A stretch of DNA of 64,000 nucleotides from Candidatus Bipolaricaulis anaerobius (lineage in GTDB: Bacteria; Bipolaricaulota; Bipolaricaulia; Bipolaricaulales; Bipolaricaulaceae), in NCBI RefSeq assembly GCF_900465355.1, contig NZ_LS483254.1:992001-1056000 (forward strand). Direction: 5' to 3'. Below the pieces are notes generated by a model. The model saw nothing but the letters and a program-made list of their open reading frames with translations. It was not told the DNA's origin and ran no database searches. Below, piece by piece: positions 1-64,000 of the stretch. The first letter of the stretch is position 1; the number at the start of each line of letters is the position of its first letter. The position numbers were made by a program, and so were the translations under genes.

Positions 1-2
1 AG

Positions 3-425
3 CCAGGGGCACTGGCGTACCTCGTCCTCCCCGCCCTCGCCCTCTCCCTCCCGCGGGGGGCGTACCTGGCGCGGATGGTGCGGGCGGCTGTGGCAGACGT
101 GCTCTCCAGCGACGCGATCCGCACCGCGCGGGCGAAGGGGCTCCCCGAGCGGCGGGTGATCCTCGTCCATGCCCTGCGCGGGGCGCTCGTCCCGGTGGCG
201 GCGGCGTTCGGCCTCACCTTCGCCCGGCTCATGGCGGGGACGCTCGTGATCGAAAACGTGTTCTCCCTGCCGGGGGTGGGCTGGTACGCGGTGCGGGCCG
301 CAAACGGGCGCGACCTCTACCTCCTCCTCGGGATCGCCGTCACCGCGGCGGCTCTGGTGGGCCTGGTGAGTGCAGGTGCGGATCTCGCCTACGCTTTCCT
401 CAACCCGCGGATCCGTTACCGATGA
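3..425 (+). CDS. Peptide ABC transporter permease, DppB/OppB type (5' end outside window)
   Basis: Only the C-terminal ~140 residues are present; the frame is open from base 3. It should be one of two inner-membrane subunits of a dipeptide/oligopeptide importer. The permease EAA-loop region is visible (ARAKGLPERRVILVHALRG), followed by hydrophobic segments and the typical ENVFSLPGVGW stretch of DppB-like permeases. The stop codon overlaps the start of the next permease gene in an ATGA junction (422-425), so the two are translationally coupled. Substrate specificity cannot be read from the fragment. Family assignment is firm; the missing N-terminus lies upstream. Confidence 0.93.
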   Translation, partial: PGALAYLVLPALALSLPRGAYLARMVRAAVADVLSSDAIRTARAKGLPERRVILVHALRGALVPVAAAFGLTFARLMAGTLVIENVFSLPGVGWYAVRAANGRDLYLLLGIAVTAAALVGLVSAGADLAYAFLNPRIRYR

Positions 426-1240
426 CCTCCCTGCGCCTGGGGGCGATCCTCGTCGGGCTCGGGCTGGGGCTCGTCCTCCTCGGGTTGATCTGGCTCCCTG
501 CCCCTCCCACCTCCCTCGGCCCGGTGCAGTTCTCCCCACCCTCGCTGCGCCATCCGCTGGGGACCGATTGGTTCGGCCGCGACATCCTGAGCCGGGTGAT
601 GGTGGGGGGACGGGTGAGCTGGGCCGTGGCTGCGATCGCGGTGGGCGTGGGCGGAACAGCGGGGATCATCCTCGGGGCGATCGCCGGACACGCCGGCGGC
701 ATCGTCGGCGAGGCCCTGATGCGCGTTCCCGACCTCCTGCTCGCGTTCCCGGCGGTCCTCGTGGCGCTCCTCCTCTCCACCGTGCTCGGGCCAGGGCTCC
801 TCGGGGTGACGCTCGCCATCTCCCTGTTCACCCTCCCCTACTTCGCCCGGCTCACACACTCCAGCGTCCTCGCCCTGCGCGAGGAGGAGTTCGTCGTCGC
901 GGCACGGGCGGTGGGGTGCTCGCCGGGGCGGATCGTCCTCCGCCACATCCTCCCCAACCTCTCCTCCCCCCTCCTCGTCCAGGCGTCGGTGAGCCTCGGG
1001 AGCGCCTTCCTCGCCGAAGCGGCCCTGTCCTATTTGGGGCTGGGGACCCAGCCGCCGGACCCGGCGTGGGGCCGCATGCTGCGGGAAGCGCAAACCTACG
1101 TGGGCCTCTCCCCATGGCCGGCCGTGTTCCCCGGCCTCATCCTCGGCCTCACCGTGCTCGGGCTGAACCTCCTCGGCGACGGGCTGCGCGACCTCGCCGA
1201 CCCCCTCACCCGCCGCCTCATCCCTTGGCGGCGGCCGTGA
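422..1240 (+). CDS. Peptide ABC transporter permease, DppC/OppC type
   Basis: 272 residues, usual size for the DppC/OppC subunit of a peptide importer. A first membrane segment is followed by the characteristic HPLGTDWFGRDILSRVMVGG stretch, then further membrane helices. The EAA loop (AARAVGCSPGRIVLRHILPN) should contact the ATPase subunit, and ALSYLGLGTQPPDPAWGRML near the C-terminus is typical of the family. It starts inside the stop codon of the upstream permease. Its last 23 bases overlap the 3' end of the convergent binding-protein gene. No ATPase gene lies in the window. Confidence 0.95.
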   Translation: MTSLRLGAILVGLGLGLVLLGLIWLPAPPTSLGPVQFSPPSLRHPLGTDWFGRDILSRVMVGGRVSWAVAAIAVGVGGTAGIILGAIAGHAGGIVGEALMRVPDLLLAFPAVLVALLLSTVLGPGLLGVTLAISLFTLPYFARLTHSSVLALREEEFVVAARAVGCSPGRIVLRHILPNLSSPLLVQASVSLGSAFLAEAALSYLGLGTQPPDPAWGRMLREAQTYVGLSPWPAVFPGLILGLTVLGLNLLGDGLRDLADPLTRRLIPWRRP

Positions 1241-2699
1241 AGTCGAGCACGTAGTGGGGCAGGATCTTGACCCCCGTCACCCCGGCCCGTTGGACGAGGA
1301 TCTGGTGGGGGGCGACGAGGAACACGTTGACCGCCTCCGTGGCGAGGATGTACTGGGCCGCGGCGTAGATGCGCTGTCGCTCGTCGGGGTCCGCCACCGC
1401 AATCCCCCTCCGGAGAAGCTCGTCGAGCTCCGGTGAGCTCCACCCCCGACGGAAGTAGTAGTCCGGCCGGTCCGGGCCGTACGCCCTCAGGATCGGCGCC
1501 GGGTCGAGCCGACCGATCTGGGCGACCACGGTGAGGTCGTAGTCGGCCTGCCCGTACACGCGGTCGAGCCACGTCCCCCAGTCTACGATCTGCAGCTCCA
1601 GCCGGATCCCCACCTCCCCAAGCTGGGCAGCGAGGAGCTCGCCCGTGCGGACGTGTTGTGGGTAGTTGCCGGGGAGGGTCAGGGTCGCCGAAAACCCGCG
1701 AGGGTACCCAGCGGCGGCGAGGAGGTCCCGCGCCGTGGCCGGATCGTAGGGATAGACCCAGGTCATGTCCGCGTAGTAGGGGACCGAAGGGGCGAGGTGG
1801 CTCCCCACCGGCGAGGCGAACCCATAGTAGACGAGGGAGATCAGCTGCTCCCGATCCACGGCGTGGGCGAGCGCCTGGCGCACGCGGAGGTCGGAGAACG
1901 GGGCGCGGGCGGTGTTCGTGGCGAGGATCTGCACGAGGTCCTGAGGCTGGGACACCACCCGCAGCTGCGGGTCCTGGGTCAGGGTGGCCGCGATCTCGGG
2001 GACGACCTCCGCCACGAGGTCCACATCCCCCGCCCGGAGCGCGGCGAGCTGGGCCGCCGGATCGGTGATGAACCGGAACGTCAGGGCCTCAAGGACGGGG
2101 AGCGCGGGGAGGTAGTAGTCGCTCCAGCGCACGAGGCGCAGGCTGTACCCCGGCCTCCACTCCTCGAACCGGAATGGCCCAGTCCCGACCGGGTTCCCGG
2201 CCAGATCCTCCCTCCCCGGAGGGACGATCACCGAGTCCCCGAGGGCGAGCACGGTGAGGAACGAAGCATCCGGGGCCCGGAGTTGGAAACGCACCGTCCG
2301 CCCATCGGGGGATTCGATCGCGTCCACCCCGGCAAAGTACTCGCGATGGGGGTGCCCGGTCTGGGGATCCATCGTCCGCAGGAAGCTCTTCCGTACAGCG
2401 TCCGCATCGCAGGGGGTCCCATCGTGGAACCTGATCCCCTCCCGGAGGTGGAACGTGTACACGAGGCCATCGGGGGAGATCTCCCACGCGGAAGCGATCT
2501 GCCCGTGGAGGTCCCCCGTCTCATCCACCTGCACGAGGTTCTCGTACAGGTTGTGGTGGAGGAGGAGCTTGATCACACCCGCCGAGTTCGTCGTGGGGTC
2601 CAGGCCGGGGGGCTCGGTGGACACGGCGATCACGAGTTCGGCCGCCGGGGCGGCGACCACCAAGGCCAACATCAGAAAAGCGAACATCACCTTCGACAC
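1218..2699 (-). CDS. Peptide-binding lipoprotein-like ABC substrate-binding protein (SBP_bac_5 family)
   Basis: 493 residues with an N-terminal secretion signal (charged start, hydrophobic stretch, AAPAA cleavage region) followed by a mature family 5 solute-binding fold. Family hallmarks include STEPPGLDPTTNSAG near the N-terminus, WEISPDGLVYTFHLREGIRF around residue 70, and DVDLVAEVVPEIAATL mid-protein. It should capture peptides or nickel/sugar-type ligands outside the inner membrane and hand them to a DppBC-type permease, plausibly the convergent pair that it overlaps at the 3' end. The GTG start at 2699 follows a GGAGG at 9 nt. No lipobox cysteine is evident at the cleavage site. The exact ligand is unknown. 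Confidence 0.92.
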   Translation of the reverse strand: MSKVMFAFLMLALVVAAPAAELVIAVSTEPPGLDPTTNSAGVIKLLLHHNLYENLVQVDETGDLHGQIASAWEISPDGLVYTFHLREGIRFHDGTPCDADAVRKSFLRTMDPQTGHPHREYFAGVDAIESPDGRTVRFQLRAPDASFLTVLALGDSVIVPPGREDLAGNPVGTGPFRFEEWRPGYSLRLVRWSDYYLPALPVLEALTFRFITDPAAQLAALRAGDVDLVAEVVPEIAATLTQDPQLRVVSQPQDLVQILATNTARAPFSDLRVRQALAHAVDREQLISLVYYGFASPVGSHLAPSVPYYADMTWVYPYDPATARDLLAAAGYPRGFSATLTLPGNYPQHVRTGELLAAQLGEVGIRLELQIVDWGTWLDRVYGQADYDLTVVAQIGRLDPAPILRAYGPDRPDYYFRRGWSSPELDELLRRGIAVADPDERQRIYAAAQYILATEAVNVFLVAPHQILVQRAGVTGVKILPHYVLDFTAAAKG

Positions 2700-2736
2700 G
2701 GAGTGTCACCTCCCGAAAGATTGGAGTGTCACCTCC
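2700..2736 (-). repeat. Two 14-bp direct repeats in the leader of the binding-protein gene
   Basis: The 14-mer GGAGTGTCACCTCC (plus-strand reading) occurs at 2700-2713 and again exactly at 2723-2736, 23 bp apart. The promoter-proximal copy on the minus strand contains the Shine-Dalgarno GGAGG of the downstream gene. Each copy has GGAG/CTCC ends in inverted orientation. It could be a tandem operator or a duplicated ribosome-binding segment; the regulator is unknown. Confidence 0.6.
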
Positions 2737-2768
2737 GCGGGGAAGACTACCGAAGGGGCGGGGGCCCG

Positions 2769-3533
2769 TCAACGGGGGTTGCGGTCAGAGATGAGGCGCA
2801 GCCCGTCCAGGGTCAGCCAGGGATCGCTGACCACGATCTCGGGGATGAGGGGAGCGAGGAGCGGGGCCAGCTCCCCCGTCGCCACCCCCACTGCCCCCGT
2901 CCCCAGTTCATCCCCGATTCTTCCCACCAGGTGGCGCACCAGGCCCACGTGTCCAAGGACGACCCCCGCCTGCATGGCATGGACGGTGTTCTTGCCGAGG
3001 ACGGATGACGGGGGGAGGAGGGAAGCACGCGGGAGCCCGGCCGTCCTCTCGGCAAGGGCCTCCGCCCCCGTGCCCAAGCCCGGGGCGATCGCGACCCCCA
3101 CGAGCGCGCCCTGGGCGGAGACCGCAGTGAACGTGGTCGCGGCCCCGAACCCCACGACCACGCACGCCCCCCTCGCCATGGCATGGGCCGCAACCGCCCC
3201 CGCCACGAGGTCCGCCCCGACCTCGCTCGGGTGGTCCACGCGCAGGTCGAGTCCTGTCTTCACCCCCGGCCCGAGGACGAGCGGCCGGGAGCGAGACAGG
3301 CGCTCCACCACATCGCCGAACACCTCGGTGAGCGCCGGGACGACGCTTGCGAGCACCGCGCGCCGGGGCTCCGCCCCCAACCGGAGCTCCCGCAGCATCT
3401 TCCCGATCAGGAATGCGTACTCGTCCCCCGTCCGCCCGACCACGGTCTGCAGGCGCCACCGGGCCCGCCAGCTCTCACCATCGTGGACCCCGAGGGCGAT
3501 CGTGCTGTTGTTGACCTCGACCGCGAGAAGCAT
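2769..3533 (-). CDS. CoaX-like protein (type III pantothenate kinase fold) with altered active-site residues
   Basis: 254 residues from an ATG at 3533, the usual length for type III pantothenate kinase, the first enzyme of CoA synthesis. The overall family pattern is clear: SVVPALTEVFGD, PGVKTGLDLRVDHPSEVGAD, IAPGLGTGAEAL, a GKNTVHAMQAG stretch and DPWLTLDGLRLISDRN at the end. However, residues normally conserved for ATP/metal binding and catalysis are changed: the N-terminal DxGNT is EVNNS (Glu6), GADR is GADL, and DFGTATTFD is GFGAATTFT, so the usual aspartates are lost. It may be a pseudoenzyme or a paralogue with another substrate. A TACAAT box lies 6 nt before the ATG (3540-3545) and no Shine-Dalgarno is visible, suggesting a leaderless mRNA. 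Confidence 0.82.
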   Translation of the reverse strand: MLLAVEVNNSTIALGVHDGESWRARWRLQTVVGRTGDEYAFLIGKMLRELRLGAEPRRAVLASVVPALTEVFGDVVERLSRSRPLVLGPGVKTGLDLRVDHPSEVGADLVAGAVAAHAMARGACVVVGFGAATTFTAVSAQGALVGVAIAPGLGTGAEALAERTAGLPRASLLPPSSVLGKNTVHAMQAGVVLGHVGLVRHLVGRIGDELGTGAVGVATGELAPLLAPLIPEIVVSDPWLTLDGLRLISDRNPR

Positions 3534-3600
3534 GGGACGATTGTAGCAACGGGGGCAGGCGACGCTCAGCGGAGAGCCGGGTGCCCGCGATCCCGGCCCC

Positions 3601-4992
3601 TCATAGCCTCCTACGGGAACGCATGAGGGAGCGATGGATGGCGGTCGCAGACCGCTTGCCCGCCCCCATCGCCGAGATGACGGTCGCCGCGCCCGTCGCG
3701 ATATCCCCCCCGGCGAACACGCCTCCCCGGCTGGTGGCCCCATCCTCGTCGGTCCAGATCGTTCCTCCCTCGGCCACGCGAAGGCCGGGCGTCGTCCGGG
3801 GGACGAGGGGATGGGGTTGGTTCCCGATGGCGACGATCACCGTGGCCACGGGGAGGACGAAGTTCGAGCCGGGCACGGGCACCGGCCGGCGGCGGCCGGA
3901 CCCGTCCGGTTCCCCAAGCTCCATCCGCAGGCACTCCACCCCCTCGACCCGACCACCCTCCCCCAGGAACCGCACTGGGTTCACGAGGACGTGGAGCTCG
4001 ACCCCTTCCTCCTTGGCGTGGTGGACCTCCTCGACCCGGGCCGGCATCTCCGCCTCGGTCCGGCGGTAGAGGATCATCACCCGCTCGGCCCCGAGGCGGA
4101 GCGCGGTGCGGGCGGCGTCCATCGCCACATTTCCCCCCCCGACGACGGCCACCGTCTTCCCGACCTTGACCGGGGTGTCGTACTCCGGGAAGAGGTAGGC
4201 GCGCATGAGGTTGACGCGGGTGAGGAACTCGTTTGCGGAGTAGATCCCGGTGAAGTTCTCCCCGGGGACGCCGAGGAACTGGGGGAGGCCAGCCCCCGTG
4301 CCGATGAACACCGCCTCGTATCCGTCGGTGAACAGGTCATCCACCGTGAGGGTCCGGCCGACCACGGCATTCACCTCGATCGCCACCCCCATCTTCCGCA
4401 GGTTCGCGATCTCCCCCTGCACGATGCGCTTAGGAAGGCGGAACTCGGGGATCCCGTACATCAGCACGCCCCCCGGCTCGTGCAGCGCCTCGAACACGGT
4501 CACGGCATGCCCCCCGCGCCGCAGGTCGGCCGCGCAGGTGAGGCCAGCCGGGCCTGATCCGACCACCGCGATCCGAACCCCTGTCGGGGGCGCCACTTCC
4601 GGGACCTGCACCCCGTGCTGGGACTCCCAGTCCGCGGCGAACCGCTCCAGGCGACCGATCGCCACGGGCTCGAACCTCCGCCCGAGCGTGCAGGGAGCCT
4701 GGCACTGCACCTCCTGGGGGCACACCCGGCCGCACACCGCGGGGAGGTTGTTCGTCTGCTTGATCGTGGTGATCGCGGCCCGGAAGTCCCCCTCCCGGAT
4801 CTCGCGGATGAACTTGGGGATGTGGATGTTGACGGGGCACCCGTTCATACACGGCGCGTCCCGGCACTGCAGGCAGCGTGCTGCCTCCTCCTGTGCCTCG
4901 TCGGGGGTGTACCCGGCGGGGACTTCGTCGAACGTGCGGGTGCGGGCCTGGGGGTCCCGCTCGCGCATCGGAACCTGGGTCGGGCGGATCAC
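3601..4992 (-). CDS. nfnB: NfnB-like subunit of NADH-dependent ferredoxin:NADP+ oxidoreductase (GltD family)
   Basis: 463 residues of the glutamate-synthase small-subunit family. Two N-terminal cysteine clusters for [4Fe-4S] centres are seen (CLQCRDAPCMNGCP and CGRVCPQEVQCQAPC), followed by an FAD dinucleotide fold (VVGSGPAGL), a second NAD(P)H fold (VVGGGNVAMD) and a C-terminal GGDIATGAATVISAMGAGK motif. With the next gene it forms the Nfn/sulfide-dehydrogenase pair that couples NADPH, NADH and reduced ferredoxin by flavin-based bifurcation in anaerobes. It starts with GTG overlapping the nfnA stop (GTGA); an internal ATG at 4968 is an alternative start. GltD of glutamate synthase is the main alternative, but the adjacent partner argues for Nfn. 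Confidence 0.9.
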   Translation of the reverse strand: MIRPTQVPMRERDPQARTRTFDEVPAGYTPDEAQEEAARCLQCRDAPCMNGCPVNIHIPKFIREIREGDFRAAITTIKQTNNLPAVCGRVCPQEVQCQAPCTLGRRFEPVAIGRLERFAADWESQHGVQVPEVAPPTGVRIAVVGSGPAGLTCAADLRRGGHAVTVFEALHEPGGVLMYGIPEFRLPKRIVQGEIANLRKMGVAIEVNAVVGRTLTVDDLFTDGYEAVFIGTGAGLPQFLGVPGENFTGIYSANEFLTRVNLMRAYLFPEYDTPVKVGKTVAVVGGGNVAMDAARTALRLGAERVMILYRRTEAEMPARVEEVHHAKEEGVELHVLVNPVRFLGEGGRVEGVECLRMELGEPDGSGRRRPVPVPGSNFVLPVATVIVAIGNQPHPLVPRTTPGLRVAEGGTIWTDEDGATSRGGVFAGGDIATGAATVISAMGAGKRSATAIHRSLMRSRRRL

Positions 4993-5831
4993 GAGCGCCC
5001 CCCCTGCGCCGCGACGTAGCGCTCCAGGGCGTACCTCTCCTCATACGTGAACGTCCCCAGCCGGGAAAGGAGGAGGTCCCAGTTCACAAGGTCCCCCGGG
5101 AACTCCGGGCCGTCCACGCACGTGAACCGTGTCTCCCCTCCGACCTCAACCCGACAGGCCCCGCACATCCCCGTGCCATCGAGCATGATCGCGTTGAGGG
5201 AGACGGTCGCGGGCACCCCGAACTCCTGGCAGGTCCTGGCGCAGAACTTCATCATGATCGCGGGGCCGATCGCCCACACGTGCGCGACCTTTCGCGTGGC
5301 GAGCACCTCCTGGAGGGGGGTCGTGACCACCCCCTTCACCCCCTGGCTCCCGTCGTCGGTGGCGATGTGGAGCTCGGAGGAGACCTCGGCAATGCGGTCC
5401 AGCCACAGCAAGAGGCCCTTCGTGCGCGCCCCCACAACCGCGATCACCTCGTTCCCCTCCGCGCGGAGCGCCCGGGCGATGGGATAGATGGGGGCGATCC
5501 CCACGCCTCCCCCCACGCAGACCACGGTCCCGTAGCGCCGGATCGTAGAGGGAGATCCGAGCGGGCCGACCACGTCGCGGATCGTGTCCCCGATGCCGAA
5601 CCTCTCCCCGAGCTCCCGCGTGCTCTTCCCCACCATCTGCACCACCAGCGTGATCGTCCCCCGCCCGGGGTCCCAGTCCGCAAGCGTGAGGGGGATCCGC
5701 TCCCCCCGCTCATGGAGGCGCACCACCGCGAACTGGCCCGCCCGGGCCCGGGCGGCGATGCGCGGGGCCTCCACCACGAGCTCCACGACGTTCGGGCCCA
5801 GGGGTCGCTTCGCAAGGATCATGTTCATCAT
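4989..5831 (-). CDS. nfnA: NfnA-like subunit, FAD/[2Fe-2S] ferredoxin-NAD(P) reductase
   Basis: 280 residues. The N-terminal half is a ferredoxin-reductase FAD domain with the flavin-binding IPLTLADWD motif near residue 46 and VVGPLGSPS; the middle is an NAD-binding domain (VGGGVGIAPIYPIARAL). The C-terminus carries the cysteines for a [2Fe-2S] cluster (DGTGMCGACRVEVGG followed by FTCVDGPEFPG). This is the small subunit of NADH-dependent reduced ferredoxin:NADP+ oxidoreductase, also called sulfide dehydrogenase subunit B in older annotation. It is the first gene of the nfnAB pair. GGAAGGTGA precedes a run of ATG codons; the first (5831) is used here, but 5828 or 5822 are possible. Confidence 0.9.
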   Translation of the reverse strand: MMNMILAKRPLGPNVVELVVEAPRIAARARAGQFAVVRLHERGERIPLTLADWDPGRGTITLVVQMVGKSTRELGERFGIGDTIRDVVGPLGSPSTIRRYGTVVCVGGGVGIAPIYPIARALRAEGNEVIAVVGARTKGLLLWLDRIAEVSSELHIATDDGSQGVKGVVTTPLQEVLATRKVAHVWAIGPAIMMKFCARTCQEFGVPATVSLNAIMLDGTGMCGACRVEVGGETRFTCVDGPEFPGDLVNWDLLLSRLGTFTYEERYALERYVAAQGGRS

Positions 5832-5966
5832 CGTTCACCTTCCCGGCGTTGATCCCTGATTATGACCCGCATCGCCCCATCGGGGGGGGCGCTGCCTGGA
5901 CGCGCCACCTCTGTTCCGATGGCCAAAACGGGCCAAAACCGCCATGGGGATAAGACTTTTCCCCCC

Positions 5967-5995
5967 TTCACAGCGAGGCCATTTCGTGCTATAGT
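5967..5995 (+). promoter_or_regulatory. Sigma-70-type promoter of the sigma factor gene
   Basis: TTCACA (5967-5972) and TATAGT (5990-5995) are separated by exactly 17 bp, each differing from consensus at one position. Transcription should start near 6002, leaving a leader of about 75 nt with an AAGGAG before the rpoD ATG. Confidence 0.8.
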
Positions 5996-6078
5996 CCCTC
6001 CTAGACGTGAGAGGATCGTTTCATCCCCCCGTTTTCGCACGCACACCTGTGCACAATGGAGGCTCAAGGAGTGACCCG

Positions 6079-7023
<945 letters not shown>

Positions 7024-7024
7024 G

Positions 7025-9289
7025 CTAGCTCTTCCGCTTCTTCGCAGGGCCCTGTTTCGGCCTCGTCGCGGCCGGGGCGGAGTCCTCGTGGGTAGGGCAA
7101 AGAGCGTTCGAGCAGCGCACGCCCCGCCGCGGGTCCTCATAGATCACGCCCCCCCCGCACGTCGGGCAGGCTCCGATCGGACGCCCGGCAACGAGGAACC
7201 GGCAGTCCGGGTAGCGGGAGCAGGCGTAGAAGGTGCCGTAGCGCTTCCCGAACCGCTCCACGAGCTCCCCCTCTCCACAGCGGGGGCAGGTGACCCCGGT
7301 CGGGACGGGGGACGTGGTCCGGCAGCTCGGGCAGGAGAGGTACCGCCCGTAGCGGCCGTGTCGGACGACCATCGGCGTCCCACACTTCGGACAGGGGGTG
7401 GCGGGAGCGGACTCGGCCGCGGACAGGCCCGCCGCGAGTTCAACGCGATCCGACGTGTAGCGGAAGGGGACGTTGGGGGGGAGGGCCTTCGTGGTCCGGC
7501 ACTCCGGGTACCGGGAGCACCCGAGGTACAGGTTCCCCCGCCACACGCGGACCTCCATCGGCGCCCCGCAGGATGGACAAGCCACATCGCTCAGGGCGCG
7601 GAACGGCTTTCCTCCCTTCGAGAGCGCCTCCTCCACCGTGTGCAGTCGGGGCGAAAACCAGCGGTAGAACGAACGGAGGAGCTCGCCCCGCCCGAGGTCG
7701 CCTTCCTGGATTCGGTCGAGATCGGACTCCATCCGGGCGGTGAACGCTTCCTCCACCGTCTCCGGGAAGTACAGGCGCAGAAGATCGGTCACGAGGTGCC
7801 CGAGGAGGGTCGGTCGAAGCGAGCTCCCTTCGCGCACCACGTACCCGCGGTCCTGGATGACGGACACGATCTGGGCGTAGGTGCTGGGGCGCCCGATCCC
7901 CTCCTGCTCGAGCTTGCGCACGATCCCCGCCTCGGTGAACCGCTTCGGGGGCTCGGTCGTGCGCTCCTCGACCTCGATCTCCGGGCGCGGGAGCTCCAGG
8001 CCGGGCGTAAGCCCGTCGGGGAGGGAGGCCTCCTCATCCTCGAGCGGGGCCACAGGGAGCACGGAGGTGAACCCCGGGGAGATCATCCGCGACGAGGAGG
8101 CGCGAAACGTCCGGTCGCCGGCACGGATCGTGACCTTCCGGCGAACCCAGATCCCGTCTGCCATCTGGCTTGCGACGAACCGTCGCCAGATGAGGTCGTA
8201 GAGCTTGCGCTGGTCCGGGGCAAGGTGGGGCGCCACCTCGTCCGGCGTGCGGGTGACCTGGGTGGGGCGGATCGCCTCATGGGCATCCTGGGCCCGCCTC
8301 TTGTTCCGGAAGTGGCGGGGCTTCGGGGACAGCGCCTTGGCCCCGAACTCCGACTTCACGAACGCCCGCGCGGCGGCGATGGCCGAGTCCGCCACGCGCA
8401 CGGAATCCGTGCGCATGTAGGTGATAAGGCCCACCATCTCCCCACCGATTGCCACCCCCTCGTACAGGCTCTGGGCGATCTGCATCGTGCGTTTGGGGGA
8501 GAACCCAAGCTCGCTCGACGCCGCCTGCTGAAGGGTGGAGGTGATGAACGGCGGCGATGGCCGACGGAGGACCTCCTCCTCCTCAACCGCCTCCACCATG
8601 AACCGCGCCCGGGCGAGATCCTGGGTCAGGGCCGCGACTTCGTCCGGGGCGGTGAGCCGGCCGTCGAGGCGCGCCGCGAACGGGGGCTCTGATGGGAACA
8701 GGGCAGCCACTTCCCAGTACGGTTCCGGGACGAAGCTCTGGATCTCCAGCTCCCGATCGCAGATGAACCGCAGGGCGACGGACTGCACGCGGCCCGCCGA
8801 CAGGCCTTCGAACCGCCGGCCCGCCAGCACCCGCGACAGCAAGGGGCTGATCTGGTATCCAACGAGTCGGTCCAAGATCCGGCGCGCTCGTTGGGCCTCC
8901 ACCTTGGCGAGGTCGATCGGCCCGGGGTGAAGGAGGGCCTCCCGCACCGCCTGGGGGGTGATCTCGTGCAGGAGGACCCGCACGTACCTGCCCCCATCGC
9001 CGAGGAGCTCCATCAGGTCGTAGGCGATCGCCTCGCCTTCCCGATCGGGGTCGGTGGCGAGGTAGACCCGGGACGCATCCTCGGTCTTCTTGCGCAGCTC
9101 GGCAAGGAGCTTGCGGTCCCGCACGACCCACTTTGGGGTGAAGTCGTCGTTCAGTTCAACGCCGAGCTCATCCTCGGGGAGATCGCGGACGTGTCCCTTG
9201 GAGGAGAGGACGACGAATTCATTGCCGAGGAAGGAGGCGAGGGTGCGGGCCTTCGTCGGTGACTCGACGATCACAACATCCTTGGGCAT
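7025..9289 (-). CDS. topA: DNA topoisomerase I
   Basis: 754 residues, type IA topoisomerase that relaxes negative supercoils. The Toprim domain is at residues 1-115 (IVESPTKARTL, then ATDPDREGEAIAYDL with the metal-binding acidic residues). The catalytic tyrosine lies in the GLITYMRTDSVR motif at about residue 291. Four C-terminal zinc-finger units are seen: CPSCGAPM...CSRYPEC, CPKCGTPM...CPSC, CPRCGEGE...CSRYPDC, and CPTCGGG...CSNALC. A short basic tail (KKRKS) ends the protein. No Shine-Dalgarno precedes the ATG; a promoter sits just upstream, so the leader is only several nucleotides. It is convergent with rpoD. Confidence 0.97.
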   Translation of the reverse strand: MPKDVVIVESPTKARTLASFLGNEFVVLSSKGHVRDLPEDELGVELNDDFTPKWVVRDRKLLAELRKKTEDASRVYLATDPDREGEAIAYDLMELLGDGGRYVRVLLHEITPQAVREALLHPGPIDLAKVEAQRARRILDRLVGYQISPLLSRVLAGRRFEGLSAGRVQSVALRFICDRELEIQSFVPEPYWEVAALFPSEPPFAARLDGRLTAPDEVAALTQDLARARFMVEAVEEEEVLRRPSPPFITSTLQQAASSELGFSPKRTMQIAQSLYEGVAIGGEMVGLITYMRTDSVRVADSAIAAARAFVKSEFGAKALSPKPRHFRNKRRAQDAHEAIRPTQVTRTPDEVAPHLAPDQRKLYDLIWRRFVASQMADGIWVRRKVTIRAGDRTFRASSSRMISPGFTSVLPVAPLEDEEASLPDGLTPGLELPRPEIEVEERTTEPPKRFTEAGIVRKLEQEGIGRPSTYAQIVSVIQDRGYVVREGSSLRPTLLGHLVTDLLRLYFPETVEEAFTARMESDLDRIQEGDLGRGELLRSFYRWFSPRLHTVEEALSKGGKPFRALSDVACPSCGAPMEVRVWRGNLYLGCSRYPECRTTKALPPNVPFRYTSDRVELAAGLSAAESAPATPCPKCGTPMVVRHGRYGRYLSCPSCRTTSPVPTGVTCPRCGEGELVERFGKRYGTFYACSRYPDCRFLVAGRPIGACPTCGGGVIYEDPRRGVRCSNALCPTHEDSAPAATRPKQGPAKKRKS

Positions 9290-9303
9290 GGTTTCAGGCG
9301 CGC

Positions 9304-9332
9304 ATTATCAGGGGGGAGGTCGTGGGGCGCAA
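9304..9332 (-). promoter_or_regulatory. Promoter of topA with a very short leader
   Basis: On the minus strand TTGCGC (9327-9332) and GATAAT (9304-9309) are 17 bp apart. Only 14 nt separate the -10 box from the topA ATG at 9289, so the leader should be about 7 nt. Confidence 0.6.
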
Positions 9333-9344
9333 GGGACCGAAGAG

Positions 9345-9374
9345 CCGAGCCCCGGCCACGAGGCCGGGGCTCGG
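9345..9374 (-). terminator. Hairpin after groEL
   Basis: A perfect 13-bp stem (CCGAGCCCCGGCC and its complement) with a 4-nt loop lies 18 bp past the groEL stop. No long U tract follows, so it may act as a weak or Rho-assisted terminator or as an mRNA 3'-end stabiliser for the groESL transcript. Confidence 0.65.
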
Positions 9375-9392
9375 CATCGGTTGCCCGTTGAC

Positions 9393-11021
<1,629 letters not shown>

Positions 11022-11294
11022 CTAGCCTTCCACGATCGCGAGGACGTCCGTGGTCTTGACGAGCAAGTGCTTCTCCTCGCCGATGCGGATCTCCGTGCCG
11101 GAGTACGCGGAGATCAGTACCGTGTCCCCGACCTTCATCTCGAACTTCTCGCCGGTCCCGAGGGCGACCACTTCGCCCTTGACCGCCTTCTCATCCTTCA
11201 CCGATTCGGGAAGGACGATCCCGCCCGCCGTACGGCGCTCTTCCTCCTCGATCTTCTTGACGAGGATCCGATTCCCCAAAGGCTTTACCTTCAT
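11022..11294 (-). CDS. groES: 10-kDa co-chaperonin GroES
   Basis: 90 residues from the ATG at 11294. A GTG six bases upstream is in frame, but it abuts the AAGGAG sequence directly, whereas the ATG lies 6 nt from it, so the ATG is preferred. The protein opens with KVKPLGNRILVKKIEEEE and has a mobile-loop region ERRTAGGIVLPESVKDE, then LISAYSGTEIRIGEEKHLLV. It caps the GroEL ring. It is the first gene of the groES-groEL operon. Confidence 0.97.
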   Translation of the reverse strand: MKVKPLGNRILVKKIEEEERRTAGGIVLPESVKDEKAVKGEVVALGTGEKFEMKVGDTVLISAYSGTEIRIGEEKHLLVKTTDVLAIVEG

Positions 11295-11315
11295 CGGCAC
11301 CTCCTTGGTGTGAGT

Positions 11316-11342
11316 TTAGCACTCCTGGGGTACGGCTGCTAA
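11316..11342 (-). promoter_or_regulatory. CIRCE operator (HrcA-binding) in front of groESL
   Basis: The inverted repeat TTAGCACTC - 9 nt - GGCTGCTAA differs from the CIRCE consensus (TTAGCACTC-N9-GAGTGCTAA) at two positions in one arm. It lies between the promoter start point and the groES Shine-Dalgarno, the classical position for HrcA repression. hrcA itself is not in the window. Confidence 0.88.
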
Positions 11343-11350
11343 CCGGTGGC

Positions 11351-11378
11351 ATTGTACCGGCCCCCTCTACGGCGTCAA
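11351..11378 (-). promoter_or_regulatory. Promoter of groESL
   Basis: TTGACG (11373-11378) and TACAAT (11351-11356) on the minus strand, 16 bp apart. The predicted start near 11344 falls at the edge of the CIRCE operator. Confidence 0.78.
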
Positions 11379-11447
11379 GGTTGAGGCGCGCGGGGGGGGC
11401 GCCGGACGATCCTGACCGCTCCGGTTGGTCCCGAGCGGACGGCCCCG

Positions 11448-11477
11448 TTGCCATCGGGCCCGGAGCGCGACTACAAT
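11448..11477 (+). promoter_or_regulatory. Promoter of ruvB
   Basis: TTGCCA (11448-11453) and TACAAT (11472-11477), spacer 18 bp. The -10 box is 11 nt before the ruvB ATG, so the transcript leader should be only about 5 nt. Confidence 0.6.
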
Positions 11478-11488
11478 GAGCACCGACA

Positions 11489-12490
11489 ATGGCCAACCGC
11501 ATCACCGCCCCCGAGCGCCAGGAGGGCGACCTCACCGGTCGCACCCTGCGGCCCCAATCCCTGGCCGAGTTCGTGGGGCAGAACGCGATCCGGGAGCGGT
11601 TGCAGGTGTACATCCAGGCGGCCAGGGCGCGGGGGGAGCCGCTCGACCACGTGCTCCTCCTCTCGCCGCCGGGGCTGGGCAAGACGACGCTCGCCTACAT
11701 CATCGCCCGGGAGATGGGGAGCGAGATCAAGGTCTCCTCCGGGCCGGCGATCGAACGGCCGGGCGACCTCGCCGCGATCCTCACCCACCTTGCCCCAGGG
11801 GACGTGCTGTTCTTGGACGAGATCCACCGCCTGCGGCCCCCCGTAGAAGAGGTCCTCTACCCGGCGATGGAGGACTACAAGCTCGACATCGTGGTCGGAG
11901 AGGGCCCCCACGCCCGCTCGATCCGGCTCGACCTGGCGCCGTTCACGTTGGTGGGGGCCACGACGCGGGAGGGCCTCCTCACCACTCCGCTACGGGACCG
12001 GTTCGAGGTCGTGTTCCGCCTCGACTTCTACGCCCCGGAGGAGCTGGCGGAGATCCTCGCCCGTGCTGCGCCCCGCATCGGGTGCGAGGTGGACCGCGAT
12101 GCGGCCAGGGAGCTGGCGCTGCGGGCGCGGGGGACGCCGCGGATCGCGATCCGGCTCCTCCGCCGGGCGCGCGACGTGGCCCAGGTGACCGGCACGAGCC
12201 GGATCACCGCCGCCGCGGCCCGGGAGACCCTGACCATGCTCGGGATCGACGAGCTGGGGCTTGACACGTTGGACCGTCGGATCCTCACCATCCTCGTGGA
12301 CCGCTTCGATGGGGGACCGGTGGGGTTGGACACGCTCGCCGCCGCGCTGGGGGAAGATCCGGATACGATCGCTGACCTCTACGAGCCTTTCCTGATCGCG
12401 CTCGGGTTCATCCGCCGCACCCCCCAGGGGCGGGTGGCGAGCGAACGGGCCTACGCCCACCTCGGGCGGACGCCGACCCGTCTCCTCTAG
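11489..12490 (+). CDS. ruvB: Holliday junction branch-migration ATPase RuvB
   Basis: 333 residues, AAA+ motor that drives branch migration with RuvA. Walker A is SPPGLGKTT near residue 60 (the usual first Gly is Ser), Walker B is [10 protein letters not shown], sensor 1 lies in [19 protein letters not shown], and a RuvB winged-helix domain ends with [18 protein letters not shown]. No Shine-Dalgarno precedes the ATG; the promoter is almost adjacent. The last bases overlap the stop of the convergent downstream gene by 3-4 bp. ruvA and ruvC are not in the window. Confidence 0.97.
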
Positions 12491-13032
12491 GGCCGGCGGA
12501 GGAACGCCCGCGCTCCGGAGAGGAACTCCCCCACCACCCCGATGAACCGGCGCCAGTCGATGATCAACGCCACGGTGGTCCAGATGAGGCCAGCGTAGAC
12601 AACGACTGGGTCGTGCCACAGGCCGACGACGAACGGCAGGAACACCCAAGGGCAGGCCAGGATCATCGTCACGGACTTGAAGCGGGGGAACTCCCCCGAC
12701 CACTTGAGGACCGCGAGCGAGATCGCAGCCCCCACGAGGAGGTACAGCACCGCCGGGAGCGGGGGGACGAAGCCCGTCAGGATGAGGTAGATGGCCGAGG
12801 AGAGGACCATCAGCATGTCGATGTGGAACTCGTGCTCGCCGATCCACGTCGGGTCCTTCTCCCAGCGGCGGGCGAGCCGCCCGTCGGCCATGTCCGTCGT
12901 CCACCCGAGGAGGAGGAGGAAGGCCACCGTCCGCAAGGCAGATGGCCCGACGGGCACGAGGCCGAGGATCGCCACCGCCGCCAGCGCGCGCGCCGCCGTC
13001 AGCCAATCCGGGATCCACTTCTTCTTGGCCAT
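12487..13032 (-). CDS. CDP-alcohol phosphatidyltransferase-like membrane protein
   Basis: 181 residues from the ATG at 13032, with several hydrophobic segments. The CDP-alcohol phosphotransferase signature DGxxAR is present ([12 protein letters not shown]), but the usual GxxxDxxxD end is GEHEFHID, so the first of the two final metal-binding aspartates is replaced or displaced. The family transfers phosphoalcohols from CDP-linked donors in phospholipid synthesis; whether this member is active is uncertain. A TATACT box (13045-13050) lies 12 nt before the ATG and no clear Shine-Dalgarno is present. It is convergent with ruvB and follows the LptF-type gene in the same direction. Confidence 0.72.
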
Positions 13033-13085
13033 ACCACCCGCACAAGTATAACCCATCGTTCCACGCGGGGCGGACGGTTGGGATC

Positions 13086-16037
13086 CTAGTCCCCGAGGCG
13101 CAACCCTTCATCGAGGGGGGAGAAGCGGACCTTGGCCTGGGCGAACGCCGGCACCTCAAGCGAGAGGCGGATCCCACCCAAATGGGCGGCCAAGCCGAGG
13201 CGTAGGCAGCCCGCGATCGAACGAACGATCCCCCCCTCGAGCTGCACGAGGCTCCCGGTCCGGAAGTCGTACTCGATCGCCCCGGAAACGAACCAGTCCG
13301 GGGTGAGCGCCCACTCCACGCCTGCCGCCATCCGGCTGAGGGCCACCGGGGCCATCCCCAGGCGGGCCGCCGCGAACCAGGAGATGGACCCATCGGACCA
13401 CGACGCCCTCGCGACCGTATCCTCCCACGCGCCGTCGCCCTTCGTCCCGCCCGTCACCGCGAGGCGGGCCGGCCCGTTCTGCACCGCAAGCGACCACCTC
13501 GCCCGGGCTAAGGCGAGGGGAAAGGTGAAGGAGAGGTCAGACGAGAACCCTGCTCCGGCCACGCTCCACCTGAGGGGGAGCGGGGCGGCCGCGGCGAGGT
13601 CCCATCCCCACGTCAGCCGCTCCTGCCACCCACCCAGCTGGGCCGAGAACCCGATCGAGAGCTGGTTCACCGGCGGCTCGGCGTCGAACGCAAACGGCGA
13701 CCGGCCGATCACGCCCCGCCCGAGGTAGGAGAGGGAGAACGGCCCCCAGGAAAGGCTGGGGCCGATCTCCCCCGTCACGCGTTCCCCGGTCGCGTAGTGG
13801 GCGAACGATGCCTGCCACGGCAGGGAGACGGAGAAGGGGCCGACCCCTCGCTTTCCCGTCCAGGAGAGGCGGAGGGCCTGCCGCCACCCGGAGACCTCCT
13901 CCTCGCGGAATACGCCGCCGGAGAGGTGAAGGGAGAGGTCCCCCCCGAGCCAGTCCCTCTCCGTCCGCGCGACGGTGATCTCCGGGGCGCGTTCGTAGCG
14001 GGTGTCCTCCCTCTCCACCCACCCCCAAGTCGCGGCCCACTTCCACCCCTGCCAGTCCCCGGAGAGGTCCGCCTGGCGTGTGGTCGAAGTGAGGTGGAGC
14101 GCGCCCGTCCAAGGGGCGTCACCTCTCCCTCCCGAGAACTCGAGAGCGAAGGAGGACGGCGTCAAGGCGAGCGACCCGTTCTCCCACAGCGCCCGGAGCG
14201 ACGGATCAGCACGGCCCGTCCCGGGGTACCAGGTGATGCCGACCGCCCCGACCAATCCCTCCCCGAACGCCCACGGGATCGCCCACCGCAGGAAGAGATC
14301 CCCCCTCGTCCACCCGACCTCCGGGAACAGGGGGAACCCCTCCTCGCCCAGGCGGGCGGCATAGAACGGGAGCCAACCCACCGGGATCCCGAACGAGGTC
14401 ACGACGATGGACCGCGCATACAGCCACTGCTCGGGCACGAGCTCGAACTGGGAAGCCTCCACGATGTAGGGGGCAGCGGAGAAGCAGGGGCAGGTTGTGA
14501 ACCGGACGCCGTGGGCCTCCACCCGAACGAGCTCGCCTGAGGTGAACTGGGCCTCGCCCTGCTCCCCGAAGAAGAGAAGCGTCTCCTCCTTCTCCGGGCC
14601 GCGGAACGACGAGGCGCCGCTGAACCCGCTCGCCGTGACGGAGGACAGCTCACCCGCGGGGCTGAGCTGGGCCACGAGGTGGGACGCGCGCAGGTCCCCA
14701 TCGGGGGTGAGGAGGAGGGCGCCCTCGGCCACGACGGACCAACCCTCCGCCTCCTCGCGGGCGCGAAGGGCTTCCGCCTCCAGCACATACACGTCGAACT
14801 CCGCCCGAACCCCGCGGCCCTCCAGGGCGGTTGCCCCGTCGGTCACGATGAGTTCGTCCGCACGGAGGGACGAAAACGGTGGCCCCGCCGCTCCCGAGAA
14901 GTCACCCACCAGGAGCAAGAAGAGGAACGGAAGGAGCCCGCGCAGCCGTAGACGGTCGGAGGTCACCAAGAGGAGGAGCCCCAGCAGGCCGAACACAAGG
15001 TGGGGGATCCACGCCCCAAGGGAGGGGGGGATGACGCCCCGTTGGGCGAGGGTCCGGGCCCACACGAACATGCCCTGCGCCGCCGCGGCGAGGAGGAACC
15101 CCGCGATCGCCCCCGCCGCCCGCCCGCGGCGGCCGAGCAACAGCCCAAGCGGCGCCCCGAACAGCACGAACACGAACGCGGCCACCGCCACCGCGATCTT
15201 CGAGTGGTACTCCACCACGAACGACCGCGGGTCGAGCCCCGACCGGCGGAGGAGGTCAATCCGCTCCGCAAGCTCGCGCAGCGACATCTCGGCCGCGGTC
15301 TTCCCCCCGAGCACCGCCCGCCGCAGGTCCTCCTCCACCTCAAGGGTCAACCGCTCGAACCGCACGAGCTCGGTGAGGCCCCCATCGGGGGCGAACCGCA
15401 GCACCCGCCCGGTGGTGAGCTCGAGCGTCCCCCTTTCGAACCGCCCTTCCTGGGCGGTGATCACCGTGGGGAACCGCCCTTCCACGGGGTAGATCCGCCC
15501 GGTGAGGTCGTAGATGAGGATCCCCGTGAGCCGCTCGCCCTCGCTCCGCTCCACGTAGTACGTCTCCCCGTACAGCCCGCGGAAGAACACGGCCTCCTGG
15601 ACTTGGGGGGCCGCCCCCCGGTAGAGGAGGGCGAGGAGCTCTTGACGGTAGGCAGCCTCCGCCGGGGGGACTGCAAACTCCCCGAGGGAGAACGAGACCG
15701 CGCTGGCAACGGCCCCAAACGCAAGGAAGGGCACCGTGAGGCGCCGCAGGGAGTACCCGAGGGCCTGGAACGCGAGGAGCTCCCGATCCGCGGCGAGGCG
15801 CCCCAGGGCGAGGAACGTGGCGAGGAGCGCCGCAGCGGGGATGGCGTAGGTGAACAGGGTCGGCAGCTTGAACGCCACCAGCCGGAGGAGCTCAGCGGCC
15901 CCGGCGCCGTGGGCGAACACGGTATCGGAGAGGGAGATCACGAGTTGAAGCCCAATGAAGACCAGAAACGCAAGGATCGCCACGAAGAACGGCGGCACGA
16001 TCTCCCGGGCGAGGTAGCGATCCACCCTCCACTTCAC
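13086..16037 (-). CDS. Fusion of LptF/LptG-type permease with an LptA/LptD-like periplasmic and beta-barrel region
   Basis: 983 residues in one open frame. Residues 1-360 match the YjgP/YjgQ (LptF/LptG) inner-membrane permease that extracts LPS: N-terminal YLAREIVPPFFVAILAFL, a soluble middle domain, and a C-terminal membrane bundle (FVVEYHSKIAVAVAAFVFV). A further hydrophobic stretch at 365-380 resembles a signal peptide. It is followed by an OstA/LptA-like beta region (about 388-520) and an LptD-like part with FTTCPCFSAAPYIVEASQFE and GIPVGWLPFYAARLGEEGFP, then ~400 residues rich in alternating aromatic strands, as in an outer-membrane barrel. Such a protein would bridge both membranes unless processed. 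The start is GTG with TATGAT only 5 nt upstream (16043-16048). Confidence 0.85.
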   Translation of the reverse strand: MKWRVDRYLAREIVPPFFVAILAFLVFIGLQLVISLSDTVFAHGAGAAELLRLVAFKLPTLFTYAIPAAALLATFLALGRLAADRELLAFQALGYSLRRLTVPFLAFGAVASAVSFSLGEFAVPPAEAAYRQELLALLYRGAAPQVQEAVFFRGLYGETYYVERSEGERLTGILIYDLTGRIYPVEGRFPTVITAQEGRFERGTLELTTGRVLRFAPDGGLTELVRFERLTLEVEEDLRRAVLGGKTAAEMSLRELAERIDLLRRSGLDPRSFVVEYHSKIAVAVAAFVFVLFGAPLGLLLGRRGRAAGAIAGFLLAAAAQGMFVWARTLAQRGVIPPSLGAWIPHLVFGLLGLLLLVTSDRLRLRGLLPFLFLLLVGDFSGAAGPPFSSLRADELIVTDGATALEGRGVRAEFDVYVLEAEALRAREEAEGWSVVAEGALLLTPDGDLRASHLVAQLSPAGELSSVTASGFSGASSFRGPEKEETLLFFGEQGEAQFTSGELVRVEAHGVRFTTCPCFSAAPYIVEASQFELVPEQWLYARSIVVTSFGIPVGWLPFYAARLGEEGFPLFPEVGWTRGDLFLRWAIPWAFGEGLVGAVGITWYPGTGRADPSLRALWENGSLALTPSSFALEFSGGRGDAPWTGALHLTSTTRQADLSGDWQGWKWAATWGWVEREDTRYERAPEITVARTERDWLGGDLSLHLSGGVFREEEVSGWRQALRLSWTGKRGVGPFSVSLPWQASFAHYATGERVTGEIGPSLSWGPFSLSYLGRGVIGRSPFAFDAEPPVNQLSIGFSAQLGGWQERLTWGWDLAAAAPLPLRWSVAGAGFSSDLSFTFPLALARARWSLAVQNGPARLAVTGGTKGDGAWEDTVARASWSDGSISWFAAARLGMAPVALSRMAAGVEWALTPDWFVSGAIEYDFRTGSLVQLEGGIVRSIAGCLRLGLAAHLGGIRLSLEVPAFAQAKVRFSPLDEGLRLGD

Positions 16038-16111
16038 GCTCGATCATACCGGGCCGGGTTCGGGCCGACTACGTCTGGACGGTGTGGGTCGCTCGGGCGC
16101 GAAGCCGGCGG

Positions 16112-16945
16112 TCAGCCCGCGGGCCGCGATCGCACAGGAGTGCGCCCGGGCAAGGTGAGCTCGTCGCCGATGCGGCCCAATGCCTCCCGGGCGAGCGGCG
16201 CCCGCTCGGGATCGTCCAGCCACCGCCTCAGTTCGGTCCCCACCGCATCCGGGCACGTCGCGGCCAGCCGCACGAGGGCGCGCGCCACCGCCGCGCGCAC
16301 GTAGCGCCGCCCATCGAGGGCCACCCGCCGCAGCACGATGAGCGCCTTCCGGGCAACGGCCTGGGGAGCCTGCCCAAGCACGGTGGCCACGTGCCACAGC
16401 ACCTGTTCGTCGTGGGAGGCGGACCACAGGGTCAACTGCTCGAACAGGTCGTCGGGGTAGGAGGGGAAGAACGCGCGGGCGAGGACCCCTTCGACCGCGC
16501 TGCGCACCTCGGGGGCCCGATCGTGGAGGAGGGGGTCGAGGAGGCGAAGGAGGGGCTCGACCCGGTCCATCCCCAGGGGATGGACCGCCATGCCGGACAC
16601 GAGGACCGCCGCCCGGCGCACGAGGGGATTCGCGTCCGTTCGCCAGGCACCGAGGAGGGGATAGGCTTCGTTGAAGTGGCAGTGGAGGATCTCCCCCGCG
16701 GCCCGAACGGCCGCGTCGCGGGTGTAGCGGTCGTCATCGGCAGCCAGCTCCCGTAAGCGGAGCAGGGCGTCCGCGGGATGGGGGGAGCGGCCGAGGAGCG
16801 TCGCCGCAAGCCGCCGGCCCTCCACAGAGCCGGGGACGAGCCGGGCAACCCACTCGAGCACGTCCTCCTGGGAAAGCTCCACCAGAACACGATCACGCGA
16901 TGCCCCCCCTCGTCGCCACGCCTCCAGGACCTGCTCGTGCGTCAT
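16112..16945 (-). CDS. HEAT-repeat protein
   Basis: 277 residues from the ATG at 16945, composed of helical repeats with the DxxxxVRxxAxxxLG pattern (RYTRDAAVRAAGEIL, NPLVRRAAVLVSGMA, APEVRSAVEGVLARAF, RRYVRAAVARALVRLA). There is no signal peptide or membrane segment, so it is probably a cytoplasmic scaffold; resemblance to DNA-alkylation-repair HEAT proteins is only general. A TATGCT box 6 nt before the ATG and a matching -35 box imply a leaderless transcript. It diverges from the tryptophanase gene across ~106 bp. Specific function is unknown. Confidence 0.8.
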   Translation of the reverse strand: MTHEQVLEAWRRGGASRDRVLVELSQEDVLEWVARLVPGSVEGRRLAATLLGRSPHPADALLRLRELAADDDRYTRDAAVRAAGEILHCHFNEAYPLLGAWRTDANPLVRRAAVLVSGMAVHPLGMDRVEPLLRLLDPLLHDRAPEVRSAVEGVLARAFFPSYPDDLFEQLTLWSASHDEQVLWHVATVLGQAPQAVARKALIVLRRVALDGRRYVRAAVARALVRLAATCPDAVGTELRRWLDDPERAPLAREALGRIGDELTLPGRTPVRSRPAG

Positions 16946-16951
16946 GGGGGG

Positions 16952-16981
16952 AGCATAGCAACGGGATCCACATCCCGTCAA
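16952..16981 (-). promoter_or_regulatory. Promoter of the HEAT-repeat gene (leaderless type)
   Basis: TTGACG (16976-16981) and TATGCT (16952-16957) on the minus strand, spacer 18 bp, with six G:C pairs between the -10 box and the ATG. Transcription should begin at or within one base of the start codon. Confidence 0.68.
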
Positions 16982-17051
16982 ATCGGCTACCGCGAGGCGT
17001 CGGGCGGCCCTCTGGCGCCCCTCCCCCCTCGGATGGGGTAGGATCGTAGCT

Positions 17052-18404
17052 GTGACCAACGCACTGTGGCCGAAAGCGTACCGAATCAAGGTTGTCGAAC
17101 CGATCCGCCTCCCAGAGCGGGAGGAGCGGGAGAAGCTCCTCCGCGAGGCAGGGTACAACGTGTTCAACCTCGCAAGCGACGATGTGTATGTGGACCTCCT
17201 CACCGACTCCGGCACGGGGGCGATGTCCCAGGCCCAGTGGGCGGCCCTCATGGAGGGGGATGAGTCCTACGCGGGGAGCCGCTCGTTCGCCCGGTTCCGG
17301 GAGGTGGTCCAGGGCATCACGGGGTTCCCCTATGTCCTGCCCACCCACCAGGGACGAGGGGCGGAGCACGTGCTCTTCTCCACCCTCCTCCAGCCAGGGG
17401 ACGTGGTGCCCTCGAACGCCCACTTCGACACGACGCGGGCGCACATCCTCGCCAGCGGGGGCAAGCCGGTGGACCTCCCGATCCCGGACGCCCTCGATCC
17501 CGACCTCGACCGGCCGTTCAAGGGGGACATCGACCTCGCGGCGCTGGAGGCGCTGCTCCGCAACCCGCCAGGGCGGATCCCGGTGGTGATGCTCACCGTC
17601 ACCAACAACACGAGCGCCGGGCAGCCGGTGTCGCTGCAGAATGTCCGCGCCGCATCCGCCCTCGCCCGGGCGTACGGCGTCCCTCTATTCCTCGACGCGT
17701 GCCGCTACGCGGAGAACTGCTTCTTCGTGCGGGAGCGGGAGCGGGGCTATGGGAGCGCCGAGCCGCGGGAGATCGCAGCGGAGCTCTTCTCCCTCGCCGA
17801 CGGGTGCACGATGTCGGCGAAGAAGGACGGCCTGGGGAACATCGGGGGGTTCCTCGCGATGCGGGACCGCCTCCTCTACGGGCGGTGCCGGGAGAAGCTG
17901 ATCCTCGTCGAGGGGTTCTCCACCTACGGCGGCCTCGCCGGCCGCGACCTCGCCGCGATCGCCGTCGGCCTCGACGAGGCCCTCGACCTCGGCTACCTCC
18001 GGGATCGGATCGGCCAGGTGCGGTGGCTGGGGGAGCGCCTGCGGGAGGAGGGGATCCCCGTGTACTGGCCGCCCGGTGGGCACGCCGTGTACGTGAACGC
18101 GGAGCGGCTCCTCCCCCACATCCCCCGGGATGCGTTCCCTGGCCAGGCCTTGGTGGGCGCGATCTATGTCGAGGGCGGGGTGCGTGCGGTCGAGGTGGGG
18201 TCAGCGATGATGGGTCCCGAGGCGCGGCTGGAACTCGTGCGGTTGGCGATCCCCCGCCGCACCTATACCCAGGAACACCTCGCAGCAGTGGTGGAGGCGC
18301 TGGGCCGTGTCCGGGATAAGGCAGATACGGTCCCGGGCCTGCGGCTGGTGGAGGGGGAAGGCCCGCTGCGCCACTTCGTGGCCCGGTTCGAACCGATCGC
18401 GTAG
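17052..18404 (+). CDS. tnaA: Tryptophanase / beta-eliminating lyase (PLP enzyme)
   Basis: 450 residues, the length of tryptophanase and tyrosine phenol-lyase, PLP enzymes that release indole or phenol plus pyruvate and ammonia. The PLP-lysine motif is [30 protein letters not shown] and [15 protein letters not shown] are family hallmarks. The segment GVRAVEVGS fits tryptophanase (RAVEIGS) better than tyrosine phenol-lyase (RSMERG with the phenol-binding arginine), so indole formation from tryptophan is favoured. It points to amino-acid fermentation. The GTG start lies 7 nt after a TAGGAT box (17039-17044), suggesting a leaderless mRNA; the -35 region is weak. Confidence 0.88.
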
Positions 18405-18448
18405 ACCGGGAAGGGGGAGCCAGGGCGCCGAACCCGCGACCTACCGGG

Positions 18449-19456
18449 TCACTCGCCGAGCTTCCAGAGGGGGATGCGCGGGTCGTCCGCAGCGAGGGGG
18501 ACAAGAGATAGGTCCCGGACTTCATCCCCCCGGGACGCCCGGACGGCCACTGGCTCGTCGGGGCGGGCGTCGCTGTACCGGGCGGCGAGGCGGGCCGCGA
18601 GCCCCAGCTCAGCGTCGGTGGGCTCCCCCTCCACGAGGGCGACGGGCCCGGGGACGCGCGGGAAGGAGAGGACCCACCGCCCGGGGGCGAACCCAGCGAG
18701 CACCGCGTTCTCCCGTTCGTTCCTCCCCACGATCACCTTGACGGTGGGAGAGACCCGGAAGTGGCGGCCGAACCGGAGGAGGGCGAACTCCTCACGCGTC
18801 AGGTTGTCGCGGCCGCGGACGGCGAACGCGTCCCGCAGGCGGACGGCGTACGTGCGGGTGAGGAGGAGGCAACATCCTCCCGACGGTTGGACGAACTCGG
18901 TGAGCCCCCAGTCGCGGGCGAGCGCGAGCTGCCGCTTGCGGGACCGACCTTGGATGTCGAGCCAGTCCTCCCGTCGCACCCACCCCTCCCGTTCGGGGGA
19001 GGTGGCGGGGAGGAGGCGACCGGACAGGGGGCGGACGAGCCTGTCCCCGACGCCCGATTCGCGGGCCACGAGGTCGAGCGCCCGGCGGTGCTGGGACATC
19101 GGGCGCTGCCCGAGGACCTCCCCCGTGACCACAAAGTCCGCTCCCTCCTCCTCCATCACCCTCCCCGCCGTGCGCACCATGAGGATCCGGCAGTCCAGGC
19201 ACGGGTTCATCCCCGATCCATATCCGAACTTCGGATCCCGGACGACGGCGAGGAACTCCTCCCCCACATCGAGGAGCCGGAGGGGGATCCCCAGCCGCTG
19301 GGCAAGGGCGAGGGCCGTATCACACCGTCCCTCCCCGACACAGAACCCGGTGGCGAGGTTGACCCCCACCACGTCGAACCCCAGGCGGAGGGTGAGTGCG
19401 CACGCCAACGCCGAATCGAGCCCCCCCGACAGGAGGGCGACCGCCTTCTTGGCCAT
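18449..19456 (-). CDS. PP-loop ATP-pyrophosphatase, tRNA thiolase-like (ThiI/MnmA-related)
   Basis: 335 residues from the ATG at 19456. The N-terminus has the PP-loop SGGLDSALA of ATP-dependent adenylating enzymes, followed by a NPCLDCRIL motif with two cysteines and by TGEVLGQRPMSQHR, as in ThiI-related and MnmA-like tRNA sulfurtransferases. A second conserved cysteine pair lies in PSGGCCLLL. It probably activates a nucleobase by adenylation for sulfur insertion, but the target is not determined. No THUMP domain is present, unlike ThiI. A TATGAT box (19463-19468) sits 6 nt before the ATG. It diverges from htrA. Confidence 0.8.
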   Translation of the reverse strand: MAKKAVALLSGGLDSALACALTLRLGFDVVGVNLATGFCVGEGRCDTALALAQRLGIPLRLLDVGEEFLAVVRDPKFGYGSGMNPCLDCRILMVRTAGRVMEEEGADFVVTGEVLGQRPMSQHRRALDLVARESGVGDRLVRPLSGRLLPATSPEREGWVRREDWLDIQGRSRKRQLALARDWGLTEFVQPSGGCCLLLTRTYAVRLRDAFAVRGRDNLTREEFALLRFGRHFRVSPTVKVIVGRNERENAVLAGFAPGRWVLSFPRVPGPVALVEGEPTDAELGLAARLAARYSDARPDEPVAVRASRGDEVRDLSLVPLAADDPRIPLWKLGE

Positions 19457-19563
19457 GGGCCTATCATAGGGGGAGGAGCCGCCTCCCCTCCACAAGATCT
19501 CCACAATCGGTACATCGGTCGTACAATGCGATGCGGGTAAGTTCAGGCCGGAGGTGGATGCAT

Positions 19564-21051
19564 ATGAAGAAATCGTGGCGCGTGTCGGCGCTGGCCCTCC
19601 TGATCGGGCTAGCGGTGGTGGTACCGTCGGTCCAGTTCATCCTCGGGGGCGGGGACACCGGGGTGGCGACCGCTCAGCTCGCCCCCCTCGTCCACGCCCA
19701 GACTGTACAGGAAGAGATCGCGGCATCGGGACAAGCCGCGGTCAAGGCGGCGATCAACGCGGTCGCCCCGGGCGTGGTCAAGGTCGAGGTGGTGAAGAAG
19801 TCGGCCAGTCTGTGGGACACGTTCCTCGATGATCCCTTCCTGCGCCGGTTCTTCGACCTCTCGCCGCTCGAGGAACAGGAGGTGACCTCGGTCGGGTCGG
19901 GGTTCGTCGTCGAGTACGGCGGCGTGAGGTACGTGCTCACCAATGCCCACGTGGTGGAGGGTGCGGTCTCGATCCGCGTCACCGCGAAGACGGGGAAAGA
20001 GCTCGCGGCTGAGGTGGTGGGCACGGACGCCCTCCTCGACCTCGCCGTGCTCGCGATTGAGGACTCGTTGGATATCCCGGCGGTGAGCCTCGGGGACTCC
20101 GACCTCCTCGAGATCGGGGACTGGGTGATCGCGATTGGGAACCCGCTCGGGCTCTCCCACACCGTGACCCTGGGGATCGTGTCCGCCCTCGGACGTGACG
20201 TCCCCCGGCCGGACGGGAGCGGGTACTACCGGCGGATGATCCAGACCGATGCCGCGATCAACCCCGGCAATTCCGGCGGGCCGCTCGTGAACGCGTTCGG
20301 CCAGGTGGTGGGGATGAACACGATCATCGCCCGCAGCACGGACAGCGGCGTGGCGGTGGAGGGGATCAACTTCGCCGTCCCGATCAACGAGATCGTGCAG
20401 GCGCTTTCCCAGATCGCCGCGCAAGGGAGGGTTGTTCGGGCGTGGCTCGGCGTGTACATCCAGGACATCCCTGCGGGGATGGAGACGCGATTCGGCGTCA
20501 GCGCAGGCCAGGGCGTGCTCGTGTCGGACGTCGTCCCCGGTGGCCCGGCCGCCCAGGCTGGCATTAAGGCGGGCGACGTGATCACCGCCATCGCGGGCCG
20601 GGCGGTGGGCACGAGCAATGACCTACAACTGGAGGTCATGTACCGCGCGGTCGGAGAGAAGGTGACCGTGTCGATCCTCCGGGACGGGAAGCCGATCTCG
20701 GTGGACGTCGTCCTCGGCGAGCGCCCGGAGGAGGTGGCCTCTTCCTCCCCAGCTGCCGAGCCGGAGCAGGGGCAGGAGAAGTTCGGGCTCACCGTGCAGG
20801 CGATCACGCCCGAGCTCGCCGCCCGGTACAGCCTCCGCCAGACGACGGGCGTGGTCGTGACCAAGGTGGCCTCCGGCTCGCGAGCGTACTGGGCGGGGAT
20901 CGAGGTCGGGGATGTGATCGTGGAGGTCAACCGCGAGCCCGTGGAGTCGATCAGCGACTGGGACAGGATTGTGGCCGGAATCGGCGATCGCGATGAGGTC
21001 CTCCTCACCGTGGTGAGCGGCGACTTCACGCGGTTCGTCTTCCTGCGCTAG
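19564..21051 (+). CDS. htrA: HtrA/DegP-family periplasmic serine protease with two PDZ domains
   Basis: 495 residues from the ATG at 19564, which is 9 nt from a GGAGG; the ATG at 19558 is too close. An N-terminal signal/anchor (residues 6-28) precedes the trypsin-like domain with His129 (LTNAHVV), Asp159 (ALLDLAVL) and Ser237 (NPGNSGGPL). Two PDZ domains follow (about 305-395 and 415-495; GVLVSDVVPGGPAAQAGIKA and GVVVTKVASGSRAYWAGI). It should act in envelope protein quality control. A TACAAT box at 19522-19527 could be its -10 element, giving a leader of ~30 nt. Confidence 0.95.
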   Translation: MKKSWRVSALALLIGLAVVVPSVQFILGGGDTGVATAQLAPLVHAQTVQEEIAASGQAAVKAAINAVAPGVVKVEVVKKSASLWDTFLDDPFLRRFFDLSPLEEQEVTSVGSGFVVEYGGVRYVLTNAHVVEGAVSIRVTAKTGKELAAEVVGTDALLDLAVLAIEDSLDIPAVSLGDSDLLEIGDWVIAIGNPLGLSHTVTLGIVSALGRDVPRPDGSGYYRRMIQTDAAINPGNSGGPLVNAFGQVVGMNTIIARSTDSGVAVEGINFAVPINEIVQALSQIAAQGRVVRAWLGVYIQDIPAGMETRFGVSAGQGVLVSDVVPGGPAAQAGIKAGDVITAIAGRAVGTSNDLQLEVMYRAVGEKVTVSILRDGKPISVDVVLGERPEEVASSSPAAEPEQGQEKFGLTVQAITPELAARYSLRQTTGVVVTKVASGSRAYWAGIEVGDVIVEVNREPVESISDWDRIVAGIGDRDEVLLTVVSGDFTRFVFLR

Positions 21052-21076
21052 AGGCCATGGGGTAACATAGGGGTGG

Positions 21077-21154
21077 CGGAGAGTAGCGCAGGTTGGTCAG
21101 CGCGCATGGTTCGGGACCATGAGGTCGGCGGTTCAAATCCGCCCTCTCCGACCA
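21077..21154 (+). tRNA. tRNA-Pro (anticodon CGG)
   Basis: Acceptor CGGAGAG pairs with CTCTCCG (21144-21150), followed by A and an encoded CCA. The anticodon stem CATGG/CCATG encloses TTCGGGA with anticodon CGG at 21112-21114, and GGTTCAAATCC forms the T loop. Confidence 0.95.
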
Positions 21155-21155
21155 C

Positions 21156-21177
21156 ACGGGGCCTTCCGCGGCCCCGT
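21156..21177 (+). terminator. Hairpin after tRNA-Pro
   Basis: An 8-bp stem (ACGGGGCC with GGCCCCGT) and a 6-nt loop follow the tRNA immediately; only a short T-rich stretch comes after. Probable terminator or 3'-processing barrier. Confidence 0.5.
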
Positions 21178-21198
21178 TGTGCTGGGTGGGGAGGACCG

Positions 21199-21996
21199 AT
21201 GAAGGTCTACGTGAGCGCCGACATTGAAGGGATCGCCGGTGTCACCCACTGGGACGAGACGGAGATCGGGAAGCCAGGGTACGAGGCATCCCGCCGGCAG
21301 ATGGCCGCCGAGGTGCGGGCGGCGTGCGAGGGCGCGGCGCAGGCCGGGGCGCGAGAGATCCTCGTCAAGGACGCCCATGACACCGGCCGCAACCTCACTC
21401 CGGCGGACCTGCCCCCTGGGACGGAGCTCCACCGTGGGTGGGCCTCCCATCCCCTCGCGATGGTCGAGGGACTGGATCCCTCGTTCGCCGGCCTCCTCCT
21501 CGTGGGATACCACGCCCCGGCGGGGTCGGTGGGAAGCCCGCTCGCGCACACCCTGTCCCCCCAGCTCCACGCCGTAACGATCAACGACCGTCCTGCCTCA
21601 GAGCTCCTCCTCGTCGTCCACAGCGCGGCCTACGTTGGCGTTCCGCTCCTGTTCGTATCCGGGGACGCGGAGACCTGCGCCGAGGCCCAGCGCCTGAACC
21701 CGCACATCGTCACCACCGCCGTCAAGCGGGGCGTGGGCGGGGCGACGGTGAGCGTGGACGCGGGCCGGGCTGTGGAAGGGATCCGCACCGGGGTGACCGC
21801 CGCCCTCACCGGAGATCCCGCACGGTGCCTGATCGCTCTTCCGGAGCGGTTCTCGGTTGGGATAACCTACCGGGATCACCCACCGGCGTACCGGGCGTCG
21901 TTCTACCCGGGGGCGTCGCTCACCGGACCGCGGTCGGTGGGGTTCTCCGCGAGCGATTTCCTCGACGTGCTGCGGTTCCTCATGTTCGTGGCGTAG
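21199..21996 (+). CDS. D-aminopeptidase-like protein, peptidase family M55 (DppA family)
   Basis: 265 residues from the ATG at 21199, preceded by GGGGAGG. The family M55 metal site is recognisable: SADIEGIAG at the N-terminus, KDAHDTG near residue 60, and a GYHAPAGS histidine near residue 105. Homologues are cytoplasmic zinc D-aminopeptidases that release N-terminal D-Ala or related residues, often linked to peptide or cell-wall-peptide recycling and to Dpp transporters. It lies between tRNA-Pro and four more tRNA genes, with no operon partner. Substrate is inferred only from the family. Confidence 0.9.
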   Translation: MKVYVSADIEGIAGVTHWDETEIGKPGYEASRRQMAAEVRAACEGAAQAGAREILVKDAHDTGRNLTPADLPPGTELHRGWASHPLAMVEGLDPSFAGLLLVGYHAPAGSVGSPLAHTLSPQLHAVTINDRPASELLLVVHSAAYVGVPLLFVSGDAETCAEAQRLNPHIVTTAVKRGVGGATVSVDAGRAVEGIRTGVTAALTGDPARCLIALPERFSVGITYRDHPPAYRASFYPGASLTGPRSVGFSASDFLDVLRFLMFVA

Positions 21997-22067
21997 ACCT
22001 CGCGCTCGGCGAGGCGTCGTTGACGATGCCGGAGGGCGGCCATAGAATCCTTTCCGGTCGTCGGCAC

Positions 22068-22138
22068 GCGGGTATAGCTCAATGGTAGAGCCCTGGCCTT
22101 CCAAGCCAGAAACGCGGGTTCGATTCCCGCTACCCGCT
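22068..22138 (+). tRNA. tRNA-Gly (anticodon TCC)
   Basis: Acceptor GCGGGTA/TACCCGC, discriminator T, no encoded CCA. The anticodon arm CTGGC-CTTCCAA-GCCAG places TCC at 22100-22102, and the T loop is GGTTCGATTCC. Confidence 0.95.
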
Positions 22139-22168
22139 GAGAGGACAGTCGCTAAAGGCTGTGTTCGT

Positions 22169-22246
22169 GCGCCCGTAGCTCAGTTGGACCAGAGCAGCGG
22201 CCTTCTAAGCCGCAGGCCGGGGGTTCGATTCCTCCCGGGCGCGCCA
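22169..22246 (+). tRNA. tRNA-Arg (anticodon TCT)
   Basis: Acceptor GCGCCCG/CGGGCGC, discriminator G and encoded CCA. The anticodon stem GCGGC/GCCGC has loop CTTCTAA, anticodon TCT at 22204-22206. Confidence 0.95.
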
Positions 22247-22288
22247 CACGAACAGTCGTGAGCAAGTCCTAAACTGAACCACCTCGAT

Positions 22289-22365
22289 GGGGAGCGTAGC
22301 TCAGTTGGCAGAGCACCGCGCTGTGGCCGCGGCGGTCGCGGGTTCAAGTCCCGTCGCTCCTCCCA
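22289..22365 (+). tRNA. tRNA-His (anticodon GTG)
   Basis: Acceptor GGGAGCG/CGCTCCT with an extra 5' G (22289) opposite C73, the histidine identity pair, and encoded CCA. The anticodon loop CTGTGGC between CCGCG and CGCGG gives GTG at 22323-22325. Confidence 0.95.
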
Positions 22366-22411
22366 GGGTGGACCGTCCCACGCCGGCGGACAGGGTGGGG
22401 GCGGCATGATC

Positions 22412-22485
22412 GCGCCCGTAGCTCAACGGACCAGAGCATCGGCCTTCGGAGCCGAGGGTTGGGGGTTCAAGTCCTCCCGGGCGCA
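22412..22485 (+). tRNA. tRNA-Arg (anticodon TCG)
   Basis: Acceptor GCGCCCG/CGGGCGC, discriminator A, CCA not directly encoded (CACCA follows). The anticodon arm TCGGC-CTTCGGA-GCCGA gives TCG at 22446-22448. Confidence 0.93.
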
Positions 22486-22551
22486 CACCACTTCGCTTTA
22501 CCCTTGCGGGGCTTCCAGATCCCCTGGCGCGGCAGGGGCCAAACCGCGAAC

Positions 22552-22579
22552 TTGCCCTCCCAAGTGGAGGCTGTAGAAT
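22552..22579 (+). promoter_or_regulatory. Promoter of the MMPL/LolA-like operon
   Basis: TTGCCC (22552-22557) and TAGAAT (22574-22579), spacer 16 bp. The predicted start near 22586 is directly followed by a palindromic operator. Confidence 0.62.
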
Positions 22580-22589
22580 GGGAAACGTG

Positions 22590-22607
22590 CGAACGAACGC
22601 TCGTTCG
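22590..22607 (+). promoter_or_regulatory. TetR-type operator palindrome
   Basis: CGAACGA-ACGC-TCGTTCG is a perfect 7-bp inverted repeat, the form commonly bound by TetR-family repressors controlling MMPL/RND exporters. It lies a few bases past the predicted transcription start, where binding would block transcription. No TetR gene is in the window. Confidence 0.75.
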
Positions 22608-22866
22608 GAGCTCGGGACCGTTCCCTTGCACCCGGAGGAAGGAGCACCCGCCGCTGGGCCGGGAGGGGAGCCTGAATGCCCACCGGAAGGGGTCGCCACC
22701 CCGCTGCCCCACCGCACCGTCGGGTAGCCCCAGACGGAGTCCGGCGGGGGCACGATGTCGTGGGCAAGGGGGAGGCGGGTGCGCTAGCGAAGCGGCCCTC
22801 CGCTCAAGGCCCAGACGAGCTGGCGAACCTGGTCTGGAGAGCTCTGCGTGCGGAAGGAGGTACCTG
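22608..22866 (+). other. Long GC-rich 5' leader without a recognised element
   Basis: About 260 nt separate the operator from the first gene of the exporter operon. It is rich in potential G:C stems. It contains an open frame of 63 codons (22676-22867) whose stop overlaps the next ATG, but that product looks like random high-GC coding. I recognise no known riboswitch, RNase P, SRP or T-box signature. Confidence 0.4.
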
Positions 22867-23310
22867 ATGAAAAGGTTGCTATTGGCCCTGGCAGTGGCTT
22901 CGGCGATGTGCGCAGTCGCCACAGGCCAGGTGCGGCTCCTCATCGTGGACGAGACGGAGACGATCGAGGAATCCATGCGCATTGAGGTCCTCGCCCGGAG
23001 GCTCGTGGCCACCGGCGCGTTCGTCGTCCGGGCGACCCAGACGATGCCGACCGCCCCGTGGAACGGGGGCGAGTTCGACCTCGTTTTGGTGATCCCCGCG
23101 CGGAGCCGGTTCGTGTGGCTGTGCGCCCCGGTTGTGGTACCGGTCCAGCCACCCCCGGCTGGGCTCCCTTCCCTGCCGGACGTGCTCGAGCTCGCGTTCG
23201 GTGGTACCCGGGAGGTCCGCACTCCCGCCGACGACCTCTACCCCCTTCTCCTCTCCAGCCTCTTCGCGCGGATTGGGGTTTTCGGGGGAGATGATGGGGC
23301 CATGCGATGA
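22867..23310 (+). CDS. Small exported protein of the MMPL operon, unknown function
   Basis: 147 residues from the ATG at 22867, preceded by a strong GGAGG. It has a clear signal peptide (MKRLLLALAVASAMCAVATG) and a mature part beginning QVRLLIVDETETIEES, with a VFVLVIPARSR-like beta segment (residues 70-80) and a proline-rich loop (PVQPPPAGLPSLPD). Its stop overlaps the start of the exporter gene (ATGA), so it is the first gene of the three-gene unit and likely an accessory envelope protein. I do not recognise the family. Confidence 0.75.
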   Translation: MKRLLLALAVASAMCAVATGQVRLLIVDETETIEESMRIEVLARRLVATGAFVVRATQTMPTAPWNGGEFDLVLVIPARSRFVWLCAPVVVPVQPPPAGLPSLPDVLELAFGGTREVRTPADDLYPLLLSSLFARIGVFGGDDGAMR

Positions 23311-25664
23311 GAAGGCTGATGGGTTGGATCGTGGATCACCCATGGTGGGTCATCGCCCTGACCGGGGCAGTTACTCTCCTGTTCGCGGCGTTCATCCCCG
23401 GGATCAAGACCGAACAGGACTTCCGGGAATACCTGCCTAGGGACGACCCCGCCGTCCAGGCACTGGAGGAGGCGGAGGAGCGCTACGGCGCCCAGATCTT
23501 CTCCTTGATCGCCTTCGAGGCCGACGACACGGTGTTCCAGGTCTCCACCCTCGAAAAGATCAAGGACCTCGAGGACCGGATCGCCGAGATCCCGGGGGTG
23601 GAGGAAGTCCAGAGCCTGCTCACCGCTCAGATCATCACCGGGACCGAGGCGGCCATCACCGTGGGCCCCGCGGCCCCGGGCGGACGGGTCCCGGAGTCCC
23701 CAGAAGAGCTCTCGGCCTATCGCGACCGGGTCATGGGGAGCCGCCAGCTCAGGGGGATGTTCGTATCCGAGGACGGCCAAGCGGCGGCGATCATGTTCAA
23801 ACTTGACCCCCGGCTCTCCACCGTGGAGACGGAGGAGATCGCCCGCAAGGTGGAAGTCATGGCCCGGGAGTACGAAGGCCCGGAGCGGATCTACCTCGCT
23901 GGGGGGATGTTCGAGGCCCTGGAGGCCCAGCGGATGATGACGCGCGACCTCAAGGTTCTGTTGCCCGTCGCCGTCGTGATGATCGTGGTGGTCCTCTACC
24001 TCAGCTTCCGCAGCCTGCGCGGGGTGGTGATCCCCCTCGTGGTGGTGTGCCTGGGGGTGATCTGGACGGTGGGGGCGATGGCCATAGCCGGCGTCCCGTT
24101 CACCGTGATCTCCATCATCATCCCCGTGATCCTCCTTGCCATGGGCACCGCCGATGGGATCCACATCGTGAATCGCTACTACGAGGTGGCAGCCCGGGGG
24201 CTCCCCAAGCGGGAGGTGGTGCTCGCGACCATGAGCGAGATGACTTCTCCTGTGGTGATGACCTCCCTCACCACCATCGCCGGATTCCTCTCGCTCCTCG
24301 CCACGTTCCTCGTCCCGCAGCGGCAGTTCGGCGTGTTCACCGCCGTGGGGATGGCCGCTGAGCTCATCCTATCGTTGACCCTGATCCCGGCCCTCCTTTC
24401 CTTGCTCCGCCTCCCGGCGACGGGAACGAAGGAACAGCAGCTGGAACATGGCCTCCTCTCCCGCGGGCTCGCCCGGTTGGGGAGCGGCGTCGTCCGCCAC
24501 CGGGCGTGGGTGCTCGCGACCGCGGTCGTACTGGTGGCCATCTCCCTGGTCGGGGTGCCCCGGCTGCGGCTCGAGACCGAGCTATCCCAGTACATCGGCG
24601 AAGACAGCCCCATTGCCCAGACGATGCAGGTGATGGATGACCGGTTCGGGGGAGCGATGCAGCTCGCCATCGAGATCGACACCGGCCGGCGCGATGGGCT
24701 GAAGGACCCAGAGGTGCTCGCCAGGATCGCCGCGCTCGAGGGGTTTCTGGAGGCGGAACCCGCGATCAGCACCACGAGCTCCATCGCGGACATGGTGCGG
24801 GAGATGAACCAGAAGTTCCACGGGGACGACCCCGCCTACTACGTGATCCCTGAGGACGGGCGGCTAGTGTCCCAGCTTCTGTTCCTGTTCACCTTCCAAG
24901 GTGGGTCCTTGGGGAGCATGGCCCTCGGGGATTTCTCTGCCGGAGAGGTGTTCGCCCGGGTCAAGGGCATCGACTCCACGCAGGAGATCGAGGACCTCAT
25001 GGAGAGAGTCCAGGCCTATCTGGATGAAAACTTCAATGCCCACGGCATTCGGGCGCAGGAGGTCGGCATCGCCCAGGTCTCCATCTCCCTCCTCAACCGC
25101 CTGGTGGCGAGCCAGGCCACGAGCCTAGGAACGAGCATGGTCGCCGTATGGGCGATCGTCGCGCTGTTGATGAGGTCGCTTTTGGCGGGGCTGATCAGCC
25201 TGATCCCGCTCGTGATCACGGTGGCGTTGAACTTCGGGTTCATGGCCTACACTGGCCGGCCGCTGGACATCGCGACGATGATGATCGGGTCCATCGTGAT
25301 CGGGGTGGGGATCGACTACGCCATTCATTTCCAGTCCCGGTTCCGGCTTGAGTACGCCCGGACCAAGAACCCCAATCCCGGTCGGGCCATCGAGCAGACG
25401 ATGCGCACCTCCGGCCGGGGGATCGTGTACAACGCCGTCACCGTCGGCCTCGGGTTCGCCGTGCTCGTCTTCTCCACGCTGAAGGGGACGGCCATCTTCG
25501 GGTCGCTCATCGCCACGGCGATGGGGTTGTCCGCCCTCGCTGCCCTCACCGTCATCCCCGCTCTGTTGGCGACCCTGCGGCCGCAGTCTATCACGAGGGG
25601 CAAGGGCGGTCCCAAGCGTTCGAACCGAAAGAACAAGGTTAAAGGAAAAGGAGGTAAACGATGA
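23307..25664 (+). CDS. RND-superfamily exporter, MMPL type
   Basis: 785 residues with the duplicated RND layout: a helix near residue 15, a periplasmic loop, a helix bundle at about 210-370, then a second helix (around 400), loop and bundle (about 605-765). MMPL-type elements are seen, such as MGTADGIHIVNRYYE and IGVGIDYAIHFQSRFRLEY, the latter including the conserved acidic/GxxxDY segment in the proton-relay helix. The protein probably exports lipids or hydrophobic compounds. It is coupled by ATGA overlaps to a small exported protein upstream and a LolA-like protein downstream. The C-terminus is strongly basic (KGKGGKR). Confidence 0.92.
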   Translation: MRRLMGWIVDHPWWVIALTGAVTLLFAAFIPGIKTEQDFREYLPRDDPAVQALEEAEERYGAQIFSLIAFEADDTVFQVSTLEKIKDLEDRIAEIPGVEEVQSLLTAQIITGTEAAITVGPAAPGGRVPESPEELSAYRDRVMGSRQLRGMFVSEDGQAAAIMFKLDPRLSTVETEEIARKVEVMAREYEGPERIYLAGGMFEALEAQRMMTRDLKVLLPVAVVMIVVVLYLSFRSLRGVVIPLVVVCLGVIWTVGAMAIAGVPFTVISIIIPVILLAMGTADGIHIVNRYYEVAARGLPKREVVLATMSEMTSPVVMTSLTTIAGFLSLLATFLVPQRQFGVFTAVGMAAELILSLTLIPALLSLLRLPATGTKEQQLEHGLLSRGLARLGSGVVRHRAWVLATAVVLVAISLVGVPRLRLETELSQYIGEDSPIAQTMQVMDDRFGGAMQLAIEIDTGRRDGLKDPEVLARIAALEGFLEAEPAISTTSSIADMVREMNQKFHGDDPAYYVIPEDGRLVSQLLFLFTFQGGSLGSMALGDFSAGEVFARVKGIDSTQEIEDLMERVQAYLDENFNAHGIRAQEVGIAQVSISLLNRLVASQATSLGTSMVAVWAIVALLMRSLLAGLISLIPLVITVALNFGFMAYTGRPLDIATMMIGSIVIGVGIDYAIHFQSRFRLEYARTKNPNPGRAIEQTMRTSGRGIVYNAVTVGLGFAVLVFSTLKGTAIFGSLIATAMGLSALAALTVIPALLATLRPQSITRGKGGPKRSNRKNKVKGKGGKR

Positions 25665-26512
25665 GGAAGCTTGTGCGTGGAGCAGCGGTGTTCGGGGCGT
25701 GCGTTCTCCTCGGGGCGATGGCCATCGCCCAGGGGGAGCTCACGGGCAACGATATCTTGGATCGGATGCGGGAGAAGGGGGTCCTGTTCCTCCAGGAGGG
25801 GGACCTCATCTTCCAGGCCCGGTTTGACCTCGTGTTCGCTGATGGCACGCAGGGACAGAACGAGTTCGAGATCTTCATCTCCCAGGGCGACGAGGCCACG
25901 GGGGAGCCCGATCGGCTCTTGATCTATTACCTAACGCCGGAGGACATCGCCGGGACCATCTTCCTGTCGGTGATCCCGCCGGAGGGGGATGCCCGGATGT
26001 GGCTGTACCTCCCGGCGTTGGGCTTCGTCAAGGAGCTCATCTCGGAGTCCGAACAAGCTCAGTCCTTCGCCGGGACCACCCTCACCTACGAGCAGATCGG
26101 TGGCGCAGTCGACTACTCCGCGGACTACACGGCCACCCGCCTCGCCGATTCATCCGTCTCCGTGACTGTGGATGGGGCCTCGAGCGAGCGGTCGGTGTAC
26201 GTGCTCGAGATCTCCGCCAAGCCGGGGGCCACGGTGGACTACCCCAAGGGGAAGCTGTGGGTGGATGTGGAGGAGCTGACCCCGGTGCGGTCCGAGTTCT
26301 ACGACAAGCTCGGCCGGCTCGAGATCGTGCTGGAGATCCTGAGGTTGGAGACGTTCGAGGACGATCTGGTGCCGACCCTGATCAAGGCGTGCAACCAGAA
26401 GGACGCGACCTGCACAACGATCGAGGTGCTGGCGAAGCAGCGGGCCGCACTGCCGGCGGAGATCTTCACCCCGGCGGCGCTACCCACCTTCACCCCCGAC
26501 GCCTATCGGTAA
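25661..26512 (+). CDS. Outer-membrane lipoprotein-sorting (LolA-like) protein
   Basis: 283 residues with a signal peptide (residues 1-24, ending AIAQG). The mature part matches the family of outer membrane lipoprotein-sorting proteins found beside MMPL exporters: NDILDRMREKG near the N-terminus, a LIYYLTPEDIAGTIFLS strand pattern, WLYLPALGFVKELIS, and VDYPKGKLWVDVEELTPVRSE... toward the end. It probably binds a lipid or lipoprotein in the periplasm and receives cargo from the exporter encoded upstream, to which it is coupled by ATGA overlap. It is the last gene of the operon. Confidence 0.85.
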   Translation: MRKLVRGAAVFGACVLLGAMAIAQGELTGNDILDRMREKGVLFLQEGDLIFQARFDLVFADGTQGQNEFEIFISQGDEATGEPDRLLIYYLTPEDIAGTIFLSVIPPEGDARMWLYLPALGFVKELISESEQAQSFAGTTLTYEQIGGAVDYSADYTATRLADSSVSVTVDGASSERSVYVLEISAKPGATVDYPKGKLWVDVEELTPVRSEFYDKLGRLEIVLEILRLETFEDDLVPTLIKACNQKDATCTTIEVLAKQRAALPAEIFTPAALPTFTPDAYR

Positions 26513-26627
26513 AGGGGACGTGCTCCCGCGCGAAACGCCGGCTCAGGGGCGTTCATCGCGCTTGGGAAGTGGAGGCGGCCCCCGGGCCTGGCCGCCAGGC
26601 GGGCCACGGTAGGATGGGGGTGACGGG

Positions 26628-27803
26628 ATGGCGTGGGTTGCGTTTGCCCTGTCGCTAGCCGTCCTCCTCCTCCTCGCCCGGTGGAGCCTATGGGGGGCGA
26701 TGATGGTGGGGGCGCTCATCCTGGGGGGGCTGACCCTCCCATTGGGCGAGGTGGGAATGGCCTTCGCCTCGGTGTGGGTCAGTCCGAGCGTGCTCCTCCT
26801 GGCGCTGGCGATGACGCTGATCCCCCTCATCGGCGGGGCGTTGGTCGCGAGCAAGCGCATGGACCGCCTTCTCGCCGGACTGCCCGGAGGCCGGCGGACC
26901 GTCTATGCCCTCGGCCCCGCGATCCTGGGGATGCTCCCCATGCCCGGCGGGGCGCTCCTTTCGGCACCGCTCGTCGAGCGGGCCGGCGGAGCCCCGCCCG
27001 ACGTCCGTGCCGCCGCCAACGTGTGGTTTCGCCACACCCTGCACTCGATTTACCCCCTGTCCCCCGCCCTCATCACCGGGGCAACCCTGGCGGGCCTCGA
27101 TGTGTGGGGTGTGATCCCCTACCAGCTCCCGGCGGTGCTCATCCTCGTCGCCCTCGGGTACGCGGCGTTCCTGCGCCGGGTGTCAGGCCCGGTCGAGCTC
27201 GACGGGCCCCGGTCAAGGCGGAACCTGGTCGTCCCCCTGGGGATCCTCCTCGTGGCCCCCGTTCTCGATCTCGTGCTGAAGCGGGTGGCCCCGATCCCCG
27301 TCCCCGAGCTCGCCACGTTCCTCGGGGTCACGGCGAGCCTGATCCTCGCCACGGTGGGCACGGTCTCCTGGTCGGACCTCATCGCGATGGTCCGCCGGGA
27401 GAGGCCGTGGCGGTTCGGGCTGATCGTGATCGGGGTGTTCACCTACCTCGCCGTATTCCAACGCTCCGGGCTGCCGGCGCGGATCGCCGGGCTCGCCCTT
27501 CCTCCGGCGGCGCTCTGCGTGGGGGCAGGATGGCTCCTCGGGTTCGCCACCGGTCGCCAGCAGGCGGCGTTGTCCATCGTGATCCCGATCTACACGGGGG
27601 CCCAGGGCGCGATGGCCCCGTGGGCATTCGCCGTGACCTACTTCGCCTCGTACCTCGGGTACCTCCTCTCCCCACTTCATCCCTGCCTCACGGTGTCGGC
27701 AGAGCACGCCGGCGTTCCCCTCCGGGCAGCGTGGCAGCAGCTCATCGGCCCAACCCTGGTCGCCTTTCTGATCACCGTCGGGGCAAGCCTCATCGTCCTG
27801 TAG
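26628..27803 (+). CDS. DUF401-family integral membrane protein
   Basis: 391 residues, almost entirely hydrophobic with about ten predicted helices. Two family-typical stretches are visible: ILGMLPMPGGALLSAPLVE near residue 105 and LGYLLSPLHPCLTVSAEHAG near the C-terminus; their symmetry resembles ion-transporter-like antiparallel repeats. The function of DUF401 is not established; a transporter of organic anions is plausible. A TAGGAT box at 26610-26615 lies 12 nt before the ATG, with GGGGGTGA in between as possible Shine-Dalgarno. It is a single-gene unit. Confidence 0.85.
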   Translation: MAWVAFALSLAVLLLLARWSLWGAMMVGALILGGLTLPLGEVGMAFASVWVSPSVLLLALAMTLIPLIGGALVASKRMDRLLAGLPGGRRTVYALGPAILGMLPMPGGALLSAPLVERAGGAPPDVRAAANVWFRHTLHSIYPLSPALITGATLAGLDVWGVIPYQLPAVLILVALGYAAFLRRVSGPVELDGPRSRRNLVVPLGILLVAPVLDLVLKRVAPIPVPELATFLGVTASLILATVGTVSWSDLIAMVRRERPWRFGLIVIGVFTYLAVFQRSGLPARIAGLALPPAALCVGAGWLLGFATGRQQAALSIVIPIYTGAQGAMAPWAFAVTYFASYLGYLLSPLHPCLTVSAEHAGVPLRAAWQQLIGPTLVAFLITVGASLIVL

Positions 27804-27935
27804 AAGAGCGAACACTCGGGCACCCGCCGGCGCGTTTCCGATCATCCCGCGGAGGAAGCGGCCCCCTGGCCGACGGCCCCCCTGCCGGATAGGCTTTCCA
27901 CTGCCACCGTCAGGGTGGACGAGGAGCGATATGCC

Positions 27936-29090
27936 ATGAACAGACTGATCACCGCGGAGTCCGTGGCCGAGGGGCACCCCGACAAGCTTGCGGATCGTGT
28001 CTCGGACGCGATCCTCGATGCCGTGCTCGCTCAGGACCCTCAGGGGAGGGTGGCCTGCGAGACCTTCATCACCGAGGGCCTCGTCATCGTGGGCGGCGAG
28101 ATCGCCTCCACCGCGCACATCGAGCCGGCGATCCTCGCCCGGCGGGTGGTCCGCGACGCGGGGTACGTCAAGCCCGAGTACGGCCTATCGTTCGACGCCT
28201 GCGCTGTGGCGACCCTCATCCGCCAGCAGTCGCCGGACATCGCCCAAGCCGTACAGCGGAACGGGGCCGACGACCCCCGCGACCGGATCGGGGCCGGCGA
28301 CCAGGGAATCATGTTCGGGTACGCTACGAATGAGACTCCGGAGCGGATGCCGCTCCCGATCATGCTCGCCCACAAGCTGGCCCGCCGCCTGGCGGCGGTG
28401 CGCAAGGACGGTTCCCTCCTCTACCTGCGCCCGGACGGGAAGACGCAGGTCACGGTGGAATACGAAGGGCATCGCCCGATCCGCGTGCACACGGTGCTCC
28501 TCGCGGCCCAACACGCGCCGGAGGCCCTCCTCGACGAACTGCGCGCGGACCTCCGGACGCTCGTCGTGGAACCGGTGCTCGATGGGTGGATGGACGAGAG
28601 AACGGACGTGTTCGTGAACACATCGGGGCGGTTCGTGGTCGGGGGCCCGGCGTCGGACACGGGGATGACGGGGCGGAAGATCATCGTGGACACGTACGGC
28701 GGGTACGGCTCCCACGGCGGGGGGGCGTTCTCGGGCAAGGACCCCACGAAAGTGGACCGGTCGGGGGCGTACATGGCCCGCTACGTCGCGGTGAACCTCG
28801 TCGCGGCCGGGCTCGCCGCGGCGTGCGAGGTGCAGGTGGCGTACGCGATCGGCCGCGCCCACCCCCTCGCCCTGAGCGTCACGGCCGAGCGGCCGACGGT
28901 GCCTGCCGCCGCCCTCGACCGCGCGGTGCGGCAGGTGTTCGATTTCCGACCGGCGGCGATCATCGACGCCCTCGACCTGCGGCGGCCGATCTACGAGCCC
29001 CTGTCCTGCTACGGCCACTTCGGTCGGCTCGACCTCTCCCCGACCTGGGAGGAGCCGGACCGGGTCGAGGCACTGCGGGCCGCGGCCTAG
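27936..29090 (+). CDS. metK: S-adenosylmethionine synthetase
   Basis: 384 residues from the ATG at 27936, which is 9 nt after GAGGAG; an in-frame GTG at 27915 is less likely. It converts methionine and ATP to SAM. Hallmarks are AESVAEGHPDKLADRVSDA with the ATP/metal residues, GAGDQGIMFGYATNET, the DGKTQVTVEY segment and GGGAFSGKDPTKVDRSGAYM, the methionine/phosphate-binding signature. No SAM riboswitch is recognisable in the 130-bp leader. An EndoQ-like nuclease follows 11 bp downstream in the same direction. Confidence 0.97.
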   Translation: MNRLITAESVAEGHPDKLADRVSDAILDAVLAQDPQGRVACETFITEGLVIVGGEIASTAHIEPAILARRVVRDAGYVKPEYGLSFDACAVATLIRQQSPDIAQAVQRNGADDPRDRIGAGDQGIMFGYATNETPERMPLPIMLAHKLARRLAAVRKDGSLLYLRPDGKTQVTVEYEGHRPIRVHTVLLAAQHAPEALLDELRADLRTLVVEPVLDGWMDERTDVFVNTSGRFVVGGPASDTGMTGRKIIVDTYGGYGSHGGGAFSGKDPTKVDRSGAYMARYVAVNLVAAGLAAACEVQVAYAIGRAHPLALSVTAERPTVPAAALDRAVRQVFDFRPAAIIDALDLRRPIYEPLSCYGHFGRLDLSPTWEEPDRVEALRAAA

Positions 29091-29101
29091 GGGGACAGAG
29101 G

Positions 29102-30331
29102 ATGCGTCTCGTCGCCGACCTTCACCTCCACTCCCGCCACTCGCGGGCCACCAGCCCGGACATGGTCCTCCCCGGCCTCGCGCACTGGGCAAAGCGGAAG
29201 GGCATTGACCTCCTCGGCACAGGGGACTTCACCCATCCCGAGTGGTTCCGCGACCTCTCCCGTCACCTCCTCCCCGTGGGGGAGGGCGTATACGCGTATG
29301 GGGGGGTCCGGTTCATGTTCACAACCGAGGTCGCCGCCACCTGGACCCATGCCGGCCACATGCGGCGGGTGCACTTCCTGCTCCTCGCCCCCAGCGCGGA
29401 CGGCGCCGCCCACATCAACCAGGAGCTGGAGAGGATCGGGAACCTCGCCGCCGACGGCCGGCCGATGCTCGGCGTAAGCGGGGAAGCGCTCGCCGCAGCT
29501 GTGCTCGGGGCGTGCCCCACCGCCGCCCTGATCCCGGCCCACGCCTGGACGCCCTGGTACTCGATCTTCGGATCCCAGTCGGGGTTCGATTCCCTGGACG
29601 ACGCGCTCGGGGGAGCCGCAGAACACGTGTGCGCGATCGAGACCGGGCTCTCCTCGAACCCGCCCATGAACTGGCGCGTATCCGCCCTCGATCATCTGGC
29701 CCTGGTCTCGTTTTCGGATGCCCATTCTCCATCCCGGCTCGGCCGCGAGGCGTGCGTGTTCGATCTCCCTGAACTCTCCTACCCCGCTCTCGTCGCTGCC
29801 CTGCGGACGCGTGATCCCCAGCGCTTCCTGAGTACGCTCGAGTTCTTCCCGGAGGAGGGGAAGTACCACTACGACGGGCACCGCACGTGCGGGGTCGTCC
29901 TCTCCCCCACCGAGACGGCCTCCCACCGCGGCCTCTGTCCCGTGTGCGGCCGACCGGTCACGGTGGGGGTGATGCACCGGGTGGAGGACCTCGCTGACCG
30001 TCCCTGGGGATACCGTCCCCCTGACGCGATCCCGTACCGATCGCTCGTCCCCCTCGCCGAGGTCCTCGGCCAAGCACTGGGGCAGGGGGCGGATACGAAG
30101 GGCGTGACCGCCGCCTACGATGTCCTGGTGGACCGGTTCCAAAGCGAGCTCGCGATCCTCCTCGACCTCCCCCTGGCCGAACTCGGGCGGGGAGCTCCCC
30201 CGCGGGTGGTGGAGGCGATCGCCAAGGTTCGAGCCGGGGACCTCGAGATCCGGCCCGGCTACGACGGCCAGTACGGGGAGATCCGCATCCCGCTCCAGGA
30301 GGGACCCCACGAATTGCCCCTCTTTTCCTGA
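29102..30331 (+). CDS. PHP-domain nuclease, endonuclease Q family
   Basis: 409 residues from the ATG at 29102. The N-terminal PHP domain has ADLHLHSRHS and further metal ligands (LGTGDFTHP, FTTEV near 75, PAHAWTPWYS, FSDAHSPSRLG). A zinc-binding CPVCGRPVTVGVMHRVEDLA motif lies near residue 280, with a partner cysteine in RTCGVV. This arrangement is that of endonuclease Q, which nicks 5' of deaminated bases (uracil, hypoxanthine) in archaea and some bacteria. It follows metK closely. Its TGA stop is followed by C, a weak termination context, and the next gene begins in the +1 frame without a normal start codon. Confidence 0.88.
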   Translation: MRLVADLHLHSRHSRATSPDMVLPGLAHWAKRKGIDLLGTGDFTHPEWFRDLSRHLLPVGEGVYAYGGVRFMFTTEVAATWTHAGHMRRVHFLLLAPSADGAAHINQELERIGNLAADGRPMLGVSGEALAAAVLGACPTAALIPAHAWTPWYSIFGSQSGFDSLDDALGGAAEHVCAIETGLSSNPPMNWRVSALDHLALVSFSDAHSPSRLGREACVFDLPELSYPALVAALRTRDPQRFLSTLEFFPEEGKYHYDGHRTCGVVLSPTETASHRGLCPVCGRPVTVGVMHRVEDLADRPWGYRPPDAIPYRSLVPLAEVLGQALGQGADTKGVTAAYDVLVDRFQSELAILLDLPLAELGRGAPPRVVEAIAKVRAGDLEIRPGYDGQYGEIRIPLQEGPHELPLFS

Positions 30332-30332
30332 C

Positions 30333-31460
30333 CCAAAGCCCCTCCACGGCATCCGCGTCCTCGACCTGTCCCGGATCCTCGCCGGCCCGCTCGCGACGAT
30401 GTGGATGGCCGACCTCGGGGCAGAGGTGATCAAGGTCGAGCGCCCGGGGACCGGTGACGAGACGCGGCGCTGGGGCCCGCCGTTCGTGGGCGGGGAGTCG
30501 GCGTATTTCCTCGCCGTGAACCGGGGGAAGCTCGGGATCTCCCTCGACCTCGGGCGGGACCGGGAGGCCCTGGAAGCGCTCATCCGGACGAGCGACGTCC
30601 TCGTCCACAACTTCCTCCCCAAGACACTGGCCACGCTCAGCCTCGCCTACCCCAACGTGCAGGAGTTGAACCCGCGCCTTGTCTACACCGCCGTGGCGGG
30701 GTTTCCACCGGGCCCATACCGCCACGAGCCGGGGTTCGACGCCCTCATTCAGGCGCTGGGCGGCCTGATGGCGATCACCGGCGACGGGGACCGACCGGTC
30801 AAGGTGGGCGTGGCGATCGTGGACGTCCTCGCCGCCTGGGCGGCGCTCGCCGGGACCCTCGCGGCCCTCCTTTCCCGGACAAAGACCGGGCGTGGGCAGG
30901 CTGTGGAGACGACGCTCATCGAGTGCTCAGCCGCGGGGCTGGCCAATGTCTCCCAGGCATTCCTCCTCACCGGAGTGGAGCCGGAACGGCGGTGGACTGC
31001 GCATCCCCACATCGTCCCCTACCAAGCGTTCCCCGCCCGGGACGGCCTCCTCATGGTCGCCGTGGGCACGGACGCCCAGTTCCAAGCCCTCTGCTCCGCG
31101 CTTCGGCGGCCCGACCTCGCCACCGACCCGCGGTTTGCCACGAACCCCGACCGCGTGAGGAACCGCGACGAGCTGGTCGAGCTCCTAGCGAAGACCTTCC
31201 AATCCCGATCGCGGGCGGAATGGACAACCGTTCTAAAGGGGGCCGGCGTCCCAGCGGGCCCGGTGAACACCCTGAGGGATCTGTTCGGCGATCCGGGGCT
31301 CGTGGGGCGGCTCCTGGTCGAGGTGAACCACCCCACGGTGGGCCGGTACACGAGCATCGGCTGCCCGATGTCCGTGGCCTGGCCGCCGAGCCCGCTCCCC
31401 CCGCCGCGGCTCGGCGAGCACACGGACGACGTGCTCAAGCCCTTGGGGATCGGAAGCTAG
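30333..31460 (+). CDS. Family III CoA-transferase (CaiB/BaiF), start codon unclear
   Basis: About 375 residues of a formyl-CoA-transferase-like enzyme that moves CoA between carboxylic acids. Homology begins at PKPLHGIRVLDLSRILAG, immediately after the upstream stop. Other landmarks are ADLGAEVIKVERPGTGDETR, VLVHNFLPKTL, KVGVAIVDVLAAW with the expected catalytic aspartate, and FPARDGLLMVAVG. In this frame there is no ATG, GTG or TTG near the start: the only upstream ATG (30120) lies far inside the EndoQ gene. Translation may begin at a rare codon, or by +1 frameshifting from the upstream gene at its TGAC stop, or the sequence may carry an error. The start given marks where homology begins. 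Confidence 0.85.
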   Translation, partial: PKPLHGIRVLDLSRILAGPLATMWMADLGAEVIKVERPGTGDETRRWGPPFVGGESAYFLAVNRGKLGISLDLGRDREALEALIRTSDVLVHNFLPKTLATLSLAYPNVQELNPRLVYTAVAGFPPGPYRHEPGFDALIQALGGLMAITGDGDRPVKVGVAIVDVLAAWAALAGTLAALLSRTKTGRGQAVETTLIECSAAGLANVSQAFLLTGVEPERRWTAHPHIVPYQAFPARDGLLMVAVGTDAQFQALCSALRRPDLATDPRFATNPDRVRNRDELVELLAKTFQSRSRAEWTTVLKGAGVPAGPVNTLRDLFGDPGLVGRLLVEVNHPTVGRYTSIGCPMSVAWPPSPLPPPRLGEHTDDVLKPLGIGS

Positions 31461-31464
31461 CGCT

Positions 31465-32048
31465 ATGCCCGCCCCACCGAGCCTGTGCGACCTGTTTTCC
31501 CTCCGACAGGACGTCGTCTTCCTCGATCACGGTCCGTTCGGCGCCTGTCCGCAGCCCGTGTTTGCGGCCTACCAGCGCTGGCAACGGGAGCTCGAGGAGG
31601 AGCCGGTGGAGTTCCTCGATCGCCGGTTCGACGCCCTGATGGCTGATGCTCGGAGGGCTCGCTTCCATCCCGGGATGAGGTTGTGGAACGGATCTGGGAA
31701 CGGGTGACGTCCCGCACGCGGGTCCTCTCCCTATCCCACATCACCTCGCCCACCGCGATGGACCTCCCAGTCGGGGAACTCGTGGAGCCGGCGCGTGAGT
31801 GGGGGATCCTCACGGTGGTCGGCGGCGCCCACGCTCTTGGCCAGATCCCCATCGACCTGGGCTCCTTGGGGGCAGACTTCTACGCCGGGAACTGCCACAG
31901 GTGGATGATGGCCCCCAAGGGAGCCGGGTTCCTCTATGCGCGCCGGGAACGCGAGCCCCTCCTCCGCGTCTCTGTGCAGGGCTACAACACATCACAGGAC
32001 CTCGCTGCGCTGGTCCGGGCCTTAGGCCGGGAGATCCATAGCGTGTAG
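31465..32048 (+). pseudogene. Class V aminotransferase remnant with internal deletions and a frameshift
   Basis: The first ~55 codons (31465 onward) encode the start of an isopenicillin-N-epimerase-like PLP enzyme (VVFLDHGPFGACPQPVF, then VEFLDRRFDALMADARRA). About 100 residues that should follow are absent, and the frame changes near 31670. The second frame continues with ERIWERVTSRTRVLSLSHIT, VVGGAHALGQIPIDL and the PLP-lysine region GNCHRWMMAPKGAGFLYARR. It then jumps directly to the family's C-terminal end (RVSVQGYNTSQDLAALVRAL), missing another ~100 residues. The PLP lysine region has no matching cofactor pocket, so the product cannot be active. The ends of the gene remain, the two middle segments are gone. 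Confidence 0.85.
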
Positions 32049-32241
32049 CAGGTGGAGACAGATCCGGTGGTCTGGGGCGGCCGTCCCGGCCTTTCCCCCG
32101 GGGGGAGCCTCGGCGGCATGCTGATCGGCTTGCATCCCTCGTGCCCTCCACGTTCCGCCCTGCGAGCGCGGGCTGCAGCGGGATGCGCTGGTGCGGTACA
32201 CTCGGGCCGTTGTCTGTATCGGGGGATTCCCAGGAGGAACC

Positions 32242-32691
32242 ATGGAACGGACGCTTGTACTGCTGAAACCGGATGCGCTCCAGCGGCGGCTGGTGGGCCC
32301 GATCATCGCCCGGCTCGAGGCGAAGGGGCTCACCATCGTGGGGATGAAGTTCCTTCAGGTGCCCCGCGACCTCGCCGCGCGCCACTACGCCGAACACGTC
32401 GGGAAGCCGTTCTACGAGGAGCTCGTTTCGTTCATCACCTCGGCCCCGGTGATCGCCCTCGTGGTCGAGGGGCCGCGGGCGATCGCAGCCGTGCGGGCCC
32501 TGATGGGGAAGACGAACCCATTCGACGCCGCCCCGGGCACGATCCGCGGCGACTTCGGGCTCTCGGTGGGGATGAACCTCGTCCACGGCTCGGATTCCCC
32601 GGCCGCGGCGGCGCGGGAGATCTCGCTCTTCTTCTCTCCCGAGGAGATCCTGACCTACTCCATGGCCGACGCGGCCTGGCTCGGAGGGTAA
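32242..32691 (+). CDS. ndk: Nucleoside diphosphate kinase
   Basis: 149 residues from the ATG at 32242, which follows AGGAGG at 4 nt. It exchanges phosphate between nucleoside tri- and diphosphates through His115 in the NLVHGSDS motif. [16 protein letters not shown] and [20 protein letters not shown] complete the active-site signatures. valS follows with one base between them; a shared transcript is likely. Confidence 0.97.
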
Positions 32692-32692
32692 G

Positions 32693-35320
32693 GTGCTCCC
32701 TCCCCGTTACGATCCGACCGAGGTTGAGCCGCGCATCCTCGCATCGTGGGAGAAGGCGAACCTGTGGCGCTGCGACCCCCGCAGCGGGAAGCCCCCGTTC
32801 TCGATCGTCATTCCGCCCCCCAACATCACGGGCCGCCTCCACCTCGGGCACAACCTCGTGTACACCCTCCAGGACCTCCTCATTCGCTACAAGCGGATGG
32901 CGGGGTTCGAGGCGTGCTGGTTCCCAGGGACCGATCACGCCGGGATCGCCACCCAGAACGTGGTGGAGAGGGCCCTCGCCAAGGATGGGCTCACCCGCCA
33001 GGCCCTCGGCCGGGAGGAGTTCGTGCGCCGGGTGTGGGAGTGGAAGAACCGCTACGGGAACGAGATCGTGGATCAGCTGAAGGTCCTCGGTTGCTCCTGC
33101 GACTGGTCGCGGCAGAGGTTCACCCTCGACGCGGGCCTGTCCCGGGCGGTGGCGCTGGCGTTCGTTCGCCTCCATGAGGAAGGGCTCATCTACCGCGGGG
33201 ACTACATGGTCCACTGGTGCCCCCGCTGCGGAACGGCCCTCTCCGACATCGAGGTCGAGCACGAGGAGGTGGACGGCCATCTCTACTTCATCCGCTATCC
33301 GCTGGAGGGTGGAGGATCCGTCACCGTGGCCACGACGCGCCCGGAGACGATGCTCGGGGACACAGGGGTCGCCGTGAACCCCCGCGACGAGCGATACCGC
33401 AGCCTCATCGGGAAAACGGCGCTCCTCCCCCTCCTCGGACGGAAGCTACCCCTCGTGGGGGCCGATGAGGTGGATCCCACGTTCGGGACTGGCGTCCTCA
33501 AGATCACCCCGGGACATGATCCCGTGGACCGGGAGATCGGCAAGCGCCACGGGCTTCCCACGATCGACATCCTCAACCCCGATGGGACGATCAACGACCA
33601 CGGCGGCCCGTTCGCGGGGTTGGACCGGTTCGCGGCGCGGGAGGAGATCGTCACCCGGCTCAAGGCGGAGGGGCTCCTGGAGAAGGTCATCCCGTACCGT
33701 CACGCCGTCGGACACTGCCAGCGCTGCCGGAGCCAGGTTGAGCCGCGGATCTCCACCCAGTGGTTCGTGCGCATGAAGCCCCTCGCCGAGCCGGCGCTCG
33801 AAGCGGCGCGGGCGGGGAGGGTCCAGTTCATCCCCGACCGGTGGGCGAAGGTGTACTTCGATTGGCTGGAGGGGATCCGCGACTGGTGCATCTCCCGCCA
33901 ACTGTGGTGGGGACACCGGATCCCCGCCTGGTACGGTCCGGATGGGGAGACGTTCATCGCGCTTGACGAGGCGGGGGCGCGCCGCCTCGCAGCGCAGCAC
34001 TACGGCCGCGACGTGCCCCTCCGCCAGGACGAGGACGTCCTCGACACCTGGTTTTCGTCATCCCTATGGCCGTTCTCGGTCATGGGGTGGCCGGAGAAGA
34101 CGGTCGAGCTCGAGGTGTTCTACCCAACGTCGGTCCTCGTGACCGCGTTCGACATCCTCTTCTTCTGGGTGGCGCGAATGGTGATGATGGGCCTCCACTT
34201 CATGGACGAGGTGCCATTCCGCGAGGTCCTCATCACCCCGTTTGTCGTGGATGAGCACGGCCAGAAGATGAGCCGGTCGCGGGGGAACATGATCGATGCC
34301 CTCGAGGTGAAGGAGAGCCACGGCATGGACGCCCTTCGCTTCACGATGGCCCAGAGTTCGACCAAGGGGCGCGAGATACGGGTCTCGCTGCGCCAGCTCG
34401 ATGAGGCACGCAACTTCGAGAACAAGCTGTGGAACATGGCTCGTTTCATCCTGATGAATACGGAAGATCTCCCCCCGGCGGCCACGCTCGAGGGGCGATC
34501 GCTCGCTCCCGAGGATCGCTGGATCCGGTCCCGGCTGAGCTGGCTCGTGGACAAGGTCCGCACGGAGCTCGATCGCTACAACTTCCACCTCGCGAGCGAT
34601 GCCCTGTACCACTTCGTCTGGCACGAGCTGTGCGACTGGTACCTGGAACTGGCCAAACTGCGGCTGGGAGGGGAGGACGGAGAGGAGAGGGTGACCTCCC
34701 AACTCGTCCTCCGTGAGGCGCTGGACATCGTAGTCCGGCTCCTCCACCCGTTCATGCCGTTCATCACCGAGGAGATCTGGGGGCACATGGGGCAGGGGGG
34801 GGCACTCGCCCGCGCCGAGTACCCCGTGCTGCGCCCGGAGTGGCGGGACGAGGAAGCAGAGAAGAGGCTGAACCGGGTGATGGACCTCATCCGCGAGGTG
34901 CGGGCGGTGCGCGCAGAGGTCGGCGTGCCGGCCGGGACGGAGGTGGAGGTCGTCCTCGTCTCGGGGGGAGGAGCCCGGGATCTCGCGGACACGTTCGCCC
35001 CCGCGATCCAGCGCCTCGCCCGCGCGCGGGAGGTCCGCTACGCGCCGGGGGCCCGTCCGCCCGCGGCCGCGGCCCGCGGGGTGGCGGGCGAGATCGCGTT
35101 TTTCCTCCCCGTGGGGGGCCTCGTGGACTGGGAGGCGGTGCAGGATCGGATCCGCCGCGACCGGGAGAAGACGGAGGCCGAGCTTGGGAAGCTGGAAGGG
35201 CGGCTGGCGAATCCCCAGTTCCGGGAGCGGGCGGCCGCGGAGATCGTGGCCAAGGCGGAGGCAGAGGCGGAGGCCCTACGGACCCGCCGGTCGCGCTTGG
35301 AGCGGTACCTCACGGAGTGA
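32693..35320 (+). CDS. valS: Valyl-tRNA synthetase
   Basis: 875 residues, class I synthetase that charges tRNA-Val. The HIGH motif appears as GRLHLGHNL, and KMSKS as GQKMSRSRGNM. The editing domain lies between (residues ~185-330, TTRPETMLGDTGVAVNP), with DWCISRQLWWGHRIPAWY after it. An anticodon-binding helical domain (AQSSTKGREIRVS...; FHLASDALYHFVWHELCDWY) and a C-terminal coiled-coil (about 810-875) finish the protein. The GTG start one base after ndk is served by GGAGGG inside the ndk 3' end. Confidence 0.97.
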   Translation: MLPPRYDPTEVEPRILASWEKANLWRCDPRSGKPPFSIVIPPPNITGRLHLGHNLVYTLQDLLIRYKRMAGFEACWFPGTDHAGIATQNVVERALAKDGLTRQALGREEFVRRVWEWKNRYGNEIVDQLKVLGCSCDWSRQRFTLDAGLSRAVALAFVRLHEEGLIYRGDYMVHWCPRCGTALSDIEVEHEEVDGHLYFIRYPLEGGGSVTVATTRPETMLGDTGVAVNPRDERYRSLIGKTALLPLLGRKLPLVGADEVDPTFGTGVLKITPGHDPVDREIGKRHGLPTIDILNPDGTINDHGGPFAGLDRFAAREEIVTRLKAEGLLEKVIPYRHAVGHCQRCRSQVEPRISTQWFVRMKPLAEPALEAARAGRVQFIPDRWAKVYFDWLEGIRDWCISRQLWWGHRIPAWYGPDGETFIALDEAGARRLAAQHYGRDVPLRQDEDVLDTWFSSSLWPFSVMGWPEKTVELEVFYPTSVLVTAFDILFFWVARMVMMGLHFMDEVPFREVLITPFVVDEHGQKMSRSRGNMIDALEVKESHGMDALRFTMAQSSTKGREIRVSLRQLDEARNFENKLWNMARFILMNTEDLPPAATLEGRSLAPEDRWIRSRLSWLVDKVRTELDRYNFHLASDALYHFVWHELCDWYLELAKLRLGGEDGEERVTSQLVLREALDIVVRLLHPFMPFITEEIWGHMGQGGALARAEYPVLRPEWRDEEAEKRLNRVMDLIREVRAVRAEVGVPAGTEVEVVLVSGGGARDLADTFAPAIQRLARAREVRYAPGARPPAAAARGVAGEIAFFLPVGGLVDWEAVQDRIRRDREKTEAELGKLEGRLANPQFRERAAAEIVAKAEAEAEALRTRRSRLERYLTE

Positions 35321-35342
35321 GGGCGCAGCGGGGGTTGGCGGG

Positions 35343-36164
35343 ATGGGCATCCGCGCGGAAGATGGGGTGGTGATGATCCCGGGCGGGGTGGACGCGGCGA
35401 GGGGGGATAGCCGGGGTCCCGCGACGGACGGGGACCTTCTCGAAGCGGTGCGGGCACGGTCCCTTCCCGGGCACGTGGCCCTGATCATGGACGGCAACGG
35501 CCGTTGGGCCCAGGCACGCGGCCTGCCGCGCCTGGAGGGCCACCGCCGGGGGGTCGCCGCTGCCGAGCGGGTGGTACGGTTCGTGGCCGAGGAGCGGCTG
35601 TTCCCCTGCCTGAGCTTGTTCGCGTTCTCCACCGAGAACTGGAACCGCCCGCCGGAGGAGGTGGAGTCGCTCTTCACTCTCCTTGAGCAGTTCATCCGCG
35701 CCCGGGGGGACGAGTTCGTGGAGCGGGGCGCTCGTCTCGAGGTGTTGGGGGCGATCGGCGCCCTGCCCGCCTCCCTCCGCCAGGCGATCGTGGAGATCGA
35801 GGAGCGGACGCGGGGCGGGGACGCCCTCCACCTTGTCGTGGGGATCAACTTCGGGGGGCGGTGGAGCATCCTCGAAGGCGTTCGGCAGGCGATGGCCCTC
35901 GCCCGAAAGGGCGACCTGACCCCGGATGCGCTCGACAACGCCGCGTTCTCCCGCCTGCTGCCCACGGCGGGCCTCCCAGAGCCGGATCTCATCGTGCGAA
36001 CGGGGGAGGAGAAGCGGATCTCCAACTTCTACCTCTGGGAGGCGGCGTACTCCGAGCTTTACTTCACCCCGACCCTGTGGCCGGACTTCGACGAGAAGGC
36101 GCTCCTCCTCGCGATCCAGGACTTCCAGGGCCGCCGGCGGCGGTTCGGGGGGGGGACGCAATGA
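35343..36164 (+). CDS. uppS: Undecaprenyl diphosphate synthase (cis-prenyltransferase)
   Basis: 273 residues from the ATG at 35343; an ATG at 35373 would give 263, both slightly longer than the usual 240-250. It makes the C55 lipid carrier for peptidoglycan. LIMDGNGRWAQARG with the catalytic Asp50, LFAFSTENWNRP, and RTGEEKRISNFYLWEAAYSE with the pyrophosphate-binding arginines are present. The stop overlaps the cdsA start (ATGA), forming a lipid-synthesis pair. Confidence 0.95.
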   Translation: MGIRAEDGVVMIPGGVDAARGDSRGPATDGDLLEAVRARSLPGHVALIMDGNGRWAQARGLPRLEGHRRGVAAAERVVRFVAEERLFPCLSLFAFSTENWNRPPEEVESLFTLLEQFIRARGDEFVERGARLEVLGAIGALPASLRQAIVEIEERTRGGDALHLVVGINFGGRWSILEGVRQAMALARKGDLTPDALDNAAFSRLLPTAGLPEPDLIVRTGEEKRISNFYLWEAAYSELYFTPTLWPDFDEKALLLAIQDFQGRRRRFGGGTQ

Positions 36165-36979
36165 CCTCGCTCGCCAAGCGCCTGCTCACCGCGGCCCTCG
36201 CCATCCCCCTCGTCCTCGCCGTGTTCTGGGCCTGCGACCACTACCACGTGGACTGGGGGGTGTGCTTGTTCCTATCCATCGTGACGATGATCGCAGGCTG
36301 GGAGTACCTCCACCTCGTGGCAAACCTGGGGATCCCGCTGCCGCGGGAGCTCATCATGTTCGCGATCCCGGCGTACCTCATGCTCCTCGTCCCGTGGGGA
36401 GGGCAGTACGCGATCGTGCTCGCGGGGGCGGTGGTGTACCTGATCGTGTTCTACAGCTTCTCCCGCCGCGGAGCGCGGGAGGGGTTCTTTGCCTCGCTCG
36501 CCGGAACCTTCGGGTTCCTCTACCTCGCGGTCACGATCAGCTTCATCTACCTCTTACACCAAGCGGGGTTCCCCTACATCGTCCACTTCCTGCTCATGGT
36601 GTGGGGGTACGACTCCGGGGCGTACTTCACGGGCAGCCTGTTCGGCCGGCACCAGCTCCTCCCCCGGATCTCGCTCGCCAAGACGTGGGAGGGGGTGGCA
36701 GGGGGGATCGCGCTGGCCATCGTGGCCGCCGCGATCCTGCCCGAGTTCTGGGGTGACATCCCACGCTGGCTGCCCCACATCGTCGCCCTCGGTGCACTCG
36801 AGGGAGCGTTCTGTCAGATGGGCGACCTGTTCGAGTCCCTGGTAAAGCGGGCCGCTGGGGTGAAGGACGCCGGCTGGCTCCTCCCCGGGCACGGGGGGAT
36901 GCTCGACCGGATCGACGGCCTGCTTGCCGCCGTCCCCGTGTACTACTTCTACATGCACTTCGTCATCGGCCTCATCTGA
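36161..36979 (+). CDS. cdsA: Phosphatidate cytidylyltransferase (CDP-diglyceride synthase)
   Basis: 272 residues from the ATG overlapping the uppS stop, with about eight membrane helices. It makes CDP-diacylglycerol from phosphatidate and CTP. The family signature is intact: SLVKRAAGVKDAGWLLPGHG followed by GMLDRIDG, with the metal-binding Asp in DRID. The cytoplasmic motif YDSGAYFTGSLFGRHQL precedes it. It ends 6 bp from the convergent tldD stop. Confidence 0.96.
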   Translation: MTSLAKRLLTAALAIPLVLAVFWACDHYHVDWGVCLFLSIVTMIAGWEYLHLVANLGIPLPRELIMFAIPAYLMLLVPWGGQYAIVLAGAVVYLIVFYSFSRRGAREGFFASLAGTFGFLYLAVTISFIYLLHQAGFPYIVHFLLMVWGYDSGAYFTGSLFGRHQLLPRISLAKTWEGVAGGIALAIVAAAILPEFWGDIPRWLPHIVALGALEGAFCQMGDLFESLVKRAAGVKDAGWLLPGHGGMLDRIDGLLAAVPVYYFYMHFVIGLI

Positions 36980-36985
36980 TCCCGC

Positions 36986-38431
36986 TCACGCGGCTCCCCG
37001 CACCTGGACCCGGGCGAACTTGGCCGGTGCGGTGCCATGTCCGACCTGCATCACCTGCCCCGGCTCCCCTTTCCCGCAGTTCGGCACGCCCCACATGTGC
37101 CACTCCTCCGGCCCCGCGATCGCCACGCATGACCCCCAGAACTGGGGCGTGATCCCGGTGTAGAGCGGATTCTTCAGGATGCGGGCCTTTCGTCCGCCCT
37201 GGATCTCCCACGCGATCTCCGTCCCGAACTGGAAGTTCACCCGTCGGTCGTCAATGGACCACGACTTGTTCGTCTCGAAGTAGATCCCGTGCTTCGTGTC
37301 CCGGATGAGGTCATCGCACGTCCCCTCCCCGGGGAGGAGGTTGATGTTCGTCATCCGGATGAGCGGGATCCGGGCCCAACTCGACGCGCGGGCGGCCCCT
37401 CCGCTGCGGCGGGCCCCGACCTTGAGGGCCGTCTCCCGCGACGTGAGGTAGCCCACAAACAGGCCCTCCTTCACGAGGTCCACCCGCTGGGAGGGGACGC
37501 CCTCATCGTCGTACCCGAACGTGCCGAGGCCGGTGGGGACTGTGGCATCGGCCACGATGTTCACAAGGTTCGAGCCATAGCGGAACTTCCCCCTCTTGTC
37601 CAGGGTGAGGAAGCTCCCCCCAGCGTAGGAGAGCTCCGTCCCCAGCACCCGGTCGAGCTCCGTGGGATGGCCCACCGACTCGTGGACCTGGAGCGCGAGC
37701 TGCGATCCCTCGAGGATGATGTCGAACACGCCGGTGGGACACACCGGAGCCGAGAGGAGGGCCACCGCCTCCTCGGCGATCCGCGATGCGTGGCCGAGGA
37801 GGTCGAGCCCGGTGACGAACTCGTAACCGGCGCTCGCGAAGTTCCCGCCGAACGAGCAGGGGTAGGAGCGGCGCTGGAACTCCCCTGCCCCGGCCGCGTA
37901 GGCCTCGATCCCCGCTCCGCAGCTGGTGAGGGTCTGGCGGATGTGGCTGCCCGTGGTGTTCCCGAAGAACTTCTCCACCCGCCAGGAGGAGATGGCCCCC
38001 TTGGCCATCGCCACCCCGGGGACGGCGAGGATCCGCTCAGCACAAGCGAACAGGAGTTCGAGCTTCTCGCTGAGGGGGACGGCGAGCGGGTCCCGCTCGC
38101 ACGGACCGGTGAACGTGGCGCGGTGGGCAGGCTCGGGCGCAAGCGCGACGCGCTCCCGCTGTACAGCTGCCGTGGCACGGGCGATGGCGAGGGCGGACTG
38201 CGCCGTGCGGGCGATCGCGTCCTTGCCCGTATCCCCGGTCGCGGCGAACCCCCATGCCCCGTTGTGGAGGACGCGGATCCCGATCCCGCGCGACTCGCGG
38301 CGGGAGAGGGAGTCCACCTCATGGTTCCTCGTGTGCACGTCCTCCTCGGTGCGGTGCTCAGCGCGCACCTCTCCGTAGTCCACGCCAAGCGCCTCCAGTG
38401 CGTTCAGGCCTTCTTCAACGATTCCCTCCAT
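36986..38431 (-). CDS. tldD: TldD-type metalloprotease (TldD/PmbA family)
   Basis: 481 residues. TldD subunits with TldE/PmbA form a protease that degrades peptides and matures modified peptides; the active site is HExxxH, seen here as VHESVGHPTELDR. RNHEVDSLSRRESRGIGIRV near the N-terminus and LIRMTNINLLPGEG plus YFETNKSWSIDDRR toward the C-terminus are family features. The TldE partner is not adjacent. It follows the nifU-like gene by ~23 bp on the same strand. Confidence 0.93.
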   Translation of the reverse strand: MEGIVEEGLNALEALGVDYGEVRAEHRTEEDVHTRNHEVDSLSRRESRGIGIRVLHNGAWGFAATGDTGKDAIARTAQSALAIARATAAVQRERVALAPEPAHRATFTGPCERDPLAVPLSEKLELLFACAERILAVPGVAMAKGAISSWRVEKFFGNTTGSHIRQTLTSCGAGIEAYAAGAGEFQRRSYPCSFGGNFASAGYEFVTGLDLLGHASRIAEEAVALLSAPVCPTGVFDIILEGSQLALQVHESVGHPTELDRVLGTELSYAGGSFLTLDKRGKFRYGSNLVNIVADATVPTGLGTFGYDDEGVPSQRVDLVKEGLFVGYLTSRETALKVGARRSGGAARASSWARIPLIRMTNINLLPGEGTCDDLIRDTKHGIYFETNKSWSIDDRRVNFQFGTEIAWEIQGGRKARILKNPLYTGITPQFWGSCVAIAGPEEWHMWGVPNCGKGEPGQVMQVGHGTAPAKFARVQVRGAA

Positions 38432-38454
38432 CGCATTCCCCCTTTCCGGTTGGC

Positions 38455-38676
38455 TCAGGCGGCCTCGACCGCCACCACCTCGGGCACTTCCTCCCTCAGC
38501 ATCCGCTCAATCGTGTTCTGGAGCGTCATCATCGCCATCGGGCACCCGTGACAGGCCCCGACGAGCCTCACCCGTACCACGCCCTCCTCCGTGACTTCCA
38601 CGAGCTCCACGTCGCCGCCGTCGGCCTGGAGGTACGTTCGGATCCCCTCCAATGCATCCCGCACCTTGTCTTCCAT
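38455..38676 (-). CDS. NifU C-terminal-domain iron-sulfur scaffold protein
   Basis: 73 residues corresponding to a single NifU/Nfu C-terminal domain, which holds a labile [4Fe-4S] cluster for transfer to target proteins. The LQADGGDVELVEV opening and the CHGCPMAMMTL motif with two cysteines are diagnostic. AAGGAGG precedes the ATG. tldD lies downstream on the same strand, so the two may share an mRNA. Confidence 0.93.
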   Translation of the reverse strand: MEDKVRDALEGIRTYLQADGGDVELVEVTEEGVVRVRLVGACHGCPMAMMTLQNTIERMLREEVPEVVAVEAA

Positions 38677-38770
38677 GGAACACGCCTCCTTAGTAGGTCT
38701 CGCAGGGAAGGATACCCGCTCCGGGCCATCAAGGGGATGCGCCCCTCGTGGGCAGCCGTGAGGCAGCCCG

Positions 38771-38799
38771 TTGTTTGCCTCTCCCCCCCCGGGTAGACT
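38771..38799 (+). promoter_or_regulatory. Promoter of the Cas4-like nuclease gene
   Basis: TTGTTT (38771-38776) and TAGACT (38794-38799), spacer 17 bp. The -10 box is 8 nt from the ATG at 38808 and no Shine-Dalgarno is present, so the leader is one or two bases. Confidence 0.58.
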
Positions 38800-38807
38800 G
38801 ACGGGCC

Positions 38808-39536
38808 ATGCTCGTTGAGAAGCTCGACCAGTACTTCCAGCGCGAGGAGCGAACCCGGCCGCGGGACTACTTCTACGTGAGCGAGGTCGGCAAGTGCCCC
38901 CGCCAGATCTACTACGCGATCAAGGGATTCCCCCGCCCACCGCTCGATGGCCTCACCGCCCGCAAGCTGGCCGTGGGGGACGAGGCCCACAAGCGGCTCG
39001 CCCAAGCCCTGTTCGGGATGGGGGTCGTCGTCGCTGCCGAGGTCCCGATCCCGCCGGGGAACCTGTTCCATGGCCGATGTGACCTGATCGTGTCCCTCGA
39101 CGGCAAGAATTACGTGGTGGAGGTGAAGACCGCCCACCCGTACACCTTCGACCAGATGGCCTCTGCTCCCCGCCGCGACCACTACCTGCAGCTCCAGCTC
39201 TACCTTCACTACTTCGGAATCCCTCAGGGGGTCATCCTCGCCGAGAACAAGGCCACCCAGGAGCTGCGGGAGTTCGTGGTCCCCCTCGACAAGGAGGAGA
39301 TGGGGCGGGTCATTCGCACCTTCGAACGGCTGCAGCGCACGATCTTCGTCGCCGGGCAGCTACCCCCCCTCCCTGGCCAGGAGGAGAAGAGGGATTGGGA
39401 GTTCGACCAGTGTCGGTACTGCCCCTATGTTCCGTTCTGCAGCGAGGACGTCGCCGAGATCCCTGGCCACAACGAGGTGGACCTCGCCGCCGCGGAGACG
39501 GCCGGCCCGCGGACGTTGTTCGACGACCTCACCTAG
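38808..39536 (+). CDS. PD-(D/E)XK nuclease of the Cas4/RecB type with an iron-sulfur cysteine set
   Basis: 242 residues. One cysteine near the N-terminus (GKCPRQIYYAIKG) and three at the C-terminus (CRYCPYVPFC) are placed as in Cas4 and AddB, where they bind a [4Fe-4S] cluster. The nuclease core shows GRCDLIVSLDGKNYVVEVKT (Asp and Glu-x-Lys), followed by QLQLYLHYFGI as the QxxxY motif. It is probably a 5'-3' exonuclease in DNA repair. No CRISPR array or cas gene is in the window, so a CRISPR role is not supported. Its 3' end overlaps the convergent downstream gene by 8 bp. Confidence 0.88.
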   Translation: MLVEKLDQYFQREERTRPRDYFYVSEVGKCPRQIYYAIKGFPRPPLDGLTARKLAVGDEAHKRLAQALFGMGVVVAAEVPIPPGNLFHGRCDLIVSLDGKNYVVEVKTAHPYTFDQMASAPRRDHYLQLQLYLHYFGIPQGVILAENKATQELREFVVPLDKEEMGRVIRTFERLQRTIFVAGQLPPLPGQEEKRDWEFDQCRYCPYVPFCSEDVAEIPGHNEVDLAAAETAGPRTLFDDLT

Positions 39537-40011
39537 CCCCCACGTCACCGCCCATGGTGGGGGGTCCCCCTGCCAGCGCGCCGACGTTGAACCCGGCGGT
39601 GGCCAGCGCGGCCGCGAGGGGAGGCGCAAACGGGATCGCCGTCTCGGAGATGTCGAACGCGAACCCGATTCCGAACGCAGCCCCCGTCCCCCCCGCTGCG
39701 CCGAGGAAGCACAGGCCAACGTCCCCCTCAACCCCCAGGGCCGAGCCGGCCACGATCACCCCCACCCCCGACCCCACGATCGTGCCCCCCGCGAACCCGA
39801 GGAACGCCCCGAAGATCGTCCGGGCGAGGGCGTCCCAGCCGGTGGCCCCCGCAGCGAACACCCACGCCAGGGTCTGGGCGCCAATGACGGCTCCCGCGTA
39901 GCCACCGAGCGTGCCGACGAGGAATTCGGGGAGGATCGCATCCTCCGGCTGGGCGGCCCACGCCGACCCACCCACGAGGAGCACTAAACCCAGCACCAGC
40001 ACCCTCTTCAC
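39529..40011 (-). CDS. Small exported glycine-rich membrane protein, unknown function
   Basis: 160 residues from a GTG at 40011 that is 10 nt after AAGGAG; a TTG at 40017 would be only 4 nt away. A signal peptide (MKRVLVLGLVLLVGGSAWA) is followed by glycine/alanine-rich hydrophobic stretches (LGGYAGAVIGAQTLAWVFA; FLGFAGGTIVGSGVGVIVAG) like glycine-zipper membrane proteins. It lies 30 bp from the GerMN-type gene on the same strand. I do not recognise the family. Confidence 0.7.
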   Translation of the reverse strand: MKRVLVLGLVLLVGGSAWAAQPEDAILPEFLVGTLGGYAGAVIGAQTLAWVFAAGATGWDALARTIFGAFLGFAGGTIVGSGVGVIVAGSALGVEGDVGLCFLGAAGGTGAAFGIGFAFDISETAIPFAPPLAAALATAGFNVGALAGGPPTMGGDVGAR

Positions 40012-40041
40012 GGTCAACCATCTCCTTGAGTATCCGCTACC

Positions 40042-41184
40042 CTACGGCTGGAGGGCCTCCGGCGGGAGGATGCGGACCTCCGCCACGCCGGGGAACTGGA
40101 GGGCGGTCTTCTCGATCTGTGCCCGCAGGATCCCCGTCCGACACGCTCCCCCCGACGTTCCATGCTCCGGGTCGGCGAGGACGACGGCCAGCACCCCATC
40201 CTCAGCGTACACCTCGGCCAAGGATACGCCCGGAAGGGGGAACTCAGAGGTGTAGCCGGCCTCGCCCTCCCAGGGCGCGAGTCCCTCGCCCAGGAGGAGG
40301 GTCAGGGCCGCCACCAGCGGTGAGGCATCGAGCGGCACCCACCGCGCCAGGGGCAGCACCGCGTCCGCACTGCACGCAAGGTACCCGTGGAGGAGGAGGT
40401 CCACCGCTGGGTGGTAGGCGAACACCTGGATGGCCCACACCTCGTCGGGGACCCTCCCGACGGGCAGGTCCGGCACCCGCACCAAGCGTTCCCCGGCTAC
40501 CCGGCACTCGAACTCCCGGCCCTCGTTCGCCAGGCGGACCACGTAGCCAGGGGTGATGGCTTGGGCGTAGGCTGTCCCCGGCACGCGCACCCCAAGGCTT
40601 GCGTCGGGGAACTCGCGGGCGAGGACCTCGACTACCTCAAACTTCCGCGCGCATACCTCCAGGTCCATAGCGAGGGCGGCCCGCGCCCAGGCCACCGCGC
40701 GCCGCGCGTCCGGGTCCGCCTGCCAGAAGGGGTGGTCGGCCACGGCGATCGTGTACGGGGTGAGCGGGGAGATGAACCTCTTCGGTGCGATGAGGACCTG
40801 CCTCCCGGCCTCATCGGCCGCCACGGAGAAGGTCACCTCGGTCGTCCCCTCGCAGGGCTCGCCCCACGTGAGGGTGTACGTCCCCGCGGGAAGGCGGATC
40901 CGCCAGTCCACGAAGTTGCGCGCCTCGCCAGGGTCAAGGGACAGGGGAACGGCAAACGTGGCCACGATGCGCCACGATCCGCCCTCCGGCCCAAGCGACC
41001 CGTGAAGCTCGGCCGGGCCGGTGTACCCCGCCGGACCGACCGGGGCCACCCCGCACCGCATGCGAACGCTTCCCACCGCGTCCATGGTCAGGGTGACGTT
41101 CGGCTGAAGCGCCTCCACCATCGGCCCGGCAGCCACTGCCCACCCTGCGAGCACGCACCCGATCACCGCCCCGACGCCCCTCAT
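40042..41184 (-). CDS. Exported protein with a C-terminal GerMN-like domain
   Basis: 380 residues with a short signal peptide (residues 1-20, ending AVAAGP). The N-terminal half is beta-rich (ATFAVPLSLDPGEARNFVDW; LPAGTYTLTWGEPCEGTTEV) and may bind a ligand outside the cell. Residues ~290-380 resemble the GerMN/spore-germination fold (LLLGEGLAPWEGEAGYTSEF, then VLADPEHGTSGGACR and FPGVAEVRILPPEA). GerMN domains also occur in non-sporulating bacteria as envelope modules. It precedes a glycine-rich exported protein on the same strand. Function unknown. Confidence 0.7.
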   Translation of the reverse strand: MRGVGAVIGCVLAGWAVAAGPMVEALQPNVTLTMDAVGSVRMRCGVAPVGPAGYTGPAELHGSLGPEGGSWRIVATFAVPLSLDPGEARNFVDWRIRLPAGTYTLTWGEPCEGTTEVTFSVAADEAGRQVLIAPKRFISPLTPYTIAVADHPFWQADPDARRAVAWARAALAMDLEVCARKFEVVEVLAREFPDASLGVRVPGTAYAQAITPGYVVRLANEGREFECRVAGERLVRVPDLPVGRVPDEVWAIQVFAYHPAVDLLLHGYLACSADAVLPLARWVPLDASPLVAALTLLLGEGLAPWEGEAGYTSEFPLPGVSLAEVYAEDGVLAVVLADPEHGTSGGACRTGILRAQIEKTALQFPGVAEVRILPPEALQP

Positions 41185-41348
41185 CGCGCACCTCCTCGGC
41201 TCGGCCCTCCTGCCCCGATGGGGCGGGAAGGCACTGGGGGGAGGATACCCAGTTTCAGGAAAAACCGCTCCCCGGGCCCCCTGTCCCGCCGGCCCCTGCC
41301 CGTTACACTAGCTCCCGCCCGACAAGCGCCGGGCGACAAGGAGGCGCG

Positions 41349-41792
41349 ATGCGAGCGCGAACGTGGATCGGGGTAGCTGTCGTCATCGTCGTGACCGCCC
41401 TGCTCGTGGTCATCCTCTGGCCGACGCCGGACCCGTTGGCCAACGTGGAGACGGTGGCCATTCGCCCCCCGGATTGGGAGCGGACGGATCAGGCGCTGTG
41501 GGCGCCGTTCATGGATGGGCTCACCGTATCCCTGGGCGCGAAGGACGTTCGGATCGTTACGGACGCCGATGAGGCGGATGCCGTGCTCGTGGTCCGGGAT
41601 GTGCGGGTGGATTCGGTCGAGCTCCGGCTCGACTCCGGGGAGATCATAGGGCGGATGAGCGCAACGTGCGCCCTCACCGAGCTCCGCACCGGACGGACGC
41701 GGGTGATGGACTTCCGCCTCGACCTCCGCAACGGCACCGTGCGCGCGACCCTCACCCCCCGCAAGTTCTGGCAGTTCTGGAAAGGCAGCTGA
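41349..41792 (+). CDS. Membrane-anchored protein, unknown function
   Basis: 147 residues from the ATG at 41349, preceded by AAGGAGG. One N-terminal membrane helix (residues 5-24) is followed by an extracytoplasmic alpha/beta domain (LWAPFMDGLTVSLGAKDVRI; ADAVLVVRDVRVDSVELRLD). The pattern is reminiscent of small envelope proteins that assemble at outer-membrane machines, but I do not recognise the family. It lies 16 bp upstream of the rimI-like gene in the same direction. Confidence 0.7.
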   Translation: MRARTWIGVAVVIVVTALLVVILWPTPDPLANVETVAIRPPDWERTDQALWAPFMDGLTVSLGAKDVRIVTDADEADAVLVVRDVRVDSVELRLDSGEIIGRMSATCALTELRTGRTRVMDFRLDLRNGTVRATLTPRKFWQFWKGS

Positions 41793-41808
41793 GGTCCCCG
41801 GAGCCACT

Positions 41809-42273
41809 GTGCAGGTCCGCCCGGCCCGTCTCACCGACCTCCCCGCCATCGCCGCGATCGAGGCACGCAGCTTCCCCAACCCCTGGCCGGAGGCCCTCCT
41901 CGCCGGCTACTTCGACGATCGCCAGACCCTGATCATCCTGGCCGAGGAGGAGGAGCCGCTGGGGTTCCTCATCGCCCGGGCCGAGTCCACGCCCTGCGGC
42001 GGCCGGACCCTCCACATCCACGACCTGGCCGTGGACCCCCCTCACCGACGCCGCGGCGTGGGGAGCGCGCTCCTCACCGCCCTGACGCAGGCCGCTCTCC
42101 GGGAGCACATCCCCTGCCTCCAGCTCGAGGTGCGGGTCGGGAACGAGGCCGGGCTGCGGTTCTACGAGCGACATGGGTTCCGCGTGACCCGACGGCTCGC
42201 CCACTACTACGAGGACCGCGAAGCCGCCCTGCGCATGGAGCGCCACCTCACGCCCGCTTCGCCCTCCAGCTGA
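41809..42273 (+). CDS. GNAT N-acetyltransferase, RimI-like
   Basis: 154 residues starting at GTG 41809. The GNAT fold has the acetyl-CoA-binding VDPPHRRRGVGSALL loop near residue 80, LEVRVGNEAGLRFYERHGF, and a C-terminal Tyr-rich YYEDREAAL segment, as in RimI, which acetylates ribosomal protein S18. The exact target is not shown by sequence. The last 26 bases overlap the 3' end of the convergent Ca2+-ATPase gene. Confidence 0.88.
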   Translation: MQVRPARLTDLPAIAAIEARSFPNPWPEALLAGYFDDRQTLIILAEEEEPLGFLIARAESTPCGGRTLHIHDLAVDPPHRRRGVGSALLTALTQAALREHIPCLQLEVRVGNEAGLRFYERHGFRVTRRLAHYYEDREAALRMERHLTPASPSS

Positions 42274-45055
42274 ACCACAGCTTGCGCACCTCAACGAGGA
42301 GCGCGGGCAGGAACACGAGGGGCAGCACGATGAGCCACTCCTGGGCCCGCAGCGGCCGCGTGTCGAACGCCTGCTGCAGACCAGGCACGTACAGCACAAG
42401 CATCGTCAGGGCCAGGGACACCACGACCGCCCACTGCATCCAGCGGTTGGTCAGGAACCCGATCTGGTAGAGAGGTACGTGCTCGGAACGGGCGGTGTAC
42501 GCCCGCGCGAGCTCGGCGAGGACCAACGTCGTGAAGGCAAGCGTCATCGCGTCCTCGTGGAGGATCCCGTGGCCGAGGTGCCCGAGGGCGTACACGCCGA
42601 GGACTGCGGCGGTGAGGGCCCCCGCCTGGAACAGGATCCCGATCGCCATCTCGCGGTTGATGATCGGCTCCCGCGGCGAGCGCGGCGGCCGGTTCATGAT
42701 CCCCGGCTCGCCCTTCTCCACCCCCAGCGCCAGTGCCGGGGCACCGTCGGTGAGGAGGTTGAGCCACAGGAGCTGGATTGCCGTGAGCGGGGCCGGCCAC
42801 CCGATGAGGCTCGCCCCGAAGATGACCGCGATCTCCGCGAAGTTGCAGGAGAGGAGGAAGTTCACCGTCTTGCGGATGTTGGAGTAGATGATGCGCCCCT
42901 GCTCCACCGCCGCCACGATCGAGGCGTAGTTGTCGTCGGTGAGGACCATGTCCGCCGTATTCTTGGCGACGTCCGTGCCCGCGATCCCCATCGCGATCCC
43001 GATGTCCGCCCGCCGCAGGGCGGGGGCATCGTTGACCCCGTCCCCGGTCATGGCCACGATCTCCCCCCGCGCCCGCAGGGCATCGACGATCTGGACCTTG
43101 TGGTAGGGAGAAACACGGGCGAAGACGTCGATCTCCTCAATCTGCAGCGCCAGTTCCCCCTCCACCATCCGGTCGAGGTCGGCCCCCGACGCGACGCGCC
43201 GCCCGGGCTGGAGGAGGCCGATCTCACGGGCGATCGCCTCCGCTGTCGCGACGTGGTCGCCGGTGATCATGATTGTGCGCAGCCCGGCCTGGCGGGCCCG
43301 AGCGATCGCCTCCGCCACCTCCGGCCGCGGCGGGTCCTGCATCCCAACGAGCCCCAGGAACACGAGGTCCGTCTCCACGGTCTCCGGGGCGACCTCCGTC
43401 GGCAGTTCCCCCAACGGCTTGTAGGCCACGGCGAGCACGCGCAGCCCCTGGGAGGCCATCCCCTCGTTCGTGCGGTTGATCCCCGCCCGCCGGTCGTCGG
43501 AGAGCGGCGCAGGGCCCGTCGCATCTTGAATCCTCGTGCACAGGGAGAGGACGACGTCCGGAGCTCCCTTGACGAGGGATACGTAACGTCCCCCTGGGAC
43601 CACAAGCGGGGCGGAACTGTCCAGGGCGTGCAGGGTCGCCATCCTCTTCCGCTCGGAGTCAAACGGGGCCTCCGCCACCCGGGGGAACGCCGCCACGGTG
43701 GCCTTGTCCATCCCCGCCTTGGCCGCCGCCACCACGAGGGCACCCTCCGTCGGGTCGCCGATGATCCGGTACCCCTTCGCCTCCTGGCGGAGCTCGGCGT
43801 CGTTGCAGAGGAGCCCCGCCCACAGGGTCGCGAGCAGCACAGGTTCTTCCTCGACCCGGATCTCGCGCCCGTCGCACCGGAACCCTCCCACCGGCTCGAA
43901 CCCCTGGCCGGAGACAGCGAATGTCTTCCCCCCTGCCCAGATCTGCGTCACCGTCATCTGGTTCTGGGTGAGGGTTCCTGTCTTGTCCGTGCAGATGACG
44001 GTCGCCGAGCCGAGGGTCTCCACCGAGGGCAGGCGCCGCACGAGCGTGTGGCGACGCAGCATCTCCCGCGTCCCCAGGGCGAGGCACATCGTGACGATCG
44101 CCGGCAGCCCCTCGGGGACAGCGGCCACCGCCAAACTCACCGCGACCATGAAGAACCCGATCAAGGCGTGCTGGGCGTGGTCAAGGTAGACACGCAGGCC
44201 CTCCGTCCACAGAAGGTTGATTTCGGTCTGGCGGAGGATGGACAGGACAAACACCAGCACGCAGACCACGAGGATGGCCGTCCCGAGGACCTTCCCGAAC
44301 ACTTCGAGCTTTTTCTGAAGCGGGGTCTCCTCGACCGTCTCCTCGATCATCTCCGCGATCGCGCCGAGCTGGGTGTCGGTGCCGGTCCCCACCACGATCC
44401 CCCGGCCCCGACCGTAGACGACGGTCGTCCCCATGAACGCGGAATTGGCGCGATCGGCGATCGGCGTCTCTGCGGCGAGGACAGGTTCCGCCTTCTTCTC
44501 CACCGGGACGGACTCCCCGGTGAGGGACGATTCATCCACCCGCATCTGCGCTGCCTCGATCAGGCGCAGGTCAGCGGGCACGATCGTGCCCGCCTCGAGG
44601 AGGACCACATCGCCGGGGACGAGATCCCGCGCTCGAACGGTCGTCCTCTCCCCGTCGCGCACGACTTGAGCCTCGGGCGCCGCCATTTCCTTGAGGCTCT
44701 GCAGCGCCTGCTCGGCCCGGCTCTCCTGCGTCGCGCCCACGAACGCATTGAGGATAACGATCGCGAGGATGATGACCGAATCAAGCCATCCCAGTGGCTC
44801 AGGCTCAATCACCTGCACAATCAGCGAGATGAGCGCTGCTGCAAGGAGGATCCACACCACGAATCCACGCAGCTGCGCAACGAGCCGCTTCCAAAACGGC
44901 GTGGGTGGGGTCTCAGGGAGGGCGTTCGGGCCGTAGCGGGCGAGCCGCTCCCGCGCCTCCGCCGAGGTGAGCCCCGTCCCGGGGTTCACCTCGAGGGCGG
45001 CGGCGACGTCACTAGCCGAGAGAGCGTGCCACGTCTTCTTCGTTTCCACCGTCAT
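42248..45055 (-). CDS. Calcium-type P-type ATPase
   Basis: 935 residues, P2-type cation pump. The actuator TGES motif is in [12 protein letters not shown], the phosphorylated aspartate in [13 protein letters not shown], and the hinge in [20 protein letters not shown]. Transmembrane helix 4 has [13 protein letters not shown], typical of Ca2+ pumps, and helix 6 has [17 protein letters not shown] with the Asn/Asp ion ligands of the Ca2+ subgroup. Ten membrane helices are predicted. It lies 10 bp downstream of the hppA stop on the same strand, so co-transcription is possible. Confidence 0.93.
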
Positions 45056-45065
45056 CTCCTCCCCA

Positions 45066-47123
45066 CTACGCCCAGAGGAGGAGGATCACCGGTGCGAACA
45101 CCTCGGCGACGAGCGACATCACGGTGATCATCGTGTTCAGGGACGGACCCGCGGTGTCCTTGAACGGGTCGCCCACCGTGTCCCCCGTGACCGCCGCCTT
45201 ATGGGCCTCCGATCCCTTTCCGCCGTAGGCCCCGGTCTCCACGTACTTCTTGGCGTTATCCCACGCCCCACCGGCATTGGCCATGAACAGAGCGAAGATG
45301 ATCCCGGTGAGGATGCTCCCCGCCAGGAACCCCGCCAACGCCTCCTTCCCCAACAGCAGCATCACCACCACGGGCACGAGGATCGCGAGCGAGCACGGGA
45401 ACAGAAGCTCACGGAGCGCGCCCCGGGTCGCGATGTCCACGCACGTCTTGTAGTCAGGTTTCGCCTTCCCCTCGATCAGCCCGGGGATCTCCCGGAACTG
45501 CCGCCGCACCTCCTCCACCATCCGCCCCGCGTTCCGCCCCACGGCGAGGATGAGGAGGGCCGAGAAGAGCGGGGGCATCATCGCCCCCAGGAACAGGCCG
45601 ATGATCACGGGGTAGCTGATGAGGTTGATCCCCTGGGCGAGGTCGATGTCCACCAGGTGGGTGTACGCAGCGAACATGGCGAGCACGGTGAGGGCCGCCG
45701 CCCCGATCGCGAACCCCTTCGTGACCGCCTTCGACGTGTTGCCCTGCGCATCGAGGGCGTCTGCCACGGCGAGCGCGTCCGGGCCCAGGTCACCCTGCTC
45801 CGCGATCCCGCGGGCGTTATCCGAGATCGGGCCGAACGCATCGGAAGAGATGATCGTGGCCACGATGGACAGCATCCCCACCGCGGATACCGCGATCCCG
45901 TAGAACGGGTTGACCCCGAACATCTCCGCCAGCGTCCAGGAGGCGAACGTGGCGATGCAGATCCCGAGGATGGAGGGAACGATACTGAGCAGTCCATATG
46001 AAAACCCGGTCATGATGTTGATCGCTGCGCCCTTCGTCGCCGCCTCGGCCGTGTTCAACGTGGGACGGCGGTCGATCGAGGTGAAGTAGTCCGTGGTCAT
46101 TCCGATCACAATCCCCGCCCCCAACCCGGCCAGGGTGGGGAGGAACACGCCCAGCCACTCCTGCCCCGGGAGCCCCGCGGTGTAGGTGACCGCGAACAGG
46201 AGCACGAGGAACAAACCGGATGTCGCAAAGAGACCGCCGTTCAAAGCCGCCCCCGGGTTGCCCCGCATGAGGAAGCGCACCATGAACACCCCAGCGATGG
46301 AGGCAACCAGCCCTACCGTGGCGATCATCAAGGGGAGCAGGGTGAAGACCCCCCCCCCGAGCTCCGCGCCGAGGATCATCGCCGCCACGATCGCCGCGAT
46401 GTAGGAGTCCACAAGATCGGCGCCCATCCCCGCCACGTCGCCCACGTTGTCGCCAACGTTATCGGCGACAACGGCTGGGTTTCGCGGGTCGTCCTCAGGG
46501 ATCCCGAGCTCCACCTTGCCCACGAGGTCCGCGCTGATGTCCGCCGTCTTCGTGTAGATGCCGCCACCGGCCTTGGCGAACAGGGCGAACGCGCTCGCTC
46601 CGAAGCTGAACCCGAGCGTGACCTGGGCCGCGTCCATCTCGGTCCACCCCAGGGCGGTCCGGCCGAGGTAGTAGATGAGGCTGATCCCAAATAGGGAGAG
46701 GCCCACGATCGCAAGGCCCATCACCGCACCACCGTAGTAGGCGACGGGGAACGCGGCAGTCAGCCCCTCCCGTGCCGCATTGGCCGTGCGCACATTGGCC
46801 CGCACCGCAGCCGTCATCCCCAGCGACGCGGCAAGCGTAGAGCAGCCTGCGCCGAGCAAGTACGCTACGGCTATCGCCACTCCGTGTTCGGCCCCCTGGG
46901 TGACCCCCACCAGGATCCCGATCACGGGGGCCACGATCCCGAGGAATGCGAGCAACGTCACGTTCTGACGCCGAAGGTAGGCGCTCGCCCCGTCCTGAAT
47001 CGCTTTCGCCACGTCCAGCATCCGGTCCGTGCCGCCCGCGCGACGCGTCACCTGGCGATACAGATAGAGAGCGAACAGGATAGAAACAAGACCGGCTCCC
47101 GCCGCAACGAACTCCCACATCAT
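45066..47123 (-). CDS. hppA: Membrane-bound proton-translocating pyrophosphatase
   Basis: 685 residues with about 16 membrane helices. It couples pyrophosphate hydrolysis to proton export or import. Catalytic loops are [40 protein letters not shown] with the metal-binding aspartates, and [18 protein letters not shown] near the C-terminus. The cation-dependence site reads [14 protein letters not shown]: the lysine where K+-dependent enzymes have alanine marks it as a K+-independent H+-pump. AAGGAGGG is 8 nt before the ATG. A Ca2+-ATPase follows downstream. Confidence 0.95.
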
Positions 47124-47302
47124 CTACCATCCCTCCTTGCCCCGCGCCGCTCGTTTCCCTCCGGCGCACGGGACACCCTAAGGGCCCGATCATCTCTTGG
47201 AAGTGTCCCCCCCGCAACCTCGGCCAGTCGACGCGTCAGGATGGCAGTGCTGTCCCATACCGAGAAAACACCCACCCACAGGATGCGGAGCAGGCAATAG
47301 GA

Positions 47303-47328
47303 AACCCGGGAGCCGAAGCCCCCGGGTT
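47303..47328 (-). terminator. Terminator-like hairpin after the giant surface-protein gene
   Basis: On the minus strand AACCCGGGGGC-TTCG-GCTCCCGGGTT forms an 11-bp stem with one mismatch and a stable UUCG tetraloop, about 37 bp past the stop of the 1897-residue gene. Only TTTCC follows, so it is a weak U tract. Confidence 0.62.
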
Positions 47329-47364
47329 CACGCCTCGTTCACCCGTTGTCCCAGGATCACGCCC

Positions 47365-50300
47365 TCACATGCCGGGAGCCGCCACGATCTGGAACACAAC
47401 GACGCGGACCACCGTGCTCCCGAGGGAAATCCACAACCGATAGGTCCCGAGCGCGAGGTCAGCGGTAGCGAACTGGAACTGGTAGTTGTCCGTAGGTTCG
47501 ATCCGCTTCCCCACCAACACCCTCTTTCCGAGATCTGGCGTGACCACTGCCCCAGCACCGCCCGCCAACTCATCCGCCGCCGTGAGGACGGCATGGGGGA
47601 GGCACGGGACCGCGCCGCACGCGGCCGGGGCGACCACCGCCACCGTGATCACCTCTCCCCGGCGGACCGTCTGCGGCACCTGCTCCCCGGCGAACCGGAT
47701 CAGGACAGGCTCGTTCGTCGTACGGGCCGTGGCCGCCAAGCACACTGCGGCAGCGTCGAGCCCGTTGATCACGATGTAGTGGTTACCGTCCCAGCTCGTA
47801 TCTAGATCAGGGAGCGAGGGATCCACCCGTTCCATCGTCGCGTACTTCTCCGCCCCGCGCACGCCGTAACCCGCCGCCCACCCATCGCGGTGGGGGTCGT
47901 CGGCGTTGGCGGTGTCTACGATGTTCCCGGCCGGATCGACGAGCTCCAGGATCTCCCCCCGGTCGGCGAGATCGAGGACAAACGGAAGGAACACGAGCTC
48001 AGACGGGAACCAGGTTGGGTCCACGTCAGGATAGGCCCAGAGGAGGAACTGTTCGTTCACCGCCTGCGCGGTACCGACGAGCGGGTTTCCGTTCCGGTCG
48101 GCGCCATGCGTGAGGATGCCTTCGTTGGCGCGCCAGTTCTGTTCCGTGTCCCGCGCGAACGGGTTCACCCTCTCCATCGTCGCGTACGGATGGGCGCCAC
48201 CCACGCCGTAGCCAGTGGCCCACCCGGACCGCCCGAGGCGTTCCGCGTTCGCCGTGTCCACCGCTGTGCCCACCGAATCCACAAGCTCCACGACCTCACC
48301 CTGCGGATCGAGGGGCACGTTGTAGATGAGGTCAGCCGGGATGCCGCGAACCACGTCGTCACTACCCCGCTCGAGGAGGTACGTTGCGTACGGGGCAATC
48401 GTCCCGCGGAGTTCGACCACCTTCCACTCCGGCTCCCCGGCCGTGGCCGGCTGGGTAAGGCGCCAACGGAGGGTCCACCCTGTGAGGTCCACCGCGTTCT
48501 CCGTAATGTTGGTCAGCTCGATCCACTGATCGTTCGGGCTTGCCGCGGTCCCCCCCCACGCGATCTCCGTGATGACGACCGGTCCCGTCTCCTCGTAGAT
48601 GAGGTCGGCCGCGATGTCGCTCACCACGTCATCGGTGCGGCGCTCCATGAGGTAGAACCCGAACTCGTCGATCGCCCCGCGGAGCTCCACGGTTTTCACG
48701 TATTGCTCCATCACGTGCCCCGGCTGCTTGCGGCGCCAGCGGAGGGTCCACCCGGTGAGGTCCAGCGACTCGTCGAATGAGCTATAGAGCTCAACCCATT
48801 CGTGCACCGGATCGGCTTCCGTGCCGCCCCAAGCGACCTCGTTGATCACGATCCGCGGCCCGAGGGCGCCGCCTCCACCGGCGATCTCCTCGCCGCAGTC
48901 CACAACCGTGATCCGAACCGTTCCCACCGCGAACGCGCCGGTAGGGTCGGTGACGGTGTACGTGATGAAGTCGGTCCCCAGGAAATCAAGCTGCGGTGCA
49001 TACACCACGTCCACCGACGCCTCGTGGGGCGCGCTGTACGTGACAGCACTCAGGTTCCCGCTCAGGGCACCGTAGGTCGGGGCCCCCACGATCGCGAGCG
49101 TCAATGGATGCGACGCCGGGGCCGCTGGGTTCACGTTGGGGTCGCTGCCACGCAACGAGAAGGTCAGCGGGGTGTTCTGGCATGTGACGAGGGACAGGCT
49201 CTCCGCGGTGGGGGGCTCGTTATTGCGCACCCAGCTCTTGAGGGCGTCCGGGCCGTTCACTCCACCTGAGCCGGTTGCCCTGCGCAGCACGAGTCCGCCC
49301 ATGGTCACGTCCGCCATCGCCCGAATGACGACACTGCCCTGATTCGACGCAAACACGGTCACCGAGGCCACGCCGCCGCGGGTCGTGGTGGTCGAGGCCG
49401 TGACGAAGGTGGCTCCGGCTGCGTTGTTGAGAAGTGTGAACACGACCGATGTCCCATCGGGGGCGAGCACCCAACCCGCTCCGGTGCTAACCTCCACGAG
49501 CGCGGTCACCGTGTGGTTCGTGCCCACCGGGTTCACCGCCTCAAGCGGAGCAACACCGATCCGGGCGTCGACGTAGGTCTTCTCGGCGTTGTTGCCGCTC
49601 CCGGCCGTGCCCGTGGTGCGGATGACCGTCCGATCGCCGAACACGTCCGCCGCGGCCTGGACGACCACCGTTCCCGGTGCAGAGGAGACGATCTGGACCG
49701 TCGCCTGCCCAGCCCCGTTCGTGACCGCGGTGTTGACCCCACCCACGAAGCTTGCCACCCCGCTTAGGATGGAGAACGTTACCTCGGCCCCTCCTGCCGG
49801 TGACCAGGTGGACCCGTTACTCGACGTCTCCACAGTCGCCACGATCGTGTGGGGATCGCCCACCTCGTTTGAGGCGGACACCGGACTCAGGCTGATCCGA
49901 CCCTGTACATAGGTCTTCTGCGCCGGCATGGTGCTCCCGCCCCGGCCATCCGTCGTCCGTACGACCTGCGTTCCGCCAGGGAACGACATCGTTACCGTCG
50001 GGACCGCCGTGAGAACAGAGGGGACAGCGCTGTTGACCGTCAAGCTCCACGTCGCGCTCATCCCATCCGAGGACACCGTTGGTCCGCTCAGGCTCTGGCT
50101 CCCCGGCGTCGGTACCACAGTGTAGCTGAGAGCCCACGAAATCGGTGCCGCCCCCTGCGCGTGCGCCGCGATCGCGAACGTGTGCGGGGCACCCACTGCA
50201 TTCGTCGCGTGCCCCGGGGTGATCGCGATGTAGCCGCTCACGTACGCCTTCGTCGCCAAACCGGTTGACCCGCCCGAGCCGTTCGTCTCCACGGTAACGC

Positions 50301-53058
50301 CCCCCACTGTCGCCTGGGCCTTCACCGTCACGGTTCCGGGTTGGGTAGCGCCGATCGTCGCCTGGGCCTGGCCCCCGCTGGTCGTGGTGGAGCTCGATCC
50401 CACAAACGTAGCTCCGATCTGGTTTGAGACGAAGCTGAACGTGACCGGCGTGCTATCAGGGGCGGCGATCCAGCCTACTCCCACCACGTACGCCTCGACC
50501 GTGGCCGTGAAGGTGTGGTCGTCGCCGACCTCGTTGGTGTCGGCAAGAGGGCTGAGGCGGATCCGTGCCTGGCGGTACTCGTACGTCTTCTCGGCGTCGG
50601 GGCCGCTTGAGCCGACGCCGGTTTCGGCGACCACCGTTCCAGTGCCGAGGGCGTCGGCCACGGCGTGGACCTTGACCAGACCCGGCGTGATGGCGCGGAT
50701 CGTGACCTGAGCTTGTCCGCCGACAAGGGAGGCGGGGTTCGGGCTCACGATGGTGGCGGAGCCGGTGGTATCCGAGGCGAGGGAGAAGGTGACCGACCCG
50801 CCGTCGGGGGGCACGACCCAACTCGTCCCGTTCCACACCCGCACCGTGGCCGTGATCACATGGTTATCCCCTGCTTCGTTCGTGTCAGAACCCGGGGCAA
50901 GGTCGATCTTCGCCTGGCGGTACGCGTAGGTCTTGGTGGCGGGGGCGCTGTTGGGGGAGATTCCGTTCGTCGTCAGCACCACTTGCGTCCCGCCGGAGAA
51001 CATCATCGTCACCGTGGCCGATGCCGTGAACACGGCCGGGCTGGCGTGGTTGATCGTGAGGTTCCAGGTGGCACCCATCCCATCAACGGCTACTGTGGGC
51101 CCGCTCAGACTCTCACTGGCTGAGGTTGGACTCACCGTGTAGGCCAAGTTCCACCCGCTGGGAGCCGTCCCCTGAGCGTACGCCGTGATCAGGAACGTGT
51201 GGGAGGCCCCCACCTCGTTCACAGCCGACTGCGGCGTGATCGCGACGTAGCCAGCTACCCCTACGTAGTGGCTCGGATCGGTGGCGCTCACCGTCTGCCC
51301 GCTGTACGTCGTCTGCGCGGTTCCCACGTTCGCGTACTGCCCAGCAACGGCCGCCCCTGTCTTGGTCAGCGTCGCGCTCGCTCCCACCCCCAACGTCGGG
51401 ATCGTCCCGATCGTGCCCGCCTTATCGTCGGTGACAGCGATGTTCGTCAGCGTCACGTTCCCCGTGTTCGTCACTTCGTACGTCCAGGTGATCGTCGACC
51501 CCACCACCACCACCGGACCAGTCGGACCATCGGCGTCTTGCCCGTTCGTCCTCTTCTCAAGCGAGAGGCTCGGGGCCTGCGTGGCCGTGATCGTCTCATC
51601 GTCTTGCCCCGTTACGTTCGGCCCCGTGGGCGGTGTCCCGGTGGCGGTTGCCACGTTGGCAACGGTTCCCGCATCGAGATCGGACTGGCTGATCGTGTAG
51701 GCGGCCTGCGCCGTCCCTATCTGCCCTGGCCCCAGCGTCGCCGGCGTCACAACGAGGTTCGCGACCCCTAGTCGCACATCGTCGATCTTCACGCTCGTGA
51801 GCGTCACGTTCCCCGTGTTCGTCACCGCGAACGTGTACGTGATCCCTTGTCCTACCGCGCTGTACGTCTTCGGGCTCGCGCTCTTCACCACCGCCAGCGC
51901 CGGCGCCGCCACCAACGTCTGGGTGTCATCGTCGGTGTCGCTCACGTTCGATCCCACCGGCGGCGTCCCGGTCGCTGTCGCTACGTTCGTGAACGTCCCC
52001 GCGTCGATGTCCGCTTGCGTAAGGGTGTAGCTGCCGCTGAATGTTGTCGTGTCCGTAGCCCCCGCCGCCAGCGATGCGATCGGCCCACCCGTCACCGTGA
52101 CCTTCGAGTCCGTCACGACCACGTTCGTCAACGTCACGTTCCCCGTGTTCGTCACCGCGAACGTGTAGCTAATCGTATCTCCCGCGTCCGCTCGCCCGTT
52201 ACTCCCTAAGTTCAGCGTCCCGCTCTTCGCAAGCCCGATCGAGGGCTGCGCTCCGTAGTAGTGGCTCGGATCGGTGGCGGTGACCGTCTGCCCGCTGTAC
52301 GTCGTCTCGGCCTTCCCTACGTTACTGTACTGCCCAGCAACGGCCGCCCCTGTCTTGGTCAGCGTCGCGCTCGCTCCCACCCCCAACGTCGGGATCGTCC
52401 CGATCGTGCCCGCCTTATCGTCGGTGACAGCGATGTTCGTCAGCGTCACGTTCCCCGTGTTCGTCACTTCGTACGTCCACGTCACCGTCGACCCCACCAC
52501 CACCACCGGACCAGTCGGACCATCGGCGTCTTGCCCGTTCGTCCTCTTCTCGAGCGAGAGGCTCGGCTGCGCGGGAGGGGGGCATGCTGGTCCCTCGACT
52601 TGGTAGTCGCACTTCTCCTGCCCAGCCTTGACAGCGACCTGGGTGCGCCCAGTGGGCCAGTACCCCCGCAGCGTGACCCAGTAATCCCGGCATTCCCTGT
52701 CGCTGAACCCCTGATCGAACTTCACCCCGAAGATCCCCGTCGTGGGATCTCTATTGCACTCGTACTTGTGGCTTGTCGCGACCACATCCTTGCACGTAGC
52801 ACAGCTATCGGGAAGCTCCAGGACCCAATGGCTGATCGCAGGAGAGTCACTGGAGCACACGCGGTAGCTAAACGTGGTGTTCGCCCCGTCGAACGTGGCC
52901 CCGAGGAGCGTCACCGTATACTTGGAGCAGTCACAGGCCGAGGATGAGACCGAACTCCCTGCACTCAGCAACACGACGAGCAGGAGAGGGAAAAGCGCTC
53001 TTCCTGTCTGTCGAATCCACGAATTTTCCGTCCTGCCACTCCCAAACAACCTAGCCAT
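47365..53058 (-). CDS. Giant secreted repeat protein (DUF11, Ig-like and lamin-tail domains)
   Basis: 1897 residues. After a charged n-region and hydrophobic signal (about 20-40), residues 41-160 form a cysteine-rich domain (nine or more Cys). Four DUF11-type repeats follow (about 165-268, 272-385, 386-493, 496-598; VTNTGNVTLTN in each), then six bacterial Ig-like repeats to about 1240 (pattern xNEVGxxHTFxxTV), one cadherin-like segment (EPPTAESLSLVTCQ), and two lamin-tail-like domains (INEVAWGG...LTGWTLRW). There is no LPXTG, no membrane anchor and no autotransporter barrel. It is probably a surface or matrix adhesin/fibre. Its 5' leader holds a c-di-GMP-I riboswitch. The Shine-Dalgarno is GGGAGGGAGGG. 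Confidence 0.9.
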   Translation of the reverse strand: MARLFGSGRTENSWIRQTGRALFPLLLVVLLSAGSSVSSSACDCSKYTVTLLGATFDGANTTFSYRVCSSDSPAISHWVLELPDSCATCKDVVATSHKYECNRDPTTGIFGVKFDQGFSDRECRDYWVTLRGYWPTGRTQVAVKAGQEKCDYQVEGPACPPPAQPSLSLEKRTNGQDADGPTGPVVVVGSTVTWTYEVTNTGNVTLTNIAVTDDKAGTIGTIPTLGVGASATLTKTGAAVAGQYSNVGKAETTYSGQTVTATDPSHYYGAQPSIGLAKSGTLNLGSNGRADAGDTISYTFAVTNTGNVTLTNVVVTDSKVTVTGGPIASLAAGATDTTTFSGSYTLTQADIDAGTFTNVATATGTPPVGSNVSDTDDDTQTLVAAPALAVVKSASPKTYSAVGQGITYTFAVTNTGNVTLTSVKIDDVRLGVANLVVTPATLGPGQIGTAQAAYTISQSDLDAGTVANVATATGTPPTGPNVTGQDDETITATQAPSLSLEKRTNGQDADGPTGPVVVVGSTITWTYEVTNTGNVTLTNIAVTDDKAGTIGTIPTLGVGASATLTKTGAAVAGQYANVGTAQTTYSGQTVSATDPSHYVGVAGYVAITPQSAVNEVGASHTFLITAYAQGTAPSGWNLAYTVSPTSASESLSGPTVAVDGMGATWNLTINHASPAVFTASATVTMMFSGGTQVVLTTNGISPNSAPATKTYAYRQAKIDLAPGSDTNEAGDNHVITATVRVWNGTSWVVPPDGGSVTFSLASDTTGSATIVSPNPASLVGGQAQVTIRAITPGLVKVHAVADALGTGTVVAETGVGSSGPDAEKTYEYRQARIRLSPLADTNEVGDDHTFTATVEAYVVGVGWIAAPDSTPVTFSFVSNQIGATFVGSSSTTTSGGQAQATIGATQPGTVTVKAQATVGGVTVETNGSGGSTGLATKAYVSGYIAITPGHATNAVGAPHTFAIAAHAQGAAPISWALSYTVVPTPGSQSLSGPTVSSDGMSATWSLTVNSAVPSVLTAVPTVTMSFPGGTQVVRTTDGRGGSTMPAQKTYVQGRISLSPVSASNEVGDPHTIVATVETSSNGSTWSPAGGAEVTFSILSGVASFVGGVNTAVTNGAGQATVQIVSSAPGTVVVQAAADVFGDRTVIRTTGTAGSGNNAEKTYVDARIGVAPLEAVNPVGTNHTVTALVEVSTGAGWVLAPDGTSVVFTLLNNAAGATFVTASTTTTRGGVASVTVFASNQGSVVIRAMADVTMGGLVLRRATGSGGVNGPDALKSWVRNNEPPTAESLSLVTCQNTPLTFSLRGSDPNVNPAAPASHPLTLAIVGAPTYGALSGNLSAVTYSAPHEASVDVVYAPQLDFLGTDFITYTVTDPTGAFAVGTVRITVVDCGEEIAGGGGALGPRIVINEVAWGGTEADPVHEWVELYSSFDESLDLTGWTLRWRRKQPGHVMEQYVKTVELRGAIDEFGFYLMERRTDDVVSDIAADLIYEETGPVVITEIAWGGTAASPNDQWIELTNITENAVDLTGWTLRWRLTQPATAGEPEWKVVELRGTIAPYATYLLERGSDDVVRGIPADLIYNVPLDPQGEVVELVDSVGTAVDTANAERLGRSGWATGYGVGGAHPYATMERVNPFARDTEQNWRANEGILTHGADRNGNPLVGTAQAVNEQFLLWAYPDVDPTWFPSELVFLPFVLDLADRGEILELVDPAGNIVDTANADDPHRDGWAAGYGVRGAEKYATMERVDPSLPDLDTSWDGNHYIVINGLDAAAVCLAATARTTNEPVLIRFAGEQVPQTVRRGEVITVAVVAPAACGAVPCLPHAVLTAADELAGGAGAVVTPDLGKRVLVGKRIEPTDNYQFQFATADLALGTYRLWISLGSTVVRVVVFQIVAAPGM
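51265..51573 (-). repeat. ~309-bp direct repeat, copy 2, inside the giant gene
   Basis: Near-identical to 52258-52566; the two copies are the same length and encode DUF11 repeats 4 and 1 of the giant protein. High nucleotide identity, including synonymous positions, points to recent duplication or gene conversion between repeats. Confidence 0.88.
52258..52566 (-). repeat. ~309-bp direct repeat, copy 1, inside the giant gene
   Basis: Partner of 51265-51573. It encodes the first DUF11 repeat, around residues 166-268. The intervening repeats 2 and 3 are diverged in sequence. Confidence 0.88.
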
Positions 53059-53080
53059 GGTTCCCTCCCTCCCAGCTTGC

Positions 53081-53160
53081 GCTTCGGCAGCCTGGCGGCC
53101 TCAAGGAGGTCCATGGCTTTGCGCCCCCGGATCGCTCCAGGTTTACCTTTTCGGCAGACG
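53081..53160 (-). promoter_or_regulatory. c-di-GMP-I (GEMM-I) riboswitch A, in front of the giant gene
   Basis: Minus strand reads AAAAGGTAAACC, then CCGGGGGCGCAAAGCC, a variable hairpin, and AGGCTGCCGAA, the order and conserved blocks of GEMM-I. The segment 53105-53117 (GCCATGGACCTCC) is complementary to GGAGG-GAA-CCATGGC (53054-53068), which contains the Shine-Dalgarno and start codon: 7 + 5 base pairs with a small bulge. When the aptamer folds around ligand, that segment is occupied and the start would be free, so ligand should switch translation on. The aptamer begins about 28 nt after the preceding RHH gene and lacks a strong own promoter. Confidence 0.85.
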
Positions 53161-53187
53161 CGACTATGCTTCGATCATGCTCCTACC

Positions 53188-53415
53188 CTAACTTCGGTTG
53201 AACCGGCCCTGGACAACCAGGGCCCGCTTCACGGTCTCGTCGCGGACCAAACCCTTCTCAACGAGGATCTCCCCTAGACGTTTCCCACGCTCGAAGTGCT
53301 CCTCGAGGATGGACATGATCACTGCAGACCGAGACTTGCGCTCCCGTTCGGCCAGCTCGTCCACCAGTTCCAGGAGGTACTGGTCCTCTTCGTTGTAGTA
53401 CAACGTTACCTGCAC
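53188..53415 (-). CDS. Ribbon-helix-helix protein with one MshEN-type c-di-GMP-binding motif
   Basis: 75 residues from a GTG at 53415, 8 nt after AAGGAGG. Residues 1-45 fit a ribbon-helix-helix DNA-binding fold: a short strand (MQVTLYY), a first helix (EEDQYLLELVDELAERER) and a second helix after KSRSA (VIMSILEEHFE). The C-terminal RLGEILVEKGLV, with ETVKRALVVQ after it, matches the 24-residue MshEN pattern RLGxxLVxxGLVxxxxLxxxLxxQ residue for residue; that motif binds c-di-GMP in MshE-type ATPases, usually as two tandem copies. As RHH proteins dimerise, two chains could supply the pair. Its own mRNA starts with a c-di-GMP riboswitch. DNA target unknown. Confidence 0.78.
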   Translation of the reverse strand: MQVTLYYNEEDQYLLELVDELAERERKSRSAVIMSILEEHFERGKRLGEILVEKGLVRDETVKRALVVQGRFNRS

Positions 53416-53449
53416 GTCGCCGCCCTCCTTTTGTGCTGCCCCGCCCAAT

Positions 53450-53487
53450 AAAAAAGGGCTCCAGGTGGTTTGCCCTCCTGGCAGCCC
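53450..53487 (-). terminator. Intrinsic terminator of riboswitch B
   Basis: On the minus strand GGGCT-G-CCAGG pairs with CCTGG-AGCCC over an 11-nt loop, followed directly by TTTTTT (53450-53455). The 5' strand (GGGCTGCCAGG) is also the conserved 3' end of the aptamer, so terminator and ligand-bound aptamer exclude each other: an ON switch for the RHH gene. Confidence 0.87.
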
Positions 53488-53553
53488 GACTACCCGTCCT
53501 GGGTTCGTAGCTTTGCGCCCCCACGTTCCCGTGGGTTTGCCCTTTTCAGGCTC
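53476..53553 (-). promoter_or_regulatory. c-di-GMP-I (GEMM-I) riboswitch B, in front of the RHH gene
   Basis: Minus strand: CCTGAAAAGGGCAAACC, a GNRA-like capped hairpin (CCACGGGAACGTGG), GGGCGCAAAGC, a second arm, and GGGCTGCCAGG. CCTG (53547-53550) can pair with CAGG (53477-53480) as the closing stem. It lies between a strong promoter and the terminator that shares its 3' strand. Confidence 0.9.
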
Positions 53554-53570
53554 TGTTTATGTTGGTTTGC

Positions 53571-53599
53571 ACTGTAAGCCGGCCGGCGTTCCTTGTCAA
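53571..53599 (-). promoter_or_regulatory. Promoter of the RHH gene and riboswitch B
   Basis: TTGACA (53594-53599, perfect -35) and TACAGT (53571-53576) with a 17-bp spacer containing the palindrome GCCGGCCGGC. Transcription should start near 53564, about 11 nt before the aptamer. Confidence 0.87.
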
Positions 53600-53618
53600 G
53601 CGGACATTCGTCCGAGAC

Positions 53619-54689
53619 CTACCGGCCCGCGGCCGACGCGGTCGCCACCGCCGCACCCGCATCCACGAGCCCAGCGCCGAACCGCGGATCGCACCCCTCG
53701 GCAAGAGGGGTGGAGCTCTCAAGGAGGATATCCACCGCCTCGGACGCCGTGAGCGAAGGATCGGCGGAGAGGATGAGAGCAATGGTTCCGGCGACGTGGG
53801 GCGCCGCGAACGAAGTCCCCGAGTTCCGGGCGGCGCGACCTCCGGGGAGGAGGGAGGCCACTTCGTGCCCCGGTGCGGCCACCGCTACCTCCGGTCCCCA
53901 CGAGCTGAACGGAGCCAGGCCGTCCGTCGCGTCGGTGGCCGATACCGCGAGCACGGTCGGGTATTTGCCCGGATACAGGACTTCGGGGTTCGCCTCGTTC
54001 CCAGCAATCCCCACCACGACCACACCCTGGGCCGCGGCATAGGAGAGAGCCCGTTCGACGACCGCGGGGGGAATGCCCCTGGCGTACAGGCTGAGGTTGA
54101 TGATCCGAGCGCCGTTATCCACCGCATACCGAATGGCCTCCGCCAACCGATCCCAGTCCCTCGTCAAGAAGAGCCCGCGCGAGTCGAGGAACCGCACGTC
54201 CATGATCCGCACGGTAGGGGCCACGCCCGCCGCTCCCTCCACCCCCGCTCGGGCGGCGATGATCCCAGCGACACAGGTTCCATGCCAGTAAAGCGGCGTG
54301 CGCCGGCGATCTGCCGGTACCCCATCGCGAAAATCCCACCCGAAGACATCATCCACATACCCGTTCCCATCGTCATCGATGCCGTTCGTGGGGATCTCGT
54401 GAGGGTTCGTCCACCGCACCGCGGCGAGCTCGGGGACCGTCCAGTCAATGCCGCTATCGATCACGGCGACGACGATCTCCGGGCTCCCCATTGTGACCTG
54501 CCACGCTGCGGGAACACGGATTCGCTCCAGGCCCCAGGGCAGGTTCGCCGTCACCGGGCTCGGGGAGCCCGCCGTCCCTGCCCCGCCAGCGATGTCCGGG
54601 CCATCAAGGGTGGGTGTGGCCAGGAAGAGGAAGAACAACCCCAGGCCGGTCCCTACCCACCGCCACCGCACGTGTCGTCTGCGTTCCAT
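53619..54689 (-). CDS. Secreted subtilisin-like serine protease (family S8)
   Basis: 356 residues. A signal sequence (basic MERRRHVRWRW then hydrophobic residues 12-25) is followed, without an obvious prodomain, by the S8 fold. The triad is Asp78 (AVIDSGIDW), His136 (YWHGTCVAG) and Ser293 (NSGTSFAAPHVAG), with oxyanion Asn231 (GIAGNEANP). A DDDGNGYVDD loop (about 105-114) should bind calcium. It ends without a sorting signal. The start codon lies at the very end of a c-di-GMP-I aptamer and no separate Shine-Dalgarno is seen. It is upstream of the RHH and giant genes on the same strand. Confidence 0.93.
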   Translation of the reverse strand: MERRRHVRWRWVGTGLGLFFLFLATPTLDGPDIAGGAGTAGSPSPVTANLPWGLERIRVPAAWQVTMGSPEIVVAVIDSGIDWTVPELAAVRWTNPHEIPTNGIDDDGNGYVDDVFGWDFRDGVPADRRRTPLYWHGTCVAGIIAARAGVEGAAGVAPTVRIMDVRFLDSRGLFLTRDWDRLAEAIRYAVDNGARIINLSLYARGIPPAVVERALSYAAAQGVVVVGIAGNEANPEVLYPGKYPTVLAVSATDATDGLAPFSSWGPEVAVAAPGHEVASLLPGGRAARNSGTSFAAPHVAGTIALILSADPSLTASEAVDILLESSTPLAEGCDPRFGAGLVDAGAAVATASAAGR

Positions 54690-54766
54690 TCGGCAACCCG
54701 GCTGTCCTCATGGGACCCGTGGCTTTGCGTCCCCCCCTCGCGAGGGGTTTGCCCTTGTCGTGGCCC
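54690..54766 (-). promoter_or_regulatory. c-di-GMP-I (GEMM-I) riboswitch C, in front of the protease gene
   Basis: The best match of the three: CGACAAGGGCAAACC, hairpin CCTCGCGAGG, GGGGACGCAAAGCCACGGGT, a variable arm, and ACAGCCGGGTTGCCGA. The protease ATG (54687-54689) follows that last A directly. No terminator is seen, so control is probably translational. Confidence 0.92.
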
Positions 54767-54796
54767 GCTTCGGGCGGCGCCACTGGTTTATAGTGG

Positions 54797-54825
54797 AATA
54801 TACGAGATCCTAGGACTCCCGTCAA
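54797..54825 (-). promoter_or_regulatory. Promoter of the protease gene and riboswitch C
   Basis: TTGACG (54820-54825) and TATATT (54797-54802), 17-bp spacer. The spacer contains the 8-bp palindrome TCCTAGGA (54808-54815), a possible operator. The start near 54790 leaves a short stem (CCACTATAAACCAGTGG) before the aptamer. Confidence 0.82.
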
Positions 54826-55028
54826 GCCCACCTCCCGGAAAGTGTGATCGGAACAAAGTGCGCCGCGGGGCGATCGCGTCGGGAGGAGCGAGATCCTGGC
54901 CACCCAGGGCGACCTCCCCCGACGAACGAGCCTTGGGATAAATAGAGGTCCCAGTGGGGGATCCGATGAGCCTCTTGGGCACCGCTGAAAGAGGAGCTAA
55001 AGGCTAGAGAGAGGACGGTGCTACCAAC

Positions 55029-55101
55029 TGGAGCCGACGGGAGTCGAACCCGTGGCCTCTAGCATGCCATGCTAGCGCTCTCCCAACTGAGCTACGGCCC
55101 C
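55029..55101 (-). tRNA. tRNA-Ala (anticodon GGC)
   Basis: Minus strand: acceptor GGGGCCG/CGGCTCC, discriminator A, no encoded CCA. The anticodon loop ATGGCAT between CTAGC and GCTAG gives GGC (55066-55068), and the T loop is GGTTCGACTCC. Confidence 0.95.
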
Positions 55102-55137
55102 ACCCGATTCTCCCCGTCGGGGCCCGCGATGCAACCG

Positions 55138-57045
<1,908 letters not shown>

Positions 57046-57053
57046 TGCCCTTT

Positions 57054-57082
57054 AGTGTACCCCGAACAGGGAAAAACCGCAA
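57054..57082 (-). promoter_or_regulatory. Promoter of gyrB
   Basis: TTGCGG (57077-57082) and TACACT (57054-57059) on the minus strand, spacer 17 bp, with 8 nt from the -10 box to the ATG. Confidence 0.65.
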
Positions 57083-57171
57083 GCGAACGGCATTTGGCCC
57101 TCAAGAACCGGCCGCATGTCTCTGGCCCCACCCGCAGCCGGCGGGTAACCTTCCAGTAAAAGGAGGCACGG

Positions 57172-58293
57172 GTGCGGCTTCTGGAGTGGCAGGGGCGAGT
57201 GATCTTGGAGAAGGAGGGGATCCCCGTCCCCGCAGGCGGGCGGGCGACGACACGCAATGCCGTGCGGGAAGCGGCCTCCGCTGCGGGAGGAGCGGTCGTG
57301 CTCAAGGCCCAGGTGCCGGTGGGCGGACGGGGCAAGGCGGGCGGCATCCGCATGGCCCGCGACCCGGATGAGGCGGCGCGGATCGCTGGAGAGATGCTGG
57401 GGTCGGAGCTCAAGGGCCTCCCGATCCACGAACTCCTCGTGGTAGAGGCGGTCGCCCCCGTGTCCGAGCACTACCTTTCTGTCACCCTCGAGCGCCGCCG
57501 GCGGGCTCCGGTGATGATCTACTCCCCCCGCGGCGGGGTGGACATCGAGGAGGTCGCGCGCACGGATCCGGGCGCGATCCGCCAAGTGCCCATCCCGCCC
57601 TTGGAAGGCCCCCTCCCGTTCCGCCTCCGGCAGCTCGTGTCCCCCGCCCCACCCGAACTCAGGAAGCCCCTCGCCGCGATCGCCGGGAAGCTCTACCACA
57701 TCTTCACGCGCTACGAGGCAACCCTCGCCGAGATCAACCCCCTCGCCGAGACGGAGCGGGGCCTGGTTGCCCTCGATGCAAAGCTCATCCTGGACGATGA
57801 CCACCGCCCCGGGGACCAGTTCGCCGGACTGGCGGACGCCCTCGTGGACCCGCTCGAAGCCGATGCCCGCGCGGTGGGGATGAGCTATGTCCGCCTCGAG
57901 GGGGATATCGGCGTCCTCGGAAACGGTGCCGGGTTGGTCATGGCCACGCTCGACCTGGTGGCCCAGGCCGGGGGGCGGCCGGCGAACTTCCTCGATATCG
58001 GGGGAGGAGCACGGGCGGAACGCGTGCGCAAGGGGGTCGAGCTCATCCGGCGCGATGGGAAGGCGAAGGTCCTGTTCGTGAACGTGTTCGGCGGCATCAC
58101 GCGCTGCGACGAGGTCGCCCAGGGCGTGGTCGAGGCCACGGTGCGGAGCGGGCTACCGATGGTGATCCGGCTCACGGGGACGAACGAGGCGGAGGGGAGG
58201 GCGATCCTCTCCCGAGCTGGACTTGTCCCCGTGCACACGATGGAAGAGGGCGCTGCCCGGGCGGTGGCGCTGGCCAAGGAGGCACAGCCGTGA
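57172..58293 (+). CDS. sucC: Succinyl-CoA synthetase beta subunit (ADP/GDP-forming acyl-CoA ligase)
   Basis: 373 residues from the GTG at 57172, with AAAAGGAGG upstream. The ATP-grasp domain has VVLKAQVPVGGRGKAGGI near residue 45 and the ligase-CoA part NFLDIGGGARAERV with NVFGGITRCDEVA. It interconverts succinate, CoA and nucleoside triphosphate with succinyl-CoA when paired with SucD. No sucD follows; a SpoIVB-like peptidase gene overlaps its stop instead (GTGA). The partner must be elsewhere, or the protein acts in another acyl-CoA ligase. Confidence 0.92.
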   Translation: MRLLEWQGRVILEKEGIPVPAGGRATTRNAVREAASAAGGAVVLKAQVPVGGRGKAGGIRMARDPDEAARIAGEMLGSELKGLPIHELLVVEAVAPVSEHYLSVTLERRRRAPVMIYSPRGGVDIEEVARTDPGAIRQVPIPPLEGPLPFRLRQLVSPAPPELRKPLAAIAGKLYHIFTRYEATLAEINPLAETERGLVALDAKLILDDDHRPGDQFAGLADALVDPLEADARAVGMSYVRLEGDIGVLGNGAGLVMATLDLVAQAGGRPANFLDIGGGARAERVRKGVELIRRDGKAKVLFVNVFGGITRCDEVAQGVVEATVRSGLPMVIRLTGTNEAEGRAILSRAGLVPVHTMEEGAARAVALAKEAQP

Positions 58294-60020
58294 AGAGGGT
58301 CGGGTGGGTTGCGGTGGCGTTCGTCGGGCTGGCTGCCCTGGCAGCGGACACGATCCCCCTGGCTGAGATCGAGCCCGGGATGACAGGGTACGGCCTGACC
58401 GTGGTCGGGGGGACGGAGATCTCCCGGTTCGAGGTCGAGGTGGTGGCGGTCCTCGACGAGCCGGGGGAGCGGGATGATTTCATCATCGTCCGCGCGTTCG
58501 GACCGGCGATCGCCCGTTCCGGAGGGGTCGCCCAGGGGATGTCGGGGAGCCCGATCTACCTCGACGGGCGGCTGGCGGGGGCCCTATCCCGGGCCACGGC
58601 GTGGTCAGCAGACCGCGAGCGGCCACTGGCGTTGGTGACCCCCATCGAGGCCATGCTCAAGGTCCTCGACGAGATCGCCCCCCCGAAGACGCAGCCCATC
58701 CCCTACGATGGACCGCGGGCCGAGACGAGCGACCCTCTGGAGGGAAGTGCGATCCTCTCCGCGCCGGTGATGGCAAGCGGGCTCTCCGCCCGCGCGCTGG
58801 AGGCCCTCAACCAGGGGGTCGACCTCCGGGCGCGGTGGCATCCGCTCGCCGATCTCCTCCCCACCTGGCGGAACGGAGCCCCAGGCCTGCGGAGCCTCGG
58901 CGTGTCGCGCGTGGTCGCGGCGCCCGCTGCGTCCGGGGACGCCTCGCCCCTCGGCCTCGAGCCGGGAGCTCCGGTCGGGGTCGGGCTGGCCACGGGCGAC
59001 ATCGCGATCGGGGCCCTGGGGACAGTGACCCTGGTGGAAGGGAAGGCCGTCCTCGCATTCGGACATCCGTTCCTCTTCACCGGCCCTGCCCGCTACTTCC
59101 TCACCCAAGCGCACGTGTTCGACACCGTGGCCGCGCTTGACTTCTCCTACAAGCTGGGCACGGTGGGGGAGGTTGTGGGGGGGGTGTTCGCCGACCGCTC
59201 GGCAGGAGTGGGTGGCATCATCGGGCGGATCCCGAGCGGCCTCTCCGCCAGCTTTCGCATCCGCGACCTCGGTCGGGCCGAGGACGAGGTCCTCACGGTC
59301 GAGCTCGTGGACGAGCCGCAGCTCTCGGCCCTCCTCCTCTACGTCGCCGGCCTCGAGGCAGCGGACCGAGCCCTGGATCGGATCGGACCGGGCACGGCGA
59401 CCCTGAACTATACGCTCACCGGCCGCGGCCTGCCGCGGCCCCTCACCCGCGAGAACGTCTTCCTCTCGACCGCGGACATCGCCCCCTACGTATCCTGGGA
59501 GATGGCCCTCATCGCGGATGTGCTCGCCTACAACGAGTTCGCTGATCCGGGGCTCCTCACCGCCACCCTGGAGGCGACGGTTCGTCCCGAGCTCTCCGCT
59601 ACCGAGATCGTTGCCCTCGAGACGGATCGGGACGCCTATGCGCCGGGTGACCGGGTTCAGTTCATCGTCACCCTCCGCGGGTGGCGGGGCGAGGTCGAGG
59701 AGTGGGAGGGGTGGGTGGAGATCCCCGCCGACGCGGCGCCCCCCTACGTCGAGCTCCGCGCCTACGGCGGGCCCCGCCCGCGGGAGAAGGGGGAGCCGGC
59801 ACCCGCGCTCGCATCGCTTGGGGAACTCCTCGACTACATCGAGGGGATCCCAACCTACGACACGCTGACCATCGAGCTGTTCGCGCTCGATCCGATCTCG
59901 AACGTGATCGGGGAGGCCTGGCTGTATGGGGTCGATGGGGCAGCCGACCGCATCCCCGGTTCGGTCGTGTACGGCACGGTGTCGGTCATCCTCCCGCTCC
60001 AACCGACTGAGGGGGAGTAA
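58290..60020 (+). CDS. Exported SpoIVB-type (peptidase S55-like) protein
   Basis: 576 residues beginning at GTG 58290, with a signal peptide (KRVGWVAVAFVGLAALAAD). The S55-type region has EIEPGMTGYGLTVVGGTEIS and the GGVAQGMSGSPIYLDGRLAG segment, whose serine is in the position of the S55 nucleophile, followed by GALSRA. VLAFGHPFLFTGPARYFLTQ matches the later conserved histidine region. The C-terminal ~200 residues are beta-rich. SpoIVB proteins act in sporulation signalling, but the family also occurs in non-sporulating bacteria as envelope proteins. It lies between sucC and murF with overlapping ends. Confidence 0.8.
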   Translation: MKRVGWVAVAFVGLAALAADTIPLAEIEPGMTGYGLTVVGGTEISRFEVEVVAVLDEPGERDDFIIVRAFGPAIARSGGVAQGMSGSPIYLDGRLAGALSRATAWSADRERPLALVTPIEAMLKVLDEIAPPKTQPIPYDGPRAETSDPLEGSAILSAPVMASGLSARALEALNQGVDLRARWHPLADLLPTWRNGAPGLRSLGVSRVVAAPAASGDASPLGLEPGAPVGVGLATGDIAIGALGTVTLVEGKAVLAFGHPFLFTGPARYFLTQAHVFDTVAALDFSYKLGTVGEVVGGVFADRSAGVGGIIGRIPSGLSASFRIRDLGRAEDEVLTVELVDEPQLSALLLYVAGLEAADRALDRIGPGTATLNYTLTGRGLPRPLTRENVFLSTADIAPYVSWEMALIADVLAYNEFADPGLLTATLEATVRPELSATEIVALETDRDAYAPGDRVQFIVTLRGWRGEVEEWEGWVEIPADAAPPYVELRAYGGPRPREKGEPAPALASLGELLDYIEGIPTYDTLTIELFALDPISNVIGEAWLYGVDGAADRIPGSVVYGTVSVILPLQPTEGE

Positions 60021-61400
60021 ATGTGGGACCTTCGCGAGGCAGCGGAAGCGCTCGAGGCGCGGCTCATCCGGCCCACAGCGCCGTTCTCTGTCTTCGGGGC
60101 CGCCTGCGACTCGCGACGGGTCCAACCGGGGGATGTGTTCGTTGCCCTCCCCGGGCACCGGGCCAACGGGCACGACTTCCTCAGCGAGGCGTTCGCCCGC
60201 GGGGCGATGGGCGCCGTCGTGTCCCGGGATCCCGGGTTCGGGACCAATCTCTTCCTTGTACCCGATGTCCCCACTGCCCTCCGCGAGCTCGCCGCCTGGC
60301 GCCGGGCGGCGATCGAGGCGCCGATCGTGGGGGTCACGGGTTCGTTTGGGAAGACGACGACGAAGGAGCTCGTCGCCGCTGCCCTCTCCGCCCGCTACCG
60401 TACCTACCGCGCCCCTGAGAACTACAACACCGAGATCGGCGTCCCCCTCGCAATTCTCTCCATTCCCGACGATGTGGAGGCGGCGGTGTTCGAGCTGGGG
60501 ATGACGGCGCGAGGGGAGATCCGCGAGCTGGGCGAACTCCTCCAGCCGTGGGCGGGGATCATCACCTCGGTCGGGCCGGCCCATCTCGGGAGCCTCGGTT
60601 CGCTGGAGGCGATCGCGGAGGCGAAGTGGGAACTCGCCGCGGCCCTGCCCGAGGAGGGGATCCTCGCCCTGGGTTGGGACTCCCCCGAGCTCCGGTCACG
60701 GGCCGACCGCTGCCCTGGCCTCTGCCTGCGGTTCGGGAGCACGCCCGACGCCGACTTCCACCCTGAGGATCTCGTCACCGACCGACCGGAGGGGGTGACG
60801 TTCCGCGCCGTGACGCCGGCGGGGGACCTCCCCGTCCAGCTGAAGCTCCTGGGGGAGCACGTGCCCGTGCTCGCCTGTGGCGCGATCGCCCTCGCCTGGG
60901 GGATGGGGGTCCCGGAGAAGAGCGCCGCCCAGGCCCTCGCTCACGTGGAACCGATCCCGCACCGGCTTCAGCTCCGGCCAGCCCCGTTCGGGTGGCTGCT
61001 CGACGACTGCTACAACGCGAATCCTCTCTCGGTGAAGGCGGCGTTGCGCACGCTCTCCACGCTCAAGCTCGCGGTGGCGCGGCGGGCCATCCTGTTCGGG
61101 GACATGCTCGACCTCGGCTCGGACGAGGATCGGTTCCACGCCCAGGCGATCCACGACGCCCAGGACCAAGGCGTGGACGTCATGTTCTGCTACGGACCCC
61201 GCTCGGCGGCGGCGTTCCGTTTCTGGAACGGTCCCGGTGCGGCGGAAGCGGAGGACCTCGATGCCCTCCTCACCGAGATCCGCAAGGAGGTGTGGTCCGC
61301 TCCCACCCTCCTCCTCGTGAAGGGATCGCGGGCGATGGCCCTCGAACGGGCGATCGAGGCCCTCGTAAACCACGTCACCACGACCGGCTCCCCCGGCTGA
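60021..61400 (+). CDS. murF: UDP-N-acetylmuramoyl-tripeptide:D-alanyl-D-alanine ligase
   Basis: 459 residues, the last cytoplasmic ligase of peptidoglycan precursor synthesis. The N-terminal substrate domain has CDSRRVQPGDVFVALPG. The ATP site is GVTGSFGKTTTKELVAA (about residue 112), followed by RAPENYNTEIGVPL, and the C-terminal domain carries DDCYNANPLSVKAAL. It begins at the base after the upstream stop, so it is co-transcribed with the S55-like gene. No other mur genes are present. Confidence 0.95.
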   Translation: MWDLREAAEALEARLIRPTAPFSVFGAACDSRRVQPGDVFVALPGHRANGHDFLSEAFARGAMGAVVSRDPGFGTNLFLVPDVPTALRELAAWRRAAIEAPIVGVTGSFGKTTTKELVAAALSARYRTYRAPENYNTEIGVPLAILSIPDDVEAAVFELGMTARGEIRELGELLQPWAGIITSVGPAHLGSLGSLEAIAEAKWELAAALPEEGILALGWDSPELRSRADRCPGLCLRFGSTPDADFHPEDLVTDRPEGVTFRAVTPAGDLPVQLKLLGEHVPVLACGAIALAWGMGVPEKSAAQALAHVEPIPHRLQLRPAPFGWLLDDCYNANPLSVKAALRTLSTLKLAVARRAILFGDMLDLGSDEDRFHAQAIHDAQDQGVDVMFCYGPRSAAAFRFWNGPGAAEAEDLDALLTEIRKEVWSAPTLLLVKGSRAMALERAIEALVNHVTTTGSPG

Positions 61401-61454
61401 ACCCGGCCGCGACCCCCCACCGAGGCACCCGAGGGACGACCTCCGCCGGAACCC

Positions 61455-62147
61455 TCACAGAACCGAGGCGACCCACGCCAGAAGCGGCGCCAGGGCCAAG
61501 GCCGGGAGGAGGTCAGCCACCTTGAACTCCCGGAGCCGCAGGAGGGTGATCCCGAGCGCGAGGACCACCGCCCCCCCCGCGGCGGACAGTTCCACCGCCG
61601 CTGGCGCCTGCGGCGAGAACCCAGCGAGGTGCGAGGAGAGGAGCGAGGCCGCCACGGTCAGCCCTCCCTGGTAGGCGAGGATCACCACGAGCGAGAGGAG
61701 GACCCCCGGTCCCAGCGCGGCGGCGAGGGTCAGGGACGAGATCCCGTCCAAGATGGACTTCGCCGCCAAGAGGGACCAGTCCCCGTACAGCCCGTCCTGA
61801 ATCGCCCCGAGGAGCGCCATCGGCCCCACGCAGAAGAGCAAGCTCGCGGCGAGGAACCCCTCCCCCAGCGGACGCCCCCGAAATAGGCGCTCCACGCGCT
61901 GCGTCCCCCGTTCGATGCGTTCCCCCACGCGGAGGGCTGCCCCCAGCGCCCCGCCGAGGATTACGGACAGCATGAGGACGAGGATGTTCCCCGTCCCCAG
62001 CGCCAACCGCAGCCCGAGGACGACCGTCGCCAGGCCCACCCCAATCGTCGCCCCCTCCCGCACCCGGGATGGAACACGAGCCCCGAGGGCCCACCCGAGG
62101 CTCCCCCCCACGAGCACGGTCGCCATGTTGACCCACGTCCCGATCAC
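61455..62147 (-). CDS. DUF554-family membrane protein
   Basis: 230 residues from the GTG at 62147 (MIGTWVNMATVLVGGSLGW), chosen because the family starts this way. About seven hydrophobic segments are seen, with ILGGALGAALRVGERIERG, FLAASLLFCVGPMALLGAIQ and AKSILDGISSLTLAAALG, all typical for DUF554. The function is not established; a transporter role has been proposed for relatives. A TACCAT box is 6 nt before the GTG with a TTGGTC -35 box. It diverges from mscL. Confidence 0.85.
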   Translation of the reverse strand: MIGTWVNMATVLVGGSLGWALGARVPSRVREGATIGVGLATVVLGLRLALGTGNILVLMLSVILGGALGAALRVGERIERGTQRVERLFRGRPLGEGFLAASLLFCVGPMALLGAIQDGLYGDWSLLAAKSILDGISSLTLAAALGPGVLLSLVVILAYQGGLTVAASLLSSHLAGFSPQAPAAVELSAAGGAVVLALGITLLRLREFKVADLLPALALAPLLAWVASVL

Positions 62148-62153
62148 AACGGA

Positions 62154-62182
62154 ATGGTAGCCCCCCACGAGGCCGGGACCAA
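62154..62182 (-). promoter_or_regulatory. Promoter of the DUF554 gene (leaderless type)
   Basis: TTGGTC (62177-62182) and TACCAT (62154-62159) on the minus strand, 17-bp spacer; six bases separate the -10 box from the GTG start. Confidence 0.55.
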
Positions 62183-62185
62183 CGG

Positions 62186-62215
62186 TTGCCAGGGCGGTGC
62201 CCCTCGCGCTACAGT
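62186..62215 (+). promoter_or_regulatory. Promoter of mscL
   Basis: TTGCCA (62186-62191) and TACAGT (62210-62215), 18-bp spacer, followed by AAGGAGG 8 nt before the mscL GTG. It is back-to-back with the DUF554 promoter. Confidence 0.65.
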
Positions 62216-62238
62216 GCGCGGATAAGGAGGCGATCGTC

Positions 62239-62676
62239 GTGTGGCAGGAGTTCAAGGCGTTCATCGTGAAGGGCAACCTCGTCCAAATCGCCGTGGCGTT
62301 CATCATGGGCGTGGCGTTCAGTTCGGTCGTGAGCTCGTTCGTGAACGACCTCGTGATGCCGATCATCGGCAAGCTCATCGGCAACGTGGACTTCGCGAAC
62401 CTGTACCTCAACCTATCGGGAGAGGCGTACGCGTCCGCCGCAGCCGCCCGGGCCGCGGGGGCGGCCGCGATCTACTACGGCGCGTTCATCAACGCGCTCG
62501 TGAACTTCCTCCTCATCGCGGTCGTGGTGTTCGTGGTGAGCAAAGCCTACCAGAAGCTCGAACGGCCGAAGGTCGCTCCCGCTCCGACCACGAAGGAATG
62601 CCCGTTCTGCAGGACCCAGATCCCCCTCGCTGCCCGGCGCTGCCCTCACTGCACCTCCGAATTGGGGGAGGGGTAG
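62239..62676 (+). CDS. mscL: Large-conductance mechanosensitive channel with a C-terminal zinc ribbon
   Basis: 145 residues from the GTG at 62239, 8 nt after AAGGAGG. Two transmembrane helices are seen: TM1 in FKAFIVKGNLVQIAVAFIMG with the pore glycine/alanine pattern, and TM2 in GAFINALVNFLLIAVVVFVV. It forms a pentamer that opens under hypo-osmotic stress. The cytoplasmic end carries a zinc ribbon (CPFCRTQIPLAARRCPHC), an add-on seen in some MscL proteins. Confidence 0.95.
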   Translation: MWQEFKAFIVKGNLVQIAVAFIMGVAFSSVVSSFVNDLVMPIIGKLIGNVDFANLYLNLSGEAYASAAAARAAGAAAIYYGAFINALVNFLLIAVVVFVVSKAYQKLERPKVAPAPTTKECPFCRTQIPLAARRCPHCTSELGEG

Positions 62677-62710
62677 ACCGCGAGACTGGGGACTGGCCTC
62701 CATTCTTGGG

Positions 62711-62809
62711 CTAGCCGGTGCGGGCGAACAGCGGCACAGCGATCATCGCCGCGAGGGCGAGGATCCCGGCGATGCCCACCAACGCTCGATCACGCTTGGA
62801 CAACTTCAT
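62711..62809 (-). CDS. Small single-helix membrane protein (32 residues)
   Basis: An ATG at 62809, directly preceded by GGAGGGG, opens a 32-codon frame. The product has a basic N-terminus (MKLSKRDRALVG) and one hydrophobic segment (IAGILALAAMIAVPLFA). Good Shine-Dalgarno and membrane-helix features support it; no family is recognised, and the size makes it uncertain. It lies between mscL and the ACT-domain gene. Confidence 0.5.
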   Translation of the reverse strand: MKLSKRDRALVGIAGILALAAMIAVPLFARTG

Positions 62810-62957
62810 CCCCTCCGTCAAATTCCGCTTGACTTTGCCCCTCTGCTGTGCACAGGGCATGGAACGGCGATGGATCTTCCCAAGATCGCAGACGGGGATC
62901 CGTGCCAGATGTCCTCCCCTGCTCGGACACCCGCGGCCTAGGGTGCGCCGCGGGGGC

Positions 62958-63362
62958 CTACTTCTCGCGGAGGAGGGTCACCGCCTTCGCGTTGTTCGTG
63001 CAGGAGAAGACGACGAGGGAGCTATGGCCAGCCTCGAACGCGCTCGCGTAGAGGTAGCGGATATCGAGGTCCTGGCGCGCTAGGACGTCGGTGATCCGAC
63101 GCAGAAATCCCGCGCGGTGGGGAAGTTCCACGAGGACGATATTCCGTTCCTCAACCTCGAATTCTGCCTTCCGCAGCGCCTCCAGCGCGTAGCTCGGGGA
63201 GTCCGGGACCAGATGGAGCTCTGCCTCCTCCCCCTCGGCGAACACCGCCACCGCGAGGATGTTGATCCCCTGGTCAGCGAGGACGCGGGCGATGTTTGCG
63301 AGCACGCCCACCCGGTTGCCCGTGATGATCACCAGTTCTTTCCCCACTGTCGCTTCGCGCAT
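62958..63362 (-). CDS. Tandem ACT-domain protein
   Basis: 134 residues from the ATG at 63362, with GGAGG upstream and TACACT at 63384-63389 as possible -10. Two ACT domains are seen: KELVIITGNRVGVLANIARV with DQGINILAVAVF, and IVLVELPHRAGFLRRITDVL with DLDIRYLYAS. Such proteins bind amino acids and regulate partner enzymes or act as sensors. It diverges from metG. The ligand is not known. Confidence 0.9.
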   Translation of the reverse strand: MREATVGKELVIITGNRVGVLANIARVLADQGINILAVAVFAEGEEAELHLVPDSPSYALEALRKAEFEVEERNIVLVELPHRAGFLRRITDVLARQDLDIRYLYASAFEAGHSSLVVFSCTNNAKAVTLLREK

Positions 63363-63459
63363 CGCTACCTCCGCCAGGGGGGTAGTGTACCCGGGCGACC
63401 CCCCGCCGTCCTTTCGATCCGGACCGAGCCCGCTATAATCGGCCCCTCGCGGAGGATAC

Positions 63460-64000
63460 GTGGACGCCAACATCAAGCGGATCCTGGTGTGCAGCGCCTG
63501 GCCCTACGGTTCGGGCCTGCCCCATCTCGGCAACCTCATCGGGTGCCTCCTCTCCGGGGACGCGTTCGCCCGCTTTTACCGGCTCCGCGGGTACGAAGCG
63601 CTCCACGTGTCGGGGACCGATGCCCACGGGACGAAGGTCGAGTACGAGGCAGCACAGCTCGGGATCTCGCCCCGAGAGCTCGCCGAGCGGGTTCACCAAG
63701 CCATCACCGCTGTCCTCGCCCAGTTCGAGATTGCAATCGACAACTACACCACCACCGAGTCCCCCGTCCACTACGAGTTTGTGACCGAGATCTACCGGCA
63801 GATGGAGAAGAACGGGTACATCATCTCTCAGGAGGAAGGTCGGGCGTTCTGCCAAGGATGCAACCGGTTCCTGGCCGATCGGTTCATCGTCGGGACCTGT
63901 CCCCACTGCGGGTACCTCCATGCCCAGGGGAACCAATGCGATGCCTGCGGGGCGTTGCTCGAACCGGAGAACCTCCACCGCCCCCGCTGCGCGTTCTGCG
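63460..64000 (+). CDS. metG: Methionyl-tRNA synthetase (3' end outside window)
   Basis: The first ~180 residues are present, starting at GTG 63460 a few bases after GGAGG; a TATAAT box lies at 63434-63439. The class I catalytic domain opens with RILVCSAWPYGSGLPHLGNL, containing the HLGN version of the HIGH motif, and continues with VSGTDAHGTKVEYEA. CQGCNRF, CPHCGY, CDACG and CAFC form the cysteine knuckles of the MetRS zinc insertion, with four CxxC units, as in the two-zinc class. The gene runs off the window. Confidence 0.95.
   Translation, partial: MDANIKRILVCSAWPYGSGLPHLGNLIGCLLSGDAFARFYRLRGYEALHVSGTDAHGTKVEYEAAQLGISPRELAERVHQAITAVLAQFEIAIDNYTTTESPVHYEFVTEIYRQMEKNGYIISQEEGRAFCQGCNRFLADRFIVGTCPHCGYLHAQGNQCDACGALLEPENLHRPRCAFC

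Follow-up and report, generated by a model that had tools for sequence, protein, structure and literature searches.

A class I c-di-GMP aptamer whose P3 strand is complementary to the downstream Shine-Dalgarno sequence and start codon: a predicted translational ON switch in Candidatus Bipolaricaulis anaerobius

The minus strand of a 64,000-nucleotide stretch of Candidatus Bipolaricaulis anaerobius DNA (contig NZ_LS483254.1, positions 992,001 to 1,056,000; hereafter the window) contains a c-di-GMP-type aptamer, riboswitch A, that ends only ~25 nucleotides before the start codon of a very long gene. A scan found no terminator for riboswitch A. The elements of the locus are as follows, in coordinates of the window.

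53082 to 53156, minus strand: riboswitch A, a c-di-GMP class I aptamer with a weak P1 (Rfam c-di-GMP-I-GGC match)
53105 to 53117, minus strand: anti-Shine-Dalgarno/anti-AUG strand, consisting of the P3 5′ strand and apical loop, GCCATGGACCTCC (read from sequence, folding and alignment)
53064 to 53068, minus strand: Shine-Dalgarno GGAGG, paired in the predicted OFF fold (sequence, folding)
53073 to 53068, minus strand: second GGGAGG, overlapping the Shine-Dalgarno (sequence)
53054 to 53060, minus strand: CCATGGC, the start codon ATG (53058-53056) with its paired flanks (sequence, folding, alignment)
47365 to 53058, minus strand: the putatively regulated gene, encoding a 1897-aa secreted-type repeat protein with DUF7507/DUF11 repeats and lamin-tail domains

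Read on the minus strand, GCCATGGACCTCC (53117-53105) complements 53068-53054 (GGAGG-GAA-CCATGGC) through 12 base pairs that cover both the Shine-Dalgarno and the AUG. The duplex has seven pairs across the AUG and five across the Shine-Dalgarno, separated by a 1x3 internal loop, and its computed energy is -21.2 kcal/mol. An earlier sequence-only reading had described this aptamer segment and this start region, pairing over 7 bp through the start codon and 5 bp through the Shine-Dalgarno; the minus-strand readout returned exactly those positions and letters and reproduced both helices. Because the P3 strand is complementary to the ribosome binding site and start codon, the RNA has two alternatives, folding into the sensor or masking the start.

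The best Rfam model for aptamer A is RF03167 (c-di-GMP-I-GGC), which it matches with 59.8 bits (gathering score 59); it also matches RF01051 at 55.2 bits (threshold 35). The bases of the Vibrio cholerae riboswitch Vc2 that contact the ligand include G20 and A47 (PMC4744006), and aptamer A has a G at model position 10, an A at 37 and a C at 75, which by our inferred mapping correspond to Vc2 G20, A47 and C92. We take the ‘GGC’ of the family name to denote a G at the A47-equivalent position. Since aptamers A, B and C of the window all carry an A next to the ligand where the c-di-GMP-I-GGC consensus has G, we read them, by contact bases and on our own mapping, as ordinary c-di-GMP aptamers. The genome encodes three GGDEF domains, and we infer that c-di-GMP is the ligand of riboswitch A. 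Only about two adjacent pairs of its P1 are recognisable. Because loss of P1 is reported to abolish ligand binding by Vc2, this very weak helix counts against the ligand-controlled switch that we favour below; the Cd1 aptamer is reported to bind its ligand without a detectable P1 (both PMC9262584).

The A element occurs in 14 related genomes, nine of them in the same genus (g1), two in g5, one in g6 and two in g11. Unconstrained folding produced the duplex between the anti-start strand and the start region in 12 of the 14 orthologues, comprising all those from g1, g5 and g6, with a mean of 12.0 pairs. Across the unconstrained ensembles of these 12 leaders the Shine-Dalgarno was unpaired at 0.03 and the AUG at 0.01, and when the aptamer was enforced these values rose to 0.62 and 0.61. 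The same result was obtained in the model at 37, 50, 60 and 70 °C. The competition between aptamer folding and start sequestration claimed in the sequence-only reading, which had proposed folding the leader with and without aptamer constraints, was therefore recovered computationally, with the Shine-Dalgarno and AUG passing from ~3% and ~1% unpaired to ~60% each; in 12 of 14 orthologues the ligand-free fold is predicted to hide both elements and the aptamer fold to expose them. This exposure speaks against riboswitch A being an OFF switch, the type of translational control described for Vc2 (PMC9262584). A related proposal, that the AUG inside P3 (53114-53112) opens a regulatory upstream reading frame, draws on the ATGG contained in aptamer A; however, both the frame and the length of such a reading frame vary among orthologues, from 4 to over 40 codons, and the P3 ATG is a GTG in g11. 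The upstream reading frame was rejected as a candidate because neither its frame nor its length is conserved, and we consider control by either of these routes highly improbable.

The two orthologues that behave differently, G021 and G027, are those of g11. They form no pairs between the anti-start strand and the start, which instead folds into a local CATGG/CCATG hairpin with the Shine-Dalgarno in its loop. The A-type aptamers of g11 (L241, L244) contain GCCGTGG, and the 3′ strand of their P1, GCCGAAGCG, is complementary to early codons. Their sequences suggest that g11 possibly combines the same aptamer with a different expression platform.

As a property of one sequence, the complementarity is only moderately unusual (at the few-percent level, about 1-5%), because any strong start with GGAGG and ATG supplies eight of the 12 paired bases. 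A null set was drawn from some 460 kb of this genome, comprising the window and 20 stretches of 20 kb, with a rough start finder that admits some false starts. It contained 197 other predicted starts, of which 5 paired with the A strand as well as the native start or better; among those with GGAGG the figure was 5 of 97. Random start regions that kept GGAGG and ATG reached the native energy in 1.3% of cases. When the 97 other GGAGG starts were grafted behind aptamer A they formed a mean of 4.1 pairs with the anti-start strand; three equalled the native 12, and none (0/97) matched the native gain in accessibility. The start of a groEL-like gene in the same genome carries an identical GGAGGGAACCATGGC.

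Conservation in relatives indicates that the complementarity is more than chance. The A-type aptamer strand reads GCCATGG[A/G]CCTCC in the relatives and GCCGTGGGCCTCC in g11, and the aptamer core and conserved loops are kept in all A orthologues. On the other side of the duplex, the spacer from aptamer A to the Shine-Dalgarno is of variable length and the downstream gene diverges over its first ~40 codons, yet the protein is homologous in most of the genomes tested; what persists is GGAGG, together with the CC preceding the ATG and the G following it. The orthologues were aligned in 13 rows, G016 being omitted because its start spacing differs; 12 of the rows are distinct, and G002 and G008 are identical at A. 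Standard pairs occupied 98.6% of the pair cells, against 24-54% in slid registers. Four pairs vary across the rows, and unpaired cells are confined to the outermost pair in two g11 rows; with the exception of the outermost pair in two rows, the changes are one-sided and preserve pairing by wobble. The 13-row alignment contained no two-sided compensatory change, and a shuffle control gave no support beyond the conserved columns because the columns vary on one side only. The U at aptamer column 19 is matched to the initial base of the start codon in all 12 distinct rows, whereas the base opposite it in P3 is an A in eight rows, a G (wobble) in two (g5) and a C in two (g11). That this U is constant although its P3 partner varies hints that its conservation may reflect pairing with the start and not with P3. 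The Shine-Dalgarno and AUG are conserved in any case, which counts against reading the conservation of A as a pairing constraint, and the 12 folding orthologues share ancestry and are not independent, so that their number overstates independence. Loss of the pairing in relatives, an outcome that the sequence-only reading had said would count against it, was not seen in three genera, though two genomes of a fourth lose the predicted fold. Its retention suggests a switch that allows the protein to be made in the presence of the signal.

Other aptamers of the class mostly lack such pairing with a start. In 77 class members, none of them A-type, that have a candidate start close by, the P3:start duplex averaged -10.5 kcal/mol and four reached -18 kcal/mol, whereas all 11 A-type duplexes examined lay at or below -18.9 kcal/mol. 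The strongest non-A case is L018, an aptamer of G023, in which the P3 5′ strand forms a duplex of -25.0 kcal/mol with a downstream GTG-containing stretch, GGAAGGGTTCGTGGC; this pairing falls mainly inside the apparent early coding region and perhaps involves early codons instead of a start.

The anti-start strand itself is not peculiar to this locus. An identical P3 strand is found in Sphaerobacter aptamers and one differing by a single base in a Gemmataceae aptamer, neither beside a matching start, and three Sphaerobacter leaders with the same P3 strand formed 0.0 anti-start pairs on folding. Other matches to the P3 pattern outside riboswitches mostly look like coding sequence. Its presence in other phyla marks the strand as an existing aptamer subtype and led us to reject an anti-start strand added as a module; the part that evolved would be a start region imitating the P3 partner, together with its retention. 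The same distribution favours the view that the complementarity is incidental, a strong Shine-Dalgarno and CCATGG start matching an existing subtype by luck while A regulates in some other way or not at all, and so do the groEL-like gene preceded by the same GGAGGGAACCATGGC and the 3 of 97 unrelated starts that do equally well. However, 12 of 14 orthologues in three genera have kept the pairing despite divergent spacers and N-terminal codons, the changes that did occur preserve it, and the other aptamer-start pairs of the class are mostly unpaired. We therefore regard a lucky match as unlikely.

Under what circumstances could a ligand influence the choice between the two folds? When neither ligand nor tertiary contacts are modelled, the sequestered state is favoured over the aptamer by 8-22 kcal/mol, so that the ligand most likely decides during transcription. 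Stepwise lengthening of the leader from the window showed P3 dominant until the Shine-Dalgarno was made, after which it yielded; in three relatives the aptamer was not dominant even before the Shine-Dalgarno. On these calculations the ligand could act only during a short interval of transcription, if at all. The size of the energy gap, the weak P1 and the ~25 nucleotides from aptamer to start codon would suit a duplex that serves as a largely ligand-independent brake, with expression set by translation of the upstream gene, by a helicase or by temperature. The retention of the aptamer core and conserved loops in all orthologues speaks against such a brake, and the dominance of P3 in the window sequence up to transcription of the Shine-Dalgarno leaves time for a ligand. 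A thermometer was rejected because in the model the duplex still forms at 70 °C, and overall we judge ligand-independent braking improbable.

Riboswitch A is preceded by a second aptamer, and their relationship depends on the following elements.

53476 to 53550, minus strand: aptamer of riboswitch B, probably on the same transcript as A
53450 to 53487, minus strand: terminator of B, formed from the aptamer’s P3 3′ strand, GGGCTGCCAGG ... CCTGGAGCCC TTTTTT
53571 to 53599, minus strand: promoter-like TTGACA-17-TACAGT upstream of B
53188 to 53415, minus strand: ribbon-helix-helix (RHH) gene lying between the two riboswitches, 75 aa, with GTG as start codon

The promoter-like site upstream of B has an equivalent in 9 of 9 orthologues, and in the same number the B terminator reuses the P3 3′ strand of the aptamer, with differing downstream partners. 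Because its terminator is built from this strand, riboswitch B is predicted to be an antitermination-type ON switch, in agreement with the ON logic that the sequence-only reading had assigned to both riboswitches. A scan detected no promoter-like site before A, which begins 31 nucleotides after the RHH stop codon, and A is therefore probably co-transcribed with B; if so, a single mRNA would sense c-di-GMP at two points. The same succession, C aptamer, B aptamer, RHH gene, A aptamer and long gene, is found again elsewhere in the genus and in g5.

The RHH protein of a relative matched an NCBI MshE-related c-di-GMP-binding domain at 56.2 bits (cut-off 38) and has two motifs; the copy in the window scored 30.3 bits against the same domain, with one motif left and a length of 75 rather than ~105 aa. 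PDB matches of the RHH protein include PilF c-di-GMP-binding domains, and 71 of 100 genomes from the class contain matches to it. These similarities make it a possible c-di-GMP-binding transcription regulator.

Further aptamers of this type were observed. Riboswitch C (54688-54762, minus strand) precedes a subtilase gene and has a promoter-like TTGACG-17-TATATT upstream (54825-54797); in 11 of 11 orthologues viewed the end of the aptamer runs into the subtilase ATG (54689-54687), and there is no clear Shine-Dalgarno. A second pair of c-di-GMP-I aptamers lies beyond the window, ~32 kb away in this genome (G000:C1:1078900-1078975 and 1079609-1079687, plus strand) and recurs in the genus. At nine loci in relatives (L009, L028, L033, L119, L120, L141, L160, L165 and L168) two c-di-GMP-I-like aptamer cores are very close, the second starting where the 3′ strand of the first’s P3 would be expected.

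The account that best fits these observations, to which we assign a probability of roughly 70%, is that the class I c-di-GMP aptamer of riboswitch A switches translation ON through P3 strand exchange, within an operon that starts from B. In the ligand-free state, the start region (GGAGG...CCAUGGC), being similar to the aptamer’s P3 3′ strand, would displace that strand and pair with the P3 5′ strand, burying the Shine-Dalgarno and AUG. Binding of c-di-GMP while the leader is being transcribed would keep P3 closed and leave the start open, so that P3, not P1, would be the exchanged helix. Sequence and computation show the complementarity and its conservation, the mutually exclusive folds, and the promoter and terminator patterns of B; the ligand, a decision made co-transcriptionally, the direction of the response and the operon are predictions. 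On an mRNA starting at B, production of the long surface protein would be checked at transcription and then at translation. A more elaborate proposal, to which we give somewhat less than an even chance, is a layered c-di-GMP programme on one mRNA, in which B gates transcription, the first gene encodes an RHH regulator with (in relatives) an MshE-type domain, and A gates translation of the giant surface protein through P3 and not P1.

Several known systems share parts of this design. The adenine riboswitch of Vibrio vulnificus add is a translational ON switch whose ligand-free RNA hides the Shine-Dalgarno and AUG, the logic predicted for A, but it has a different aptamer and ligand, and its exchanged strand belongs to P1 instead of P3. 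Vc2 is, like A by prediction, a class I c-di-GMP aptamer acting at translation; unlike A, it is described as an OFF switch governed by P1 (PMC9262584), whereas A is predicted to be an ON switch that exchanges P3 and has a very weak P1. The pilM c-GAMP riboswitch is described as an ON switch that works through a terminator and recruits one aptamer strand into its OFF structure (PMC9262584), so that its aptamer and OFF fold are mutually exclusive as in A; riboswitch B resembles it, but A has no detected terminator and would instead hide the Shine-Dalgarno and AUG. The arrangement proposed for B and A, two riboswitches answering one ligand first at transcription and then at translation, has a counterpart in the SAM-II/SAM-V bi-mechanism tandem (PMC9481103), although SAM-II and SAM-V are adjacent in one leader whereas B and A would both be c-di-GMP-I riboswitches and are separated by a gene. 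In the sections of that tandem-riboswitch review considered here, bi-mechanism pairs are described for SAM only, alongside many c-di-GMP-I doublets (PMC9481103).

Targeted searches of the open-access literature found no class I c-di-GMP switch using a P3 strand as anti-Shine-Dalgarno, and no riboswitch papers on the phylum Bipolaricaulota were found in the open-access literature searched. If true, the layered programme would be the first bi-mechanism c-di-GMP-I pair in that literature, and would provide a class I c-di-GMP switch with P3 as the communicating helix, where Vc2, the best-studied member, communicates through P1. Riboswitch A would also illustrate how a nearly P1-less aptamer, with a P3 strand doubling as anti-Shine-Dalgarno and anti-AUG, can give rise to an expression platform without extra sequence, since such a platform requires only that the start region resemble the P3 3′ strand. 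For this small-genome Bipolaricaulota bacterium, the arrangement suggests that c-di-GMP may control a surface protein at two successive steps.

Follow-up and report, generated by a model that had tools for sequence, protein, structure and literature searches.

The window analysed here, a 64,000-nt stretch of the Candidatus Bipolaricaulis anaerobius genome, contains on its minus strand a 75-residue open reading frame whose product joins a ribbon-helix-helix (RHH) domain to a single copy of the MshEN motif, known from cyclic di-GMP (c-di-GMP) receptors. The gene, for which the initial annotation gave no strand, lies between a conserved upstream neighbour encoding a subtilase and a downstream gene for a very large predicted surface protein. 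Each of the three stands behind its own c-di-GMP riboswitch, an order also kept in a second genome (G009).

Features of the locus, and two related elements elsewhere in the genome:
47365-53058, minus strand: predicted surface protein, 1897 aa (DUF7507 repeats, LTD and Big domains)
53082-53156, minus strand: second c-di-GMP-I-GGC riboswitch, downstream of the RHH gene and ahead of the surface-protein gene (RF03167, 59.8 bits)
53188-53415, minus strand: RHH protein with one MshEN motif, 75 aa, GTG start at 53415, stop codon included
53209-53280, minus strand: single hybrid MshEN motif, residues 46-69 (NF053729, PDB matches, motif consensus)
53260-53277, minus strand: deletion junction, codons 47-52, RLGEILV of motif 1 joined to EKGLV... 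of motif 2, with 31 codons missing relative to orthologues
53287-53415, minus strand: RHH domain, residues 1-43 (Pfam RHH_1 at residues 13-34)
53423-53429, minus strand: Shine-Dalgarno element AGGAGGG preceding the GTG, read from the sequence
53450-53487, minus strand: intrinsic terminator sharing the 3' strand of the aptamer (-21.9 kcal/mol, z -3.54, U6 tail)
53476-53550, minus strand: c-di-GMP-I-GGC riboswitch aptamer of the RHH gene (RF03167, 64.5 bits)
53571-53599, minus strand: sigma-70-like promoter TTGACA-17-TACAGT, upstream of the riboswitch
53602-53613, minus strand: palindrome GGACGAATGTCC, candidate operator, adjoining the -35 box
53619-54689, minus strand: subtilase (Peptidase_S8)
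54688-54762, minus strand: c-di-GMP-I-GGC riboswitch of the subtilase gene (RF03167, 75.6 bits)
Outside the window: two further c-di-GMP-I-GGC riboswitches, at about 9401-9476 and 10110-10188 of L129 (G000:C1:1078900 and 1079609)

Domain content of the 75-residue protein

Orthologues share the GTG start at 53415, and this together with the Shine-Dalgarno element led us to drop an upstream TTG at 53448 that would extend the protein to 86 aa. Both domain assignments, made by eye in the initial annotation, are borne out by profile and structure-based comparison, although the second only as a partial match. Pfam RHH_1 scores 21.6 bits, above its cut-off of 20.5, and the ribbon residues Q2, T4 and Y6 are invariant among relatives. 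The NCBIfam model NF053729 (c-di-GMP_motif) matches residues 35–69 with E = 2.8e-7, its score of 30.2 bits falling below the cut-off of 38 because only model positions 19–53 (35 of 53) are present. A sequence search of the PDB aligned the C-terminal half with the c-di-GMP-binding proteins PilF and MshE (E = 5e-10 for full-length PilF), and within residues 46–69, which span the 24 residues of the published motif (PMC5013675), the sequence RLGEILVEKGLVRDETVKRALVVQ keeps every conserved position scored (R1, L2, G3, L6, V7, G10, L11, V12, L17, L21 and Q24) except L17, replaced by valine. An MshEN domain is built of two such motifs in tandem, and the 75-aa protein holds one. Its single-chain AlphaFold model is poor, with C-terminal pLDDT of about 42–64; in Foldseek the RHH part matches CdbA and CopG, and the single motif matches PilF weakly (probability 0.2–0.4). 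A role as an RHH antitoxin was considered and dropped, the neighbours being the subtilase and surface-protein genes with no toxin seen.

The two-motif family and the 31-codon deletion

A homologue search, run on 60 relatives and then on 100 genomes of the phylum, returned a match in 75 of the 100 Bipolaricaulota genomes. The domain pair that the initial annotation proposed to look for elsewhere is found across the phylum, with the difference that the relatives carry a whole MshEN domain. An RHH domain followed by two tandem motifs is found in all 64 intact full-length homologues, the motif starts lying 30–33 residues apart (mostly 31), and none of the 64 departs from G3, L21 or Q24 in either motif. 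At the level of the phylum, motif 2 mostly does not keep its Arg, and the turn glycine of motif 1 is usually R or K within the genus of the 75-aa protein. All 29 family-level orthologues match NF053729. The closest orthologue (L008, 106 aa) scores 56.2 bits against the cut-off of 38, and 23.5 bits with RHH_1; its AF2 model is of moderate quality (pLDDT 74.7, pTM 0.53), the C-terminus superposing on c-di-GMP-bound PilF GSPII-B and MshE at 1.1 Å with 33–44% identity (Foldseek probability 1.00, yet E-values of about 0.1) and the N-terminus matching CdbA, CopG and Arc. One motif per chain, as first described, therefore holds for the 75-aa copy and fails as a design of the family, an option abandoned since every intact relative has two; nor does the family need RHH dimerisation to assemble an MshEN domain, given the tandem motifs of its intact members.

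One protein scan of genome contigs placed the fusion only on named contigs of Bipolaricaulota/Acetothermia and on one labelled 'Thermotoga sp.' (L039), a label that looks wrong, the contig matching a genome of the source genus (G002). Plasmids and viral contigs yielded matches to the MshEN half only, among them MshEN-like two-motif segments on two IMG/VR contigs classed as viral (L132, L133; 35–39% identity to the family C-terminus). Family f5 shows a local expansion: three class-level genomes (loci L107, L114 and L112 in G041, G050 and G053) each have several RHH-MshEN genes, with c-di-GMP riboswitches 149–223 nt upstream.

Outside a single gap of exactly 31 codons (93 bp), the 75-aa protein is 97% identical to L008. 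The deletion, seen in this genome only, is in frame and fuses motif 1 to motif 2. Its flanks are near-identical 14-nt direct repeats (GGGGA[A/G]ATCCT[C/T]GT), and the corresponding bounds in L008 are GGGGAAATCCTCGT in motif 1 and GGGGAGATCCTTGT in motif 2, so that slippage or recombination between the motifs would be a simple cause. The two genes differ by 13 synonymous and two amino-acid changes, and since both of the latter polarise to the L008 lineage, the window lineage changed no residue beyond the deletion. The resulting hybrid motif takes RLG from motif 1 and its glycine from motif 2, and is nearer to the consensus than either motif of L008, which is suggestive of retained function without proving it. 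A pseudogene finds no support in a loss of exactly 31 codons, in frame and with no further damage, unlike the relative L083, which is clearly frameshifted. By this sequence comparison, the 75-aa protein belongs, in shortened form, to a family of Bipolaricaulota RHH proteins with two-motif MshEN domains.

Riboswitches, terminator and candidate operator

The initial annotation had also placed the gene under a c-di-GMP riboswitch, and Rfam agrees: the class-I aptamer 60 nt upstream exceeds the RF03167 gathering score of 59 bits, as do the other two aptamers of the locus. An intrinsic terminator overlaps the aptamer, GGGCUGCCAGG at the aptamer 3' end pairing with CCUGGAGCCC ahead of the U6 run. 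Since the 3' strand of the aptamer also serves as one side of the terminator stem, the expression platform is predicted to be mutually exclusive with the aptamer; aptamer formation should block the terminator, and c-di-GMP is accordingly predicted to turn transcription on. The same hairpin appears in 14 of the 18 leaders folded, that of the 75-aa gene counted; among the remainder, L032 and L033 have a shifted hairpin and the leaders of L014 and L015 were incomplete in that set. Covariation in the terminator is uninformative, as the aptamer fixes its 5' strand. In the full-leader fold the Shine-Dalgarno element pairs with GCCCUUUU, so that translational control is also possible. At the subtilase gene, the predicted ATG (54689) falls inside the final bases of its aptamer (54688–54762), suggesting direct translational gating there.

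No promoter-like site was found in the gap that holds the riboswitch at 53082–53156, which probably lies between two genes of one transcript. If so, the surface protein stands behind two c-di-GMP gates in series. Elsewhere in the source genome there are just the two further riboswitches of this class, each before a short gene whose product begins much like a signal peptide, and the riboswitch set as a whole appears to comprise secreted or surface proteins and the RHH regulator. This genome (1.32 Mb, one contig) has the 75-aa protein as its only match to the MshEN profile, and encodes three GGDEF proteins with intact GG[DE]EF, two HD-GYP proteins and no EAL proteins.

Across the phylum, 68 family genes are listed, four of them truncated or frameshifted. 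At 39 of these a same-strand c-di-GMP riboswitch lies no more than 300 nt upstream, in 33 cases at a distance of 43–71 nt, and a further riboswitch follows the stop codon at 32 genes (within 60 nt at 30). The other 29 have no riboswitch within 300 nt upstream, including one of the same genus (G011), and at 12 family-level loci without a riboswitch nothing emerged even at E-values up to 0.5. At three loci (L085, L091 and L103 in G070, G071 and G067) the nearest upstream riboswitch is about 630–660 nt away, and another gene may intervene.

Upstream of the aptamer, the TTGAC and TA..GT elements of the promoter are conserved in the genus. Directly adjoining the -35 box is a palindrome of the pattern GGAC-N4-GTCC (GGAC-GAAT-GTCC at the RHH gene). 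In the extended form GGAC-N4-GTCC-N-CTTGAC, it occurs once per genome in nine of 12 genus members, each time at the RHH-MshEN gene, and a tenth (G001) has it with one mismatch. Neither gene nor site is present in G006; in G011 the gene is there, and riboswitch and palindrome are both missing. The palindrome is absent from the subtilase promoter and was not seen at the class-level loci of f2. Counted in the window, GGAC-N4-GTCC is not significant (two found against five expected), and the evidence consists of its position and its once-per-genome occurrence. An operator serving a wider regulon was set aside: two other near-matches in the genome fall within coding sequence, and the element looks like a single site. 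It is a good candidate for an autoregulatory operator, to which the RHH protein would presumably bind.

Interpretation and relation to known systems

The best explanation of these observations, to which we assign a probability of about 0.68, is a family of c-di-GMP-sensing RHH autoregulators controlling a riboswitch-gated surface-protein operon, of which the 75-aa copy has lost one motif. In the intact family, a rise in c-di-GMP would allow the aptamer to form and prevent the overlapping terminator, whereupon the operon would be transcribed, RHH-MshEN first and then the giant surface protein behind the second riboswitch. A dimer of RHH-MshEN would bind the single palindrome beside its own -35 box, as activator or repressor, and c-di-GMP bound in the MshEN domain would tune operator binding, closing a feedback loop in which one signal is sensed both by RNA and by protein. 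A double-sensor circuit of this kind had been put forward for the 75-aa gene; it gains support in the intact family, with its upstream riboswitches at over half of the genes, and less so for the short copy, which may no longer respond to the ligand.

For the source species, a serious contender that falls a little short of even odds holds that the half-MshEN is a non-functional remnant, leaving a plain RHH autoregulator with the riboswitch alone sensing c-di-GMP. MshEN needs both motifs, each guanine being held by residues of both (PMC5013675), the motif of the 75-aa protein falls under the family cut-off in a poorly modelled chain, and motif 1 was already degenerate at its turn glycine in the genus; yet the motif that is left is undamaged and close to consensus, no amino-acid change accompanies the deletion, and a dimer would supply two motifs. 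A site whose guanines are held by both motifs could in principle be reassembled from two single-motif chains, as the initial annotation suggested, with the RHH dimer (or a pair of dimers) joining their motifs into a symmetric four-helix bundle that would bind c-di-GMP. The two motifs superimpose at 0.8 Å and bind c-di-GMP pseudo-symmetrically in pockets drawn from both (PMC5013675), and the hybrid motif, nearer to consensus than either parent, has not visibly decayed. However, such an arrangement would exist in one genome only, RHH geometry may hold the C-terminal tails apart, and the deletion is perhaps too recent to show decay, so that we consider it rather unlikely.

That the missing 93 bp reflect an assembly or polishing error in an organism that really has two motifs is very improbable. 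The deletion does end within the near-identical repeats, and relatives all keep the segment, but imperfect repeats of 14 nt seldom collapse, the genome is a single contig and the junction is exactly in frame. Improbable, too, is a family of nucleoid-associated or non-specific DNA-binding c-di-GMP receptors in place of local autoregulators. CdbA, itself a c-di-GMP-modulated nucleoid protein (PMC7156744), is the nearest structure to the RHH part; against this, one conserved palindrome per genome at the gene's own promoter suggests local control, linkage to c-di-GMP riboswitches and to the surface-protein gene is tight, and the N-terminal ribbon has no separate CdbA-like ligand role, the MshEN domain being present.

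If the autoregulator reading is right, the family comprises very small ligand-controlled transcription factors (75–117 aa), predicted to be encoded by mRNAs that often lie under the control of a riboswitch recognising that ligand, and two small components plus a single predicted operator would allow a direct test of the feedback between RNA and protein sensors. The one-motif copy offers a natural test of whether two half-MshENs can function together in a homodimer; were the symmetric bundle real, it would be a 75-residue c-di-GMP-responsive transcription factor made from a c-di-GMP-activated mRNA. For this uncultured phylum, the locus also indicates a specific output of c-di-GMP signalling, namely surface proteins predicted to be secreted; one closed genome of the phylum has been reported without recognisable pili, flagella or adhesins (PMC6092417).

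Both halves have precedents, MshEN domains on one side and CdbA, an RHH protein that binds c-di-GMP (PMC7156744), on the other, but the literature searched yielded no protein that joins RHH and MshEN. CdbA and CdbB of Myxococcus xanthus resemble the present family as small RHH proteins tied to c-di-GMP. CdbA binds the nucleotide through its DNA-binding regions (PMC7156744) and has no separate ligand domain, whereas here sensing would reside in a separate C-terminal MshEN domain or motif. The MshEN/GSPII domains of MshE, PilF (GSPII-B), NfrB and Bd2402, gathered in NF053729, use the same 24-residue motif, in tandem as in the relatives of the 75-aa protein; the family differs in joining them to RHH, in a spacing between motif starts that is mostly 31 residues, compared with 29 in MshE (PMC5013675), and, in the short copy, in having one motif. 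Three aptamers of the locus pass gathering for the class-I riboswitch variant c-di-GMP-I-GGC (RF03167, related to RF01051), the departure from known examples being that one of the controlled genes encodes a predicted c-di-GMP-binding transcription factor. Regulators of the CopG/Arc/NikR type share the RHH DNA-binding domain, and NikR also carries a C-terminal ligand domain; in the present family that place would be taken by MshEN.
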